Below, piece after piece: positions 1 to 59,347 of a stretch of DNA of 59,347 bases. The stretch is from Deltaproteobacteria bacterium. Lineage in GTDB: Bacteria; UBA10199; GCA-002796325; JACPFF01. How positions within the stretch are numbered: the first letter of the stretch is position 1; each line of letters starts with the position of its first letter. The notes beneath the pieces are model-generated. The model did not search any database, had not been told where the DNA came from, and saw only the letters and a list, made by a program, of their open reading frames with translations. The position numbers were made by a program, and so were the translations under genes. The stretch spans positions 91,449 through 150,795 of the forward strand of contig JACPFF010000015.1 of NCBI GenBank assembly GCA_016183065.1, in the 5' to 3' direction.

Positions 1-462
1 GTCTTTCGTGGCCTGCCGCTGACTATCGTTGAAATAGGCCGGGACGGTAATCACGGCCTCTTGCACGGATTCACCCAAATAATCTTCAGCGGCCTTTTTC
101 AGTTTCCGCAAAACATGGGCGGAAATCGCCGGTGGGGCATACCGCTGACCCCGCGCCTGAATGTGGGCATCGCCGTTATCCGCGGCGACGACCGTATAGG
201 GGACCCGTTGTGATTCTGCCGTGACTTCATCGTGCCGACGCCCGATAAATCGCTTGGCGGAAAAAATCGTATTCTCCGGATTAATGGCGGCTTGCCGTTT
301 TGCGGATTGTCCGATCAGGATCTCACCACCCTCCCCAAAGGCGACGACCGAGGGGGTCGTACGGGCGCCCTCTTCGTTTTGAATGACTTTCGGTTGGCCG
401 CCCTCCATGACAGCCACACAGGAGTTCGTGGTTCCAAGATCAATTCCGATGATTTTTCCCAT
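1..462 (-). CDS. dnaK: Chaperone DnaK (Hsp70), N-terminal part, runs off left edge
   Basis: Hsp70 is an ATP-driven cytosolic chaperone working with DnaJ and GrpE. Only the first 154 codons are present. The ATG at 462 follows a strong GGAGGAG site (469-475). The N-terminus carries the nucleotide-binding phosphate loop [13 protein letters not shown] (residues 6-18), the KRFIGR segment near residue 70, and ends in [18 protein letters not shown], all diagnostic of DnaK rather than HscA. The gene is divergent from dnaJ; dnaK and dnaJ more often lie in the same direction. A heat-shock-like promoter precedes it. Confidence 0.97.
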
Positions 463-526
463 AGTTGGCTCCTCCAATCGGGGTAAAATTTGCGAAGGCC
501 TCTCGTGCCTCCAAGGGTAGGAGGGC

Positions 527-554
527 ATATGAGGGTCACCGCGCTAATGTCAAG
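527..554 (-). promoter_or_regulatory. Sigma-32-like heat-shock promoter of dnaK
   Basis: On the minus strand CTTGAC (554-549) is followed after 13 bp by CCCTCATAT (535-527). This resembles the heat-shock sigma consensus CTTGAA/CCCCATNT. The same bases also read as a sigma-70 site (TTGACA at 553-548 with ATATGC about 17 bp downstream). Leader to the dnaK start is about 60 nt. Inference from sequence only. Confidence 0.5.
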
Positions 555-619
555 GAAGGACAGAGTTTTTTTGTTCATAAATTGACTTTTTTCGTGAAGT
601 TCCTATGTAGATCCTCCCT

Positions 620-1684
620 ATGAAAAACGACGATTATTACGAGGTGTTAGGTCTTCCTCGCGATGCCGATGCCGTGGCCATCAAAAAGGCCTACCGCCGA
701 GTGGCCATGGATTGCCATCCCGATCGGAATCCGGGGGACCATACGGCCGAAGAGCGGTTTAAGGCTGCGGCAGAGGCCTACGAAGTCTTAAGCGACCCGG
801 AAAAACGCCAGATTTATGATCGGTACGGGCGGCGTGGCCTCGATCGACAGGGGATGCACCACGGCTTTCATGGAATGGACGATATTTTCAGCCACTTTGG
901 CGATATCTTTGAGGGACTCTTTGGCGGGGGAGGTTTTGGGGTGCATCGCGGCCGTGGGAGACAATCCCAAACGGGGGAGCACCTGCAGACGTCGGTGGCG
1001 ATTGATCTCCAGGAGGCCGCGGTCGGTGTGGAGCGGGAGGTGGCGATCGAACGGCAGATGCCATGTGCGCGGTGTCAGGGGAGCGGCGCACGGCCCGGTT
1101 CGAAGCGCATTCCCTGTGTGGCCTGTGGAGGTGCCGGATATCAAACCGTCCGACAGGGTTTTTTTGTGATGCAATCCACCTGTGGCCATTGTCATGGGGA
1201 AGGGACGCGGATTGACGCGGCCTGCGACGAGTGTCGGGGACGTGGTGCGGTGCGTACAGAGCGCACGTTGAAGGTGAAAATTCCTGCAGGCGTGGAAGAC
1301 GGGATGCACCTGGTCTTGCGCGGCGAGGGAGATGCCGGCCCACACGGCGGTCCTGCAGGGGATCTCTATGTCATGGTGCAGGTCGATCCGCATCCGCACT
1401 TCCAGCGCGAGGGTCATGATATTTTTGCACGAGTCACTCTCTCATTTCCCGAGATGGTGTTGGGGACGCAATTGACTGTTCCCACGTTATATGGAAAGGA
1501 GTCGCTCACCATTCCGGCCGGGACCGATGTCGGCAGCATCTTCCGACTCAAGGGGAAGGGGATGCGGGATGTGCATACCGGGAAGATGGGGGACCACTGT
1601 GTGGAAATCATGATCACCATCCCGAAAAAGTTGACGCGCACGCAGCGGACGTTGCTCGAAGAGTTTCTCCATGAGACGACATAA
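620..1684 (+). CDS. dnaJ: Chaperone DnaJ (Hsp40)
   Basis: DnaJ stimulates the DnaK ATPase and delivers unfolded substrates. 354 aa, a little short of the usual 370-380. The J domain (about 1-70) contains the HPD motif at residues 33-35, followed by a Gly/Phe-rich linker. The zinc-binding region (roughly 150-215) has four CxxCxGxG-type motifs: [24 protein letters not shown] and CDECRGRG. The C-terminal substrate-binding domain is complete. No Shine-Dalgarno precedes ATG 620; instead TTGACT (582-587) and TATGTA (604-609) suggest transcription starting almost at the ATG. The stop overlaps the next gene by 14 bp. Confidence 0.97.
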
Positions 1685-2624
1685 TCACGATGGCCAATGG
1701 GCGGTCCTTTCGCGGTTTCCCGTCACGAACCAGCTCTCGCTCTATTATGAATGGTGGGTTCCGGCCGCGCCAAAAGGGATTCTGCTCGTCGCTCACGGCA
1801 TTGGTGAACATTCCGGACGGTACGGTCCCTTTGCGCGCGCGTTCTATCACCACGGTTTTGCCGTTGCGCTCTTTGACCAGCGCGGCCATGGCCAGTCTGA
1901 TGGTCCCCGGGGGGAGCTCGTCCATATTCAGGAACATTTGGGCGACCTTGCGGCCTTTGTCCAACTGACGCGGGAGCGGTTTCCCCATCTCCCGATGTTT
2001 TTGGTCGGCCACAGTTTTGGGGGGCAACTGGCCCTCAACTTTGTGGTGCGATATTCAAAGGGGTTGCGGGGCCTCATTCTCAGTTCGCCCAATATCGGGC
2101 TGAAGTTGCAGCTTTCGTGGTGGCAGCAATGGCTCTGCCGCGTGGGATCACGCTGGATGCCTTCACTGCCGCTGCGCGATTCCATCCGGCCGGAATGGCT
2201 GAGCCACGATCCGGCCATCGTCGAACAGTATCGCAGGGATCCCCGGGTTGTCCGTGTCTTTACGGTCCATGCGGTGATGGAGGTCTTGCGGAATCTCGAT
2301 ATTGTCATGGCATTGGCCCCACGCATCCATCTGCCGTCGCTCTTTCTCCATGCCGGTGATGACCGTATTTGCGATCCGGATGCGACCCGACGGTTCTATC
2401 GGCGCGTGCCGGTCGGCTACAAACGGCTGAAAATTTATGACGGCTTCTATCATGAGTTGTTCAATGAAGTAGAGAAGGGACAGGTCTTTCGCGATATTGT
2501 GCAATGGATTGACGAATATAGGTTGGAGGAGTTGCGCCCGTTGCCAGGCGTGACCCAGCATCGCACATACCGAGAGTCTGTAACAACCGAGGGGGCGACA
2601 TGGTCCGGATCTTCACGTGGGTGA
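1671..2624 (+). CDS. Alpha/beta hydrolase, lysophospholipase/monoacylglycerol lipase type
   Basis: A 317-aa serine hydrolase of the Hydrolase_4 (PldB/monoacylglycerol lipase) family, expected to cleave a lysophospholipid or monoacylglycerol. The catalytic triad is visible: nucleophile Ser115 in GHSFGG, an Asp near 231 in GDDRICDPD, and His261 in FYHELFNE. The [11 protein letters not shown] segment (41-51) is the oxyanion-hole region typical of this family. No signal peptide. It starts inside the end of dnaJ and its end overlaps the next gene, so the three are probably one transcript. The true substrate cannot be read from the sequence. Confidence 0.85.
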
Positions 2625-3151
2625 GTAGTCTCTCCCTCTTGGTGTCCCTTGCCCATTGTACGGAAGTGGGGTCGAGCTATAAACATTCCCTGCGGGCATG
2701 GCATCGCCATGCCGAGGTCTTCGATGTGAATTCGTTGCGGGCCGAACTCCTGTGGGATGCCGTGCATGTGACGCCCACCTTGCGTGACATCCGGATGGAT
2801 CGAGAGGCCCAGCTACGGCACACCTCGGTGAACGATGTCCGTCGGCACATTGATGCAGCATGGTGGTGGGAAGGGACGCTCTTTTATATCAACTTTTTTG
2901 CGCCACGGGATGCGAAAGACCTTCTCGCGCCGGATGGCTATTGGCGTTTGGAATTGACGGATGGCCATGGAACACCATATGCGCAGGGACGGATCGTCGA
3001 GGTGCCGGTCACGCCGATTGCCCGAAAACTCTTCCCCTTTCTCACGCATTGGTCCAAGACGTATCTGGTGGTCTTTCCCCGGGTTGGCCCGGGTCCGCTT
3101 GCCTTGACTTTGTATGGGCTCAATGCGACTTCAACGCTCCGATGGGAATAA
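2600..3151 (+). CDS. Hypothetical exported protein
   Basis: 183 aa, not recognised. Residues 1-20 form a hydrophobic signal-like segment ending in SLAHC, so it may be a lipoprotein, though His before the Cys is atypical for a lipobox. The remainder has no known motif and looks like a compact periplasmic domain rich in Trp and aromatic residues. The start overlaps the hydrolase stop by 25 bp, which suggests coupled translation and an envelope-related role for the pair. The start codon could be a few codons different. Confidence 0.65.
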   Translation: MVRIFTWVSSLSLLVSLAHCTEVGSSYKHSLRAWHRHAEVFDVNSLRAELLWDAVHVTPTLRDIRMDREAQLRHTSVNDVRRHIDAAWWWEGTLFYINFFAPRDAKDLLAPDGYWRLELTDGHGTPYAQGRIVEVPVTPIARKLFPFLTHWSKTYLVVFPRVGPGPLALTLYGLNATSTLRWE

Positions 3152-3183
3152 CAACGCGTCATACCATGAGATGAGACACGCTG

Positions 3184-4794
3184 TCAGGGACCATCGGCAC
3201 GGTTCCAGTGGGAGTCTTTCGGCGCTTCCCACGTCTCAACCGTATTGATATTGTAATGGAGACCGCGGCTTTCGCGGCGCCACTGGGCGGACCGGATGAT
3301 CAGCGCCGCCACCAGGGCAATGTTGCGCAATTCAATCAGGTCCGCTGTAATCGAAAAATTCCAGTAGTACTCATTGATTTCCTGCTGCAGCAACGTGATG
3401 CGCGCGGCGGCCCTGGCCAGGCGCTTATCCGAGCGGACAATCCCCACATAATTCCACATCAGGCGCCGGACTTCGTCCCAGTTGTGGGAGATGACGACCG
3501 ATTCGTCGCTATCCGTCGTGCCACAAGGGTCCCACTGGGGGATGGCCGATGCGGGAAGCGCCCGTGCGATCGGTACATGACGGATCGTCTCGGCAATATG
3601 TTCGGCCATGACGATGGCCTCCATCAGGGAGTTCGAGGCAAGGCGATTGGCGCCATGGAGACCGGTATGGGCCACTTCACCGCAGGCAAAGAGCTGGGCA
3701 ATGTCCGTGCGACCATGGAGATCGGTCGCGACGCCGCCACAACAGTAGTGGGCGGCCGGGACCACCGGAATCGGCGCTCGGGTGATATCAATGCCATAGT
3801 GGAGGCAGGTGGCATGGATCTGCGGAAATCGCGCGCGGATCTCGGCAGCGGGTCGATGCGAGAGATCGAGGAGCACGTGGGAATGGCCGTGACGTTTCAG
3901 TTCGGCATCAATGGCCCTTGCGACAATATCGCGCGTTGCCAACTCGCCGCGCGGATCATACCGTTCCATAAAGGGTTCGCCGGTGAGCAACCGGAGTTTT
4001 CCCCCTTCACCACGGACGGCCTCCGAGATCAAAAATGACTTGGCCTGCGGATGATAGAGACACGTGGGATGAAACTGGATGAATTCGAGGTTCGCCACGG
4101 TCGCCCCCGCGCGATAGGCCATGGCAATCCCGTCACCCGTGGCGATGTCCGGGTTGGAGGTGTAGAGGTACACTTTCCCGGCGCCGCCGGTCGCGAGGCA
4201 GGTCTGCCGGGCATTGATCGTCCAGATCGTCCCGCTGGGCCGGTGCAGGGCATAGGCCCCAAAACACGTGGTGGTGCGGCAATGCCGTCGTTGGTCTTGC
4301 TGCGTGAGTGTCCGATCCGTGATCAGGTTGACGGCGAGCATCTCCTCGAACAGCGTGATCCGGGGTTCTGCGGTCACCCGGGCGAGGAGGGCCCCCATGA
4401 TGGCGCGGCCCGTTTGATCGGTCGCATGGAGCACGCGACGATGCTTGTGGCCCCCTTCTTGATGCAGATCAAAGTGGTCATCATGGCGCGTGAAATCAAC
4501 CCCCCAGCCGAGGAGGCGTTCAATGGCCTTGGGGCCTTCCCGGACAATCATCTCCACGGCCGCGGTCTTGCAGAGACCGTCCCCGGCACGGAGGGTATCG
4601 TCCACATGGGATCCCAGGCTGTCGGTCGCTTCCATGACGGCCGCAATGCCGCCTTGGGCACACGCGGTATTGGTCTCTGCAGCACGGCGTTTTGTCAGGA
4701 CCGTGACGCGGCGGGTGGGGGCGAGCAGGAGGGCAAGGCTCAACCCCGCAATGCCACTCCCAATGATCAGAACATCGGTCTCGGTATACGCCAT
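3184..4794 (-). CDS. nadB: L-aspartate oxidase NadB
   Basis: Flavoenzyme that oxidises L-aspartate to iminoaspartate, the first step of de novo NAD synthesis. 536 aa, normal family length. The N-terminal Rossmann FAD-binding motif is [15 protein letters not shown] (about 9-23). Further on are the FAD/substrate segments [17 protein letters not shown] and the [14 protein letters not shown] block that separates the succinate dehydrogenase/NadB family. The C-terminal helical domain is present. nadA and nadC are not in the window. Convergent with the preceding gene with a 32-bp gap. Confidence 0.96.
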
Positions 4795-4838
4795 GACCCG
4801 GTGCCGCTACCATGGGGCGCAGGACGAGACAACGCCTA

Positions 4839-4939
4839 TAGTATTTCAACGTGTAATGAGTACAAATGTGCTCATTACACGTTAGAAATACTTATGGTAC
4901 CGTAAGACGCATGTACTCAGGAAAAGTTAACGCACCATA
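4839..4939 (+). repeat. 101-bp dispersed repeat with a long hairpin, copy A
   Basis: About 92% identical to 48968-49068. The hairpin is GTATTTC (4841-4847) plus AACGTGTAATGAG (4848-4860), a 10-nt loop, then CTCATTACACGTT (4871-4883), one unpaired A, and GAAATAC (4885-4891). After it comes a conserved 48-bp tail reading ATG TAC TCA GGA AAA GTT AAC GCA CCA from 4911. Between the copies one stem base pair has changed on both sides (G-C to T-A) and the TAC codon is TAT in the other copy. It lies just upstream of nadB and points away from it. Confidence 0.8.
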
Positions 4940-4984
4940 TCGCAGAAAGGATGCCTTCAAGCAGCAGGCACGTGGGGCCCCACC

Positions 4985-5270
4985 ACCCAGCGCGCACCGC
5001 GCGCGAGAGGGGGAGGCAGTGGCGACGACCGAGTCCGGGGACCCAGCGAAGCTGGGTGGACGAGGGAGTCCCCCAGCGCGCACCGCGCGCGAGAGGGGGG
5101 GCAGTGGCGACGACCGAGTCCGGGGATCCAGCGAAGCTGGGTGGACGAGGGAGTCCCCCAGCGCGCACCGCGCGCGAGAGGGGGGCAGTGGCGACGACCG
5201 AGTCCGGGGATCCAGCGAAGCTGGGTGGACGAGGGAGTCCCCCAGCGCGCACCGCGCGCAATAGTGGGGC
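4985..5270. repeat. Tandem GC-rich repeats, about 85-bp unit, just over three copies
   Basis: The block CGCGCACCGCGCGCGAGAG recurs at 4991, 5077, 5162 and 5246, giving periods of 86, 85 and 84 bp that differ only in a run of G. Each unit also holds a hairpin CCAGCGAAGCTGG and the block GACGAGGGAGTCCCCCAG. Units are nearly identical with no unique spacers, so it is not a CRISPR array. It fills most of the gap between nadB and pgsA. Open frames run through it only because the unit length and composition avoid stops. Confidence 0.9.
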
Positions 5271-5288
5271 ACGTGTGCCGGGATCATT

Positions 5289-5317
5289 TTGACTTCTCGC
5301 TATGAATCTTCTACTAT
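5289..5317 (+). promoter_or_regulatory. Sigma-70-like promoter of pgsA, leaderless geometry
   Basis: TTGACT (5289-5294), 17-bp spacer, TACTAT (5312-5317). The -10 box ends 7 nt before ATG 5325, so the transcript should begin at or beside the start codon. Confidence 0.7.
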
Positions 5318-5324
5318 CCGCGGC

Positions 5325-5927
5325 ATGCCTGCCACGCGGTTTCTGAATGTCCCGAACCTGATCTCCGTCTTGCGCGTCGGCACCGTTCCAGCCATCGTCA
5401 TTTTACTGGCCAGTATTCCCCGAGGACACCCCGGGAATCTCTCGTGGGATCGCACCGCGAGCTTCTGGGCGGCGTTCCTCTTCGGCGTTGCAGCGGTCTC
5501 GGATATCATCGATGGGTTCTTGGCCCGTCGATTCCAGACCGTGACCACCTTTGGGAAGTTCTTTGATCCCCTAGCCGATAAACTCCTGACGTTCGGGGCG
5601 CTCGTGATGCTGATTCCCCTGGGCCGCATGGCCGCATGGGTCGTGGTGCTCCTCCTGGCCCGCGAACTCGCGGTCACGACATTGCGGGGGATTGCCAGCG
5701 GAGAAGGGATTGTGATGGCCGCAGGCAAGTGGGGGAAGATGAAGAATGCCTTTGGCAATGTGGGCATTCCACTCGTGATGCTCCATTATCCCCACGGTGG
5801 CATTGCTTGGGCATCAATCGGATGGGTCCTCTTTTTCTGTTCCATAGTGTTGGCGATATGGTCTGGGGGAGGGTACCTGATCAGTTTTTTCCGGACCATG
5901 GGCCTTCGACAGCAGATGTTTGCATAA
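5325..5927 (+). CDS. pgsA: CDP-diacylglycerol--glycerol-3-phosphate 3-phosphatidyltransferase
   Basis: Membrane enzyme making phosphatidylglycerophosphate from CDP-diacylglycerol and glycerol-3-phosphate. 200 aa from the start MPATRFLNVPNLIS. The CDP-alcohol phosphotransferase signature DGx2ARx8Gx3Dx3D is seen as DGFLARRFQ...GKFFDPLADK, with several hydrophobic helices. I chose ATG 5325 because a good promoter ends 7 nt before it; an upstream in-frame ATG at 5289 falls in the -35 box. A second family member lies at 40381-40953; which of them is the physiological PgsA is not settled by sequence. Confidence 0.88.
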   Translation: MPATRFLNVPNLISVLRVGTVPAIVILLASIPRGHPGNLSWDRTASFWAAFLFGVAAVSDIIDGFLARRFQTVTTFGKFFDPLADKLLTFGALVMLIPLGRMAAWVVVLLLARELAVTTLRGIASGEGIVMAAGKWGKMKNAFGNVGIPLVMLHYPHGGIAWASIGWVLFFCSIVLAIWSGGGYLISFFRTMGLRQQMFA

Positions 5928-5939
5928 AGGGGGGGTCGA

Positions 5940-6187
5940 TGAAACAGCGAAAAGGGGATGGCGGACGGATTCTCTATCCTGGATTGATCATTCGGGGGGG
6001 TGGTGAGGCGCTCCTGATGATGGGATCAGCTAATTCGTCACCCCGTCAGGGGTTTACTCGGCGCACACACGGTCTGGTGCAAATTCTCAGGGAAGTTGGT
6101 GGGGTGCACAAATCCTCATTTTCTGTGGATAACCCTGTGGATCATCAGAGAAATCCGCATAGTAATGCTTGTAAGAAGTTGGTTTAA
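5940..6187 (+). CDS. Possible small protein, unrecognised
   Basis: 82-codon frame starting at ATG 5940, directly after a strong AAGGGGGGG ribosome-binding site and 12 nt after the pgsA stop. The product is basic and Gly-rich with no domain I know. Its second half is made of the DnaA-box region, which argues that the frame may be fortuitous. Low confidence that it is expressed. Confidence 0.3.
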
Positions 6188-6335
6188 ACGGATTGCCTAA
6201 ATAGTAATCAGATAAAACACTATTTAATTCAGGATCTATCAAAAATGAACCTCAGGTAGTCTTTCCAGACTTCTTTAGATTTTTGGGGAACATATTTTTG
6301 TGGATAAGAAGTCAATTGCTGTATTGATAAAGGGT
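6100..6335. other. AT-rich region with DnaA boxes, possible replication origin
   Basis: Two perfect DnaA boxes in the orientation TGTGGATAA lie at 6124-6132 and 6299-6307, plus a one-mismatch box TGTGGATCA at 6136-6144. Between them (about 6185-6300) is the most AT-rich stretch of this part of the window, a candidate unwinding element. No dnaA, dnaN or rpmH is nearby. The boxes could instead mark a DnaA-regulated or DnaA-titrating site. Confidence 0.4.
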
Positions 6336-9005
6336 TCAACGCCATTCTTGAAGTTTTTCTTGAAGAATGGTTCCTGTAGTGGACTCGGTCCACTCCACCC
6401 GGATGATCGGTCGACCCCGGGAGAGCTCTTCGTGGACGGTCAATACCCCCATGGCTGTGAAGGCGCGAATGGCATTCCGGAAGGTGACTTCAGAAATGGC
6501 CTCGGGGTCGCCCAGTCTCCCGAGCCGTAAGAGATGGGTCCCATAGGCCCTCGCCTCCCGACAGAGTTGTCGGACGTCGAGTGGCGCTTCTGCACACTGC
6601 ACCGCGGTCTGCAGGAGCACATGGTAGGAGGTGAAATAATTGCGAAGGACGTTCGCAAAGATCTGCAAGGTGTCGAGCGACTGGGGGATGACCTCAATCC
6701 CTGATATGATGGGATCGGTCGCAAGGTCGGTTTCGTGCCTCAGGGTAATCATCCCACGCTCCACCAAGTAATTGAGATCTCTTTTGAGATGCGGTCGTAA
6801 TTCCCTGTGCGTGGCGAAGACAAACTCCTCCCGAAAGAGGCTCTGACAGAGACGAAAGTCCTCCTCAAAGGCGGCGAGTGAGACCGCACGACTGGCGCCA
6901 GGGCGGGCACTCGCCTTGAGCACGGTCGCTATGGTGCTGATCGTCACCAGGTAATGGATCATGGTGTTTTTGCTCAAGTCGAGGGCCGGTCGATGACGAT
7001 GGTCGAGCAGATAGTAGATCGGTTCGAACTGATCATGATAGTCAAGGAGCCGTTGTCGGCGGAGCTGCACGAGGACTTCGTCGATGGTCTGCTCCGGGTC
7101 GCGTTCGAGACGCTTTGTGCATTCCACCGTCCGCCACCGGAGATAGTCGAGGAGGCCATGGACTGCTGCGGTAATCTCCTGCCGTGTAATCGCGGGCCTC
7201 TGAGAGAGGAGGAGTGCCGTGGCCGTCAATGCCATGGGGGTCACGAGGATCCCGCGATTGATCTGTCGCATCAGGGTCGTGGCCAGATGTTGCGTGACCG
7301 CGCGGTGGTCATGATCCGCAAGGTCGGTGGCCTTGATCGATGGCCCCACGACCTCCTGCAGCACGGTGTGGTAGCGCACGGGTTCACCGAACGTGAGGTA
7401 AATCCGCCCATACCGATGCCTGAGGTGTCGGCCCAGTCGGATCATTTCCCAGAACGATTCGCGTTTCTTCTGGTCGCCGGCAATTTCCGACAAATAGGCC
7501 CGCTCTTCCGCCACTTGATCATAGGTCAGCGACACGGGAATGTAGCGGAGATCGGTCAGCACGCCACGCCGCAGGGTCTCCCCCATCATGGAAAGGATGC
7601 CCATCCGGGGCATCAGGGGTTTTCCCGTTCGGGACCGTCCTCCCTCGATAAAAAATTCGACCACACTCCCTTCACGCAACAGGAGGGTGAGATAGGCGGA
7701 AAAAACGGCACGATAGAGGGGGTTGCCGCGAAAAGAGCGACGGACGAAAAAGGCCCCGCAGCGGCGCGCAATCTGTCCAAAGGGCCAGAAGGCGAGGTTC
7801 ATGCCTCCGGCCACATAGGGGAGAGCCAGCTGATGTTGATAGAGAAAGGTCGAGAGGAGCATATAATCGACATGACTGCGGTGGTTGGGGACAAGGACGA
7901 TCGGTCCCTCGGCCATGGCCGTGCGAAGGGTTTCCAGGGAGCGTGGATCATGCTCGATCCCGTCAAACATGAGCCGGAAGATCCACCGGACGATCTTGCC
8001 GACGATTTCGACGTACCGATAATTGACGTCTGCAGCAATTTCCCCGACATATCGACGGGCAAGGAGTTGGAGGTCGTCGACCGATCGCTGCTGCTCCTGG
8101 GCGATTGTGTAGAGAGCCCGCTGGAGTTGGGGGTCTTCCAGCGTCTGTTCGATCATCCAGCGTCGCGGTTTCAGTCGGGGTCCGGCAATCGCCTTTCGTT
8201 CGCAAAAGAAACGATGGAGAAGCTGGTCACGCAAAAGTTGTGCCCGCGCTCCTTGATCGCCCTCCGGGTGGCGTGCCAGAAAATCGGTCAGGAGGATCGG
8301 TTCGCCACATTGGACCAGGGTGCGCGTCTTGTAATTGCGGAGGAAGAGGAGGCACTTGCGTAATCGCCCCGGTGTGATCCGGTCTCCAAAGAGGAGGTCG
8401 AAGAGGGACTTGGCGCTCTTTTCGGGCCGTCGGTCCCAGAGAAACTGGATCGGCACGACCGTACACGGGGAAGCGATGGTCCCGGCGGCAGTCAGAACGG
8501 CCTCAAGCGGGTCGGAGCGGCTGCTCTCCCAAAAGCGGTCATCGTAGAGTCGCGAGGTCCGGATGCGAAGCAGCACCGCATGCCCCTGGGTGATGAGCTG
8601 CTGGAGGTGGCCACTCGTCACTGGATGGGGGATGGACTGCCGTTGCAGCCACTGCCGACAGCGTTGCCACCATTGCGCACGATACGGCCGCCAGCGCTGC
8701 CAATGGGTGGTATGGACATTCGGGGCGTAGGCCGTGAGCGGCAGGCGGTGTTCGAGAAACAACCAGTTGAAATAGTGATACTCGAAGGGACCGAGCAGCG
8801 GGGTCACAAAGATGAGGGGTCCTTGAGCCGCACGCGTTCGGAGCTCTTCCATGGCATACCCCGTGATGGTGATCTCACGGAAAAATGGGGCGATCAGCCG
8901 GTGGTGGAGCGGCGAGAGGGCGGGTGCCATGGCCGATGTATACGGATCGTGGTCTGGCATGGCGGGGGGGACTGCCGGAAAGAGGCGCAATGTCGGTTGG
9001 GTCAT
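6336..9005 (-). CDS. plsB: Glycerol-3-phosphate 1-O-acyltransferase PlsB family
   Basis: Membrane-associated acyltransferase forming lysophosphatidate from glycerol-3-phosphate and acyl donor. 889 aa, close to the usual 800-ish length of bacterial PlsB. The four acyltransferase blocks are visible: NHRSHVDYMLLS (HX4D catalytic motif), the AFFVRRSFRGN block, FFIEGGRSRTGK, and YIPVSLTYDQVAEE. The long N-terminal and C-terminal extensions are those of PlsB/GPAT-DHAPAT proteins, not of PlsC. Its start lies 50 bp after the stop of the RTX gene, so it may be co-transcribed with that cluster. Confidence 0.9.
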   Translation of the reverse strand: MTQPTLRLFPAVPPAMPDHDPYTSAMAPALSPLHHRLIAPFFREITITGYAMEELRTRAAQGPLIFVTPLLGPFEYHYFNWLFLEHRLPLTAYAPNVHTTHWQRWRPYRAQWWQRCRQWLQRQSIPHPVTSGHLQQLITQGHAVLLRIRTSRLYDDRFWESSRSDPLEAVLTAAGTIASPCTVVPIQFLWDRRPEKSAKSLFDLLFGDRITPGRLRKCLLFLRNYKTRTLVQCGEPILLTDFLARHPEGDQGARAQLLRDQLLHRFFCERKAIAGPRLKPRRWMIEQTLEDPQLQRALYTIAQEQQRSVDDLQLLARRYVGEIAADVNYRYVEIVGKIVRWIFRLMFDGIEHDPRSLETLRTAMAEGPIVLVPNHRSHVDYMLLSTFLYQHQLALPYVAGGMNLAFWPFGQIARRCGAFFVRRSFRGNPLYRAVFSAYLTLLLREGSVVEFFIEGGRSRTGKPLMPRMGILSMMGETLRRGVLTDLRYIPVSLTYDQVAEERAYLSEIAGDQKKRESFWEMIRLGRHLRHRYGRIYLTFGEPVRYHTVLQEVVGPSIKATDLADHDHRAVTQHLATTLMRQINRGILVTPMALTATALLLSQRPAITRQEITAAVHGLLDYLRWRTVECTKRLERDPEQTIDEVLVQLRRQRLLDYHDQFEPIYYLLDHRHRPALDLSKNTMIHYLVTISTIATVLKASARPGASRAVSLAAFEEDFRLCQSLFREEFVFATHRELRPHLKRDLNYLVERGMITLRHETDLATDPIISGIEVIPQSLDTLQIFANVLRNYFTSYHVLLQTAVQCAEAPLDVRQLCREARAYGTHLLRLGRLGDPEAISEVTFRNAIRAFTAMGVLTVHEELSRGRPIIRVEWTESTTGTILQEKLQEWR

Positions 9006-9055
9006 GTGGCCATGGTACTGAAGGCGCAGGGCGCTGGCCAGCTGAAAAAGAGTGA

Positions 9056-11245
9056 CTACTCGCCATTGAGTTGCTTTTCGAGTTTCTTCTTCTCGGCCTC
9101 TTTTGCCGCGATCTGCCCCTTGAGATCATCGATCTCGTCGGCGAGTTCCTCGTTTTTCTCCTCGAGTTGTTCTTCGTCGGAGAGCTCGTTGTAGGCTTGT
9201 TCTTTTAATCCGAGTTCCTGTTCAAGGTTGGTAATTTCGTCCTTCAGCGTTGCCAACTTGTCTTGATCGGAGACATTTTCATCAACCATGGGGGTGAAAT
9301 CAAAGGGATAGGTCCCGGTAATGGTGTCCCCTTTCACCTCACTCACATCGACAGAGGTCCCCGAGGCAATGACCGTATTATTCCCCACCTTGTCGTGGAC
9401 GTGGGTGATGCCGCCGACCACTTCGACCGGGCTCCCATCGACCAGAATGGGTGTGCTGGCGGGGATGCCATGCAGTTCGACCACGAGCTGCTCGTAGCCC
9501 TCCATGGTCTGTTGGATGAAGACGAGCTGGAGGACGCCATTATGTTCCATCAGAATGGCATCGGTAAATCCCTCGGGCATGGCAAAATCGAGACTCGACG
9601 GGTCGGACCCGGCGCCGGTCAGGACGATCTTCTCGCCAACGATGAAATCTTCAAGGTCCTCCGAATCATAACTGGCCCAATGGAAACTGTCGTCATCGGC
9701 GTTCTGAGTACCCCAGGTCATGAGACTCGTTTCCACGCCCTCGTCATCCGTCGAGATCTCGAGCTGTTGTTCGAGGACCTCTTTCATCCCACTTGTGCTG
9801 AGGGTCGTCTGTCCCAATTCATCGAGAGGAATCCCGAGCGAGTCCAGATAGGTCTTCGGGGCGAGAATCACGTCATTCCCGACGGTATCGAAGATCCCCA
9901 TCGATGTCCCACCGGTCAACGTGACCTGGCTGAAGTCGATCATGTTCGTCTCGCCATTGCCATAAAAGTTGAGTGTCAATGCCTGGTCGGGATCAAAAAA
10001 GCCGTTGATCTTGATGCGCAGCGTCCGTGGGGTGCCATTGGCATCAAAGCCGACCATGGTGATGATGAGCGCATTGCCACTGCTGGCCGGCTCCGCGCTC
10101 GCCATGGTGTAGCCCTTCGGCATATCGATCGAGAGCGTGCCGTTGGTGACATCATCGGCGTCGATCACGAGGGTGCCACTCTTGTAATCGCTCTGGGAGA
10201 GATCCACACCGGTGATAAATGAGGAAGGTGGCGGGGTCTCCAGGATCTCGGTCGCCCCGGGATTTTCATGTTCCGAGACTGCATCGCCGGCGGAGTTGAC
10301 GACCTTGTCCTGACTGCCGCCACCGGCACGGATGATGTCGATCCCCGCACCGCCGTCGATCGTGTCATTGCCGTCGTCGCTCCCAAAGCCGATGGCGCCA
10401 TTTTCGTTGAAGCCATCGCCGAAGAGACGGTCCTTACCTGCGCCGCCGTAGATCTTGTCGTTGCCCGCACCACCGACGAGGACATCGTTCCCCTGTGAAC
10501 CGAGAATGACGTCATTGCCTTGACCACCGAAGACCACAATGCCCCCTGGTTCACCAAAGGGCGTGCCCCAATTACCATCGCTGACGCGGGCCAGGAGGTG
10601 ATTGTCGGAGACCAGTTTTTGCGCCTTGTCCGCGCCATAGATGTAGAACATCTCCGGCCGGACCGCCATGTTCTTGAGGACGTAAACCTCCTTGGTGCCA
10701 TCGGTCTTGACGACCTGCACATGGATGTCTTTCCCCACGGTCATGGTGTTCACTTCTGCAATCGAATCATCGGCCACAAAGGCCAGGGCATTCGAGGTGG
10801 CGGGATTGTTCGGATCGTAGCCACTGTTTTCGAGCATGATCGTCCCGGCATAGGTCCCGCTCATGGCATGCGGGACCCCGGCATCCACGGGATAGGTCTC
10901 GAGGGCACCACTCATGTCGTTCCATCCGACCGACATCTGCGCGAGTTCCTCTTTCACCGCATCAAAATCGACGTCCGTGCCATCGGGATATTTGCCGGTT
11001 TTGACAAAGGTCTCGTAGTTGTCCACGAGGGCCTGTTCTGCCTCGAAGAGTGCCATGGTCTCGGCATATTTGGCCTGGTCTTCCATGGAGAGATACGCGG
11101 AAAATTCCCCCGCGTTCTCGAACTCCTTTTTTTGCAGTTCGAGGTCCTGCTTGAGCTGCTCCAGGGTCAACTGTTCCTCTTGCGAGAGGACGTTGCTCTC
11201 CGTCTTTGGTGCTGCTCCGGCCTTGGCGATCCCTTTGATACTCAT
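9056..11245 (-). CDS. RTX-type calcium-binding protein, probably secreted; function unknown
   Basis: 729 aa. The middle (about residues 240-310) has hemolysin-type nonapeptide repeats: GGQGNDVILGSQGNDVLVGG, then GGAGNDKIYGGAGKDRLFG, then a further set around DDGNDTIDGGAGIDIIRAGG. Such repeats bind calcium and fold outside the cell in type I secreted proteins. The N-terminus (15-70) and the last 70 residues are strongly charged coiled-coil-like helices; a coiled-coil C-terminus is unusual for an RTX substrate. No N-terminal signal peptide. ATG overlaps the stop of the upstream gene (ATGA) with GGGAG upstream. No ABC exporter or TolC is in the window. Confidence 0.8.
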   Translation of the reverse strand: MSIKGIAKAGAAPKTESNVLSQEEQLTLEQLKQDLELQKKEFENAGEFSAYLSMEDQAKYAETMALFEAEQALVDNYETFVKTGKYPDGTDVDFDAVKEELAQMSVGWNDMSGALETYPVDAGVPHAMSGTYAGTIMLENSGYDPNNPATSNALAFVADDSIAEVNTMTVGKDIHVQVVKTDGTKEVYVLKNMAVRPEMFYIYGADKAQKLVSDNHLLARVSDGNWGTPFGEPGGIVVFGGQGNDVILGSQGNDVLVGGAGNDKIYGGAGKDRLFGDGFNENGAIGFGSDDGNDTIDGGAGIDIIRAGGGSQDKVVNSAGDAVSEHENPGATEILETPPPSSFITGVDLSQSDYKSGTLVIDADDVTNGTLSIDMPKGYTMASAEPASSGNALIITMVGFDANGTPRTLRIKINGFFDPDQALTLNFYGNGETNMIDFSQVTLTGGTSMGIFDTVGNDVILAPKTYLDSLGIPLDELGQTTLSTSGMKEVLEQQLEISTDDEGVETSLMTWGTQNADDDSFHWASYDSEDLEDFIVGEKIVLTGAGSDPSSLDFAMPEGFTDAILMEHNGVLQLVFIQQTMEGYEQLVVELHGIPASTPILVDGSPVEVVGGITHVHDKVGNNTVIASGTSVDVSEVKGDTITGTYPFDFTPMVDENVSDQDKLATLKDEITNLEQELGLKEQAYNELSDEEQLEEKNEELADEIDDLKGQIAAKEAEKKKLEKQLNGE

Positions 11246-13677
11246 ACCGTACTCCCGGATGTGTCACCCGCTTCGAATTCTTTTTCGAGCAGGGCCTCTT
11301 CCCCCTCGAGGCTTTCGTCCATTGGGACGGATATGCCAAAGACATTGCGATATTCATCGAAGAAGGCCGTGATGTTATTTTGTGTCTCCTGATAGACCGG
11401 GCCGTATTCGTTCCAGGCCTCTTGTTCAAGGAGGTCGCCCTCTGCCACCAGGGTCGGGTCTTTGTTGATCTCCTCCAGGAGTGCATTGCGCGCATCGGTA
11501 TAGGCGTCGACCATCTCCTGGTCGGAATTGGCACTCTCGCCGCTATAGCCGGTCGGGAGATCATAGACCCCTTCGGTCACGGTAAACTGCAGGTCGCCGC
11601 CGGAGATCTTGTATTCATCGTCGTTATACATCCGTTCATTCGAGGCATTATCGCCGACGTACTCATCGGCTTCGTCTGTCCCCACCTTGGTCTTGATCGT
11701 CCCACCGATCACTTCAATGTCATCGCCCGGTTTCCCCGGTTCGGTCGGATTGTCGATCATGGTGAGGCCTTCCGGGGTATCGTTTTCCACATACACGCCG
11801 GGATTCTCCAGATATCCCTTGGTGGTGCCGCGCTTGCCGTCAGACTCATCGAGATATCGTCCCTCAATCTTGCCCAAGGTATGGATGTAGTTTTCATCCC
11901 CTTTGCCACCGTTCGTGATCGTCACGTGGGTGACATTGCGGAGGTGCTTGTTCCCATCGTGTGCAAACACCGCTGTATGGGCATTGCCCGACCCGTTCAC
12001 AATCGTCGTATACGCGGGATCACCCTTGGTGATGTCGAACTGCTCCTTCGGGGGGATATCGATGATGCTATTATATTTATCGACATCAATAACCCCATCG
12101 ATACCGGCAATAATGGGGCCATTGCGGTTGATGACGTCGGCACTTTCTTTCCAATAGCCATCTTCTGTTAATGTCGGGCCGACATAGCGACCGCCATCGC
12201 CAAAAAAATGTCCGAGCGCGTCGCTGTAGCTCCCGCCTGGTGTATTGAAATATCCCTGATTGGTCGTCGAGAAGAACCCGCTATCGACCGTGAGATGAAT
12301 GGGGCTCCGGAGCATCCGGTTGGGATCATCTTTGCTCCCCCCAATATCGTATCCGCTCGTCAGGGCGATGGACAATGAAGAGGCGTAGACTTCGTCATTG
12401 ACCGTTCCCCCGCTCGGACTGGGATGTTTGAGCGGCTCGAGATACTGCTGGTTGCTGGGCGTGATGGTGGCACTGCCGATCTGCATCTTGAAGAGCTGGT
12501 TCCCGTCGGCATCATTGAAGATCAGCAGATGGTCGGCCCCGAGTTCGATCGCATCGTTTCCTGGCGCGGTATATTTTTTCGACGTGAGGACAACGTCCGC
12601 GACCTGTATCTGCATATAGCGGTCGCGGATCTCCTCGGGCGGGGCCGCGAGCTCGCCGTTTTCCATCCCCCCGGTGTAGACGACATACCGTTCGTCGACG
12701 ATTTTTGGGGTCCCATCGGCATAGGTCTCGACCCAGAAGGAATTCGGGATCGGAATCGTGAGAGATGTTTTGAAGGTGTTCGTTGACCCTTCATACGTGT
12801 CGACCCATTGAGAGGGCGCGTTTCCCGTGGCATTGACAAACAGGTCAACACCTTCCTCAGCATTCGCTGGTGTGGTCTCAAAATTTTTCACACCGGAAGC
12901 GCTTAAATCCCAGACGAAATTCGGATTCATGGCATTGCCTTCAAGAAATTCTCCCGTCACTGAGTCAAACCGGACTGGCTGCATCGTGCTCTTATTGAGC
13001 ATGGCGTATTCATCCGTCCCCTGTTCGGTCAGTCGGGTGCCGATGAGATACGAGGAGGTCATGGGATTGCCAATAATTCCGTCATTGTTCACGTCGTAGT
13101 AGTCGATCTGGGATTCCGGGACGCCGTGGTCATTGCCATATTTGAGGCCATATTCTTTGGCACGCTCGATCTCGATGGCATAGAGCTTGAGCTGTTCGAG
13201 TCGGACCTGCTTCACTTCGGCAATGGCGATGTCGATATTGAGGATTGCCTTTATGAGCGAATCAAGGGTCTTGACCTCATCCGGCGTGATGGTCCCCTGA
13301 TGGAGGCGTTCTTCGAGGGCAATTTTTTCGCTCAGATAAATGATCCGGAGGTCTTCATACTGCTGGAGCACGGTGCCGTCGGCGAACGTGTTCCCCGTAG
13401 GGTCCGCCGATTTGCGCAACTCGGCGACCGTGGGGACGCGATAGTCAGGCGCCATCCCTTGCGAGGCCGCAATAGCCGCATGGAGGGCACCCAAGGGACC
13501 GGTGTTCGGATTCTCCACCGGCGGGACGGTCTCGGACGCGACAAATTGAAACATATCTTCCACCGGATCCACCGGGGTGTCGGCGGCGGTGGACCCCCCA
13601 CCCAGCGGGAGGGTCTCAGTCCCTTTTGCCGAGGCGGGTGAGAGTAGAGAAACGGCCTTGAGTGGCTTGATCTCCAT
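11242..13677 (-). CDS. Large unrecognised protein of the sigma-54-driven cluster
   Basis: 811 aa from the start MEIKPLKAVSLL, which has GGAG 5 nt upstream; a longer frame from 13725 lacks a ribosome-binding site and would start upstream of the promoter at 13693. Acidic, Gly/Asn/Asp-rich and almost free of Cys, as is common for secreted proteins. Residues about 110-190 are helical and end in DVNNDGIIGN, an EF-hand/dockerin-like calcium loop. The central part looks beta-rich with many DG and NG turns; the C-terminus is acidic and helical. No signal peptide. No family recognised. Translationally coupled to the RTX gene. Confidence 0.75.
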   Translation of the reverse strand: MEIKPLKAVSLLSPASAKGTETLPLGGGSTAADTPVDPVEDMFQFVASETVPPVENPNTGPLGALHAAIAASQGMAPDYRVPTVAELRKSADPTGNTFADGTVLQQYEDLRIIYLSEKIALEERLHQGTITPDEVKTLDSLIKAILNIDIAIAEVKQVRLEQLKLYAIEIERAKEYGLKYGNDHGVPESQIDYYDVNNDGIIGNPMTSSYLIGTRLTEQGTDEYAMLNKSTMQPVRFDSVTGEFLEGNAMNPNFVWDLSASGVKNFETTPANAEEGVDLFVNATGNAPSQWVDTYEGSTNTFKTSLTIPIPNSFWVETYADGTPKIVDERYVVYTGGMENGELAAPPEEIRDRYMQIQVADVVLTSKKYTAPGNDAIELGADHLLIFNDADGNQLFKMQIGSATITPSNQQYLEPLKHPSPSGGTVNDEVYASSLSIALTSGYDIGGSKDDPNRMLRSPIHLTVDSGFFSTTNQGYFNTPGGSYSDALGHFFGDGGRYVGPTLTEDGYWKESADVINRNGPIIAGIDGVIDVDKYNSIIDIPPKEQFDITKGDPAYTTIVNGSGNAHTAVFAHDGNKHLRNVTHVTITNGGKGDENYIHTLGKIEGRYLDESDGKRGTTKGYLENPGVYVENDTPEGLTMIDNPTEPGKPGDDIEVIGGTIKTKVGTDEADEYVGDNASNERMYNDDEYKISGGDLQFTVTEGVYDLPTGYSGESANSDQEMVDAYTDARNALLEEINKDPTLVAEGDLLEQEAWNEYGPVYQETQNNITAFFDEYRNVFGISVPMDESLEGEEALLEKEFEAGDTSGSTV

Positions 13678-13692
13678 CGCGACTCCAGAAGG

Positions 13693-13709
13693 AGCAATTT
13701 CCTTGCCAA
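13693..13709 (-). promoter_or_regulatory. Sigma-54 promoter upstream of the 811-aa gene
   Basis: Minus-strand TTGGCAA (13709-13703), GGAAA, TTGCT (13697-13693) matches the -24/-12 consensus TGGCAC-N5-TTGCT with the required GG-N10-GC spacing. The -12 GC lies 16 nt before ATG 13677, so the leader would be only a few nucleotides. rpoN is encoded 7 kb away. Confidence 0.7.
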
Positions 13710-13850
13710 GATGAAAGGGGAGCATCAGAAATAGTGTATTCTATATGACTGAAATTATTGATGAAATTTGTCGAATATTCCAGTCGACGTCTGTCGCAAC
13801 ATCTGCAGGAGGGGGTATTCGCTCCATCATGGGACCCAAAGTCCCAGGTT

Positions 13851-14031
13851 AGGGTCTGACCGGAAATACCTGTTCTGTTTTGGCGCTCAGCTTGGGGCCA
13901 GATTTGCCCGATCTGAGAGAGCAAAACCGGAGGCATAGCCGGGCTATGTTGAGGATTTTGCGAGTGAAGATCGGGAAAAGATGGTCCCAAGATGAGATGC
14001 CAAAATGAATAGGTATTTCCGGTCAGACCCT
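13851..14031. mobile_element. 181-bp imperfect palindrome, MITE- or REP-like element
   Basis: Perfect 21-bp terminal inverted repeats: AGGGTCTGACCGGAAATACC(T) at 13851-13871 and its complement at 14011-14031. The interior continues as an imperfect palindrome of about 60 bp per side, centred near 13941, including CCCGATCT paired with AGATCGGG. TTA flanks both ends (13849-13851 and 14031-14033), a possible 3-bp target duplication. The right end abuts the stop codon of the 208-aa gene. It encodes no protein. Confidence 0.75.
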
Positions 14032-14657
14032 TAAGAGGGGATTTTGTACAGCGTCCGATGCTCGTGGACCTTGCCGATTTCGGCGTCTAATCGGAGGAGG
14101 GCATCTTTCAGGAGTCCCAACATATCGCGGGCATATTCCGTCGTGGCATAATTGCTCCCCTGCAGCTGCCCCTGATATTCGGTGATCAGCGCTCTCAGTT
14201 CGTCGCGGCGGATCCGGTAATGGTCCTCGATATCGCGCAGGAGCGAAGGACGCTGTTTGGCATCTTTCCAGGCATCTTCTGAAAATTGCATGAGATCGCG
14301 AAAGAGAGGGACAGCGGGGAGTGCGGCCTCACTCGAGAGGCCAGGGCGTTCCACCGTCGCACGGATCCCCTGAAACGTCTCGAGCATCGTCTGGCCCGTC
14401 CCGTTCTGCAGGAGCTTCATCTTTGCCTCGTAGAGCGACAGCGCATTGCTCAGTTCAGAGAAGGCGGCATGATCCGGTTCCAGTGCGGCAGTCCCACCGG
14501 CAACAGCGGTGGCCTTGGGCCAAAACCCTCCATCGACCATGAAGTGATCCCCCGGCACGGCAGTCTCATGCGCGGGAGAGGCCGTGTCAGGCGCGCCAGC
14601 CGGCGGGAAGAGGAGCTGACTCCCCTTCGGCTTGCCGATCGAGGGGTCAAAGCTCAT
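14031..14657 (-). CDS. Unrecognised 208-aa protein of the sigma-54-driven cluster
   Basis: No family recognised. The first 60 residues are Pro/Ala/Gly-rich and probably disordered; residues about 65-208 are predicted helical with heptad-like spacing and no membrane segment or signal peptide. This layout is seen in secreted effectors, chaperones and structural rod proteins, but nothing here decides between them. ATG 14657 overlaps the upstream stop (ATGA) and has a GGAGGGGG site. The TAA stop coincides with the edge of the 181-bp palindrome, so the original C-terminus may have been altered by that insertion. Confidence 0.7.
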   Translation of the reverse strand: MSFDPSIGKPKGSQLLFPPAGAPDTASPAHETAVPGDHFMVDGGFWPKATAVAGGTAALEPDHAAFSELSNALSLYEAKMKLLQNGTGQTMLETFQGIRATVERPGLSSEAALPAVPLFRDLMQFSEDAWKDAKQRPSLLRDIEDHYRIRRDELRALITEYQGQLQGSNYATTEYARDMLGLLKDALLRLDAEIGKVHEHRTLYKIPS

Positions 14658-14929
14658 TCGAGTCCCCCTCCCTCTGCGAGCAGTGCCGTGAGAAGGCCTT
14701 GGGCCTCCTGGAGGGCAGCCTTGAGGGCCTCCCCCTCGCCCCCGATGGCTGTTTTTCGTTCGAGGATCTCCAAGATCTTGGCCTGCGACTTAAACTGGCA
14801 CAGGAGGGTCTCCGGGTCGTATGCACGGTCCTCCTCTGGTTGGGGCGCAGGCGCGGTCTCCGCTGTCGCCCCCCCATAGGGGGTATTCGACAATGGACGC
14901 CGATCGATGTGGGCGATCTCTCTTCCCAT
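14654..14929 (-). CDS. Unrecognised 91-aa first gene of the sigma-54-driven cluster
   Basis: Small acidic protein, no family recognised. After an extended N-terminal 40 residues it is one long helix (about 43-88) rich in Ala, Leu and Glu. Size and position ahead of larger unrecognised proteins fit a chaperone or adaptor, but that is a guess. The start ATG 14929 has GAGGG 3 nt upstream and lies 17 nt after the sigma-54 -12 element. Overlaps the next gene by 4 bp. Confidence 0.65.
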   Translation of the reverse strand: MGREIAHIDRRPLSNTPYGGATAETAPAPQPEEDRAYDPETLLCQFKSQAKILEILERKTAIGGEGEALKAALQEAQGLLTALLAEGGGLE

Positions 14930-14945
14930 ATGCCCTCAGAGAGTG

Positions 14946-14962
14946 AGCAAGAAAAGTGCCAA
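14946..14962 (-). promoter_or_regulatory. Sigma-54 promoter at the head of the RTX cluster
   Basis: Minus-strand TTGGCAC (14962-14956), TTTTC, TTGCT (14950-14946): an essentially perfect -24/-12 element (TGGCAC-N5-TTGCT, GG-N10-GC). A short inverted repeat CCAAAC-CT-GTTTGG (14959-14972) overlaps the -24 side. The gap up to the receiver gene (to 15065) is AT-rich and could hold an activator site. Confidence 0.8.
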
Positions 14963-15065
14963 ACCTGTTTGGAGGGGCAAAATTGTATCTATAGAGTATT
15001 ATTGTGTTTTTTAACTATTTTTCCTGAACGAGCGATGGGCAATGAGGAGAAAATTCCCGGCAACC

Positions 15066-15674
15066 CTATGGTTTGGGGCCTCTTTTCCCCAGCGATGCCC
15101 CCACAGTTTCGAGGTGCTGACAGATCTCTCCAAGGCGGAGGGTGAGTGGATCGTGTGGCCCACGGCCCAGCGTGTTCGGATCGTGCAGGATCGTATCGAG
15201 TGCACGGAGCATACGATGCCCAAGCACAACGGCCGGCGCGGTTTCCGCAGGAGAGTGGAGATGCCGACTCTTGCGTTGACGCAAGAGCTGTGTGATGACG
15301 GGAACCAGTTTTTGCAGGGTGTCGGGGGTCTTGACGAGGTATTCATCGGCACCGCATTTGATGGCATCCGCGGCCGAAGCGGGATCGCCACTCCGCGAGA
15401 GGACCAGGATCGGCGTGCGTCCTGCAGCCATGCGGAGTTGTGGGAGTTCATCGAGGATCGGTCGCCCGCCCAGATAGAAGCTCGTCATGAAGAGGGCCGG
15501 TCGCAATCTCTGCAGGGCCTCGATGGCTTCATCGGGGGTATAGACCCGCTGTACGATGAACTCCGGATGTTCTGCGGTCATAGCGCGGCGCACCAGCTGC
15601 GCATGGTCGTCATTCTCTTCCAGATAGAGGATCCGGGGTGGCACCGGTTTTTTCCCCGCAGCGTCTCCGATCAT
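15066..15674 (-). CDS. Receiver-domain protein lacking the phospho-acceptor aspartate
   Basis: 202 aa: an N-terminal CheY-like receiver (about 13-130) and a helical C-terminal tail without a DNA-binding or enzyme domain I recognise. The acidic pocket (EENDD at 19-23) and the conserved Lys (LVKTP, Lys115) are present, but the position that should be the phosphorylated Asp reads Ser65 in [12 protein letters not shown]. It is therefore either phosphorylation-independent or a binding partner. ATG overlaps the metK stop by 4 bp, so it is made with metK, an unexpected pairing. It lies directly upstream of the sigma-54 cluster on the same strand. Confidence 0.8.
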
Positions 15675-16843
15675 GCCAGATTTAAGAGATGCCGGAGGGG
15701 ATCGACCCGATCAAGCCGTTCCCAGGTAAAGGACGGTTCATTCCGTCCGAAATGGCCATACGCCGCAGTCTTTTTGTAGATTGGACGTCGCAGATCAAGC
15801 TGCTCAATAATCGTCCGCGGCTTGAGGGGAAAGATCTCCCGAATGGCGGTCTCAATGGCCTCCGGATCGACCTGATGCGTGCCAAAGGTGTTGATCAACA
15901 ATGAGACCGGGTCTGGATATCCAATGGCATAGGCAATCTGCACCTCGCATCGCCGGGCTGCGCCACTGGCCACGACATTTTTTGCCACGTATCGTGCCAT
16001 GTAGGAGGCGGAGCGATCGACCTTGGTCGGATCCTTGCCGGAAAATGCACCGCCACCATGACTCCCCATCCCACCATAGGTATCGGCGATGATTTTCCGG
16101 CCGGTCAGGCCGCAATCGGCATGGGGGCCGCCCAACACAAAGCGCCCCGTGGGATTGATCAAAAATCGGGTCTCTGTGCTGAGCATGTCCTCTGGCAGGA
16201 CCAGCCGGATCACGTGACGAATGACATCGTCTTGCAGGGTATCGTGCGAGACCTCCGGGGTGTGCTGGGTCGAAATGACGACCGTATCGATCTGCGCGGG
16301 GGCACCATTCTCGTAGCGGACCGTGACCTGCGACTTTCCGTCGGGCCGCAGATAGGGAAGCGTCTTTGCCTTGCGGACCTCCGCCAACTGGCGGGTCAGC
16401 TGATGGGCGAAGAGAATCGGCAATGGCATCAATTCCGCGGATTCATCGGTCGCATATCCGAACATCAGGCCCTGATCTCCCGCGCCCTGTTCGGAAAAGA
16501 GGCCGGTTCCTTCATCGACCCCTTGCGCAATATCCGGGGATTGTCGATCGATCGAGGTCATGACGGCACAGGTCTCCCAATCAAACCCCATCGAGTGGTG
16601 GTTGTAACCGATCTCCTTGATGGTCTCGCGGACAATGTCGGGATAGTGGACCTGGGCGGTGGTGCTGATCTCTCCGGCAATCATGGCAAGGCCGGTGGTG
16701 ACGAGCGTTTCACACCCCACGCGGGAAGTCCGATCCTGTGCCAGCAGGGCATCGAGTATGGCATCGGAGATCTGGTCCGCGACTTTATCGGGATGCCCCT
16801 CGGTTACGGATTCTGACGTAAAAAGATATCGGCGTTTGTTCAC
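15671..16843 (-). CDS. metK: S-adenosylmethionine synthetase
   Basis: Makes S-adenosylmethionine from ATP and methionine; cytosolic tetramer. 390 aa, normal length. Diagnostic blocks: [19 protein letters not shown] at the N-terminus, [12 protein letters not shown] (ATP-binding hexapeptide GAGDQG) and [16 protein letters not shown] (P-loop-like block). Start is GTG 16843, with AAAGGGG about 9 nt upstream. A promoter at 16918-16947 gives a leader of about 68 nt in which I see no riboswitch I can name. Confidence 0.98.
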
Positions 16844-16917
16844 GTGTGTGTACCCCTTTCACAGAGTTGACGTCATCCCCGGACACGGTGCTGACGAGCG
16901 TGCATGGAATTTCCGCA

Positions 16918-16947
16918 TCCATAGGGAGAATGGCGTCCATTTGTCAA
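16918..16947 (-). promoter_or_regulatory. Sigma-70-like promoter of metK
   Basis: Minus-strand TTGACA (16947-16942), 18-bp spacer, TATGGA (16923-16918), about 70 nt before the GTG start. Confidence 0.6.
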
Positions 16948-16977
16948 GGTGTGCGGAGAATCACGCTCTTGCCACTA

Positions 16978-18714
16978 TCACAGGAGGTGTGCGACTTCGG
17001 CCCGGACGAGGGCCTCGACGGCATCGGCCGTGTCGGCCTGCAGGGCCGAGGCTGCCAGTGTCTTGGCATTGCGAAATTCCAGGGCGCGCAGGAGGCGCCG
17101 GACACGCGGAATCGTGATGGAGTTCATGCTCAGCGTGTCAATGTCGAGTCCGAGCAGCAGCGGAATCGCCATGGGGTCTCCGGCCATTTCTCCGCAACAG
17201 GTCACCGGAATGCGATGTCGCTGTGCGGCGAGTGTGGTCCGATGGATCATGCGGAGTACGGCCGGGTGGAGCGGACGTGACAGGAAGGCCACATGTTCAT
17301 TAGCACGATCGACGGCGAGGGTATATTGGGTCAGGTCGTTGGTCCCGATGCTGAAAAAATCGACCAGCGACGCCAATTGATCCCCGAGCATGACTGCCGC
17401 GGGGATTTCGATCATGATCCCGATGGGAACCTCCGGATCGAACGGTACCTCCTGCCGTCGCAGCGTTTCCTGCACCTGCGCAATCAGTTGGAACGTCTGA
17501 CGCACCTCCTCCACACTGCTGATAAACGGCAGGAGAATCCGCAGGGGGCCATGGATGCTGGCGCGATAGAGGGCGCGCAGTTGGGTGGCAAAGAGGTCGG
17601 GATTGTGGAGGCAAAACCGGATGGCCCGGAGGCCCAGCGCGGGATTGGTGTGGGCCGCCTGATCGCCAAAGCCGCTGATGTTGTCTCCGCCGATGTCGAG
17701 CGTGCGGATGGTCACCGGGCGGGGGGCCATGTGGCGGAGCGTCTCCCGATATTGCAGGAACTGTTCCTCTTCGGTGGGGAGCGCAGGCCGGTTCAGAAAA
17801 AGATATTCGGTCCGGAACATCCCGATCTGCTCGGCCCCATGTTCCAGGGCCGCGGGGACCTCATCGAGCAGCTCGATATTGGCCCCGAGCGCCATGGTAT
17901 GTCCGTCGACTGTGGTCGCGGGGAGAGCGCGCTCCTTGAGCAGATCACGCAGGGACTCCCGCTGGCGCGTGCGGCGATTGCGATACGTGGCGACCTCGGT
18001 CGGCGAGGGATCGAGGATCACCTCTCGGGCGTCGGCATCGAGAATGACGGTGCCTCCCTCCGTGATCTGCTCGAAGAGATCGCCGATCCCCAACAACGCT
18101 GGAATTTCCAGTGAACGCGCAATAATGGCCGTATGCGACGTCTGTCCGCCCTGGGCCGTCAGCATCCCCTTGGTCGTCCGGCGGGGGACGGCCGCCACTT
18201 CCGCCGGAGTCAGATCTCGGGCGACGAGAATCGTCGAGGCATAGGGCATTTTGGTGAGCGTCCGCTCGGGGGTCCCGAGCAGATTCCACATGAGACGCTG
18301 GCCGATCTGTTCAATGTCTTCCCGTCGCTGCCGGAGGTAATCGTGATGCATTCCCCCGAAAGTCCCCATCAGGCTGTCGAGTGTTTTGGCCAGCGCCCAC
18401 TCGGCGTTGATGGCCTGCTGCGTCATCGTCGTCATCGTTTGTGTCACCAACAACTCGTCTTTCAGGATCAGGATATGGGCTTCAATGATCTCGCCCTGTT
18501 CGCGCTGATGAAAAAGGGAGAGGCGCGCCCGGGCCTCGGTGAGCTGGGCAATGCTCTGTTCCACGGCGCGCTGAAATCGCTCGATTTCGGCCTTGCATTG
18601 TTGATCGGTGATCCAGTAGCTCGGCCGGTCCGCGATGAACGGGTTCATCACATGGGCCCGACCGATCGCAATCCCCGGGGAGGCCCCGGCATGCGTCAGG
18701 CAATGGCGCGCCAT
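16978..18714 (-). CDS. ptsI: PTS enzyme I (phosphoenolpyruvate-protein phosphotransferase)
   Basis: Transfers phosphate from phosphoenolpyruvate to HPr. 578 aa, typical length. The phosphohistidine is in GGQTSHTAIIAR; the PEP-binding barrel has GMFRTEYLF, the catalytic-site segment FFSIGTNDLTQYTLAVDR and the CGEMAGDP signature. No GAF domain, so this is PtsI rather than PtsP. It overlaps ptsH by one base, and the run EI-HPr-EIIA-HprK is one operon. No sugar-specific IIB/IIC permease is present, which fits a regulatory PTS. Confidence 0.96.
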   Translation of the reverse strand: MARHCLTHAGASPGIAIGRAHVMNPFIADRPSYWITDQQCKAEIERFQRAVEQSIAQLTEARARLSLFHQREQGEIIEAHILILKDELLVTQTMTTMTQQAINAEWALAKTLDSLMGTFGGMHHDYLRQRREDIEQIGQRLMWNLLGTPERTLTKMPYASTILVARDLTPAEVAAVPRRTTKGMLTAQGGQTSHTAIIARSLEIPALLGIGDLFEQITEGGTVILDADAREVILDPSPTEVATYRNRRTRQRESLRDLLKERALPATTVDGHTMALGANIELLDEVPAALEHGAEQIGMFRTEYLFLNRPALPTEEEQFLQYRETLRHMAPRPVTIRTLDIGGDNISGFGDQAAHTNPALGLRAIRFCLHNPDLFATQLRALYRASIHGPLRILLPFISSVEEVRQTFQLIAQVQETLRRQEVPFDPEVPIGIMIEIPAAVMLGDQLASLVDFFSIGTNDLTQYTLAVDRANEHVAFLSRPLHPAVLRMIHRTTLAAQRHRIPVTCCGEMAGDPMAIPLLLGLDIDTLSMNSITIPRVRRLLRALEFRNAKTLAASALQADTADAVEALVRAEVAHLL

Positions 18715-18989
18715 TATTCCTCCCCGAAGCGCTGTTGCACCAAGTGACAGAGGGTATGGACCGCTTCCTGGGCATCGGTCCCTTCGGCATGAATCGTAAT
18801 GGCGGTCCCTTTGGCCGCGGCCAGCATGAGGACGCCCATGATGCTCTTGCCATTGACAGAGACCGTCCCCTTTTGCACAGAGACCGTGCAGCGGAACCGG
18901 TTCGCCATTTTGACAAAATTGGCTGCCGCCCGTGCGTGCAGTCCGAGCGTGTTCGTGATCGTCACGGCTTGTCGATGCCGCTCATTCAT
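18714..18989 (-). CDS. ptsH: Phosphocarrier protein HPr
   Basis: 91 aa. The active-site His is His18 in NTLGLHARAAANF and the regulatory Ser is Ser49 in NGKSIMGVLML, the site phosphorylated by HprK. Start ATG 18989 was chosen because it gives the standard HPr N-terminus; the open frame extends further upstream without support. Overlaps the EIIA stop by 8 bp. Confidence 0.95.
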   Translation of the reverse strand: MNERHRQAVTITNTLGLHARAAANFVKMANRFRCTVSVQKGTVSVNGKSIMGVLMLAAAKGTAITIHAEGTDAQEAVHTLCHLVQQRFGEE

Positions 18990-19404
18990 CGAGTTTTCCC
19001 TGCAAGACATTGCTGGCATTGACAATATTTTTTTGGCCATAGATCTGGAGAAAGGGGATGATTTTTTCAAAAGGCTCACGTTGGAGGCCTCCCGCCAGCT
19101 TGATCAACATGGGGAGGTTCACGCCGCTGATGACCTCGAGTAATTTGGGCTGCAGAAAGGAGAGACAGAGATTCGACGGCGTGCCACCAAACATATCGGT
19201 CAGGAGGACAACGCCATGTCCCAGATCGACTTCGCGAATGGCCGACGCAATCTGCTGCCGATTCAATTCGACGGGCGCGCTGGAATCGATAGCGACCCCC
19301 ACGACATGGGAAATATCCCCGAGGATCGACCGGGCGGCCTGCACCATGGCCGGGGCAAAATTGCCGTGACCGACCACAACAACACCGATACATGGTTGTG
19401 TCAT
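18982..19404 (-). CDS. PTS EIIA component, mannose (Man) family
   Basis: 140 aa single-domain EIIA-Man protein. The phosphorylated His is in VVVVGHGNFAPAM near residue 13; TDMFGGTPSNL is the family's conserved second block. A lone IIA-Man next to hprK and ptsH is typical of delta- and alphaproteobacterial regulatory PTS loci and probably signals PEP/nitrogen or carbon status. Overlaps hprK by 4 bp. No rapZ lies between hprK and this gene. Confidence 0.92.
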   Translation of the reverse strand: MTQPCIGVVVVGHGNFAPAMVQAARSILGDISHVVGVAIDSSAPVELNRQQIASAIREVDLGHGVVLLTDMFGGTPSNLCLSFLQPKLLEVISGVNLPMLIKLAGGLQREPFEKIIPFLQIYGQKNIVNASNVLQGKLDE

Positions 19405-20369
19405 TCGAGCATCTCCCAGACGGACTGCTGCGCGTCATGTTGGGCCACAATTTCCTGGTTCAGCCGCTCCTGGAATTCGCGGGCCGAGTAGTGGCCGCCG
19501 AGTTTGAGTAACTGGTTCCGGGCCGCCACCTCAATAATCGTCGTGATATTGCGTCCCGGACGGACGGGGATCTGGATATACGGCACATGGACATCGAGGA
19601 CGGTATATTTTTGATCATCCACCCCCAGCCGATCATATTCAATCCGCGGATCCCATTCCATCAGTTCGACCACGACTTCAATCAACTTCCGGTCCCGGAT
19701 GGCGGCAATCCCGAAAAGATCCTTGATGTTGATAATCCCCAATCCCCGGATTTCCATGTGGTATTTGATGATTTCCGATCCCGTGCCATACAATTGCGCC
19801 GGGGGACGTTTCTTGATGTTGACGATGTCGTCTGCAACCAAGCGATGGCCGCGAAGGATGAGATCGAGGGCGCATTCGCTCTTCCCAATCCCGCTTTTTC
19901 CGATGATCAAAATACCGACGCCGAACACGTCGAGGAGGACGCCATGAATACACGTGGACGCTGTCAGATGATCTTCAAGAAATCGGGAGACGCGATTGAT
20001 AAAGGTGGAAGTCAAGAGATGCGTGCAAAAGAGCGGGATATTATTTTTTTCGCACTCTTGCTCCAGTGGCACCGGCGGTTCCAGATTGGAGGTGACGACA
20101 AACCCCGCGATATCAATCTGGCAGATGGCGGTAATAATGGTGCGACGATCCGTGGCCGAGAGGCGGCTGAGATAGCCGATCTCGCTTTGTCCCAAGACCT
20201 GCAACCGGCCCGTGTGAATCCCGGAGGTGTCGCCCGTAAGCGCCAGACCGGGCTTTTGAATCCTCGGGATGGTGATTTTCTTGCTTAAGCCCCGTTCACC
20301 GGCAATGAGTCGGAGGTGGAGTTGGTGTTCCTGATTTTTCGCCAACTGGATGATCGGAATGGCCAGCAT
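19401..20369 (-). CDS. hprK: HPr kinase/phosphorylase
   Basis: Bifunctional enzyme that phosphorylates or dephosphorylates Ser46-type serine of HPr. 322 aa from MLAIPIIQLAKNQEHQ. The Walker A loop GKSGIGKSECALD is near residue 160, followed by HRLVADDIV and the signature EIRGLGIINIKDLFG. The frame continues upstream to 20621 but that part is only the antisense-like extension over the hpf end. A -10-like TAGAAG ends 7 nt before ATG 20369 with TTGCAT 18 bp further up, so it may be leaderless. Confidence 0.95.
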   Translation of the reverse strand: MLAIPIIQLAKNQEHQLHLRLIAGERGLSKKITIPRIQKPGLALTGDTSGIHTGRLQVLGQSEIGYLSRLSATDRRTIITAICQIDIAGFVVTSNLEPPVPLEQECEKNNIPLFCTHLLTSTFINRVSRFLEDHLTASTCIHGVLLDVFGVGILIIGKSGIGKSECALDLILRGHRLVADDIVNIKKRPPAQLYGTGSEIIKYHMEIRGLGIINIKDLFGIAAIRDRKLIEVVVELMEWDPRIEYDRLGVDDQKYTVLDVHVPYIQIPVRPGRNITTIIEVAARNQLLKLGGHYSAREFQERLNQEIVAQHDAQQSVWEMLE

Positions 20370-20418
20370 GCGACCGCTTCTAGCCCACTCTGGAGGTGGG
20401 ATGCAACTCCCGAATATG

Positions 20419-20736
20419 CTACACAGTCGAGGAGGTGGCCGTGTGCCCCTTGTGATGGGTCTGCCGTTCTTTTTTCCGCCGCAGCTGTGCCTCCAAACGA
20501 TGGAAGGCGAGGTCAATGGAGGCGTACATGTCCGGTGAATTCGCGTGGCTGACAAAATGCTCACCGTGGTCCACAAAGGTGATTTCCGCAAAGTGGTCGA
20601 GGTGCTCCACGCGGAGGACAATATGGGCGGACTCCGGTTTGAATGAGTATTTTTGGAGACGATCGAGTTTTTCTTTGGTGTGCGTCTTTAAGCCATCCGT
20701 GGACTCGATATTTCGGAATGTAAAGGTTGGTTGCAT
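20419..20736 (-). CDS. hpf: Ribosome hibernation-promoting factor
   Basis: 105 aa, the short Hpf/YfiA form. The N-terminus MQPTFTFRNIESTDGLKTHT and the block HIVLRVEHLDHFAEITF plus the DMYASIDLAFHRLEAQLRR helix are diagnostic of sigma-54 modulation/S30EA proteins, which bind the 30S subunit in stationary phase. AGGGGA precedes ATG 20736, 9 bp after the rpoN stop, so it is co-transcribed with rpoN as usual. Confidence 0.94.
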   Translation of the reverse strand: MQPTFTFRNIESTDGLKTHTKEKLDRLQKYSFKPESAHIVLRVEHLDHFAEITFVDHGEHFVSHANSPDMYASIDLAFHRLEAQLRRKKERQTHHKGHTATSSTV

Positions 20737-20745
20737 ATTCTTCCC

Positions 20746-22209
20746 CTAATCTTCCATGCGGCGGCGTTGTGACGAGGGTGGGATGGTCAGGTTTTCTCGG
20801 TATTTTGCCACCGTCCGCCGTGCAATCATGATCTGCTCTCCTTGCAAGATTTTGGCGATCGCCTGGTCGCTCAACGGGTGACGGGGATCCTCGGCATGAA
20901 TAAGTTTCTCGATGCGACTTCGGACCGCTTCCGCGGCCATATCGCCGCCCTCGGTTTTTTGGACGGCACTATTAAAGAAAAACTTCAGTTCGAAAATGCC
21001 GCGGGGCGTGTGGAGATATTTGTTCGTGGTAACGCGGCTGACGGTTGATTCATGCATGCCAATATCCTCGGCCACATCGCGGAGAATCATGGGACGGAGC
21101 ACAGCAATGCCGCGGTCGAGAAAATCGCGCTGGAATTTCACGATACTCTGGGCCACCTTGTACAAGGTGCGTTGCCGTTGGTGGATGCTCTTGATCAACC
21201 AGAGGGCCGAGCGGAGCTTGTTGTGCAAGTATTCGCGCTCTTCGCTCTTGATCGCGGACTCTTTATTGAGTGCCTGGCGATAAAACTGGCTGATCTGCAA
21301 CTTGGGGAGTCCATCTTCATTGAGAAAGATTTCATACTGGTCGCCCAGTTTGACGACGTAGACATCGGGGATGATGTATTGGGCGGTCTCTCCGGCATAC
21401 GGGCGACCCGGTTTTGGTTCCATATGATGGATGATTTCGACCAATTCCCGGGCGCGCTCATAGGGAACTTTCAGCTTCTTTGCGATCGGGGTGTAGTGGT
21501 GGCGTTCCAGCTCATGCATGTGATTGTCGATAATGGCATGGAGCAGTGCGGCATCCCCAGCGGGATACTGCCGGGCCTGGATGTGGAGGCATTCTTGCAG
21601 ATTCCGCGCCGCCACGCCCGGCGGATCAAAGCGTTGGATTTTGTGGAGGACCGTCACAATGTCGTCGACCGCCACGGTACATTCGACGGCGATCTCGTCG
21701 ACGGAGGCCGCAAGATAGCCATCGTCACTCACATTGCCGATGATTTCTTCCCCGATCAGGCATTCCTTGGGCGTGAAATTCGAGAGATGCAGCTGCCACA
21801 AGAGGTGATCCTGGAGTGATTCCGTGGAGGTGACGAGGTTCTCGTAGGTCGGCCCCTCTTCGGCGAGCGGCGGCGGTTGCCCCGCCGGGTAGGGACTGTT
21901 GTAGATGCCGATATAGGTCTCCCAATCGAAGTCATTCGGTTCCTTCAGTTCCCCTTCCTTGGAACCGACTTCCTCGACCTGCTCTTCCGGCGCGGCGTCC
22001 TGAGTCTCTCCCTCCGGCTGTTCAGGGCCTGCCGCCTCGCCATCGCCTTCAGTCTGTTCTTCCAGTGCCGGATTTTCTGTCAATTCCTGTTGGACGAGAT
22101 TTTGGAGTTCCAGGCGCGACAGTTGCAACAACTTGATCGCCTGCTGCAGCTGCGGGGTAATCACGAGCTGCTGGGCCAATCTCAGGTGTTGTTTGATCTC
22201 AAGTGCCAT
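20746..22209 (-). CDS. rpoN: RNA polymerase sigma-54 factor
   Basis: 487 aa, complete. Region I is the Gln/Leu-rich activator-interaction segment QLVITPQLQQAIKLLQLSRL near residues 14-33; an acidic region II follows (about 50-100). The core-binding and helix-turn-helix regions lead to the RpoN box ARRTVAKYRENLTIP near the C-terminus, which reads the -24 element. At least two good sigma-54 promoters occur in this window (13693 and 14946). A promoter with a true leader and an AGGTGAGA ribosome site precede it. Confidence 0.97.
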   Translation of the reverse strand: MALEIKQHLRLAQQLVITPQLQQAIKLLQLSRLELQNLVQQELTENPALEEQTEGDGEAAGPEQPEGETQDAAPEEQVEEVGSKEGELKEPNDFDWETYIGIYNSPYPAGQPPPLAEEGPTYENLVTSTESLQDHLLWQLHLSNFTPKECLIGEEIIGNVSDDGYLAASVDEIAVECTVAVDDIVTVLHKIQRFDPPGVAARNLQECLHIQARQYPAGDAALLHAIIDNHMHELERHHYTPIAKKLKVPYERARELVEIIHHMEPKPGRPYAGETAQYIIPDVYVVKLGDQYEIFLNEDGLPKLQISQFYRQALNKESAIKSEEREYLHNKLRSALWLIKSIHQRQRTLYKVAQSIVKFQRDFLDRGIAVLRPMILRDVAEDIGMHESTVSRVTTNKYLHTPRGIFELKFFFNSAVQKTEGGDMAAEAVRSRIEKLIHAEDPRHPLSDQAIAKILQGEQIMIARRTVAKYRENLTIPPSSQRRRMED

Positions 22210-22225
22210 GGAGTCTCACCTGGTA

Positions 22226-22255
22226 ATGATACGGAGGGCCCTGGGGATTTGTCAA
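22226..22255 (-). promoter_or_regulatory. Sigma-70-like promoter of rpoN, with leader
   Basis: Minus-strand TTGACA (22255-22250), 18-bp spacer, TATCAT (22231-22226); 16 nt separate the -10 from ATG 22209 and include AGGTGAGA. A useful contrast with the leaderless promoters elsewhere. Confidence 0.65.
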
Positions 22256-22296
22256 GAAAAGGCGGAGATCGGTGCCGGGGGTGAGAACCGGAAAAA

Positions 22297-24012
<1,716 letters not shown>

Positions 24013-24132
24013 TTACCGAAAGGGGTTCGCTTCGTCAAGCGATCAGCACGTTTTTTTTGCTGTCGGTTGTACGCGTCCTGTATGTTATGGTAGGATCCAT
24101 TCCCTCATTGTGACACTGAACGAGGAGTCGGC

Positions 24133-25228
24133 ATGCAAGCGTTAAAGGAACGATACGAGACGGTGCACACATCGATGGCCGCTTTGCGGAGGCATCTTTG
24201 ACATCGAACAGAAGATCGCGGAATTACAGCGACTGACCGAGGCCTCCCAGGCCCCTGACTTGTGGAACGATCAGGCGGCGGCAAAAACGGTGACACAACA
24301 ATTGACGGCAGTAAAAGAGATGATGACGGAGTGGCAGCGTGCGGAAGGCGCATTGCACGATGTAGAGGCCTCATTCGAATTGCTGGAGGAGGCGGGGGAT
24401 GCCGAACTCGAACGCGAAGCCGAGCTCAAACTCGATCAGGTCGCCCAGACCGTGGAACGGTTTGAGTTTCGCCGGATGCTCTCCGGACCACATGACCATG
24501 GCGATGCCATCGTGCAAATCAATGCGGGGGCCGGAGGCACCGAGGCCTGTGACTGGGCAGCGATGTTACTGCGGATGTACGCCCGGTGGGCGGATACGCA
24601 AGGATTTCGGGCCGAGCTCGTCGATTTCACGCCGGGCGATGAAGCCGGGTACCGCAATGTGACGATGACCGTGGCCGGACCGTATGCCTATGGCTATCTC
24701 CGCGCGGAAGTGGGGGTCCATCGACTGGTCCGCATTTCCCCGTTCGATGCCAACAAGCGGCGGCACACCTCCTTTTGTTCGCTCTTTGTCTTGCCCGATA
24801 TTGGCGATGAGGTCGAAATCGAAATCAATGAAAACGATCTCCGGGTGGATACTTTTCGTGCCGGCGGGGCGGGCGGTCAGCACGTGAACAAGACCGATTC
24901 GGCCGTCCGCTTGACCCATCTTCCCACCGGCATTGTGGTCGCCTGTCAGAACGAACGCTCTCAGCACAAAAACCGGGCCCGCGCGATGAAACTCCTGAAG
25001 GCGAAGTTGTATGAGGCGGAAGAAGAGAAGAAACGAAAGGCGCGGGAGGCATTAGAAGCGGAAAAATCCGAAATCGCGTGGGGTTCTCAAATTCGGTCCT
25101 ACGTGCTACAGCCGTACCAAATGGTGAAAGACCATCGCACCGGCGTGGAACTCGGGAATGTGCAGGGAGTGCTCGATGGGGCGTTAAACCCGCTCATGCG
25201 GGCCTATCTGCTGCAGTCAGGGACCTAG
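24133..25228 (+). CDS. prfB: Peptide chain release factor 2, with programmed +1 frameshift
   Basis: Recognises UAA/UGA stops. A 22-codon frame starts at ATG 24133 (GAGGAG upstream) and ends at an in-frame TGA (24199-24201) in the canonical slippery context CTT TGA C, with an internal Shine-Dalgarno-like GGAGG just before it. Reading resumes at GAC 24200, giving 364 aa in all. RF2 motifs are visible: [13 protein letters not shown] (carrying the SPF-type anticodon loop) and [18 protein letters not shown] with the catalytic GGQ. Annotated as joined 24133-24198 and 24200-25228. This autoregulation senses RF2 level. Confidence 0.97.
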
Positions 25229-25289
25229 ATCGACACCGTATCACGTCACAAGACGGAGCGACAGCTGTCACATGACAAGGGGGGATACC

Positions 25290-27452
25290 ATGCGTACCAT
25301 CGTGATCTGGGGAAGTCTGGTGGTCTTCCTGGCGATCGGATGCCAGCGGAGAGCGCCTGTGACTCCGGTCCCCACTCCCGACACCGCCTCTCTCTCTGCG
25401 GAAGCCATACAACCGCCGGCAAATGCCGCTGAGGCCTCCGCCGACGTTGCACCCTCTGTGTCAGCCGAACCCGCCGGCGATGTTGCCGACAATACCGAAG
25501 CCGAAGCCGAACCACAGGCGGTCGATATTCCGGCGCCGACGGAGGAGCTCAATGTGACCGATGCGGGCATCACCACTCCTGGAGAAAGCGAGATGCCTGT
25601 CGAGACAGCGCCATCGGCAGTGCCGCAGGTGACCACGCCGTTGTTGCCATCGCCACCGAGCGAACGGCCCCCACAGGATTCCCGACGGCATCGCACCCTC
25701 TTTAATCAGGTGGCCGCCCTGTATGTCCCGTTGCAATGGGTGCGTGACGTGGGGACACCCCATCAGGTCGATATTGATGCCGAGGAATTGTCGCTGCCGG
25801 ATGTCCTGCGCCCTGCCTTCGGGCTTTCCAGCGAGGGATGGAGCGAGACAACGCCGGTACGACAGGCGATCACCGTCGTGCGCGAGGAGTTAGAAAGACG
25901 GAGAGTGCATGCGTTGGAGACGACCGTGGCGCGATTCCACCCGGTGGTCGAGTCGCCTGCCATCAAGCACCTTTCCGCCGCCGACCAGACCGCTGTGAAA
26001 ATACTCGCCACGATGGGGGCGCATATCGATCAACTCTACGCCCGGCAGCTCCATGACGAGGGGCCGACGCTCGTGGCGGACATCTATGCGGCGGGAGCGC
26101 CACATGCCCTGCGTCTCTTGCAGTGGCAGGGACTTGCGGCGTGTGAACGGATGCGTGCGGGTGACTACTGCAGCCTTCTCCCGACATTCCCGACGATTCG
26201 GCCAGGCGGAACGCTCTGGCCGGAGACCGTCTCTTCAGTGCTGTTGGACGATCTGAGGGCCCGCGAAGAAACACCCAACCCCTGGCTCTCTTTCGCCACC
26301 GTGGTCTCGCGCGATGAGGACGGGACCCTGCAGTGGACGCCCTTTGGCCGGATGGAGGGCTGGCACGATGATCTTCATCAGATTGCGCAACGGTTTGACG
26401 AACTCGCGGCGGTGGAAGGGGCGGAAGCGCTGCGGGAGATGGCCACGGCCTTTGCCGCGGCATTCCGTGCAGAAACGCCATTCCCTTTTGCCGACGCCAT
26501 GGCCGCCTGGGGACGGGCCCGGGGGACCATTGAAGTCGTGGCAGGACCATTCGCTACGCACGCAGATCCGTGGCAGACGAAAGGGTTCTTCACCTTTCTC
26601 CTTGGCGTGCATGATCCAGACACGGCCGCAACACTCGTGACCGCCTATCCGCAGCTCCGTCAATCTTTGGAATCCCGCCTGAGTGGACTCGCGCCGCAAC
26701 AGTATGCGGCACGCACGCTCGGTGCGGCCTCACTGGTCCGACCGATCACCGTGCTGGCCGCCGCCGGCGACGCCCGCGGACTGGGAGAGCCGACCTATGC
26801 CATGCCGCCACTCGACGCGTTGATTGAGGCTGGAGAGGGGAAACGCCTCATTTTGCGCAATGTCGCGGCAGCGGTCGGGCCGCTCTATCGCCAGCTGGCC
26901 GATCAGCTGCTCGCCGCCACCGATCGAGAGGATGTGACCGCAGAGGGCATTCTCTCTAATGCGGTGGCAGAGGCCTTGGTTAGTGATGTCGGGCCACAGA
27001 TGGCCCGCGATCTCCCCTTGGCCGAGACATGGAAGACCCTGCAGCGCGAAGTAATTGCGCAGTGGGCGTTCGCCTTCTTTGTCCAGCACCAGGTGATCGA
27101 TGAGCGTCTTGCGGCGCAGTGTACGATGACGCATCTGGTCTCGCTCATGCATCGCGTGCGCCAGTCCGCGTCCCCTGTGGCCGCGGTCCAGCTGACCCAT
27201 CTGGTACGGCAGGGGGCGGTACGGTTGGACGCGGGAGAGATGGTGGTCGATCGCTCCCGCCTGACACCCGCGTACGAATCGCTCCTCCGAGAAATCATCC
27301 GTGTCGCCGCGCGTCCCGAATCCGCCGAGATGGCGACATTGATCAACGGGTACACGACCCTGCTCCCCGGGCCAATAGCGCAACGGCTCCACGCACTCGA
27401 AAATGTGGCGATGCCGCAACGCCTGGTCGTCCTTTTCACACCTCTTGAGTAA
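25290..27452 (+). CDS. Large hypothetical lipoprotein
   Basis: 720 aa, no family recognised. The N-terminus MRTIVIWGSLVVFLAIGCQR is a lipoprotein signal with lipobox LAIGC at residues 15-19. A Pro/Ala/Thr/Glu-rich linker (about 20-130) follows, then a mostly helical globular region to the end. ATG 25290 has AAGGGGGG 5 nt upstream; an upstream in-frame start at 25272 would spoil the signal peptide. It sits between prfB and glnD with a 3-bp gap to glnD, so it is likely in that operon. Probably faces the periplasm, tethered to the outer membrane. Confidence 0.75.
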   Translation: MRTIVIWGSLVVFLAIGCQRRAPVTPVPTPDTASLSAEAIQPPANAAEASADVAPSVSAEPAGDVADNTEAEAEPQAVDIPAPTEELNVTDAGITTPGESEMPVETAPSAVPQVTTPLLPSPPSERPPQDSRRHRTLFNQVAALYVPLQWVRDVGTPHQVDIDAEELSLPDVLRPAFGLSSEGWSETTPVRQAITVVREELERRRVHALETTVARFHPVVESPAIKHLSAADQTAVKILATMGAHIDQLYARQLHDEGPTLVADIYAAGAPHALRLLQWQGLAACERMRAGDYCSLLPTFPTIRPGGTLWPETVSSVLLDDLRAREETPNPWLSFATVVSRDEDGTLQWTPFGRMEGWHDDLHQIAQRFDELAAVEGAEALREMATAFAAAFRAETPFPFADAMAAWGRARGTIEVVAGPFATHADPWQTKGFFTFLLGVHDPDTAATLVTAYPQLRQSLESRLSGLAPQQYAARTLGAASLVRPITVLAAAGDARGLGEPTYAMPPLDALIEAGEGKRLILRNVAAAVGPLYRQLADQLLAATDREDVTAEGILSNAVAEALVSDVGPQMARDLPLAETWKTLQREVIAQWAFAFFVQHQVIDERLAAQCTMTHLVSLMHRVRQSASPVAAVQLTHLVRQGAVRLDAGEMVVDRSRLTPAYESLLREIIRVAARPESAEMATLINGYTTLLPGPIAQRLHALENVAMPQRLVVLFTPLE

Positions 27453-27455
27453 TGC

Positions 27456-30035
27456 ATGCACGATCTCCCACGGCAGCAGACACTCCGCGAACGCCTCACG
27501 CAACACCGTGACCGCCTCCGGGCAGCCTATGCGGCCCATGCCACCATTGCGGAGTTGCTCCGAGGCCAGACGACATTTTTTGATGCCCTCCTGGCACTTG
27601 AATATGCCAGGCTCCAGACCGCGACCGTCCCGCCGGAATCACTGAGCATTGTGGCCATTGGCGGTTATGGACGATCGGAATTATCGCCGCATTCAGACCT
27701 TGATCTCCTCTTCCTTGCCGAAGGTTCCGCAGCGGAATCCGCCGCCAGTGCCCTGTTGTATGCCCTCTGGGATGGGGGCGTGGAGGTCACGGGGGTCGTG
27801 CGCAGTCTGGCCGATTGCGAGGTGATTTTACGCACCGGGGAGATTCGGGCGCAGACCGCCTTGTTGGATGCCCGATCGGTTGCCGGCGGGAGAGTACTCT
27901 GGGAGGCCTGGCAGACGCGGGCGAGTCGGTTGATGGAGAGCCGCCGATGGCAGCAATACTTTGTGCGCGGGAAGCGCGCGGAAATGGCACAGCGGCGGCA
28001 ACAGTATGGGGGATCGCCATTTCTCCTCGAGCCGAATGTCAAGGAGAGCGAAGGGGGTCTGCGGGACTGGCAGACGGCCTGGTGGATCGGGCGGGCCCTC
28101 CACACCGTCACGCGACCGGAAGATCTGGTGGGCCGATGGTGTCCGCGCGATGACTGGGATGCGCTGCACTGCGCGCTCGACTGGTTACTCTCGGTCCGAT
28201 GGGGACTCCATACGATTGCCGGACGGAAACAGGATCGCTTCGGATTTGATCAACAGACCCAGTTGGCTGCCTTTCATGAGGGAGATGTCGTGTCGCCGGT
28301 GCCGTTGCCACCAGAGGCCGAGTTGATGCGGCGATACTATGCCGCGGCCGCCACGGTGCGCGACATGAGCAATTGGTGCATTGCGCAGTGGTGCCGTTCG
28401 CGTTGGCAACGGCGCTATTGGGCTGTACGACTGGCAGCGGTGTCACGACCGTGGGCCATCGTGCATGGGACCATGGTGCTTCGGCCGCGGGCGGCGTGGA
28501 CCGCTCTGGACATCGAGCAGTGCTGGCAGGCCATTGCGCAGCGTGGAGCGGTCTGTCCGCCAGAGACGCGATATCAATTCCGGCGGTTGCATCAGACCCT
28601 CCACGCATTTACCCCCACCACAGGGATCGGTCGGTTTTTTCGCCACGTCGGACGGATTGCCCCCCTCTTGCGGGAGATGCACCGGACCCTCTGGCTGGAA
28701 CGGTTCATTCCGGAATTGACGCGTCTGCGCTACCGCATGCAACGGGACGCCTATCATTGTTACACGATCGATATGCATCTGATCGAAACCGTGGCGCAGT
28801 GTGAGTGGCTCCTGACAGCGCCTCCGCAGGATCTGCCGCCGCACGCCGATATGGCACGCCGACAGCTAGAGGATCCGCTCCCCGTCGTGCTCGCCGCACT
28901 CCTGCATGACATCGGCAAGGGCCGCGGACGTCCGCATGCCCAGGAGGGGGCGCGACTCGCGGGGGAGGCGGCACAGCGGTGGCGGTTGCCACCGGAGACC
29001 ATCGCGCTCCTGCAATTTCTCGTCCGATCGCATCAGCTGATGAGCCGACTGGCATTTACGCGAGATCTCACGGATGCCGTGCTCATCGAGCAGTTTGCCG
29101 ATACGGTCGCGTCGCCCGAGCGATTGTCCGCCCTCTTTCTCCTGACCCTTGCAGATATCCGCGCGGTGGGTCCCAAAGTCTATTCTCCGTGGAAGGGGGA
29201 GTTGTTGGGAGCACTCTATGCACGGACCTACCGCTTTATACAACCCGAGGAGACCACGACGGAGGATACCGGTCTGCGGCGGCAGGCGTTGGTACAGGCC
29301 ATTACGGCATTACTCACACCGACCGAAAGCGCTCCGCTCGTCGAGCGGTGGATTGATGGCATGCCGGAACGGTATCTGCGACAGATGTCCCCGGAGGAGA
29401 TCGCTGCGCATGTGGCCCTCTGGTACACCTTTGGCGAGGTCCCCGTCGCCCTCTCGCATCGCACCGGGAGCGATGGACGGGTGACGATCGATATCCTGGC
29501 GCACGATGCGCCACGCCTGTTTGCCAAGATCTGTGGCGTGTTGGCTGCACGGGGCATGAATATCGTGGAGGCCCATGCCTTCACCGGGACGCACCACTTT
29601 GTCATCGATCGCTTTCTGGTGCTCCCGACTGACCGCTATCAGTATGCCGCCACCTGGGACGTGGTGCAAAAAGACCTTGCCGATGTGATCCACGGATATC
29701 GACAGGTCGCGCCGCTGATCGATCAGCGCAGGCGGGGATTCTTGCGCCGGCCACGGCGTATTTCCGTGTCGCCGGCGGTCACCGTCGACAATGCCATTTC
29801 GGAGGACTATACTGTTTTTGATATCCAGGCGCATGATCGACTCGGTCTTCTTGCGGCCATTGCGGAGGCGATCTATCAATGCGATTGCCATATTGTGATG
29901 GCCAAGGTGTTGACCATTGGAGAACGGGTACAAGACGCTTTTTATGTCCAGAAGGTGTCGGGCGAAAAAATGGTCGAGGCCGGGGAGATCGCGCAGGTGA
30001 CCGAGGCCTTGCGTCAGGTAGTGCGGGAGGGGTAG
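27456..30035 (+). CDS. glnD: [Protein-PII] uridylyltransferase GlnD
   Basis: Nitrogen sensor that uridylylates and de-uridylylates PII. 859 aa, normal length. Nucleotidyltransferase motif IAIGGYGRSELSPHSDLDLL-type block (around 65-88), a GlnD PII-UTase domain, an HD phosphohydrolase domain with LLHDIGKGRGRPH (near 485), and two C-terminal ACT domains that bind glutamine (VTIDILAHDAPRLFAKICG and TVFDIQAHDRLGLLAAIAE). No PII gene is adjacent. Confidence 0.96.
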   Translation: MHDLPRQQTLRERLTQHRDRLRAAYAAHATIAELLRGQTTFFDALLALEYARLQTATVPPESLSIVAIGGYGRSELSPHSDLDLLFLAEGSAAESAASALLYALWDGGVEVTGVVRSLADCEVILRTGEIRAQTALLDARSVAGGRVLWEAWQTRASRLMESRRWQQYFVRGKRAEMAQRRQQYGGSPFLLEPNVKESEGGLRDWQTAWWIGRALHTVTRPEDLVGRWCPRDDWDALHCALDWLLSVRWGLHTIAGRKQDRFGFDQQTQLAAFHEGDVVSPVPLPPEAELMRRYYAAAATVRDMSNWCIAQWCRSRWQRRYWAVRLAAVSRPWAIVHGTMVLRPRAAWTALDIEQCWQAIAQRGAVCPPETRYQFRRLHQTLHAFTPTTGIGRFFRHVGRIAPLLREMHRTLWLERFIPELTRLRYRMQRDAYHCYTIDMHLIETVAQCEWLLTAPPQDLPPHADMARRQLEDPLPVVLAALLHDIGKGRGRPHAQEGARLAGEAAQRWRLPPETIALLQFLVRSHQLMSRLAFTRDLTDAVLIEQFADTVASPERLSALFLLTLADIRAVGPKVYSPWKGELLGALYARTYRFIQPEETTTEDTGLRRQALVQAITALLTPTESAPLVERWIDGMPERYLRQMSPEEIAAHVALWYTFGEVPVALSHRTGSDGRVTIDILAHDAPRLFAKICGVLAARGMNIVEAHAFTGTHHFVIDRFLVLPTDRYQYAATWDVVQKDLADVIHGYRQVAPLIDQRRRGFLRRPRRISVSPAVTVDNAISEDYTVFDIQAHDRLGLLAAIAEAIYQCDCHIVMAKVLTIGERVQDAFYVQKVSGEKMVEAGEIAQVTEALRQVVREG

Positions 30036-30038
30036 GGG

Positions 30039-30260
30039 ATGCGGTACTCGATTCTGCTCACACTGGTGCTATTGGTCCTGATCAGTTGGATCGCGTTCCT
30101 CGCCCATCGTGATCGTCGCCGCCGTCATCAGCGCGTGCGTGAGGTGATCAGCCCAGAGGTTGTGGCCGAGCTTGAAGTCGAAAGAGAAACGGCGTTGTTG
30201 CGGAAGGGACACTTTGAACAGGTACTCCATGAGATGGCTGACCGACATGACCCCTCGTAA
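30039..30260 (+). CDS. Small single-span membrane protein
   Basis: 73 aa: an N-terminal transmembrane helix (about 4-23) followed by a very basic RDRRRRHQR stretch, so the C-terminus is cytosolic, and an acidic helix. Starts 3 bp after the glnD stop. No family recognised; in-operon position and a good membrane-anchor layout make it plausible. Confidence 0.55.
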   Translation: MRYSILLTLVLLVLISWIAFLAHRDRRRRHQRVREVISPEVVAELEVERETALLRKGHFEQVLHEMADRHDPS

Positions 30261-30912
30261 CCTGCTCCACGCACTCTCGCTGCTCCTCCCCGCGATCTTG
30301 GGGAGTGCGGGGTGCGGCGGATGCCCCCATAACGGGGCGGTGACGGTGGTGAGCAGTCCTCCGGTGCAGTTGACCTATGCGCCGCCGCCTCCACCACCCC
30401 CACCACCGATGAAAAAGGTGCAAGAGAGCCTTGTCAGCGCCTCGCCGCCAAAAAAAGCGCCGCCGCGTGTGGCCGAAGTTCCCCCAGATGAAATTTTGTC
30501 AGATCTGACCTCGAGCGGGCCACCCCCGGTGCCGCCATCGGCATTTCAGGCCGACGATCTGACGATGCGGCTGCGGGAGAAGATGGCCGAGGCCTATGGG
30601 GGTGACGTCAGTCGGGTCCCCAATGCCACCATCTATCTCTCGAACGATACGATCGAGGGCTTCATCGATTTTTATGAGGAACGCGGATATACGGTCACGC
30701 GCATTGCCGTGCCGGTGACGCGGATTTTGCAACCGGTCCTCCGCGACAAACCGGAGCTGGCCGAGAAGATTCATCTCGACGATTATGAGGGGATCACCAT
30801 TCACCAGGTCATGGTCGAGGGGACCGGCGTCAGCGCGGCGGACAAATATATTGACCCCGACACGTATGAAGTGGTTGATCGGCTCTTTGTGACGGAGATG
30901 CCCCTGAAATAA
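30247..30912 (+). CDS. Proline-rich hypothetical lipoprotein
   Basis: 221 aa from ATG 30247. Lipoprotein signal ends in LGSAGC; then a run of nine prolines and a Pro/Lys-rich stalk (about 35-100), as in cell-wall-spanning or TonB-like linkers, and a compact alpha/beta C-terminal domain of about 120 residues. No enzymatic motif. Overlaps the preceding small membrane gene by 14 bp and precedes lysC by 9 bp. The start was chosen to place the signal peptide at the N-terminus; the frame extends upstream inside the previous gene. Confidence 0.65.
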   Translation: MTPRNLLHALSLLLPAILGSAGCGGCPHNGAVTVVSSPPVQLTYAPPPPPPPPPMKKVQESLVSASPPKKAPPRVAEVPPDEILSDLTSSGPPPVPPSAFQADDLTMRLREKMAEAYGGDVSRVPNATIYLSNDTIEGFIDFYEERGYTVTRIAVPVTRILQPVLRDKPELAEKIHLDDYEGITIHQVMVEGTGVSAADKYIDPDTYEVVDRLFVTEMPLK

Positions 30913-30921
30913 GGATGGACC

Positions 30922-32163
30922 ATGTTGATCGTGCAAAAATATGGCGGAACGTCTGTCGGATCTGTCGAGCGGATTGCGGCCGTGGCCCGTCACATCCGTG
31001 ACACGCAGGCCGCCGGTCACCGGATCGTCGTGACCGTGTCGGCCATGGCCGGCGAGACGAATCGGCTGCTGGCCTTGGTGGGTCGCATGGGGGAGCATCC
31101 GAGCGACCGCGAATCCGATGTCGTGGTGAGCACGGGCGAGCAGGTGAGTGCGGGACTCGTAACACTGGCCGTGCAGCAATTGGGCGTGCCGGCGATTTCA
31201 CTCCTGTCGCACCAGATCCCGATTATCACGGATGGCATTTACGGCCGCGCGCGGATCGAGTGGATTCACGCCGAACCGATCCAGCAGCAGCTCGCGGCGG
31301 ATCAGATCGTCGTCATTCCGGGATTTCAGGGGGTCGATAGCGCTGGTCACATGACCACGCTGGGCCGTGGCGGGTCGGATACCTCCGCGGTCGCCCTTGC
31401 GGCGGCCTTGCAGGCGGATCGGTGCGAGATCTATACGGATGTGGACGGGATTTTCACCACGGATCCACGCGATTGTCCCCATGCACGGATGATTCAACGG
31501 ATGGACTACGAAGAATTGCTCGAAATGGCCGGTGCCGGGGCCAAGGTGATGCATACCCGCGCCATCCAGTTGGGTGCGCGATACCGGATTCCTCTGGAGG
31601 TCCGCTCCGCGATGGAGACCGCGATGTCGGGGACGTGCGTGGAGGCGGAAGACCCCCGGGTCGAGGCGACACTGGTCACCGGCATTTCTGCCACCCGCAA
31701 TGAAGCCAAGGTGGTGTTGCGTGGCGTCCCCATCGGGACGGGGATTGCGCACCGGTTCTTTTCTCCCCTGGCGCGTGCCAATATTAATGTCGATATGATC
31801 GTCGCAACGACGAATGCCGATGGAGAATCGGAGATCGGCTTTACGGTCGCCAAGGAGGATTTGCGAAAGACCATGCAGATTACGGAGGGTGTTGCGCGAG
31901 AACTCGGCGTGCGCAATGTCGAGGCCGCCGGCGATATCTCCAAAGTCTCGATTATCGGTCTGGGGATGCGGTGTCACGCCGGCGTGGCGGCGCGCATGTT
32001 CGATGCCCTTGCGCAGGCCGGGATCAACATCCAGCTCATATCGACCTCGGAAATCAAGGTCTCGGTGGTCGTCAATATGGATGAAGCCGCCGCTGCCGTG
32101 CAGGCCCTGCACACGGTTTTTGGCCTCGATGCCACCACCGCGGTGCTCCCTCGGACATCATGA
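30922..32163 (+). CDS. lysC: Aspartate kinase
   Basis: Phosphorylates aspartate, the entry to lysine, threonine and methionine synthesis. 413 aa, the monofunctional class. N-terminal [16 protein letters not shown] is the kinase signature; [13 protein letters not shown] and [13 protein letters not shown] are the substrate/ATP loops. Two C-terminal ACT domains (from about 265) bind the feedback inhibitor. Not fused to homoserine dehydrogenase. Confidence 0.96.
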
Positions 32164-32648
32164 AACAGCGCTGGGTGGTCATGGTCACACTCCTCTGGCT
32201 TGGCGCGCTCATGACGCTCGACAGGCCGGGATCGGGTTGTCGCGGAGAGAGGTCGTTTGCGATGCCCTCACGGGCACCGACGGCCGACACCGATTTTCTC
32301 CTGTTCGGACACCCGATTGATCTGAATTGTGCATCGACAAGTCTCTTGCAGACGCTGCCGACGATCGGTCCGACACTGGCGGGGCGCATTGTGCGCGAGC
32401 GGACTGTTGGTGGGCTGTTCACCACCGTTGCGGGGCTCCGTCGTGTGTCCGGCATCGGACCGGTCCGGTTCCGTCTGCTCCAACCCTACGTCACGGTGTC
32501 GACAGGGGAATGTGGCGGCGGGTGGAATCGAACCACCGACCTAGGGGTTATGAATCCCTCGCTCTCACCACTGAGCTACGCCGCCAGGAAGGCCGTGATC
32601 TCCGCAAAAACCCCCGACCAGAGGCTGCTACGCGCTTGGCGGGGATGA
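32160..32648 (+). CDS. ComEA-type helix-hairpin-helix protein, tail reads through antisense tRNA
   Basis: Small DNA-binding competence-type protein. Signal/anchor helix at 5-25, then a ComEA helix-hairpin-helix pair (about 55-112): [20 protein letters not shown] and [13 protein letters not shown]. The recognisable domain ends near residue 113 (base 32498). The remaining 50 codons are the complement of the tRNA-Met gene at 32513-32585 and flank, so the protein tail is tRNA antisense. ATG overlaps the lysC stop by 4 bp. The domain is secure; the C-terminal tail is odd. Confidence 0.75.
32513..32585 (-). tRNA. tRNA-Met (CAT)
   Basis: 73-nt cloverleaf on the minus strand: acceptor GGCGGCG/CGCCGCC, D-arm GCTCAGTGGTGAGAGC, anticodon loop TTCATAA, T-arm GGTTCGATTCC, discriminator A. 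CCA is not encoded. The 5' end is not of the initiator type; elongator Met is likelier than Ile2, which would need tilS-modified C34 and cannot be excluded. Confidence 0.93.
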
Positions 32649-32684
32649 CATCACCGTAGCGTATTCGGCCGGGAGAATCAAATA

Positions 32685-34340
32685 TTAATACCGGAACGCG
32701 CTCCGCCCGATAAATTCGCGCAAGATCGAGGTATGCGGGACATCCTCGGATTGGAGCGGGACAAAGAGGTCGAGGAATCGGAAGAGCCGGAGGGCTTCCA
32801 CATAGGAGGGATGCTCATTCGGGACCTCGGTCAGGTACCGCTCGGCATAGTTCTTGAGAACCGCCTGCTCATAACAGAGTGCGGAATCAAACATGACGTC
32901 GGCGTCCTCCTGGAAGGGGTAGATCCACCGCTCTTCGCCCGCACGGACACTCGGCCAGATGGTAATGGTCTCTGCGGCATTGGTGCCGCGAAACTTCCAG
33001 TCGCGCACGATGCGGCGGATCAATCGGCAATCCGAGGTAAAAATCCGGTTATGATCATCGATACAGATCTGTGTGAGCGCCGAGACAAAAATCTTGAAGC
33101 AACTCTCTCGCGGAATGGCCTCGGCAATGCGGGGGTTGAGGGCGTGAATCCCCTCGATGAGGATCACCTGTCCAGCGTGGAGTTGCAATGGATGCGTTTT
33201 ATGGATGCGTCGACCGCGCGGAAACGAGAAGATCGGGGTCTCCACGAGCGCGCCCTTGAGCAATTGTTGCAGCTGGGTGTTGAAGAGCCCCAGGTCGAGG
33301 GCCTCAACCGATTCAAAGTCATAGCTTCCGTCCGGATGGAGCGGCGAGTTTTCGCGATTGCGATAATAATTGTCCATGGAGAGGGCCACAGGTTTGAGGC
33401 CGATCACCTGTAGCTGAATGGCCAATCGTTTGCTAAACGTGGTCTTGCCGGACGAGGAAGGGCCGGCAATAAAGAGAAATCGGACATCCCGACGCGCCTT
33501 GATCGTATCGGAAATGGCCGCGATCTTTTTTTCGTGCAGGGCTTCGGCCACGAGGACCACTTCGGACACGGTGCCACCACTGACCATCTCGTTGAGTCGG
33601 GCCACATTGGCGACGCCCATGAGCTGTTGCCAGGCCTTGGTCTCCATGTAGGTGGCAAAGAGCTTTGGCCGCTGCGGGACCTGATCGGGAAATTCGCCGT
33701 TCTTCCCCGGGAACTGCAGGAGGAGTCCGGAGGCATAGGGATGGAGGCGGAAGTGGTTGATCAAGCCTGTCTGCGGGGCCACGGGCCCATGGACATACCC
33801 GATGTATTGATCGATCGTCAGGAGGGGGAGATCGGACCGGCGCATCTGTCGGAGCAAGAGGACGCGGTCTTGGCGACCGAGGCGCTCAAATATCTGGATC
33901 GCTTCCTCGATCGGCGTCCAGACCGGATCGAGTGGGAGGTCGGCGCCCACATAATCGCGCATGATCTCTTCGAGTCTGGCAATATGCCCGGCGGTCGGTG
34001 AAAAACCGATCGGTTCAAAAAAGTAGCTGTCATCGATCGATTGCCCGATGACCACGCGGGCCTCCGGATCGAACCGGGCGAGTGCCGCGTAAAAGATCAT
34101 CCCTGCCGTGCGGCGGTAGATTTCCATCCCCTCGCGCATGGTCGTGTCGATGGTCGTGATGCGGGCTGCGTGCTGGATGGCACGGTTGAGCCCGCCGATC
34201 CGGTTATCGACGACCGCGCCAATGGCCGGTGCCGTGCCAGGATGGGGGTGGAGTGCCAGCATCTGGGCAATCGTGGTGCCACTGAGGATGGTGATTGGTC
34301 GATCATTGAGCAGGACATGCAGCGGCGGGATCGGTGGCAT
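32685..34340 (-). CDS. Nucleoside kinase with N-terminal TGS/ThrRS-like domain and uridine-kinase domain
   Basis: 551 aa from ATG 34340. N-terminus LHVLLNDRPITILSGTTIA is a TGS-like domain followed by a threonyl-tRNA-synthetase second-additional-domain-like region (about 40-160). The C-terminal half is a phosphoribulokinase/uridine kinase: Walker A FIAGPSSSGKTTFSKRLA, SMDNYYRNRENSP, and VILIEGIHALNPRIAEAI. This fused architecture is a known uncharacterised 'nucleoside kinase' family; the substrate is inferred. The start at 34385 is possible but has no better support. Confidence 0.85.
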   Translation of the reverse strand: MPPIPPLHVLLNDRPITILSGTTIAQMLALHPHPGTAPAIGAVVDNRIGGLNRAIQHAARITTIDTTMREGMEIYRRTAGMIFYAALARFDPEARVVIGQSIDDSYFFEPIGFSPTAGHIARLEEIMRDYVGADLPLDPVWTPIEEAIQIFERLGRQDRVLLLRQMRRSDLPLLTIDQYIGYVHGPVAPQTGLINHFRLHPYASGLLLQFPGKNGEFPDQVPQRPKLFATYMETKAWQQLMGVANVARLNEMVSGGTVSEVVLVAEALHEKKIAAISDTIKARRDVRFLFIAGPSSSGKTTFSKRLAIQLQVIGLKPVALSMDNYYRNRENSPLHPDGSYDFESVEALDLGLFNTQLQQLLKGALVETPIFSFPRGRRIHKTHPLQLHAGQVILIEGIHALNPRIAEAIPRESCFKIFVSALTQICIDDHNRIFTSDCRLIRRIVRDWKFRGTNAAETITIWPSVRAGEERWIYPFQEDADVMFDSALCYEQAVLKNYAERYLTEVPNEHPSYVEALRLFRFLDLFVPLQSEDVPHTSILREFIGRSAFRY

Positions 34341-34428
34341 AGGCCTCTCATTGTGCCGAAAAGATGACGAAATGTCACGAGACAATACTGCGCGCGTTGG
34401 TCAGCGCAAAACTGAACATCTTTTCATT

Positions 34429-36873
34429 TCATTCGGGAGAGGATATTTCTGGCGGTATCTCCTCCAAACCCTTCTGATACCTGGGCACTCCTCTTCCATG
34501 TTCAAAATCGAGCTCCGAAAAAACAGAAACCGGTGGTGCATAAATGGTGATCCCCGGTACCCCGCGAAAGATCCGTCGAAAAAACGTGAGGATATTCTCC
34601 AGCGGTGCATCATCTGGTGCAACACCTCCACGACCGGCACTACAGGCAGTCAAAATGACCACGCTCTCCGGTTTCAGTTTTTTCGCGACGATCTTCCATC
34701 CCTCGTCGTATAGATCGCCAAAATCAATGGCTCCCTCTTCGTCGGCGTTGCTGTTCGCGGCACTTCCCAGGGTGATGCGACTGGCCTTCCCATGTCCGGA
34801 AATCACCAGGAGGTCAAGGCTTGCATCCGGTAACTGCTGAAAGTGTCGATAGAGGGTCTCTTCAGAGCGCGTTTCCAGCAGATCAATGTTATATCCGGCA
34901 TCGCTGGCCGCTTTCATCTGTTGGTGATCCCAGTAGAAAGCCCCATTCCAGTCGTCATAGGCCGTGGCAAAAAGCGCTGTCGGTTTTTCAGGCACATTTT
35001 TCGCCAAGAGCTCTCTGGCCACTGCAATGGAGACGCGGCCAAAATAGTGGAGCCCTTTCTCCGTTCTCAGCCGTGCAGAGAGCTCCAGCAAAGCCTCCGG
35101 AGAGATCTTTTTCATGTCGTCTTCGTCTGAGTGCTGCAATAATTTTACCATCTGGCCAATGCCGCCCCCACCTAACCGGGAGTAAAATTCTCGGCGCAGA
35201 GTGGGAGAAAAGAGGGTGTTGAACCGTTCAATACCGGAGCCATAGTCTATGGCCCCCATGTTGGTTTCGACGATGGTGTCCAGTTCCGCAGCGGCTTCCT
35301 TCCACGGCAATGGCGCAAGTCCCAAGGTATCGAGCATGTGAAGTCCCATATCTAACAAACTGAGGGGATCTTTCTCTTTCGAGGCATGACGGGTGATGGT
35401 CTCATACATATAGCGGTCTCCGTCTGCCGGCGTGATCCGCATCTTGAGCAATAGGCCTCTTGTGGAGTGCAACCTCCGTCGGTCGTACAATGAAGAACGG
35501 AAGAGGCTGACGATCAAGTCTCCCTTTTCTGTATCGGAAAGATGCATGTTCTGCACAATCGTTGCGGCATCTTTGGCCGCTGAAATGTGCATATGGGGAT
35601 TGTCCTCAAACACCTCGAAGAGAAGAGACCATCGGTTCTCCAGCGGAATCCCAAAGTCCATCAACATCGTGTCAAGCGCAGCAAATTGCTCGAAATCGAG
35701 GCCGGCATCAAAGGCATGGAAAAGGAGGTCGCGTTGTCTCTCTCGTGACGCCGGGGCATTATTGAGCCAATCTTTTATCTTTGGCAGAGATGCGAAGGGA
35801 TCGACACGATCGTGCTCCGTCGTTTTTTTCATGGTGAGCATCCGAAACCAATCACCTTGTTTTTCGGCGGGAATGCAGTCCAGTCCCTTGAGCGTTTCAA
35901 CCATGGCTGGAATCGTTGCGATAATGTCCTCTGGATGCGCGTAGGAGGCCAAATCTTCAAAGAGCGTCATCCTCAAGAGCGTATCCGTTATACCAAGTGC
36001 GCTGATGGCATCGACTGCCGCCGGTAAATCCTTTGAAAAGAGAGATAATGCGGCTTCCTCTCCCTGCAAGGCGGACTCCGTAGCCGCGTGAAGAAAATGA
36101 GCGATATCGCGATCTGGGAGGACCTCGCGCATTTTTTTTATCCCATCGGAGAGATTGTCGATAGTATCGACCGTTCCGCGGTGCATGAGGGCGATGCTCA
36201 CTGTCGAGAGGATTTCATGGTTGGTGAATCCAATCTCGCGCAAGAGAGCGACCAGGACTTCCGCATTGCGAAACAATCGCTCGAAATCTTTGGCCGTGAA
36301 GTCTGCCAGCGGTAGACTCCTCATGAAAGCGCTCTGCGCGGATGGCGACGAGAGCCCCAACTCGGTGAGGAGATGTGAAAATTGGAGGAACGCGGCAGTG
36401 GGGGGGAAATGAGCCATTTGATCCATCGGTCTGTACTCAAGGGCCAGTGCGAAGATCTCGTCATCACTCATCCCTAGCAACCGAAAGGCCCCTGAAAATT
36501 GCCGATATTTTTCCACGATCTGCGAAAAATCGGGAATCGCCCCTTGAAAGAAAAACGGGGCAAAGAGGAGGAAAATGGTCTGGTATTCGCCATGCACGCC
36601 GACCGGTTTCGCCCTGGCGGAGAGATCTTTCAAGGTCTCGTCGGAAAAGAGTCTCCCGACCAACTGGTGAACGGTTGTGTCATGTGACGTTGCCGTGACC
36701 CATTCTGTGAAATGGATGCGGCCATCGCCGTTCAGGTCCACTGCGGTAAACGCGTCTGACGTCTCGATCCCTATTTCGCTGGCATGCTGGGGCGTGACCT
36801 GAAAATCGCGCGTTCCGTCGGCCACGTCGGCCTTTTCAAACGCACGAAAGCGCTCAATGCGAAAGTCTGCCAT
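34429..36873 (-). CDS. Large EF-hand protein with C-terminal caspase-like (clan CD) peptidase domain
   Basis: 814 aa from ATG 36873 (MADFRIERF); a GTG 60 nt upstream is poorer. An EF-hand DLNGDGRIHFTE lies at 46-57. Most of the protein (about 80-640) is helical without a named domain. The C-terminal 150 residues resemble a CHAT/caspase fold: His694 in LLVISGHGKAS and Cys744 in VVILTACSAGRGG form the expected dyad on strands separated by about 50 residues. No signal peptide or membrane span. Codon and base usage is more AT-rich than in neighbours. Substrate and partner unknown; no adjacent effector gene. Confidence 0.7.
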   Translation of the reverse strand: MADFRIERFRAFEKADVADGTRDFQVTPQHASEIGIETSDAFTAVDLNGDGRIHFTEWVTATSHDTTVHQLVGRLFSDETLKDLSARAKPVGVHGEYQTIFLLFAPFFFQGAIPDFSQIVEKYRQFSGAFRLLGMSDDEIFALALEYRPMDQMAHFPPTAAFLQFSHLLTELGLSSPSAQSAFMRSLPLADFTAKDFERLFRNAEVLVALLREIGFTNHEILSTVSIALMHRGTVDTIDNLSDGIKKMREVLPDRDIAHFLHAATESALQGEEAALSLFSKDLPAAVDAISALGITDTLLRMTLFEDLASYAHPEDIIATIPAMVETLKGLDCIPAEKQGDWFRMLTMKKTTEHDRVDPFASLPKIKDWLNNAPASRERQRDLLFHAFDAGLDFEQFAALDTMLMDFGIPLENRWSLLFEVFEDNPHMHISAAKDAATIVQNMHLSDTEKGDLIVSLFRSSLYDRRRLHSTRGLLLKMRITPADGDRYMYETITRHASKEKDPLSLLDMGLHMLDTLGLAPLPWKEAAAELDTIVETNMGAIDYGSGIERFNTLFSPTLRREFYSRLGGGGIGQMVKLLQHSDEDDMKKISPEALLELSARLRTEKGLHYFGRVSIAVARELLAKNVPEKPTALFATAYDDWNGAFYWDHQQMKAASDAGYNIDLLETRSEETLYRHFQQLPDASLDLLVISGHGKASRITLGSAANSNADEEGAIDFGDLYDEGWKIVAKKLKPESVVILTACSAGRGGVAPDDAPLENILTFFRRIFRGVPGITIYAPPVSVFSELDFEHGRGVPRYQKGLEEIPPEISSPE

Positions 36874-36991
36874 ATTCTCATTATCGGCTGAGAACTTGGG
36901 TGGTGTTGCCTGAAATGATGTGCATATAACCACTGGATATTGTTTAGATTATATCCCTATTTTCTTGTGTGACCCGCACGACAGAAGCCGT

Positions 36992-37033
36992 CTGGTAGCC
37001 TACCAGCCCGGCAGGATAATCCTTGCATTATCC
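36992..37033. promoter_or_regulatory. Two short inverted repeats in the der / caspase-like intergenic region
   Basis: CTGGTAG-C-CTACCAG at 36992-37006 and GGATAAT-CCTTGC-ATTATCC at 37014-37033. They lie between the divergent genes, where promoters for both must be. They could be operators or a 5' hairpin of der; no T-run follows. A minus-strand TATAAT near 36950 may serve the caspase-like gene. Confidence 0.4.
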
Positions 37034-37086
37034 GAACAGGAGGGTAGGAGACGCTGGCAGAACGTGAGGATGCGCCAGGAGTGCCT

Positions 37087-38412
37087 GTGAAGCCGGTGAT
37101 CGCCATCATTGGTCGTCCCAATGTGGGAAAATCGACCCTCTTTAACCGACTCATTGGTCGTCGACAGGCCGTGGTCCATAATGCACCCGGCGTAACGCGC
37201 GACCGCCTCTTTGGGACGTGCGAATGGAATGGCGCCCGGTGGCAGGTCGTCGACACCGGGGGGATGGCGATGGGGGAAGACACGCTCTCGCGGCAGGTCA
37301 TGCAACAGAGCCGGCAGGCCATGGCCGATGCCGATGTCATTCTCTCCCTCTTCGACGGACGATCCGGCCTGACACCACTCGATGCAACGGTCGTGGAGGC
37401 GGCACGCGGCACGGGTCGGCCCGTCCTCTTTGCGGTCAACAAGTGCGAGACGGACTGTCAGCCGCCCGAGGAGTTTTACCGGCTCGGCGTCGATCCACTC
37501 TTCGGCATTTCCGCAGAGCATGGCCTGGGAATTGATACCTTGCTCGACGGGATCGCAGAGGTATTGGCCACACACCACCCCATACCATCGGACGAGGCGA
37601 CAGCGGGAGAGGAAGGCCTCCTACGGGTGGCGCTCATTGGACGCCCCAATGTGGGGAAATCGACGCTCGTGAATACACTCGCCGGGGAAACCCGAGTGGT
37701 TGCCCATGACCTGCCGGGGACCACGCGCGACGTGATCGATGTCGATATTACGCGGCGAGGGGAGCGGGCATTGCTCCTCGATACCGCCGGCATTCGCCGC
37801 CGGGCGAGGATCCCGGAGGCGATCGAAAAATTCTCCGTGATCAAGGCGCTCCGGGCCATGGAACGCGCGGATGTCGTGGTCATTCTCACCGACGCGACGG
37901 AAGGGATGACGCATCAGGATCGCGCATTGGCTGCAGAAGCAGTGGCGCACGGTCGCCCCACGATCCTGGCGCTGAACAAATGGGACAGGGTGCAACAGCA
38001 GCCTGAGGCGCCGTCGGCCAGGGAGTATATCGAGGGAGTGGCCCAGATCATGGGCGCCCTGCGACGGATTCCCACGCTCCTCCTCTCGGCAAAAGAGGGG
38101 ACGGGTGTCGATCCCTTGTGGCAGACGGTCCAGAGCCTCGGAGGGGCCTCGCAGCGTCGACTCCCCACCAGCGTCCTCAATACGGTGATCGAACGTGTAC
38201 AGCAGCAACACCATATTCCGGTCCATCGTGGCCATAATGTCAAACTCTACTACGCCACGCAGACCGGTGTGCATCCCCCCCGCGTCGCCTGTTTTACGAA
38301 TTTCCCGGACGCGATTCCGCAGAGCTATCGCCGGTACCTTCTGCGCGCGCTCGAAGAGGCCTTTGAAAGCCCGGGCCTCCCGATCCGCCTCACATTCCGC
38401 AAAAAATCGTGA
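37087..38412 (+). CDS. der: Ribosome biogenesis GTPase Der (EngA)
   Basis: Tandem-GTPase factor for 50S assembly. 441 aa from GTG 37087, chosen because AGGAG lies 5 nt upstream. Two G domains: first VIAIIGRPNVGKSTLF, DTGGMAM, NKCE; second VALIGRPNVGKSTLV, DTAGIRRRAR, NKWD. A C-terminal KH-like domain follows. All motifs are intact. Confidence 0.97.
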   Translation: MKPVIAIIGRPNVGKSTLFNRLIGRRQAVVHNAPGVTRDRLFGTCEWNGARWQVVDTGGMAMGEDTLSRQVMQQSRQAMADADVILSLFDGRSGLTPLDATVVEAARGTGRPVLFAVNKCETDCQPPEEFYRLGVDPLFGISAEHGLGIDTLLDGIAEVLATHHPIPSDEATAGEEGLLRVALIGRPNVGKSTLVNTLAGETRVVAHDLPGTTRDVIDVDITRRGERALLLDTAGIRRRARIPEAIEKFSVIKALRAMERADVVVILTDATEGMTHQDRALAAEAVAHGRPTILALNKWDRVQQQPEAPSAREYIEGVAQIMGALRRIPTLLLSAKEGTGVDPLWQTVQSLGGASQRRLPTSVLNTVIERVQQQHHIPVHRGHNVKLYYATQTGVHPPRVACFTNFPDAIPQSYRRYLLRALEEAFESPGLPIRLTFRKKS

Positions 38413-38447
38413 CCGTCCGCCTCGGGAGAGAGGACCCGGGGATTTTT

Positions 38448-38476
38448 TTGACTTTTCATGTGGGCTCTTGTACCCT
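38448..38476 (+). promoter_or_regulatory. Sigma-70-like promoter of the diadenylate cyclase gene, leaderless geometry
   Basis: TTGACT (38448-38453), 17-bp spacer, TACCCT (38471-38476), 7 nt before ATG 38484. Confidence 0.65.
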
Positions 38477-38483
38477 CCCTCTT

Positions 38484-39377
38484 ATGCAGGCGGAAAATAT
38501 CGTCATTTTAAAATCGGCGTTTGCCATTGCCGCCAAGACCGGTGTGAAGACGGTCTTTATTTATATCGACCCGCTCGACGACCTGATCTACCCCCATCCT
38601 ATCCCCCGGAAACTGAGTCTCGTCCTGGTCACCAAGCGCCGCAAGCCAGGCGTGACCGATGAGGCGCACCATTCGCTCGCCGGCCGCGCCAAGGCCGTGG
38701 TGACCATCCCCAAGTTGTCATTGTCGCGGACATCGCTGATCAAGATGGCCGTGATGGTCGCGATGTCACGTCAGGAGATTCCGACCGATGAAGTCATGCT
38801 CTGTATTGCCGGGCATCGGGATCAGGACTGTCTCGACTGCATTCAGCGCATCGATCCCCAGCGCGAGACCGAGCTCCTCACGTCACGGGCCGGGTTCCGG
38901 GTGAGTGAAGCCATTGAACCCGCGGTCTTCGAGACGATCCTGAATCTGACGGTGGAGCTAGCAGAGAAGGGACGCGAGGGGAAGCCGATCGGCACCATTT
39001 TTGTGGTCGGTGACTCGGAGCGGGTGATGCAGCTTTCCAAGCAGATGATTATCAACCCGTTCAAGGGTTATGATGAGGCCGACCGCAATATTTTAAGCCC
39101 CGGCCTGAAAGAGACGATCCGCGAGTTTTCCGGCCTGGATGGGGCCTTTGTCGTGGCCGCGGATGGGACAGTGCTGACCGCGGGGCGGTATCTCGGCGCG
39201 GCCGCGGATGGCGCCCATTTGCCGCAAGGACTCGGGAGCCGGCATATGGCCGCAATCGGCATCACCGCATTGACGAAGGCGGTCGCCTTTGTTATCAGCG
39301 AATCGTCCGGCGATCTCCGTCTGTTCAAGGATGGAAAGATCGTCATGGAAATCGAAAAAAGCCAACCAAAGAAATAA
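38484..39377 (+). CDS. Diadenylate cyclase (c-di-AMP synthase), DacZ-like
   Basis: Predicted to join two ATP into cyclic di-AMP. 297 aa. The N-terminal half (1-190) is an alpha/beta domain of the type that precedes the DAC domain in DacZ-like proteins; it is soluble, unlike CdaA. The C-terminal DAC (DisA_N) domain carries the DGA motif at 219-221 and GSRHMAA at 251-257, matching the RHR-type ATP-binding motif with Met replacing the second Arg. No DisA DNA-binding region. The start is fixed by the promoter ending 7 nt upstream. The Arg-to-Met change should be tested for activity. Confidence 0.8.
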   Translation: MQAENIVILKSAFAIAAKTGVKTVFIYIDPLDDLIYPHPIPRKLSLVLVTKRRKPGVTDEAHHSLAGRAKAVVTIPKLSLSRTSLIKMAVMVAMSRQEIPTDEVMLCIAGHRDQDCLDCIQRIDPQRETELLTSRAGFRVSEAIEPAVFETILNLTVELAEKGREGKPIGTIFVVGDSERVMQLSKQMIINPFKGYDEADRNILSPGLKETIREFSGLDGAFVVAADGTVLTAGRYLGAAADGAHLPQGLGSRHMAAIGITALTKAVAFVISESSGDLRLFKDGKIVMEIEKSQPKK

Positions 39378-39411
39378 GTGATCACAGATGAGGATCACGG
39401 AGGAGGCCCCG

Positions 39412-39657
39412 ATGGGTTTGAGTCGCTTCGAGGAACATTTATTGACCGATCAACGGCTGCATCAGCGGTTTTTACGCGATGGCGTCCTGACGCCCAAGGA
39501 CGTGGAGAGACAAAATGCCGAGCTCCCCGATGTGAAACCCGAGGCGACCGAGCTCGTTATTCAGGAAGAACCGGGTGTCCAGATTACGTCAGAGGCGATC
39601 GCCATTGCTCCCACGTTTTCAGCGGTCGATGATGATGAGCCATATCGCGCCCATTGA
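39412..39657 (+). CDS. Small acidic protein, unrecognised
   Basis: 81 aa, start MGLSRFEEHLLTDQRL with GGAGGAGG 6 nt upstream. N-terminal helix, acidic C-terminus. Its last 97 bp overlap the 3' end of lipB on the other strand, an unusually deep convergent overlap. No family known to me. Confidence 0.55.
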   Translation: MGLSRFEEHLLTDQRLHQRFLRDGVLTPKDVERQNAELPDVKPEATELVIQEEPGVQITSEAIAIAPTFSAVDDDEPYRAH

Positions 39658-40373
39658 TTGCCTGCGGGCGTCGTGCATGGCATGGCAGGCGAACTTCCAA
39701 CCATCGGGGAAGAAACCACGGTCTGCAATTGGTGACAGAGTGCCGATATGAGCGCGCTCCGGGGGGGTGGCGTGGCGCAGAGGCGATGCAGAGAGGTGAC
39801 GCCGTGCGCTGAGAGTCCGCAGGGGACAAAATAGCGGTAGTGGGAGAGATCGACGGCGTAATTGAGCGCAAAGCCGTGTTGCGTAATGCCGCGACGGACA
39901 TGGAGCCCCAAGGCCGCAAGCTTCTCGCGTCCCACCCAGAGACCAGGATTGAGCGGATCGCGATCGGCCCGAATGCCAAATGCTGTGACCGTCGCAATGA
40001 GGAGTGACTCGATCATCCGCACAAAATCGCGGATGCCGATCTGTCGTGCCGAGAGATCGACAATCCAATAGCCGACGAGTTGTCCCGGCCCGTGATAGGT
40101 CATGCGACCGCCACGATTCGTTTCGACCACGTCGATGCCGGCCTCGCGCACGGTCGCGGGCGTTGCCCGCCAATCCCCCGCGCACGGTTGTCGCCCAAGG
40201 GTGATGACCGGCGGATGCTCACAGAGGAGGAGGACGTCGCGACACGTCCCCGCGGCCCGGGCGTGACGCTGCTCCTCTTGCAGGGCCCATGCCGCTCGAT
40301 AGGGGATGGCCCCGAGGTCTCTGACGTCGATGCCCGCGAGGGGATCAATCTGGGTAACATGTGGGAGGATCAT
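39561..40373 (-). CDS. lipB: Octanoyltransferase LipB
   Basis: Transfers octanoyl from ACP to lipoyl domains. 270 aa from ATG 40373, longer than the usual 200-230. The signature RGGRMTYHGPGQLVGY is complete, and the catalytic Cys/Lys site is in YFVPCGLSAHGVTSL. The C-terminal 60 residues after LCHQLQTV are low-complexity and probably not part of the fold; they overlap an antisense small gene. Starts 7 bp after the stop of the CDP-alcohol transferase. Confidence 0.93.
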   Translation of the reverse strand: MILPHVTQIDPLAGIDVRDLGAIPYRAAWALQEEQRHARAAGTCRDVLLLCEHPPVITLGRQPCAGDWRATPATVREAGIDVVETNRGGRMTYHGPGQLVGYWIVDLSARQIGIRDFVRMIESLLIATVTAFGIRADRDPLNPGLWVGREKLAALGLHVRRGITQHGFALNYAVDLSHYRYFVPCGLSAHGVTSLHRLCATPPPRSALISALCHQLQTVVSSPMVGSSPAMPCTTPAGNQWARYGSSSSTAENVGAMAIASDVIWTPGSS

Positions 40374-40380
40374 CGAGGCC

Positions 40381-40953
40381 TCACACCGACGAGGGAGCAC
40401 GCGTCTGGAGGAGTTCAATTCCGCGGCTGACATATTGCAACATGGTAATGACGATCAAACCGGTCGTGATGAAAATCCCGCCAAAGACAAAGTCTCCCAA
40501 TGGATAGACGCCGATCGCTACGCCGGGGACCACGAGATCGAGCAGTGCCATGGTCCCGATGAGAATGAGAAAGAGTGTGGTCGCTTTGCTCCAAAAAACT
40601 GGGGCATAGCGAATTTCCACCTTCGAAAGCCGCAGGATGCCCAGTCCGCCGACGATGAGGAGATCTTTGGCAAAGATCAGGATCACAAACCACCACGGGA
40701 TGATGTGGACCGTGGCGAGGAGGAGATAGGTCACGGCCATCAGCAGTTTGTCCGCGAGGGGATCGAGGATGGCGCCGGTCTTCGTCCGCTGATTCAGACG
40801 GCGTGCGATATATCCATCGATGAGGTCCGACCCTCCGGCGCAGAGGAAGAGGAGAAAGGCCACCAGATACCACTGGGCGAGAAAGGCCCAGAGAAAAAAC
40901 GGGATTGCCGCCAACCGAAAATAGGTCAAAATATTCGGGATGTTATAATTCAT
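40381..40953 (-). CDS. CDP-alcohol phosphatidyltransferase (second PgsA-like protein)
   Basis: 190 aa membrane protein with the full CDP-alcohol motif in SDLIDGYIARRLNQ...GAILDPLADK and five to six hydrophobic helices. It is a paralogue of pgsA at 5325-5927; the head group (glycerophosphate, inositol, archaetidyl-type or other) is not deducible. Promoter TTGACA (40991-40986), 17 bp, TAGATA (40968-40963) ends 9 nt before ATG 40953, so leaderless-like. lipB follows immediately. Confidence 0.85.
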   Translation of the reverse strand: MNYNIPNILTYFRLAAIPFFLWAFLAQWYLVAFLLFLCAGGSDLIDGYIARRLNQRTKTGAILDPLADKLLMAVTYLLLATVHIIPWWFVILIFAKDLLIVGGLGILRLSKVEIRYAPVFWSKATTLFLILIGTMALLDLVVPGVAIGVYPLGDFVFGGIFITTGLIVITMLQYVSRGIELLQTRAPSSV

Positions 40954-41005
40954 GCGCGCTGCTATCTATGCAAACTTGCCGAGAGTGTCAATATCGCACA
41001 TGGAG

Positions 41006-41032
41006 TTGACAGGCGGAGTGTGCTCGTATAAA
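41006..41032 (+). promoter_or_regulatory. Promoter of guaB, leaderless geometry
   Basis: TTGACA (41006-41011), 15-bp spacer, TATAAA (41027-41032), 8 nt before ATG 41041. No Shine-Dalgarno in the 8-nt gap. It overlaps the divergent promoter of the CDP-alcohol transferase (TTGACA 40991-40986). Confidence 0.65.
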
Positions 41033-41040
41033 ACTCGTCC

Positions 41041-42522
41041 ATGGAACTCCAGAACACCGCACAACAGATCCCGGAAGCCCTCACCTTTGACGATGTCTTG
41101 TTGGTGCCGCAGGCCTCGGCCGTCCTCCCCACCACTGTCGAGACCGCCACGCCCGTGGGGCGCGAGTTCACGCTACAGGTGCCGCTGATCAGCGCCGCCA
41201 TGGATACGGTCACGGACGCTCGCATGGCCATTGCCATGGCGCAGGTCGGCGGATTGGGGATCATCCACAAAAACATGTCGATCGAGGAGGAAGCGGCGGC
41301 GGTTGCGCGGGTGAAGAAGTTTGAAAGTGGCCGTGTGGTGCAGCCGGTCACACTCGGTCCCGATGAACCAGTGTCGCATGCCATGGAAATGCAGCGACAA
41401 CATCAGATCACCGGCTTTCCAATCGTCGATCGCCAAGGGATCCTCGTCGGCATTCTCACCAATCGCGATATCCGTGCGGCAGGAGATCCCGCACGGCCGA
41501 TTCATACCGCCATGACGCCACGGTCGGCACTTGTGACCGCGGAGGAATCCGTGACCATTGAAGAGGCGACCCGTCTGATGCATGAACGCCGGGTCGAAAA
41601 ACTGCCGATCCTCCATCGCGACGGCCGCCTCCACGGACTGATCACCTTGAAGGACCTCCAGATGCGGCGGACCTATCCCAAGGCGAGCAAGGACCCGGCG
41701 AGTCGCCTCTGTGTCGGTGCGGCCGTCGGTGTCGGCGGGAGTGCCGTGGAACGTGCAGCGGCCCTGATCGAGGCCGGTGTCGACCTCCTCTGTATCGACA
41801 CGGCCCACGGCCATTCGACGCATGTGATGGAGACGGTGCGGACCGTACGACAGCGATGGACAACCGTGGCGGTGATGGCCGGCAATGTCTCAACAGCCGA
41901 AGGTGTGGCGGCCTTGTGTGACGCCGGGGCCACGGCAGTGAAGGTCGGGCAGGGGCCCGGCAGTATCTGCACGACGCGTATTGTCTCTGGCTGTGGCATG
42001 CCGCAGCTCTCGGCGATCCTTGACTGCGCGCCTGTCACTCGTGCGCGGGGGGTCACGTTGGTGGCCGATGGCGGGATCAAGTTTTCCGGCGATATCGTCA
42101 AAGCCTTGGCTGCCGGGGCCGATGCCGTCATGATCGGCTCGCTCCTCGCCGGCACCGACGAGGCCCCGGGAGAGGTCATTCTCTATCAGGGGCGTCGGTA
42201 CAAGATCTATCGCGGCATGGGATCGATTTCCGCCATGATGGATGGCGGTCGCGACCGCTACGGACAAGGCGACATCACCGACACGGCAAAGCTGGTGCCC
42301 GAGGGCATTGAGGGACGCGTCCCCTATCGGGGCCGTGTTGCCGACACGGTGTTTCAGCTGGTGGGCGGAGTCCGTTCCGGGATGGGTTATGTCGGTGCGG
42401 CTTCGCTCGCCGAGTTGCGGGCGCGGGCACGGTTTGTGCGCATCGGGTCGGCCGGGCTGCGCGAGTCGCATGTCCATGATGTCATGATCACCAAAGAGGC
42501 CCCCAATTATTCGATCGAATAA
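41041..42522 (+). CDS. guaB: Inosine-5'-monophosphate dehydrogenase
   Basis: Oxidises IMP to XMP with NAD+. 493 aa. Two CBS domains (about 95-205) are inserted in the TIM barrel: [13 protein letters not shown] and [13 protein letters not shown]. The catalytic loop is [19 protein letters not shown] with the active-site Cys, then the flap [16 protein letters not shown]. Complete. guaA follows 15 bp later and is probably co-transcribed. Confidence 0.98.
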
Positions 42523-42537
42523 TGGTCACGACACCCT

Positions 42538-44127
42538 ATGGATAAGATACTGATCCTCGATTTCGGTTCGCAATATACCCAACTGATCGCCCGGCGCGTG
42601 CGTGAGGCCAAAGTCTATTGCGAAATCCATCCGTGTACGTGGCCGTTTGAGGCCGTCCGTGCGTTTGCACCGTGCGGGGTCATCCTCTCCGGCGGGCCGT
42701 CGTCCATTGCAGGGACTCACGGACCCTCCGACGCTCGCTCGCCGTGCGCGCCGCAAACCATTTGAGGCGCGGATGCACCGCAGCTCGATCAGCGGATCCT
42801 CCAGCTGGGGGTGCCGGTGTTAGGGATCTGCTATGGCATGCAAGCCATGGCCGCCCTTGAGGGGGGGAAGGTGGGTGGCGGCACGCGCCGGGAATATGGC
42901 GAAGCGCATGTCCACTATGTCACCAACCACCCGCTCTTTCGGGGAGTCCCAGCGGGACCGCAATCGGTCTGGATGAGCCACGGCGACCATGTGGAGCGAG
43001 TGCCGCCAGACTTTTCCGTACTCGCGCAGAGCACGTCGGTTCCGGTCGCCGCCATGGGTGATGACACCCGGCGGCTCTATGGATTGCAATTTCATCCCGA
43101 GGTGATGCACACACAACACGGCCGAGACATCCTCCACAACTTTCTCTTTCCCCTCTGTGACGCGCATGCGGAGTGGACCATGGGGTCGTTCATCGAACGG
43201 GCCATTGCCAAGATTCGCGAGACCGTGGGGACGGCGCACGTCGTCTGCGGTGTTTCCGGTGGTGTCGATTCCTCGGTGGTGGCGACACTGCTCCATCGTG
43301 CGATCGGGGACCAACTCAGCTGCATTTTTGTCGATACGGGGTTGTTGCGAAAAAAGGAGGGAGAGAACATCCCCCGTTTTTTTGCGCAGCATCTCGGGAT
43401 CCCGCTGCAATCGATTGCGGCAGGGCCGCGGTTTTTGGCGCGCCTTGCAGGTGTGGTCGATCCCGAAGAGAAGCGGAAAATCATCGGGCACGAGTTTATT
43501 GCGGTCTTTGAGGAGGCTGCCCGGCAGATCCCTGGTGTCGAATTTCTGGCACAAGGGACGCTCTATCCCGACGTGATTGAGTCCGTGTCATTCAAGGGAC
43601 CTTCGGCCACCATTAAGTCCCATCATAACGTCGGCGGACTTCCAGAGGCGATGGGATTGCGGTTGTTGGAGCCCCTGCGGGAGTTATTTAAAGACGAAGT
43701 GCGGCAGCTCGGTGAAGAGCTGGGCATGCCACGAGAAGCGGTGTGGCGCCATCCGTTCCCCGGACCCGGGCTGGCCGTACGCATTCTCGGCGCTGTCACA
43801 CCGCGCGCGGTGGCCATGGTGCAGGAGGCCGATGACCTCATGATGGACGAAGTGAAACGTGCCGGATGGTATGACCACGTCTGGCAGATGTTTGCCGTCC
43901 TCCTCCCCGTCCAAACAGTCGGCGTAATGGGCGATGCCCGCACCTACGAACACGTCATCGCCATTCGTGCGGTCACCAGCCATGACGGCATGACGGCCGA
44001 TTGGGCGAAACTCCCGGCCGAACTCCTGGGGTGCATCTCCAACAGCATCATTAATGAAGTGACTGGCGTGAACCGAGTGGTCTATGATATCACCTCGAAA
44101 CCGCCCGGGACGATTGAGTGGGAGTAG
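42538..44127 (+). pseudogene. guaA: GMP synthase (glutamine-hydrolysing), reading frame interrupted
   Basis: Converts XMP to GMP. The frame starts at ATG 42538 ([20 protein letters not shown]) and reads [13 protein letters not shown], then hits TGA at 42763-42765. The same frame resumes without any shift and reads [25 protein letters not shown], containing the glutaminase Cys, followed by a complete synthetase and C-terminal domain with P-loop [15 protein letters not shown]. Comparison with family members shows an extra 18 codons (42714-42767) carrying the stop. A GTG at 42811 could start a 438-aa product lacking the first 91 residues. The rest is under no obvious decay. Confidence 0.85.
42714..42767 (+). 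other. 54-bp in-frame insertion in guaA carrying TGA
   Basis: Removing exactly these 54 bases restores [16 protein letters not shown], which aligns without gaps to the usual GuaA sequence. The insertion is GC-rich; its complement contains GCGCGCACGGCGAGCGAG, 16 of 18 bases like the GCGCGCACCGCGCGCGAG core of the tandem repeats at 4985-5270. It contains TGA (42763-42765) and a short CGCGCC/GGCGCG stem. Confidence 0.75.
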
Positions 44128-44142
44128 GGCGTGGAGCACGTC

Positions 44143-45102
44143 ATGAGCGGCCGGTCGCATATCCATCATCCAAAGGTTGACCAGCACGAAGGCCATCATG
44201 ATCATGCGCATGGCGGGATGACGCCCCACGAGCACCATCATCGACACGCTCATCCCTATCGTCCGGAGGAACGACGCCGTCTCGGAATCTGCATGGTGTT
44301 GACCGGTCTCATGATGCTCGGTGAGACCGTGGGGGGCCTGTGGAGCAACAGCCTGGCGCTCCTCTCCGACGCGGGCCACATGTTGACCCATTTTTTTGCG
44401 TTGGCCGTCAGCTATCTGGCCATCCGGTTTGCCGCTCGACCACCCACGAAATCGGCGACTTATGGATACTATCGCATTGAAGTCCTCTCGGCACTGCTCA
44501 ATGCCGTCACGCTCGTCATAATCTGTGCATGGATCTGTTACGCGGCGATCGGCCGTTTGCGTCATCCACAGGAGGTCCAGAGCGTCCAGATGGTGGTGGT
44601 CGCCGTGGTCGGACTGATCGTCAATCTCGCCACCGCGATGATTCTCCACGGCGCGAGCCGAGAAGATCGCAACATCAAGGGGGCGTATCTGCACATGCTC
44701 GGCGACACACTTTCTTCGGTTGCCGTGATTCTGGGTGGCATTGCCATGACCATGTGGAATACCTACATTATTGATCCGCTCTTGAGCATCCTCCTCTGTG
44801 TCATCATCCTGCTCTGGGCCTATGGATTGACACGCGACGCCATTCGCGTCCTGATGGAAGCCACGCCGGAGCATATCACCGTCGATGTGGTCGCAGAGAC
44901 CCTGCAACAGGCCATTCCCGAGATTGCGGCCGTGAATGACCTCCATCTCTGGGAGATCACGAATCGGATGTATGCCCTGACAGCGCACGTGCACGTGGGG
45001 AATATTTCCGTGGCAGAGACCATGCGGATTCGGCAAACAGCCGAGCAACTCCTCGACGAGCGCTTCGACATCACCCACGCCATCCTCCAGTTCGAATGCT
45101 AG
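44143..45102 (+). CDS. Cation diffusion facilitator (zinc/cobalt/cadmium exporter, CzcD type)
   Basis: 319 aa from ATG 44143 (GGAG 6 nt upstream). A His-rich N-terminus ([20 protein letters not shown], 5-24) binds metal. Six transmembrane helices follow; metal-site motifs are SDAGHMLTH in TM2 and [11 protein letters not shown] in TM5 (HxxxD). A C-terminal cytoplasmic domain ends at HAILQFEC. Metal specificity is inferred; zinc is most common. Confidence 0.92.
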
Positions 45103-45191
45103 GGGGGGTACGTCATACACCGTGCAACCAATCGAAATCATTTGTTGTTTTATTGATATTCACTGGTTTGCGCGCCTATGACGTACCCGGC

Positions 45192-45220
45192 TTGACATGG
45201 TGGACCGGGGCGATTAGGGC
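45192..45220 (+). promoter_or_regulatory. Promoter of folE, leaderless geometry
   Basis: TTGACA (45192-45197), 17-bp spacer, TAGGGC (45215-45220), 7 nt before ATG 45228. Confidence 0.6.
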
Positions 45221-45227
45221 GCCTCTC

Positions 45228-45773
45228 ATGCAGCAGCACATTGCGGCCATGTTACGGGCGCTGGGTGAGGATCCCGCGCGTGAAGGATTGCAACGCACCC
45301 CCGAACGGATGGAGCGTTCGCTCCGATTTCTGACGGACGGGTACCGCCAAGATCCGATGCAGTTGTTGCGAGACGCGGTCTTTACCGAGCGCTATCGGGA
45401 GATGGTCGTTGTGCGCGATATCCCGTTCTACAGTCTCTGCGAACACCATCTCCTTCCGTTTTTTGGGAAGGCCCACGTGGCCTATCTCCCCAAGGGGAAA
45501 TTGGTCGGGCTCTCAAAAATTCCCCGCATGGTCGATCTCTTTGCGCGGCGTCTGCAAGTGCAGGAACGGATGACGCAGCAGATCGCCGAGACCCTGCACG
45601 AGATTCTTCAGCCGTACGGCGTGGGCGTCGTCCTCGAGGCCCAGCACCTCTGCATGCAGATGCGTGGTGTGGAAAAAGAGGGGACGACGATGACCACCTC
45701 GACCATGCTCGGCACCTTTGAATCCGTGCACCGCACGCGCGAAGAATTCTTAAGCCTCATCCGCGCCAGATAG
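45228..45773 (+). CDS. folE: GTP cyclohydrolase I
   Basis: First enzyme of folate/pterin synthesis. 181 aa from ATG 45228; the longer frame upstream (45096) is not homologous. Zinc ligands: Cys in [20 protein letters not shown], the adjacent His, and the later Cys in [34 protein letters not shown] is the conserved catalytic/subunit block. The stop overlaps trmB, on the other strand, by 24 bp. Confidence 0.95.
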
Positions 45774-46385
45774 CGCCTGACGGCGATAGTGTTGGGAATA
45801 AATCGTTCGGCCTGCGGCGATCCATTTTTGTGCAAAATAGGTGGGAAAGGTGTCAACGCCGCCGGTGCGAATGGCTGGCGTGTGGCAGCTCTGCAACCGT
45901 GGCTCGTCCGCAATGACCCGCGCGACCTCCTCTGCATAGTCGTGGACGTCGGTGGTAAAGTAGAGCGTGCCATCAGAGGCGAGGGTATCGGCCAGGAGGG
46001 TCAGCATATGCGGCTGCATCAGCCGGCGCGGCGCGTGCCGTCGCTTGGGCCACGGATCGGGAAAGTTGATATAGATGCGCTGCACCGGCGCCTCGTGCTG
46101 CAGGGATGGCAGGATCATGCGGGCATCGCCGAGGAGGAGCGAGACATTGTCCAGGGTCCCGCGTCGATGGCACAATGTGATAAACCGTCTGGTCTTGATT
46201 TCGATACCGATGATATGCACCGCGGGATGCGTCCGCGCGAGGTGAAAGAGAAAATCGCCGCGCCCTGGTCCAATTTCGACAAAACATGCTGTATGGCCTC
46301 TCGGTTGTGCAGGGAGCAGGACGGTCGGCGCTTGCCACCCGAGCCGGTTTTCTCTCATCATAGACATGCGACGCCCCCATAACAT
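45750..46385 (-). CDS. trmB: tRNA (guanine-N7-)-methyltransferase
   Basis: Makes m7G46 in tRNA. About 211 aa from ATG 46385; an inner start at 46367 (MSMMREN) is about equally good. SAM-binding motif [17 protein letters not shown] and the family signature [18 protein letters not shown] are present. Divergent from the Xer gene with only 21-40 bp between starts. Confidence 0.9.
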
Positions 46386-46406
46386 AGTCTCCCCGCGAGG
46401 CAAGGG

Positions 46407-47297
46407 ATGGACCAACTGATTGACCGCTATATGACGTATCTGCGGGTCGAACGTCGCCTTGCGCCAAATACCATTCTTTCCTATGCACGCGACCTCGCAC
46501 GTCTCCGGCGTTCGTTGGCGCGGCAACAGATCGACGATCTCTCGGCCCTGACCACGGCAGCCATCCGCCACTGCATGGCCGAGACCTTTGATGCCGGGCT
46601 CTCGCTCCGGTCCATGTCCCGCATGCTCACCACGATTCGCACATGGTGCCGGTATCTGGTCGCGCAAAAGCTCCTGGGCGACGACCCCACACGCATTATT
46701 GAATCGCCGCGCCTGCGTAAAGCACTTCCCACAGTGCTCTCCATGGCCGAGGTGGATCAACTGCTGGCCGCCTGTCCGTGCGATTCTCCGGGTGCCATTC
46801 GCGACGAGGCCATCCTGCAACTCTTCTATGCCAGTGGTCTGCGCGTCTCGGAACTGTGCAGTCTTGAGCTCTCACAACTCAATCTCGATGGAGGGTATCT
46901 CCGTGTCATCGGCAAGGGAAACAAGGAGCGCGTCGTTCCGATGGGACAGGTGGCCTTGCAGAGCGTGCAACGCTACCTCGCCGAGGCGCGTCCGCCACTG
47001 ACGGGTCGGCGGCAGACGGAGACCCTCTTTCTTTCGCGCACGGGTCGGCCATTGACGCGCCAAGACGGCTGGCGATGCATCAAGGCGACGGCGCGGCGCG
47101 CAGGGATCGCCAAGCCCGTCACCCCACACACGTTGCGCCATTCCTTTGCCACCCACCTGCTGGAACGTGGGGCGGATTTACGCGCCGTCCAGGTCATGCT
47201 GGGGCATAGCAGTATTGCCACGACACAGATCTATACCCACGTGAGTCGGCGACATCTCGTCGAACTGATCCGCAAATACCACCCGCGGAGTGAGTAA
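46407..47297 (+). CDS. xerD: Tyrosine recombinase XerC/XerD
   Basis: Site-specific recombinase resolving chromosome dimers at dif. 296 aa. N-terminal SAM-like core-binding domain (1-90), catalytic domain with Arg in [24 protein letters not shown] (HxxR), the second His in [11 protein letters not shown] and the nucleophile Tyr in QIYTHVS. Size and the absence of flanking att sites point to the housekeeping recombinase, not a phage integrase. XerC versus XerD is not certain from the sequence. Confidence 0.88.
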
Positions 47298-47344
47298 TCG
47301 GCCCGCTCATTGACGCACCGGTGGGGCTCTGCTAGGCGAGTCCC

Positions 47345-48781
47345 ATGGATCAGCGGGGCATCAATCTGTTGAACCGGCACGAGCCCGGTCCTACGCGGCG
47401 CTACGTGGTGCGGACGTTTGGGTGTCAGATGAACGAGCACGACAGCCTCACCATTCGTGGACTGCTCGCCCAGCATGCCTATCTTCCCGCCACAACGCTC
47501 GACGAAGCGGATCTGATCATCTTCAACACCTGCACCATCCGCGAGAAGGCCCACCACAAGGCTTTCAGCGAGATCGGCCGCACGGCGCAGCTCAAGGAGG
47601 AACGCCCCCATGTCGTGGTCGGTGTTTGTGGGTGTGTGGCGCAGCAGGACCGCGAAGGGCTCTTTCAACGCTTTCCGCACCTCGATCTCCTCTTTGGACC
47701 CGATCAAATTCAGGAACTGCCTCGACTCCTCGACCAGCTGCACAACGGGGAGTCGCACGTCAGCGCATTGCAATGCATCAATAGCGCCGATGACTACCAC
47801 TTTCTCGATCTCATTCCATGGGCAACCGCCGTGGAACAGGGGCGACCCACGGCACCGCCGGCCACGGCGTTTGTGACGATCATGAAGGGGTGCGATGCCA
47901 ACTGTGCCTATTGTATTGTCCCGAGCGTCCGGGGAAAAGAGGTCTGTCGTCCGGCCGAGGCGATTGTGTCGGAAGTGGCTGCGCTCGCCGTCCGCGGCGT
48001 GCGGGAAGTGACGTTGCTGGGCCAGACCGTCAACACCTACGGCAATCGGCGTCATCCGGGCGTGATCCCCTTCCCAGACCTCTTGCAGCGCCTTGCCGAC
48101 GAGACCACGATTGCGCGGATCCGTTTCACGAGCCCGCACCCCAAAGACGTGAATGCCGCCCTGGCAGGGGCATACCGCGACAATCCGAAACTCGTTCCCC
48201 ACATCCACATGCCGCTCCAAGCGGGGTCTGATGCGGTCTTGCGGCGCATGCGGCGGAGTTATTCGCGGCAGCAATACTTGGACAAGGTCGCCCTGTTGCG
48301 TGCCGCCTCTCCCGATCTTGCCCTGACGACCGACCTGATTGTCGGTTTTCCCGGCGAGACCGAGGCTGATTTCCTCCAGACCTGCGGAGTCGTTCGCGAC
48401 GTCGGTTTTTCCGGCATCTATGCCTTCAAGTATTCCCCGCGACCTGGAACGTCGGCGGCCGAAGCCCTGCACGACGATGTGACGGAGAGGGAGAAGCGCG
48501 ATCGCCTGGACCGGTTGTTGACCATGCACAATGCCATGCTCCAGCGCCAATTGGCCGCCAACGTGGGGACGATGCAAGAAGTGTTGATCGAGCGCTACGA
48601 CGAGGGCTCGGCGCAGTGGACCGGACGCACCCCGCACAACACCCTGGTCCATTGCACAGGGGCCTCACTGGCCATTGGGCAGCTCGCGATAATCCATATC
48701 ACCCGTGCGTACGGACATTCGTTGGAGGGGAAGGAACGAGAAGTGATCCGTCGAGAGTTGGCAGGGGGAGGGGGGGTGTAG
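47345..48781 (+). CDS. miaB: tRNA-2-methylthio-N6-dimethylallyladenosine synthase
   Basis: Radical SAM methylthiotransferase acting on A37 of tRNA. 478 aa. N-terminal UPF0004 domain with cluster cysteines in TFGCQMNEHDS, NTCTIRE and VGVCGCVAQ; radical SAM CxxxCxxC in KGCDANCAYCIVP; a C-terminal TRAM domain (about 405-470). TTGACG (47310-47315), 17 bp, TAGGCG (47333-47338) ends 6 nt before ATG 47345. Complete. Confidence 0.95.
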   Translation: MDQRGINLLNRHEPGPTRRYVVRTFGCQMNEHDSLTIRGLLAQHAYLPATTLDEADLIIFNTCTIREKAHHKAFSEIGRTAQLKEERPHVVVGVCGCVAQQDREGLFQRFPHLDLLFGPDQIQELPRLLDQLHNGESHVSALQCINSADDYHFLDLIPWATAVEQGRPTAPPATAFVTIMKGCDANCAYCIVPSVRGKEVCRPAEAIVSEVAALAVRGVREVTLLGQTVNTYGNRRHPGVIPFPDLLQRLADETTIARIRFTSPHPKDVNAALAGAYRDNPKLVPHIHMPLQAGSDAVLRRMRRSYSRQQYLDKVALLRAASPDLALTTDLIVGFPGETEADFLQTCGVVRDVGFSGIYAFKYSPRPGTSAAEALHDDVTEREKRDRLDRLLTMHNAMLQRQLAANVGTMQEVLIERYDEGSAQWTGRTPHNTLVHCTGASLAIGQLAIIHITRAYGHSLEGKEREVIRRELAGGGGV

Positions 48782-48812
48782 TATTTGGTCTGGTAGGTTT
48801 TACCGTCGGTGG

Positions 48813-48839
48813 CAGTATGTGCAATATTTGCACATACTG
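48813..48839. other. 27-bp perfect palindrome after miaB
   Basis: CAGTATGTGCAA, TAT, TTGCACATACTG: a 12-bp perfect stem with 3-nt loop, 32 bp after the miaB stop. No T-run follows, so it is not a typical intrinsic terminator; it may be a weak terminator, an operator or a repeat end. The rest of 48840-48967 shows nothing I can name. Confidence 0.55.
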
Positions 48840-48967
48840 AATGCTTCTGTCATTCCCCTTCATGAGAGATATTGCGCCACACCTGCCCCAACGGTAGCCG
48901 AATAGATGCAACTGGTGAGCGGTTCCGGCCTTCTCGGTATCATCGTCATCGCCCTCCAGAGCTTATG

Positions 48968-49068
48968 TAGTATTTCAACGTTTAATGAGTACTCACGTGC
49001 TCATTAAACGTTAGAAATACTTATGGTACTGTACGACGCATGTATTCAGGAAAAGTTAACGCACCATA
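48968..49068 (+). repeat. 101-bp dispersed repeat with a long hairpin, copy B
   Basis: Partner of 4839-4939. Hairpin: GTATTTC (48970-48976), AACGTTTAATGAG (48977-48989), loop, CTCATTAAACGTT (49000-49012), A, GAAATAC (49014-49020). The tail reads ATG TAT TCA GGA AAA GTT AAC GCA CCA TAA (nine codons and a stop). It lies 150 bp upstream of the AAA-ATPase gene on the same strand. Confidence 0.8.
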
Positions 49069-49185
49069 AAATCGGTGTTTACTCGAAAAGCGTGACGCGG
49101 AGAACCTGCAGCTCTCATTTGTTGTATCCACTCCCTATAGAGGATGTTTGAATGGCGTATATAATATGCGTAATTTAATAATAAA

Positions 49186-49228
49186 TTGACATTTTCCGCA
49201 AATAAAGTATTATTACTTCATATGCGGA
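49186..49228 (+). promoter_or_regulatory. Promoter and 36-bp palindrome over the ATPase start codon
   Basis: TTGACA (49186-49191), 16 bp, TATTAT (49208-49213), then 8 nt to ATG 49222. An imperfect palindrome with arms TTCCGCA and TGCGGAA, centred on the -10, spans the promoter and the first codons. This geometry suits an operator bound by a dimer, possibly autoregulation. The surrounding 49069-49185 is AT-rich and otherwise empty. Confidence 0.6.
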
Positions 49229-50634
49229 ATTTTATTGGCAGGGAGAGTTATACTAAAAGGCTGCAAGGCCTCTGGAACGAACGTAAGACCAAACTCCTCT
49301 CGATCTATGGTCGGCGTCGGGTTGGAAAGACCGCCTTGATCAAGGTCTTTTCCGAGGGGAAAAATGGGTGGCTCTTTGAGGCTATTGAGGGAGAAGAAAC
49401 GGCGCTACAGGTGAAGCATTTCCTTCACCAATTGAGCCTGATTACAGGAGAAAACCACCTTCGTGATTTGGGTTACCATGACTGGCCCCCCGTTTTTGAA
49501 TTATTGACTCAAAAAATGGCCCGAGAAAAATCGCTGGTGCTGGCTTTTGACGAGATCTCCTGGATGGCGGCGGGACGTTCCCGACTCATTGCTTACATCA
49601 AATTTTATTGGGACAAGCATTGGAAACACCACCCCCATCTGATCCTGATCCTCTGCGGTTCCGTGGCTTCCTGGATGGTCAAGAACGTCGTCCGTTCCAA
49701 GGCCCTCTATGGCCGGATTAGTGAGAATATGCTGATTGAACCCCTCAAGCCGTTTGAAGTGGCAGAATTTATCGAACGACGGCGCGGGCGACGCGAAACA
49801 TTGGAATACCTCCTCTGCTTCGGCGGTATCCCGAAATACCTGGAGGAGTTCGATTTTAGTCGGTCGATTCAAATCAACATCGGGGAGACCTGTTTGCAGC
49901 CGTCAGGTTTTTTTGTCAGCGAAGCGGAGAAAATATTTTACAATCAATTCAAGGAAACACGGATCTATCAAGCGATCGTCAAACATCTTCTCAAGGGTCC
50001 CGCTTCACTCAAGGAAATTTCCGAGAGACTGAAGATACCGAGTGGTGGAGGATTGAAGCTCTATCTGGACAACCTTGGCGCTGCGGGTATTGTCGAAAAG
50101 ATCCCGGAATTGCGCGATTTTGAGCTGAGTCGAACTTTTCGGTACCATCTGGTGGATGAGTTCCTTCGTTTTCATGCTCAGTTTATCCGACCTCACCTGA
50201 CAGAGATACGGAATAGCGACCAGGGTGATCGTTTTGCAAAATTTGTACGTCCCTCCTGGTTCCCATTTTTGGGGTACGCATTCGAGCGGTTTTGTTTCCG
50301 GTTTCGCTACCGGATCGCCCGCCATCTCGGTTTTGAAGATAAAATCCTTGGGGCCGGCTCCATGGTGGACCTTACCCCTGATGGCTATCAGTACGACCTG
50401 ATCTATCTCAGAAATGACGGCGTTATCACGCTCTGCGAGGCCAAGTACCTGACGGAGCGCCCCTCCACAAAATACATCAAGGAATTTGAGCAAAAATTGG
50501 CTCGAACCCGACTCCCAAAGGGAATAACGGTGGAAAAGGTCCTCATTGTCAACCAGGAACCATCTGAGGCCTTAGTCGAAAGCAGCTATTTTCACCATAT
50601 CCTCCCGATAGGGCGTCTTTTGGATAAAGCTTGA
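49222..50634 (+). CDS. AAA-type ATPase with C-terminal PD-(D/E)xK nuclease-like (DUF234) domain
   Basis: 470 aa from ATG 49222 (MRNFIGRESY); a TTG at 49186 is the -35 box. Walker A GRRRVGKT at 30-37, Walker B LVLAFDEISWM near 106-116, a helical lid and winged-helix-like middle (about 250-330). The C-terminus has DLIYLRNDGVITLCEAKYL, the D...ExK signature of restriction-like nucleases. This COG1672-type protein family is common, patchily distributed and of unknown role, often seen as a solitary mobile gene. Lower GC than neighbours and flanked by repeats, consistent with transfer. Confidence 0.85.
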   Translation: MRNFIGRESYTKRLQGLWNERKTKLLSIYGRRRVGKTALIKVFSEGKNGWLFEAIEGEETALQVKHFLHQLSLITGENHLRDLGYHDWPPVFELLTQKMAREKSLVLAFDEISWMAAGRSRLIAYIKFYWDKHWKHHPHLILILCGSVASWMVKNVVRSKALYGRISENMLIEPLKPFEVAEFIERRRGRRETLEYLLCFGGIPKYLEEFDFSRSIQINIGETCLQPSGFFVSEAEKIFYNQFKETRIYQAIVKHLLKGPASLKEISERLKIPSGGGLKLYLDNLGAAGIVEKIPELRDFELSRTFRYHLVDEFLRFHAQFIRPHLTEIRNSDQGDRFAKFVRPSWFPFLGYAFERFCFRFRYRIARHLGFEDKILGAGSMVDLTPDGYQYDLIYLRNDGVITLCEAKYLTERPSTKYIKEFEQKLARTRLPKGITVEKVLIVNQEPSEALVESSYFHHILPIGRLLDKA

Positions 50635-50716
50635 TAAGGGAGAGCCGTGTTCCGTAAAGAAACCGGCTCGTTCCGCCAAGGCCGATCAGTGAATTGCCGA
50701 GCGTGTTTGCCGCGGC

Positions 50717-51346
50717 TTATGCCGTCTTTGCCGGGTTGCCGTAGAAACGGCTCGCGAGGAAGAGTTGTTTGCGGGCCTGGGCGTTGTAGAGGGCCTTTTT
50801 GGTGTCCGAGGCGATCTCGGCCAACGCGACGTCTTTCTTGGCCATGATCTTCAGGGCCTTCTCCTGGAACGAGGCCGCAACTTCGACCGCCTTTTCCTTG
50901 AAGGCGATCAGCTTTTCGTTCAGGAAGCGCGAGTCTTTGCGCATATCGTCGGCGATCTCGGCCTTCTTGTCCTGGACGTCGTAGTAGCGCTCCATGGCCT
51001 CTTGTTGAATGGCTGTGGTCCAGATCTGGCCGATCAGATTCGCCACGTCTTTTCCAAGACTGACCCACGGTTGGACGTGGGCGTTGTACCAGGAGAGTTG
51101 GGCGTTGTTCTCCTTCATATCGGCATCGGCGATTTTTCCACGATTGTCCGCTTCCAGACCTTGGAGGGTCGATTCACCAAGGGCATTTGCCCGCTCTGGT
51201 GTGACCTCAACTTTCAGGGGATCCATATTCAACTTCCCATCAGTGAATGTCAGGGTCATAGGATCCCCTGACGTACCGAGCGTGGAGTTTCCAACGGAGC
51301 TCGCTAATGGATAATCTGCCAGTGCGCTTGGTGTTGAACTTCCCAT
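50717..51346 (-). CDS. Unrecognised coiled-coil protein (209 aa)
   Basis: Ser/Gly/Thr-rich N-terminus (1-60), then an almost continuous charged helix with heptads (about 65-195) ending in a short basic tail. No signal peptide, no domain recognised. ATG 51346 has AAGGAG. Second gene of a pair with the 134-aa membrane coiled-coil protein, 54 bp apart; the two may interact through their coils. The 80 bp between this gene and the ATPase end (50635-50716) show no gene. Confidence 0.65.
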   Translation of the reverse strand: MGSSTPSALADYPLASSVGNSTLGTSGDPMTLTFTDGKLNMDPLKVEVTPERANALGESTLQGLEADNRGKIADADMKENNAQLSWYNAHVQPWVSLGKDVANLIGQIWTTAIQQEAMERYYDVQDKKAEIADDMRKDSRFLNEKLIAFKEKAVEVAASFQEKALKIMAKKDVALAEIASDTKKALYNAQARKQLFLASRFYGNPAKTA

Positions 51347-51400
51347 AACTTATCTCCTTTATGTGTGTCGTGGAAAAACGTTCCCCTCATCGTCCGTCGA

Positions 51401-51805
51401 TTATGACACGGTCTTCCCATAACTCCGTGGCGGCAGGGCCTTGTTGAATTGACCGACCACCCGGTTTTCGGCTTGGAGCGGTGCGGATTTGGTCTGTGCA
51501 CGCCGATACGGGACCTGCTTGTGGTGGCGGTCGGCCACGCTTTGCAGTGTGTTTTCATCATTTCGCCCCTTGATCATGGCCTCGGTATAGCCGCGGGCAA
51601 GCTGCTTGAAGGTCTCCACGGCCTGCTCGCGATCGATGGCCTTTTTCTCCTGGCGCTGCCGCTGCAGTTGCGCGACCTGTTTTTCCGCCTGCGCGTCCTG
51701 CTTCTCTGCCGCTTCCTCGGCGGAGTAGATGCTATAGCCGGTACCGACGATGGCCACGGCAAGACTCACTGCGCCCAAAATGATGGATGTAATAAGACCG
51801 AACAT
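51401..51805 (-). CDS. Membrane-anchored coiled-coil protein (134 aa)
   Basis: One N-terminal transmembrane helix (about 3-25), then a long Gln/Glu/Arg/Lys-rich coiled coil (28-90) and a basic, disordered C-terminus. ATG 51805 has GGGGAGGG 2-8 nt upstream. No family recognised. First of the two-gene pair with the 209-aa protein. Confidence 0.65.
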   Translation of the reverse strand: MFGLITSIILGAVSLAVAIVGTGYSIYSAEEAAEKQDAQAEKQVAQLQRQRQEKKAIDREQAVETFKQLARGYTEAMIKGRNDENTLQSVADRHHKQVPYRRAQTKSAPLQAENRVVGQFNKALPPRSYGKTVS

Positions 51806-51883
51806 ATTCCCTCCCCAGTGCTCCCTTGACTCTCACTATGATTATCGAAATGCCGGGGTCCCGGAGTTGCGCAGTCAGTCTCC

Positions 51884-52020
51884 CCAGAACGCATTGATGG
51901 ATCGGATGGACGGGTGGCATGGGCGGAGGGGGCTCCCCCGTCAGCCCGCAGCGAAGCGAGGACTGCCGGGGGAGGAGCCCAGGACAGGACCCGTCCATCC
52001 GATCCATCAGTGCGTTCTGG
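51884..52020. repeat. 137-bp long-stem palindrome
   Basis: Arms of 32 bp: CCAGAACGCATTGATGGATC... at 51884-51915 and its complement at 51989-52020, with one mismatch. The interior holds a second stem GGGCTCCCCC / GGGGGAGGAGCCC around CCGCAGCGAAGCGAGG, a motif that resembles the CAGCGAAGC hairpins of the 4985-5270 repeats. Located between two minus-strand genes; could act as a bidirectional terminator, but no T-run is present. Confidence 0.75.
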
Positions 52021-52052
52021 TTGTTTACGCAAGCACAACTGGTTCCGGGAGA

Positions 52053-52694
52053 TTACGGGATTTTCTGATGCGGAATCCGGCGATAGCTCTTGATAAAGAC
52101 CCGCATCTGCCGCAGGGGGAACGTCAGACCCCAGGTCAGGACGCGGTCGACAAAACGCCTTGGCGGGACCTCGAAAAAGCCGAATCGCTGGAGTTTTTCC
52201 GGCGCCACCACGGCGGTCACGGTGTAGGCCGCAGCGGCCCCCAAGCGTGCCGCGATCTCGTCGAGGAGCGCAAAAAGGGTGGCGTAGCCGTTGCGGCGGA
52301 CCTCACCCACCTCGGGAGCGACTTCCGGGTCGCCACGGGCCACGATCTCGTCCCACGAGAGGAAGGCAATGCTCGTGAGGAAGAGGAGGCGGGCCCGGCG
52401 GACGTAGTGAAACTGGCGGGCGCCGATTAGCTCACCGCGCGGGCGCGACCGGGCCGCGGCCAACGTCCGCCGGGCGAGTGTCGCATAGACGCGATCTTGC
52501 CGGACGAGGAGCGTGATCCAACTCGTGTTGTGAAACCAGGGGGTGAATCCGCGATGCCCCAGTTCCATGGTGACCTTCCCGTGCCGATCGAGATAGAGGC
52601 ACCCCTTCGTGACCCGCGACCAATCGACGTGGTCCATCTCTTCCGGGGATAGCACGAGGATGTTGCGGCGAAGGTGGCGGCGGATTATTTGCAT
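52053..52694 (-). CDS. Hypothetical protein, possible acetyltransferase-like fold
   Basis: 213 aa from ATG 52694 (MQIIRRHLRRN). Alternating strands and helices with a region VRRNGYATLFALLDEIAARL that looks like a GNAT helix, and LQRFGFFEVPPR near the end that resembles the GNAT C-terminal strand; no motif is strong enough for a firm call. A promoter TTGTCG, 18 bp, TATACT ends 9 nt before the start. Divergent from meaB. Confidence 0.6.
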   Translation of the reverse strand: MQIIRRHLRRNILVLSPEEMDHVDWSRVTKGCLYLDRHGKVTMELGHRGFTPWFHNTSWITLLVRQDRVYATLARRTLAAARSRPRGELIGARQFHYVRRARLLFLTSIAFLSWDEIVARGDPEVAPEVGEVRRNGYATLFALLDEIAARLGAAAAYTVTAVVAPEKLQRFGFFEVPPRRFVDRVLTWGLTFPLRQMRVFIKSYRRIPHQKIP

Positions 52695-52763
52695 AATGAC
52701 ACCAGTATATCTGATGCACTGTGGACTCGACAACATGCATCGCATTCAGTACGACAGATCGGT

Positions 52764-53786
52764 GTGAAACGACCGCGTCCATCATGGAATCCGACCGACA
52801 TCCGCGGGCTGGCGCGACTGATCAGTCGCGTCGAAAATCGGGATCCGGGGACGCTTGCCACACTCGCGCAGATGCACGACGCCCAGCACGGGGCACACCG
52901 GTTGGGGATGACCGGTCCACCGGGCGCCGGCAAGTCGACGCTGGTCGATCAATTGATCCGACGGTTTCGCGAGTCGGGCGAGCGGGTCGCAGTCCTCGCG
53001 ATCGATCCCTCGAGTCCGTTTAGTGGCGGCGCGCTCCTCGGGGATCGCATCCGGATGCAGACCCATGCAGGCGATGACGGTGTCTACATCCGCTCGATCG
53101 GGAGCCGCGGGGCCCGTGGCGGGCTCGCCCAGGCCGCGCGCGCCATCACCGAAATTTTTGACGCCTACGGATATGACCGTATTTTGATCGAGACCGTGGG
53201 CGTCGGGCAGTCGGAATTTGACATCATGGAACTCGCCGACACGACCCTCGTCATCCTCGTCCCGGAGGCCGGAGATACGGTACAGACCCTCAAGGCCGGA
53301 CTCCTGGAAATTGCCGACGGCTTCGTGGTCAACAAAGGCGATCGCCCGGGGGCCGATGCCATGGCGCAGGCCTTGGCGGCCATGATTGCCCTCGATGCCC
53401 ATGGGGATCATCCCATCCAGGAAGAACACGACGCAGCCCATCGCGTGACGAGGGAGACGATCGCATCCCCATCATCGGCGACCGGTGCGTGGGCGATCCC
53501 CGTCCTCACCACGACCGCACTCACGGGCGACGGCATTGATCGCCTCTACGCAACCATTCGCGCGCATCAATCGTGGATGGCGCACCATCCGGCGGCCTCG
53601 GAAAAAAAGCGGGCCGTGCGACGCGCGGCGTTTTATACCCTCTGCGCAACCCTCTGGCTCGAACGCGTGGAGCAGGCCGTTGCGGACAACCCCGCCCTGG
53701 CGCGGATCGTCGACGCGATCGCCAGGGGGAAGGCCAATCCCTATGACATGGCACAAAAAATTCTCGCACAGTGCGCGACATCGTAG
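52764..53786 (+). CDS. meaB: Methylmalonyl-CoA mutase-associated GTPase MeaB (ArgK family)
   Basis: G-protein chaperone that protects and loads the adenosylcobalamin enzyme methylmalonyl-CoA mutase. 340 aa from GTG 52764; an upstream GTG at 52674 lies inside the divergent gene. P-loop MTGPPGAGKSTLVDQLI, SVFSGGALLGDRIRMQ-type switch block, ETVGVGQSEFDI and VVNKGDRPGAD (NKxD) are all present. No mutase gene is in the window, but its presence predicts one elsewhere. Confidence 0.92.
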   Translation: MKRPRPSWNPTDIRGLARLISRVENRDPGTLATLAQMHDAQHGAHRLGMTGPPGAGKSTLVDQLIRRFRESGERVAVLAIDPSSPFSGGALLGDRIRMQTHAGDDGVYIRSIGSRGARGGLAQAARAITEIFDAYGYDRILIETVGVGQSEFDIMELADTTLVILVPEAGDTVQTLKAGLLEIADGFVVNKGDRPGADAMAQALAAMIALDAHGDHPIQEEHDAAHRVTRETIASPSSATGAWAIPVLTTTALTGDGIDRLYATIRAHQSWMAHHPAASEKKRAVRRAAFYTLCATLWLERVEQAVADNPALARIVDAIARGKANPYDMAQKILAQCATS

Positions 53787-54780
53787 ACACGGGAGTCTCT
53801 GCGCACTCCTCCTCGTGGTGACGGGGTCTGCGCGCGGTGCGGCGGCAGCGCCAACGATCGAGCCGCTGCTGGCCGTCGATGATGCCGTGGTCGACGTCGA
53901 TGCCGTCGGCGATCGCCTGCTGGTGGTTGGCGAGCATTCCTGCACATGGTACCGCTGGAACCATCCCCAGATGATTCGTGGCGGAGTCTGGTCTGATTCC
54001 CGGCTGCTGTTTCTCCACGGCGATCTCCTCGATCTGACCGGCGATGGGCGGCCGGAGATCCTCATCACCGCCCTGCGCGGGGCGCGCCTTGCCTCGTTCG
54101 TCCTCAGCATGGACGAACGACCCCGGCGGATCGCGAGGGATCTGCCGTGGTATCTCCGTGTGGAGGAGGGGACGCTCTATGGCCAGCGTCGCGGGACCCA
54201 TGCGGTCTTTCACGGTCCGGTGGAACAACTGGCATGGCATCGGGAGACGTTGCGTGCCGTGGGCCGCCACGACCTCCCCCGCGGGACGACGATCTACCAC
54301 TTTCAGCCGGTGAGCGAGACGGAGGTTGTTCGGGTCATGACCGACGGTCGGCAGCAGGTGTGGGAACGGCGCAACGGGCGATGGCACCGGGCGAAGCGGT
54401 TTGCCTCGTCGTGGCGGGGGATCAGCGCGCGCACACTCCCGGCCACAACGTCGCTCTATGGCGATGCCATCGCGACGCCGCTCTCGCTCGGCCTTCCCGC
54501 ACTTCCGCTGCACGATGGCTGGCTCGTCGCGACACAACGGCCGGTGCTCGGAGAGATGATCGGTCGACGCCCCTACTTCACATCGTGGGAACTCCATTGG
54601 GTCTCTAATCCCGCGTCGTTCGTCTCAGCACCGGGCTGGCAGCGACGTGGCGAAGGGGGAGTGACCGCCATGCGCGGCCTCGATGACCACCGGGCGCTGT
54701 TGGCCGTGCGCCAAGGGGATGCCGGCCCACTCGACACCGATGCGGGGGGCGTGCTCTTCCTCTTCACAATCTCCCGATAG
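53743..54780 (+). CDS. Exported hypothetical protein, beta-propeller-like
   Basis: 345 aa from ATG 53743, which gives a signal peptide (KK..RRH then a hydrophobic core, cleavage near GAAA-AP). The mature part is beta-rich with repeating HGDLLDLTGDGRPEILITAL, an FG-GAP/VCBS-like calcium loop, suggesting a beta-propeller. Overlaps the meaB end by 44 bp in another frame. Immediately upstream of the kinase, so it may be a periplasmic partner of that pathway; function unknown. Confidence 0.65.
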   Translation: MTWHKKFSHSARHRRHGSLCALLLVVTGSARGAAAAPTIEPLLAVDDAVVDVDAVGDRLLVVGEHSCTWYRWNHPQMIRGGVWSDSRLLFLHGDLLDLTGDGRPEILITALRGARLASFVLSMDERPRRIARDLPWYLRVEEGTLYGQRRGTHAVFHGPVEQLAWHRETLRAVGRHDLPRGTTIYHFQPVSETEVVRVMTDGRQQVWERRNGRWHRAKRFASSWRGISARTLPATTSLYGDAIATPLSLGLPALPLHDGWLVATQRPVLGEMIGRRPYFTSWELHWVSNPASFVSAPGWQRRGEGGVTAMRGLDDHRALLAVRQGDAGPLDTDAGGVLFLFTISR

Positions 54781-54799
54781 TAATGGTACCATACGCGAT

Positions 54800-56644
54800 A
54801 TGGCCGGAGAGGCTTCACACACAACGTGGCGACGTGGCGAGGCGGTCGGGCAGTACTACCTCCTCGAACGGATCGCACGCGGCGGCATGGCCGAGATCTA
54901 TCGCGGCATTGCGGAAGATCTCCACGGGATTCGCCGGAATGTCGTGATCAAAAAAATCCTCCCGCAGGTGGCCGCCAATCGGGAGTTCATCGACATGCTC
55001 ATCGCGGAGGCCAAGATTGCCGTCCTTCTTTCCCATGGCAATATCGCGCAGATCTACGATTTGGGCAAAGCGGGCGACGATTATTTTATCGTCATGGAAC
55101 ATGTCGATGGGCCCTCGCTGAGCCAGATCCAACGCGAGTGTGCGGCGAGGCGCCGCTATATCCCGGTGCCGATCGCCTGCTATATCGGCGCGGAAATCGC
55201 CGCCGGCCTCGACTACATGCATCAGCGGACGGACGAGCAGGGCCAGCCGCTCCACATCGTCCACCGTGATGTCAGTCCGCAAAATGTCATGGTCAGTTAT
55301 GGCGGCACGGTCAAACTCATTGACTTTGGCATTGCCAAGGCCCGGACCAAACTCGAGACCACGGAAGTCGGAATCCTCAAGGGGAAGTTTGCGTACATGT
55401 CCCCAGAGCATGCGCGGGGGAACCCGATCGACTGGCGGAGTGATATTTTCTCCCTCGGGGTCATCCTGCATGAGATGTTGACCGGGAAGCGGCTCTTCAA
55501 GGCCAAGGATCACCGGGAGACCCTGCACAATGTGCGGACGCAAGAGGCCTCGCCCCCGTCATCGGTCCGGGGGGAGGTCCCGGCATCGCTCGATGCCATT
55601 GTCCTGCAGGCCCTGGTGAAGGATCCGCAGGCGCGCTTCCATCGAGCCATCACGGTGCACGACGCCTTGGTGAAGGTGTTGCACCAGTGTGCCCCGCAGT
55701 TTCGGGAACAGCAGCTGAGCGAGTTTCTTGCGGAGTTGTGTGTCCGTCCCACCGGGGAGCCATCGCATGAAGAAAAAACACCGCTGCTGATTATGGATCG
55801 CACGCATTCCGCCATCGCGGTCCCGCGCCAGGACGATCGCGTGGCGATTGAGACCATGATCCCATCGGTCATGGCCGAGTTCATGCTGCCCGAGCCGATC
55901 GCGCCGCAGGAGGCGCAAGCGACGGTGGAGGAAGCGGCTTTGCCAGTGCCGGATGGAGAAGAGGACGAGGGAAGCGTCACCTCTGCGCAGTGGCTTGACT
56001 GGTGGTGGCGTCTCCGTCACGCCATGGCCGCCCGCTCGGGCCGATGGTGGGGGCGCTGGGGGAGCGCCTGTGTTCTGGGCGGTGTGCTGCTCGGAGGCGC
56101 GGTCTTGTGGTGGCACGGGACGTGGTCACCGCTGGCCGTCTGGCAGGTCATGCGCCCACCATGGATCGTCCGACATATCCCTCCTTCCGCGATCGATGAT
56201 CCGCACGTGATGACCCTCCGTATCGAGTCTGCACCGTCCGGTGCGGCCATCTATCTTGACGATCGGAACACCGGCCTGACGACACCAGCGATGCTGGACC
56301 GGTTGCCGGTCGGGGCGCACTACCGGCTTGGTCTCCATCTCCCCCAGTACCGCTACATCGAGCAGACGCTCTCGATATCGCCGACGATGCCGGAGGTCGT
56401 CCGCCAACCGCTGGCGCTCGATTATGGCCGATTGCACATTATCACGACCCCTGCCGGGGCAGACGTCGAGCTCAACGGGCATTCTGCGGGGAAGACGCCG
56501 CTCGTCCAGGAGGAGATGGAACCCGGCGCAGTCGTCGACGTACGCCTGACGATGGAGGGGTATCATCCTGTGGAGAAAATTGAACGGGTCCGACCGGGAC
56601 AGACACTTGATATTCGTGAGGTCCTTGTGCGAAAGAGGCCATGA
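54800..56644 (+). CDS. Transmembrane serine/threonine protein kinase with C-terminal PEGA domains
   Basis: 614 aa from ATG 54800. Hanks-type kinase domain (about 18-290): glycine loop IARGGMAEIYRG, catalytic Lys in VVIKKIL near 51, HRDVSPQNVMV catalytic loop, DFGIAKA, activation-segment end YMSPEHARG. A linker, one transmembrane helix (420-440), then two PEGA repeats outside (about 472-540 and 543-610). Myxobacterial-type layout. A -10-like TACCAT ends 7 nt before the ATG. Followed at once by an FHA protein, the natural reader of phosphothreonine. Confidence 0.9.
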   Translation: MAGEASHTTWRRGEAVGQYYLLERIARGGMAEIYRGIAEDLHGIRRNVVIKKILPQVAANREFIDMLIAEAKIAVLLSHGNIAQIYDLGKAGDDYFIVMEHVDGPSLSQIQRECAARRRYIPVPIACYIGAEIAAGLDYMHQRTDEQGQPLHIVHRDVSPQNVMVSYGGTVKLIDFGIAKARTKLETTEVGILKGKFAYMSPEHARGNPIDWRSDIFSLGVILHEMLTGKRLFKAKDHRETLHNVRTQEASPPSSVRGEVPASLDAIVLQALVKDPQARFHRAITVHDALVKVLHQCAPQFREQQLSEFLAELCVRPTGEPSHEEKTPLLIMDRTHSAIAVPRQDDRVAIETMIPSVMAEFMLPEPIAPQEAQATVEEAALPVPDGEEDEGSVTSAQWLDWWWRLRHAMAARSGRWWGRWGSACVLGGVLLGGAVLWWHGTWSPLAVWQVMRPPWIVRHIPPSAIDDPHVMTLRIESAPSGAAIYLDDRNTGLTTPAMLDRLPVGAHYRLGLHLPQYRYIEQTLSISPTMPEVVRQPLALDYGRLHIITTPAGADVELNGHSAGKTPLVQEEMEPGAVVDVRLTMEGYHPVEKIERVRPGQTLDIREVLVRKRP

Positions 56645-56645
56645 G

Positions 56646-57599
56646 ATGATGGTGAAACGGAAAAAAGGGGAGATCTCCACGGATCACACGATTGTGACCG
56701 CCATCGATGCCGTCGAAGAAACGGCACAGAAACGGGCGTATATCCTCTTTCTCACGGGCCCGCTGGTCGGGAAATTGCACATGCTGGTGCAGGGGGAGTC
56801 GACCATGGGCCGGACGCCGGACTGCACGATCATGGTCAATGACAATCGCGTGTCGCGCCAACACGTCGTCATCCGTCTTGAGGGTGAACGGGCCTGGTTA
56901 CACGATGTCGGGAGTACGAACGGGACGTTTGTGAACGGCGAGCGACAACGCACCTGTGAATTGCAGGATGGCGACAAGATCCAGATCAGCTCGTCCACCA
57001 TTTTCAAGTTTGCCCTGCAGGATCGCACCGAAAATGTTTTTCACAAGGAACTCTACCGGATGGCCGTGGTCGATGCGGTCACGAATGTCTATAACAAACG
57101 CTATTTCATGGAACGGTTGCGGGAAGAATTCAGTCATGCCACACGGACGAAGAAACCGCTCTCCGTGGTCATGATCGATCTCGATCATTTCAAGCAGATT
57201 AATGACCGCTATGGTCATCTGGCCGGAGATGTGGTCCTCCATCATGTGGCGCAGAAACTCCAGGGGATCATCCGGACCGAAGATCTGCTGGCGCGCTATG
57301 GGGGCGAGGAGTTCGTCATTCTCCTGCGGGGGGCGGAGGCGGCAGGAGCGCTCTTTCTGGCCGAGCGGATGCGGAGTCAAATGGCCGCGTATCCCATCCG
57401 CTATGAGACGCACGACATTGTCGTGACCATGAGTCTTGGCATTGCCACGCACAGTGTCGACCAGCTCTTTCCCGATCTCTCGGCGTTGGTTGCCGCCGCC
57501 GATCAGGCACTCTATCTCTCCAAGCGCGACGGGCGCAATCGGGTCTCGACCTATCCGCCCCCGGAGTCTGTGGAGGAGAAGCTCGATGGCCGCCCCTGA
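56646..57599 (+). CDS. FHA-domain diguanylate cyclase (GGDEF)
   Basis: 317 aa from ATG 56646, just after the kinase stop. FHA domain (about 35-125) with GRTPDCTIMVNDNRVSRQHV and STNGTFVNG, which binds phosphothreonine. GGDEF domain (about 140-305) with active-site GGEEF at 219-223 and an allosteric I-site RTED at 210-213, five residues upstream. Predicted to make cyclic di-GMP with product inhibition. The kinase-FHA-GGDEF order suggests phosphorylation controls c-di-GMP synthesis. Confidence 0.92.
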   Translation: MMVKRKKGEISTDHTIVTAIDAVEETAQKRAYILFLTGPLVGKLHMLVQGESTMGRTPDCTIMVNDNRVSRQHVVIRLEGERAWLHDVGSTNGTFVNGERQRTCELQDGDKIQISSSTIFKFALQDRTENVFHKELYRMAVVDAVTNVYNKRYFMERLREEFSHATRTKKPLSVVMIDLDHFKQINDRYGHLAGDVVLHHVAQKLQGIIRTEDLLARYGGEEFVILLRGAEAAGALFLAERMRSQMAAYPIRYETHDIVVTMSLGIATHSVDQLFPDLSALVAAADQALYLSKRDGRNRVSTYPPPESVEEKLDGRP

Positions 57600-58335
57600 A
57601 CTGCTCTATGGTGTCCATGCCGTGGCAGAGACGCTGCGCGCGGGTCGGCGGCAGGTCTCCGGGCTCTGGTATCATCGCCAGAAGAGGAGACCAGAGATCG
57701 AGGCCATTCTCGGCATGGCCGCGGCGGCACGGATTGCCGTGACCGTTATGGAGCTTGCGCACCTGACACGGCTCTGTCACTCGCCCCATCACCAAGGGAT
57801 GGTCCTCCGGGCGAGTGCGTATCCCTATACCCCGTTTGAAACGCTCGTCAGTCAGGCCCAGGCCGCGGGGCCTCCGCTCCTGATCGTCCTCGACCACGTC
57901 CAGGATGTCGGTAATTTTGGTGCCATGATCCGTCTGGCCCTCTGTTGCGGGGCACACGGGCTCATTGTGAGCCGGGATCATGCCGTGGGAGTGACGCCTG
58001 CCGTGGTGCGGGGAGCAGCAGGGGCCACCGAATGGCTCGGGATTGCACAAGTGGTGAATGTCAGAAATGCCATTACCTATTTGAAAAACCATCATATTTG
58101 GACCGTCGCACTCGAAGCGGGCGCGGCCACACCCGTCTATGCGCATGATTTCCGCGATGGAGAGGCGATCGTCTTGGGCGGCGAGGGGAAGGGGGTGCGA
58201 CGGCTCGTTCGTGACGAATGTGATGCGACCTTATCCATCCCGCAGGTCGGCCCACTCGATTCACTCAATGTCACGATGGCTGGCGCGATCGTCTTGGGGG
58301 AAGTTCTTCGGCAGCGACAGCCGAAAACCACCTGA
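57586..58335 (+). CDS. rlmB: 23S rRNA (guanosine-2'-O-)-methyltransferase RlmB
   Basis: SpoU/TrmH-family SPOUT methyltransferase. 249 aa from ATG 57586 (GGAGGAG 7 nt upstream), overlapping the GGDEF gene by 14 bp. N-terminal substrate-binding domain LLYGVHAVAETLRAGRR, motif DHVQDVGNFGAMIR (motif 1), VLGGEGKGVRRLVRDECD (motif 2) and SLNVTMAGAIVLGE (motif 3). RlmB rather than TrmH by the N-terminal domain. Confidence 0.93.
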   Translation: MAAPELLYGVHAVAETLRAGRRQVSGLWYHRQKRRPEIEAILGMAAAARIAVTVMELAHLTRLCHSPHHQGMVLRASAYPYTPFETLVSQAQAAGPPLLIVLDHVQDVGNFGAMIRLALCCGAHGLIVSRDHAVGVTPAVVRGAAGATEWLGIAQVVNVRNAITYLKNHHIWTVALEAGAATPVYAHDFRDGEAIVLGGEGKGVRRLVRDECDATLSIPQVGPLDSLNVTMAGAIVLGEVLRQRQPKTT

Positions 58336-58341
58336 AACTGC

Positions 58342-58370
58342 TTGACATTGCTATACGCATCGCCTAACCG
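58342..58370 (+). promoter_or_regulatory. Promoter of the tRNA-tuf operon
   Basis: TTGACA (58342-58347), 17-bp spacer, TAACCG (58365-58370), GC-rich discriminator, about 180 nt before the first tRNA. A 14-bp stem CGACAGTCTAGACG/CGTCTAGTCTGTCG with one mismatch follows at 58466-58504 in the leader. Confidence 0.6.
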
Positions 58371-58548
58371 TGCTCCGCTCTGGACCTCTTGTGCGAGCGG
58401 TCTTGTGCCAAAAATACTGCGACATCAGTGGTGAAGTTGATGATCCGTATCACAGAATCATGACGCGACAGTCTAGACGTCGATGCAAGTCGTCTAGTCT
58501 GTCGTCTGTTGTTCTTTGAGAACGATGCAAGGGCTGTAAGGTGGGTGT

Positions 58549-58621
58549 GCCGACGTAGCTCAGTTGGTAGAGCAACCGCCTTGTAAGCGGTAGGTCAGCG
58601 GTTCGAACCCGCTCGTCGGCT
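58549..58621 (+). tRNA. tRNA-Thr (TGT)
   Basis: Acceptor GCCGACG/CGTCGGC, D-arm GCTCAGTTGGTAGAGC, anticodon loop CTTGTAA, T-arm GGTTCGAACCC, discriminator T. CCA not encoded. Confidence 0.96.
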
Positions 58622-58711
58622 CGGTGACCGTAGGTCACTCCTCTATTTTCCGCTTTCTCTTTTGCAGTGCAGATGTGCGAGAGCATAGCAGATCGAGGGC
58701 GCCTACGGCAC

Positions 58712-58794
58712 GGAGGGGTGCCCGAGCGGCCAAAGGGAGCAGACTGTAAATCTGCCGGCGTATGCCTACAGAGGTTCGAATCCTCTCCCCTCCA
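58712..58794 (+). tRNA. tRNA-Tyr (GTA)
   Basis: 83 nt with the long variable arm of tRNA-Tyr. Acceptor GGAGGGG/CCCCTCC, anticodon loop CTGTAAA, T-arm GGTTCGAATCC, discriminator A. Confidence 0.96.
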
Positions 58795-58882
58795 CAGCAC
58801 CGAAGGTCCCCGCTCTTCTCTATGCTCTCGTGCGGCAGACTCGAGAAAATCGTGGGGAGAAAATGGAGGATGCCTCCGGCGT

Positions 58883-58953
<71 letters not shown>

Positions 58954-59067
58954 CAGCACCGAAGATGCCCTCGATGTTCTATTTTCTCGTGGTGCTGTTT
59001 TCTCGTGCGGGAGACCAGAGAAAATAGTTGATGGAAAATGGAGGGAAAAATTCCTTCAGAATTTTTC

Positions 59068-59140
59068 GCCGGGATAGCTCAGTTGGTAGAGCACCTCCAT
59101 GGTAAGGAGGGGGTCGGCGGTTCGAGTCCGCTTCTCGGCT
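59068..59140 (+). tRNA. tRNA-Thr (GGT)
   Basis: Acceptor GCCGGGA/TCTCGGC, anticodon stem CCTCC/GGAGG with loop ATGGTAA, T-arm GGTTCGAGTCC, discriminator T. Completes the Thr-Tyr-Gly-Thr cluster that commonly precedes tuf. Confidence 0.96.
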
Positions 59141-59141
59141 C

Positions 59142-59166
59142 ACACCTTTCGCAGAGCGAAAGGTGT
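59142..59166 (+). other. Perfect hairpin between tRNA-Thr and tuf
   Basis: ACACCTTTCGC, AGA, GCGAAAGGTGT: 11-bp stem with 3-nt loop, two bases after the tRNA. Probably a processing or 5'-end-stabilising structure of the tuf mRNA. No T-run. Confidence 0.6.
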
Positions 59167-59229
59167 TCCGATAGACGATAGACGGAACAGTGACGTATTT
59201 TTTCAAAACAGATTGAAGGAGAAACCATT

Positions 59230-59347
59230 ATGGCGAAGGGGAAATTCAGTCGGACGAAGCCGCACGTGAATGTGGGGACGATAGGGCATATCGATCATGG
59301 GAAGACGACGTTGACGGCGGCGTTGACGAAGGTGCTCAGTTTGGAGG
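59230..59347 (+). CDS. tuf: Elongation factor Tu, N-terminal part, runs off right edge
   Basis: First 39 codons. [20 protein letters not shown] then the G1 loop [13 protein letters not shown], diagnostic of EF-Tu. AAGGAG (59216-59221) precedes ATG 59230. Position after tRNA-Thr matches the tufB-type operon. Confidence 0.97.

Follow-up and report, generated by a model that had tools for sequence, protein, structure and literature searches.

Several kinds of short dispersed repeat have been described from bacterial genomes. The short form of the Correia element (CREE/NEMIS) of Neisseria measures 104-108 bp and has TATAG[CT].. ends with TTAAC (PMC2649163). The RUP elements of Streptococcus pneumoniae (107 bp, TA target) are dispersed and non-coding, with IS630-Spn1 as the proposed mover; the ERIC/IRU repeats of enterobacteria (~127 bp) have TA ends and are intergenic and palindromic; and the CIR of Caulobacter and Brucella consist of 5' and 3' halves that each form a long stem-loop of their own (PMC2229807). 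An autonomous partner with the same ends is known for RUP and not for most other TA-type MITEs. REP/REPIN sequences are imperfect palindromes kept by complementary changes, and rayt genes are reported always to lie between two REPs that bear GT(A/G)G heads (PMC2817692).

The window analysed here (the whole stretch of 59,347 nucleotides) contains two copies, A and B, of a repeat that is probably a non-autonomous miniature transposable element (MITE; Table 1). This reading draws on the 99-bp unit with its imperfect inverted ends and TA borders, the occurrence of copies in both orientations and mostly between genes, a lineage-patchy presence, absence from the syntenic spacers of a sister species, and the interruption of genes with a net gain of 101 bp. 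The kind of mobile element concerned, a non-autonomous transposon, is known, and this variant of it is new. Both copies lie where a first-pass annotation had placed them, at 4837-4939 (116 bits) and 48966-49068 (112 bits) with their borders included. The hairpin reported there is real, but its arms had been given as 20 bp each, and the stem instead comprises 23 pairs, a single A bulging from the 3' arm. The loops of the two copies differ as well, and the right half of the unit, which had been missed, is a second inverted repeat (TATGGT..ACCATA). Copy A lies between a FAD_binding_2/Succ_DH_flav_C gene (3184-4794, minus strand) and a CDP-alcohol phosphatidyltransferase gene (5289-5927), and copy B between a radical SAM/TRAM gene (47345-48781) and an ATPase_2 gene (49222-50634). 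The surroundings hold further features, including a GC-rich tandem repeat beside copy A (4986-5259; period 84, 3.2 copies, 98% matches), a perfect 12-bp inverted repeat upstream of copy B (CAGTATGTGCAA/TTGCACATACTG with a 3-nt loop, 48813-48839), and a strong promoter-like match directly before the adjoining ATPase_2 gene (TTGACA-16-TATTAT, 11/12, at 49186-49213). Sequence akin to the tandem repeat occurs in the flanks of three other loci (L014, L021 and L023) and resembles a second dispersed repeat family.

Table 1. Features of copies A and B, numbered from the first letter of the window.
Feature	Positions	Strand	Remarks
Left TA of copy A, putative target-site copy	4837-4838	.	TA left of 94-96% of copies
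Putative MITE, copy A	4839-4937	+	99 bp between TAs
Left hairpin of copy A	4841-4891	+	arms 4841-4863 / 4868-4891, loop 4864-4867; bulged A 4884; T.G wobble 4861/4870
Right hairpin of copy A	4893-4939	+	TATGGT/ACCATA closing
Right terminal repeat of copy A	4911-4937		reads MYSGKVNAP; inside right hairpin
Right TA of copy A	4938-4939	.	
Left border of copy B	48966-48967	.	TG; most copies TA
Putative MITE, copy B	48968-49066	+	
Left hairpin of copy B	48970-49020	+	arms 48970-48992 / 48997-49020; bulged A 49013
Right hairpin of copy B	49022-49068	+	ends in right TA 49067-49068

Alignment of the copies from this genome (G000) gives sharp edges, with 99 bp between the TAs and the order TA, then TAGTATTTC-AACGTnnnATGAG-loop-CTCATnnnACGTT-A-GAAATAC-T-TATGGT...AAAAGTTAACGCACCA, then TA; across copies, the unit ranges from 99 to 105 bp. 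The imperfect terminal inverted repeats TATAG[T/C]ATTTCAAC and TATGGTNNNTYAAC (outer ends TATAGTATTTCAAC on the left and TATGGTGCGTTAAC on the right, read inward) follow the pattern TATRGY..TYAAC, with ACCATA on the right side. Each half of the element folds on itself in both DNA and RNA folding to give two adjacent hairpins, with fold z-scores of -7.0 (DNA) and -7.4 (RNA) that were equalled by none of 200 shuffles. TA stands on both sides of the copies; the left border is TA in 94-96% of 69 copies, while the right TA in that count is guaranteed by selection, the set having been anchored on ACCATA.

A search of its own genome recovered ~25 near-full-length copies rather than two, located on many contigs and both strands, mostly in intergenic positions and with unrelated flanks, besides three partial copies (L024, L027, L030). 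Relatives carry the same two-hairpin unit in diverged form: of 46 genomes of the class, 14 were positive with a covariance model based on 50 copies (10 genomes), with ~20 matches each in G003, G021, and G044, some of which are the palindrome read on the opposite strand. Copies are more alike within a genome (identity 0.90) than between genomes (0.72), which points to separate bursts in the individual lineages. The named records that carry the element are MAGs deposited as 'Deltaproteobacteria bacterium', which we take to be placed in GTDB UBA10199. Outside this MAG group, no more than single hits resulted when a collection of 84,980 species was scanned for exact 19-mers, and neither these nor the 19-mer hits in viral contigs scored as the element. 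As a MITE, it would belong to a family that extends over families of an uncultured bacterial class, not one restricted to a single species. Lone right or left hairpins, or ends truncated in or near a hairpin, were observed at L233, L030, L234, L236, and L226, suggesting decay through deletions at the hairpin. Part of one locus in a related genome (9548-9734 of L191, G007:C22) contains short stretches that match many places in its congener G019 (C97, C117, C7, C108) and represents a separate dispersed repeat family.

With respect to size, TA borders, ends, and distribution, the element fits a mode of operation like that of the Correia, RUP, and ERIC MITEs, and it displays the traits of TA-type MITEs, being a non-coding sequence below 200 bp that is dispersed in many copies and has TA at its terminal inverted repeats. 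The likeness to Correia elements, compared by ends and sizes, extends to similar length, TATAG[CT].. ends with TTAAC, a mostly intergenic position, and the lack of coding capacity; target duplication is also a property of Correia elements. The ends match the published Correia ends at a mean of 9.45 of 13 positions, a value reached by 5e-5 of shuffles with the TA fixed, and relative to the 26-bp Correia ends (TATAG[CT]GGATTAA..) they are similar above chance and not the same sequence. However, the CREE ends pair together into one stem-loop whereas each half folds on itself here, and the present element is found in another bacterial group, spread across a class. RUP resembles it in size, TA target, and dispersed, non-coding copies, but differs in that the element described here has two hairpins and no IS630 gene is present in this genome or in most of its copy-rich relatives. 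The ERIC/IRU repeats share TA ends, intergenic position, and palindromic structure, but their 5' and 3' ends pair into one stem, and their end sequences presumably differ from those of the element. Two self-folding halves are also the arrangement of CIR, which in contrast contain GANTC motifs and are catalogued as having no terminal inverted repeats. The element resembles REP/REPIN sequences as an imperfect palindrome kept by complementary changes, yet falls outside the REP/RAYT definition, with a 5' sequence of GTATTTC/GCATTTC in place of a GT(A/G)G head and no linked RAYT gene.

Two of the copies interrupt genes. At L002 (G000:C8:36179-37206), the element divides a gene whose homologue in G007 is intact, and removing 101 bp while keeping one TA restores a frame that aligns without gaps across the joint to that ~36% identical homologue; at L004 the same removal restores the frame, with no homologue to compare. 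Target duplication is read from these two genes only, as a 101-bp net gain with one TA kept. The data fit insertion at TA with duplication of the TA, and the same length would result from an element that carries its own TA and inserts beside a TA without duplication. A genome of the same genus as G007 (G019) lacks copies and is syntenic around the sites examined; exact DNA-level empty sites are unreadable in this pair, in which synteny is good and the spacers are too diverged. Three head-to-tail copies occur at L159 (G044:C176:11430-11737) with a period of 102 and a single shared TA per joint, and one of the three differs by a compensated change in the outer stem. In the flanks, G is avoided before the left TA (-1) and C after the right TA (+1), a partly symmetric pattern, and the target preference is asymmetric, being stronger on the left (YTM-TA) than on the right.

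A transposase acting in trans would recognize the ends of such a MITE and duplicate the TA, and the likeliest candidate would be a DDE enzyme inserting at TA (an IS630/Tc1-like one, or whichever enzyme mobilizes Correia elements). Several observations stand against this account. No transposase with these ends was found; IS630 transposases (PF13358) are absent from this genome and from the copy-rich G006, G007, G021, and G036, and the IS630 loci checked lack element ends, so that the host DDE_3 transposase sharing its ends that characterizes IS630-derived MITEs was not seen in the genomes and loci checked. The alternative origin of the 101-bp gain mentioned above also weighs against it, and the left-heavy target preference is unexpected for a symmetric DDE target. 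Solo ends were considered as termini of a long autonomous element and proved to be truncated copies or, at L233, a lone right hairpin. The missing transposase is nevertheless weak evidence, because draft MAGs (88.8% complete in the case of G000) often lose multi-copy insertion sequences, and it constitutes a concrete target.

The first-pass annotation had described the stem difference between the two copies as compensated (4853 G/4878 C in copy A versus T/A in copy B) and had taken the structure to be under selection or copied as a unit, and both statements are borne out by a much larger set of copies. In a set of 50 copies drawn from 10 genomes, standard pairs make up 97.1% of pair cells, compared with 88.5% in shuffles and 34-43% in slid controls. 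Double changes affect 11 of the 23 left-stem pairs, amounting to 104 double-changed cells versus 29 in shuffles, and G000 alone has 11 such cells versus 2.8, so that compensation extends well beyond the A/B pair. Within G000, changes from A-T to C-G (double transversions) occur nearly without intermediates, and the copy at L067 has an inverted hairpin tip. Template switching between the arms during replication can fix both arms at once and invert the tip (PMC8794818; PMC8604942). The inverted tip and the near absence of intermediates match this prediction, and template switching probably explains much of the compensation; the two arms of the left hairpin would change together mainly through inter-arm switching in replication. 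It is not the whole account, because acting alone it would also tend to remove both the bulged A and the T.G wobble, and these are kept class-wide (in 46 and 45 of the 50 copies, respectively). The bulge was lost through a gained T in three copies (L013, L018, L041), all of which are isolated. Copies that lose these imperfections seem not to amplify, which suggests that mobility depends in some way on the folded strand or on the asymmetry of the inner arm; by our inference, template switching would provide the changes, and transposition would filter them for an imperfect fold or an asymmetric inner arm. The diverged copies are numerous enough for selection on structure to be told apart from template switching between the arms of a bacterial hairpin, and they serve as a warning that compensatory change does not have to mean an RNA or operator function when the repeat is a dispersed one.

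Conservation of the bulge and wobble in a unit of two hairpins amounts to a strand-specific imperfect fold, as would be recognized if a Y1 (HUH) transposase, of either the IS200/IS605 or the RAYT kind, acted on bulged hairpins and mobilized the element in single-stranded form, in the manner of REPINs or palindrome-associated elements. The left-heavy target preference is consistent with such movement, and Y1_Tnp (PF01797) genes are present in G000 and in 38 of 45 genomes searched. However, these genes are equally common in element-free genomes, the flanks retrieved for 33 Y1_Tnp loci (up to 1.5 kb) contain no element, the REP pair and GT(A/G)G heads described for rayt genes (PMC2817692) are lacking here, and TA stands on both sides of the copies; this explanation is accordingly considered rather unlikely. 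It is also unlikely that the imperfect hairpin is itself the substrate of a transposase that acts on folded single-stranded DNA and inserts at TA, which would be a mode of MITE movement not yet described.

The hairpin could instead be kept for a role in RNA (e.g., mRNA processing or stability), with mobility secondary. Correia elements are substrates of RNase III (PMC2649163), and the strong RNA fold and the covariation agree with such a role, as does the excess of G.T over A.C cells, which points to the strand as given on too few independent events to be firm. Copies nevertheless occur in all orientations relative to neighboring genes without bias (5/4/4/3 genome-wide with a simple codon-usage gene caller), no Rfam family matches the element (tRNAs being the sole Rfam matches in the window), and no terminator was called in copy A, making an RNA role quite improbable as the primary explanation. 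An integron attC site, prompted by the AAC...GTT arms, was set aside, as the flanking bases misfit what we take to be the attC consensus (RYYYAAC/GTTRRRY) and the copies are mostly single and not arrayed.

The tail of both copies reads MYSGKVNAP, as first noted, with an immediate stop in copy B, whereas in copy A the frame continues for 117 aa through the GC-rich tandem repeat. This peptide is the right terminal repeat of the element read in frame. Despite its identity in A and B, the proposal that it marks the promoter/operator and the beginning of the coding sequence of a gene since lost from both sites is highly improbable and is refuted as a general explanation: 13 of the 24 tails in G000 stop at codon 10, the edge of the element, three lack an ATG, the remainder run for varied lengths into unrelated downstream sequence, the same frame has TAA at codon 3 in G021 and G044, and no promoter-like match lies within the element. 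Most other copies, then, are not followed by a reading frame, an outcome that the first-pass annotation had itself named as refuting its proposal. The suggestion that the lost gene encoded a solitary ATPase likewise fell away, since no ATPase gene starts with MYSGKVNAP and the ATPase_2 gene next to copy B is an unrelated neighbor with its own promoter-like site.

A single copy does stand in frame with a gene. At L010 (G000:C29:38981-39083), the element lies directly upstream of a gene for a phosphodiester glycosidase (PF09992). Translation from the ATG of this copy begins MYSGKVNAPYSRLLALCC..., a plausible start that leads in frame through a signal-peptide-like stretch. The copy may supply the start codon and first residues of the PF09992 gene as a one-off and not as a rule; in Yersinia, a MITE is reported to contribute part of a signal peptide (PMC2229807).

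Follow-up and report, generated by a model that had tools for sequence, protein, structure and literature searches.

The guaA gene described here raises the question of how a reading frame for GMP synthase came to carry a short in-frame insert with a stop codon, and what that stop means for the gene. The locus lies in a window of 59,347 nt (the whole stretch of DNA that was analysed), which belongs to a draft genome (G000) of 1.97 Mb in 30 contigs, 88.8% complete. A single continuous frame represents guaA, and its translation shows one in-frame stop, a TGA at codon 76 (Table 1). NCBIfam recognises GMP synthase on either side of the TGA, the 5′ piece corresponding to positions 1–60 of the profile and the 3′ piece to positions 71–512, and when the TGA is read through, the frame matches the profile over its entire length (1–512 of 512, 779 bits). 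Aligned with 29 relatives, the protein has exactly 18 additional codons between SGGPSS and DAP, and the alignment contains no further indels. The original prediction, made from the sequence of this stretch, was of an exact 54 bp in-frame insertion with a UGA codon, well conserved on both flanks, the excision of which would restore a gap-free GuaA. All of this was confirmed, and near-invariant columns are largely kept on both sides. The relatives carry guaA without the 54 nt insert, and no second guaA was found in the draft genome at its 88.8% completeness. The other two matches of the GuaA search in this genome are TrpG- and CarA-like, labels that are our reading of weak amidotransferase-domain matches.

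Table 1. Features of the guaA locus (positions are those of the window).
Feature	Position	Strand	Basis
guaB (IMP dehydrogenase), intact, directly 5′ of guaA	41041..42522	+	NCBIfam
guaA (GMP synthase) frame with one internal TGA	42538..44127	+	translation, NCBIfam
guaA 5′ piece, 75 codons + TGA	42538..42765	+	GuaA profile 1–60
Left direct repeat CCATTGCAGG, identical to the border of the murF copy	42704..42713	+	sequence comparison
25 nt, 22 identical to left end of dispersed repeat (ATTGGAGGGGCTCACGTACCCTCCG)	42706..42730	+	unrelated same-length windows scored lower
54 nt net insert, absent at this site in 29 relatives	42714..42767	+	alignment
31 nt, ~81% identical to inner module of dispersed repeat (GGAGCCTCCCCCTCACGCTCGCCGTGCTCGC)	42721..42751	+	
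Hairpin with TGA inside, 11 nt arms, 91% complementary	42747..42771	+	
Right direct repeat CCATTTGAGG, 8/10 identical to left; two changed bases make TGA	42758..42767	+	
In-frame TGA, codon 76	42763..42765	+	translation
guaA 3′ open frame from GTG, possible restart product	42811..44127	+	amidotransferase domain incomplete, ATP-pyrophosphatase domain intact

The edges of the insert can be slid over the imperfect 10 nt direct repeat that bounds it. A first search with the insert returned nine stretches elsewhere in the genome (21–31 nt, 81–90% identity), eight of them being the same 31 nt at 81%, and all nine belong to one repeat family. The insert, which the original prediction had left without an identity, thus resembles a dispersed repeat family of the same genome. 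Its best match is to the left end of one repeat subfamily (22 of 25 nt). The score of the insert against the family is 36. None of 200 shuffled versions scored above 30, nor did 298 of 299 random windows; the remaining window reached 121, presumably because it fell on a true repeat copy at 4974–5272. The guaA copy is short and diverged, with some 25–31 nt convincingly alignable at once, and the case for its kinship with the family, drawn from sequence comparison, is good but not overwhelming. AlphaFold2 models the insert as a loop of low confidence that joins a strand to a helix, and most of the remaining GuaA is modelled confidently.

Members of the repeat family begin with (C)ACTATTGGAGGGGCTCACG and contain strong palindromes; they are assembled from exchangeable modules, which gives them a mosaic structure. 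The consensus folds far better than shuffled sequences (z −4.2). A translated search of the genome gave 132 matches, many of them weak, and 109 distinct copies are present in the fetched genome stretches. Complete copies are about 170 nt long, most copies fall between 70 and 260 nt, and the bases preceding the first hairpin vary (GGAG, ACAG, GTAG or GCAG). The window itself holds a long, tandem-like mosaic copy at 4974–5272. Across the class, 22 of 46 genomes contain the repeat core, often at 85–96% identity.

Fourteen of the 109 copies have a same-strand coding signal on both flanks (the fifteenth row of the listing of coding copies is the opposite strand of one of these). Of the 14, 12 keep the reading frame, 11 of them without any stop codon. 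Given a one-third chance, the probability of finding at least 12 of 14 in frame is about 8e-5 by our own calculation, which is approximate owing to the codon-usage filter; the census relies on this filter, and insertions in weakly coding genes may escape it. Host genes named by NCBIfam are murF, acpS, rlmN, and those for 2-oxoglutarate dehydrogenase E1 (sucA), B12-dependent ribonucleotide reductase, murein transglycosylase D (mltD) and an esterase, all with in-frame, stop-free copies. The copy in murF (L170/L075, G000:C24:39853-40023) is 168 nt long, in frame and stop-free, adds 56 codons to an essential gene, and is bounded on both sides by an exact direct repeat containing CCATTGCAGG. The murF and guaA copies have their left border, reading frame and amino-acid start in common. 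A copy in a periplasmic binding-protein gene (L173, G000:C27:46266-46436) is in frame with one TGA, which the repeat consensus itself has when read in that frame, so that no special decoding is needed to account for it. A further in-frame copy lies within the intein (LAGLIDADG and splicing domains) of a ribonucleotide reductase gene (L243, G000:C3:10700-13400), and the linker of that gene holds another repeat copy (L180).

Apart from the insert, guaA looks undecayed. None of 55 near-invariant columns is violated in the amidotransferase domain, and 4 of 142 are violated in the rest of the protein, where other sequences average 1.5 and reach at most 7. Its identity to outgroups is close to that of the GuaA of G001, the sole genome of the same family that was compared, and its GC3 resembles that of guaB. 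A gene this well preserved leaves two readings of the nonsense change: either it happened very recently or it is not real. If CCATTGCAGG was duplicated at guaA as it was at murF, the right border would be expected to read ATT GCA GG, and it now reads ATT TGA GG; by this comparison the stop would stem from two changed bases of the right border, and not from the body of the repeat.

The 54 nt are best read as a real, in-frame, shortened insertion of a mobile repeat. On balance, we consider it most likely that the insert is a shortened and diverged copy of the mosaic repeat that entered guaA in frame, and that the present allele is a fresh nonsense allele. A repeat copy would have entered in frame and stop-free, as in murF, duplicating its target CCATTGCAGG; it would then have been shortened by lengths divisible by three for as long as GuaA was required, and the change of the right border from GCA to TGA would be a recent one. 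We infer this order of events from sequences outside the species and the genus. A cell with no other allele would depend on HPRT for guanine salvage, or else on traces of full-length enzyme. A gene for HPRT scores above the profile cut-off in the genome, making guanine salvage possible, and among the options listed in the original prediction, a recent knock-out with salvage fits best, given this gene and the otherwise undecayed state of guaA. Against this scenario, the right border is two bases off a perfect repeat, so that one nonsense substitution would not suffice, and a knock-out of guaA beside an intact guaB would be costly unless guanine is taken up.

The GuaA of G001, the nearest relative, is 67% identical, and a scan of genome contigs for close relatives gave nothing above 62% identity. 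The guaA gene of G001 (L031:1360-1520) carries a different in-frame, stop-free insert at another site, before VWMSHGD, and this insert terminates in GGGGCGCGAGCCCCTGT, which is the family's left end in reverse complement. At least one relative in the same class (G008, estimated to be 98% complete) shows no guaA, its only match being TrpG-like, and judging from this genome, loss of guaA may occur in the class.

The main rival of a recent nonsense allele is an error of sequence or assembly. The insert would be real, but the TGA would have come from a mistake in consensus or assembly, or would belong to a minority strain variant, and the true allele would be stop-free and yield a slightly longer GuaA. 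We regard this as unlikely, though with a chance large enough to be taken seriously, as the assembly is a 30-contig draft, the TGA arises from two changed bases of a 10 nt border within a hairpin, all other parts of GuaA look functional and the repeat copies within coding sequence mostly lack stops. However, a consensus seldom has two wrong bases side by side.

That the TGA is read through to some extent, or the insert skipped, with full-length GuaA as the product, appears improbable. It would agree with an undecayed guaA in a genome where no second copy was found, with the position of the TGA in a hairpin, and with the binding-protein gene of L173, which likewise has an in-frame copy with one TGA, although that TGA belongs to the repeat consensus. 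Against readthrough, release factor 2 (RF2) is encoded in the window (at about 24188–25210), TGA is the stop of 10 of the 17 long genes in the window, and no tRNA-Sec above the cut-off was found in the genome. On these observations a recoded UGA or selenocysteine was rejected, and the readthrough option of the original prediction is unsupported; UGA is an ordinary stop in this genome and is probably ordinary in guaA itself. A special RNA fold around the TGA was also rejected, the whole region folding no better than shuffled sequences (z −0.9). As for ribosome bypass, which had likewise been proposed, the only match between codons separated by 54 nt is ATT (otherwise GGG versus GGC), and because ATT would land directly before the TGA there is no working pair of take-off and landing codons.

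Translation might instead restart at GTG 42811, as had also been suggested, giving a GMP synthase that depends on ammonia and lacks a complete glutaminase domain, an option that seems more doubtful still. The downstream frame of 438 aa is open, its ATP-pyrophosphatase domain is intact, and GMP synthases are able to use external ammonia as a substrate in vitro, but with a reported Km for ammonium of up to 174 mM (PMC10526850). This GTG has no evident ribosome-binding site, and a start there would forgo the first part of the amidotransferase domain. Moreover, that domain keeps all its near-invariant columns both before and after the TGA, contrary to what one would expect from a lasting loss of the glutaminase.

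It is very unlikely that the insert is unrelated to the repeat family and arose through a local duplication or expansion by chance. In favour of this, the match is short and both repeat and insert are GC-rich; against it, every shuffle and all but a single control scored lower, the insert matches the family in two separate modules, and border, frame and amino-acid start are held in common with the murF copy. There is similarly little likelihood that the repeat acts as a class-wide in-frame decorator of essential proteins, with hairpins that allow reading past an occasional UGA, so that GuaA and the L173 protein would both be made at full length.

Interpreted as a repeat insertion with a recent nonsense change, the locus invites comparison with known systems. 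The palindromic elements of Rickettsia are dispersed repeats of about 150 bp that lie in frame in unrelated protein genes, adding a short peptide (PMC10969869). The analogy with these elements, drawn in the original prediction, holds in mode, as the insert appears to be a member of a family with many dispersed palindromic copies, which sit in frame and mostly stop-free in many genes; the guaA copy is in frame but has a stop. The phylogenetic setting and base composition differ, the present repeats being GC-rich, built of mosaic modules and variable in length. What looks like an oddly broken guaA is thereby a readable case of a mobile palindromic repeat entering essential genes in frame, in the mode seen in Rickettsia but in an unrelated lineage. 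The parallel insertions in murF, acpS, rlmN, sucA and other genes provide material on how proteins tolerate inserts and how inserts decay.

The locus also resembles a nonsense allele or pseudogene made by a mobile element, in that an element interrupts a gene that has an internal stop. The binding-protein gene of L173 is a further example, as is an IS200-type transposase gene (L228:1474-1884) that was apparently shortened by a repeat copy. In contrast to such cases, guaA keeps its frame and has one stop only, situated at the border of the element.

Intragenic REPs of the GTAG/CGTC type (Di Nocera 2013) are hairpin-forming repeats known from several phyla, some of which lie inside genes and encode additional residues (PMC3733652). 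The present family shares with them the dispersed hairpins and the occurrence of some copies within genes as coding sequence. However, REPs are 20–40 bp long with a GTAG/CGTC tag, whereas complete copies here are several times that length and the tag is variable. Neither its tag nor its length suits a GTAG REP, and no clear co-occurrence with a REP transposase is seen; the repeat is therefore not classed among these elements. The genome has one RAYT-like (REP-type tyrosine transposase) gene, which falls below the NCBIfam cut-off, and its relatives turn up in 14 of the 22 genomes of the class that bear the repeat and in 18 of the 24 that lack it, a distribution that does not support a REP-type transposase as the mover of the repeat. 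A REP-type tyrosine transposase gene (L227:1462-2052) lies about 0.9 kb from a repeat copy.
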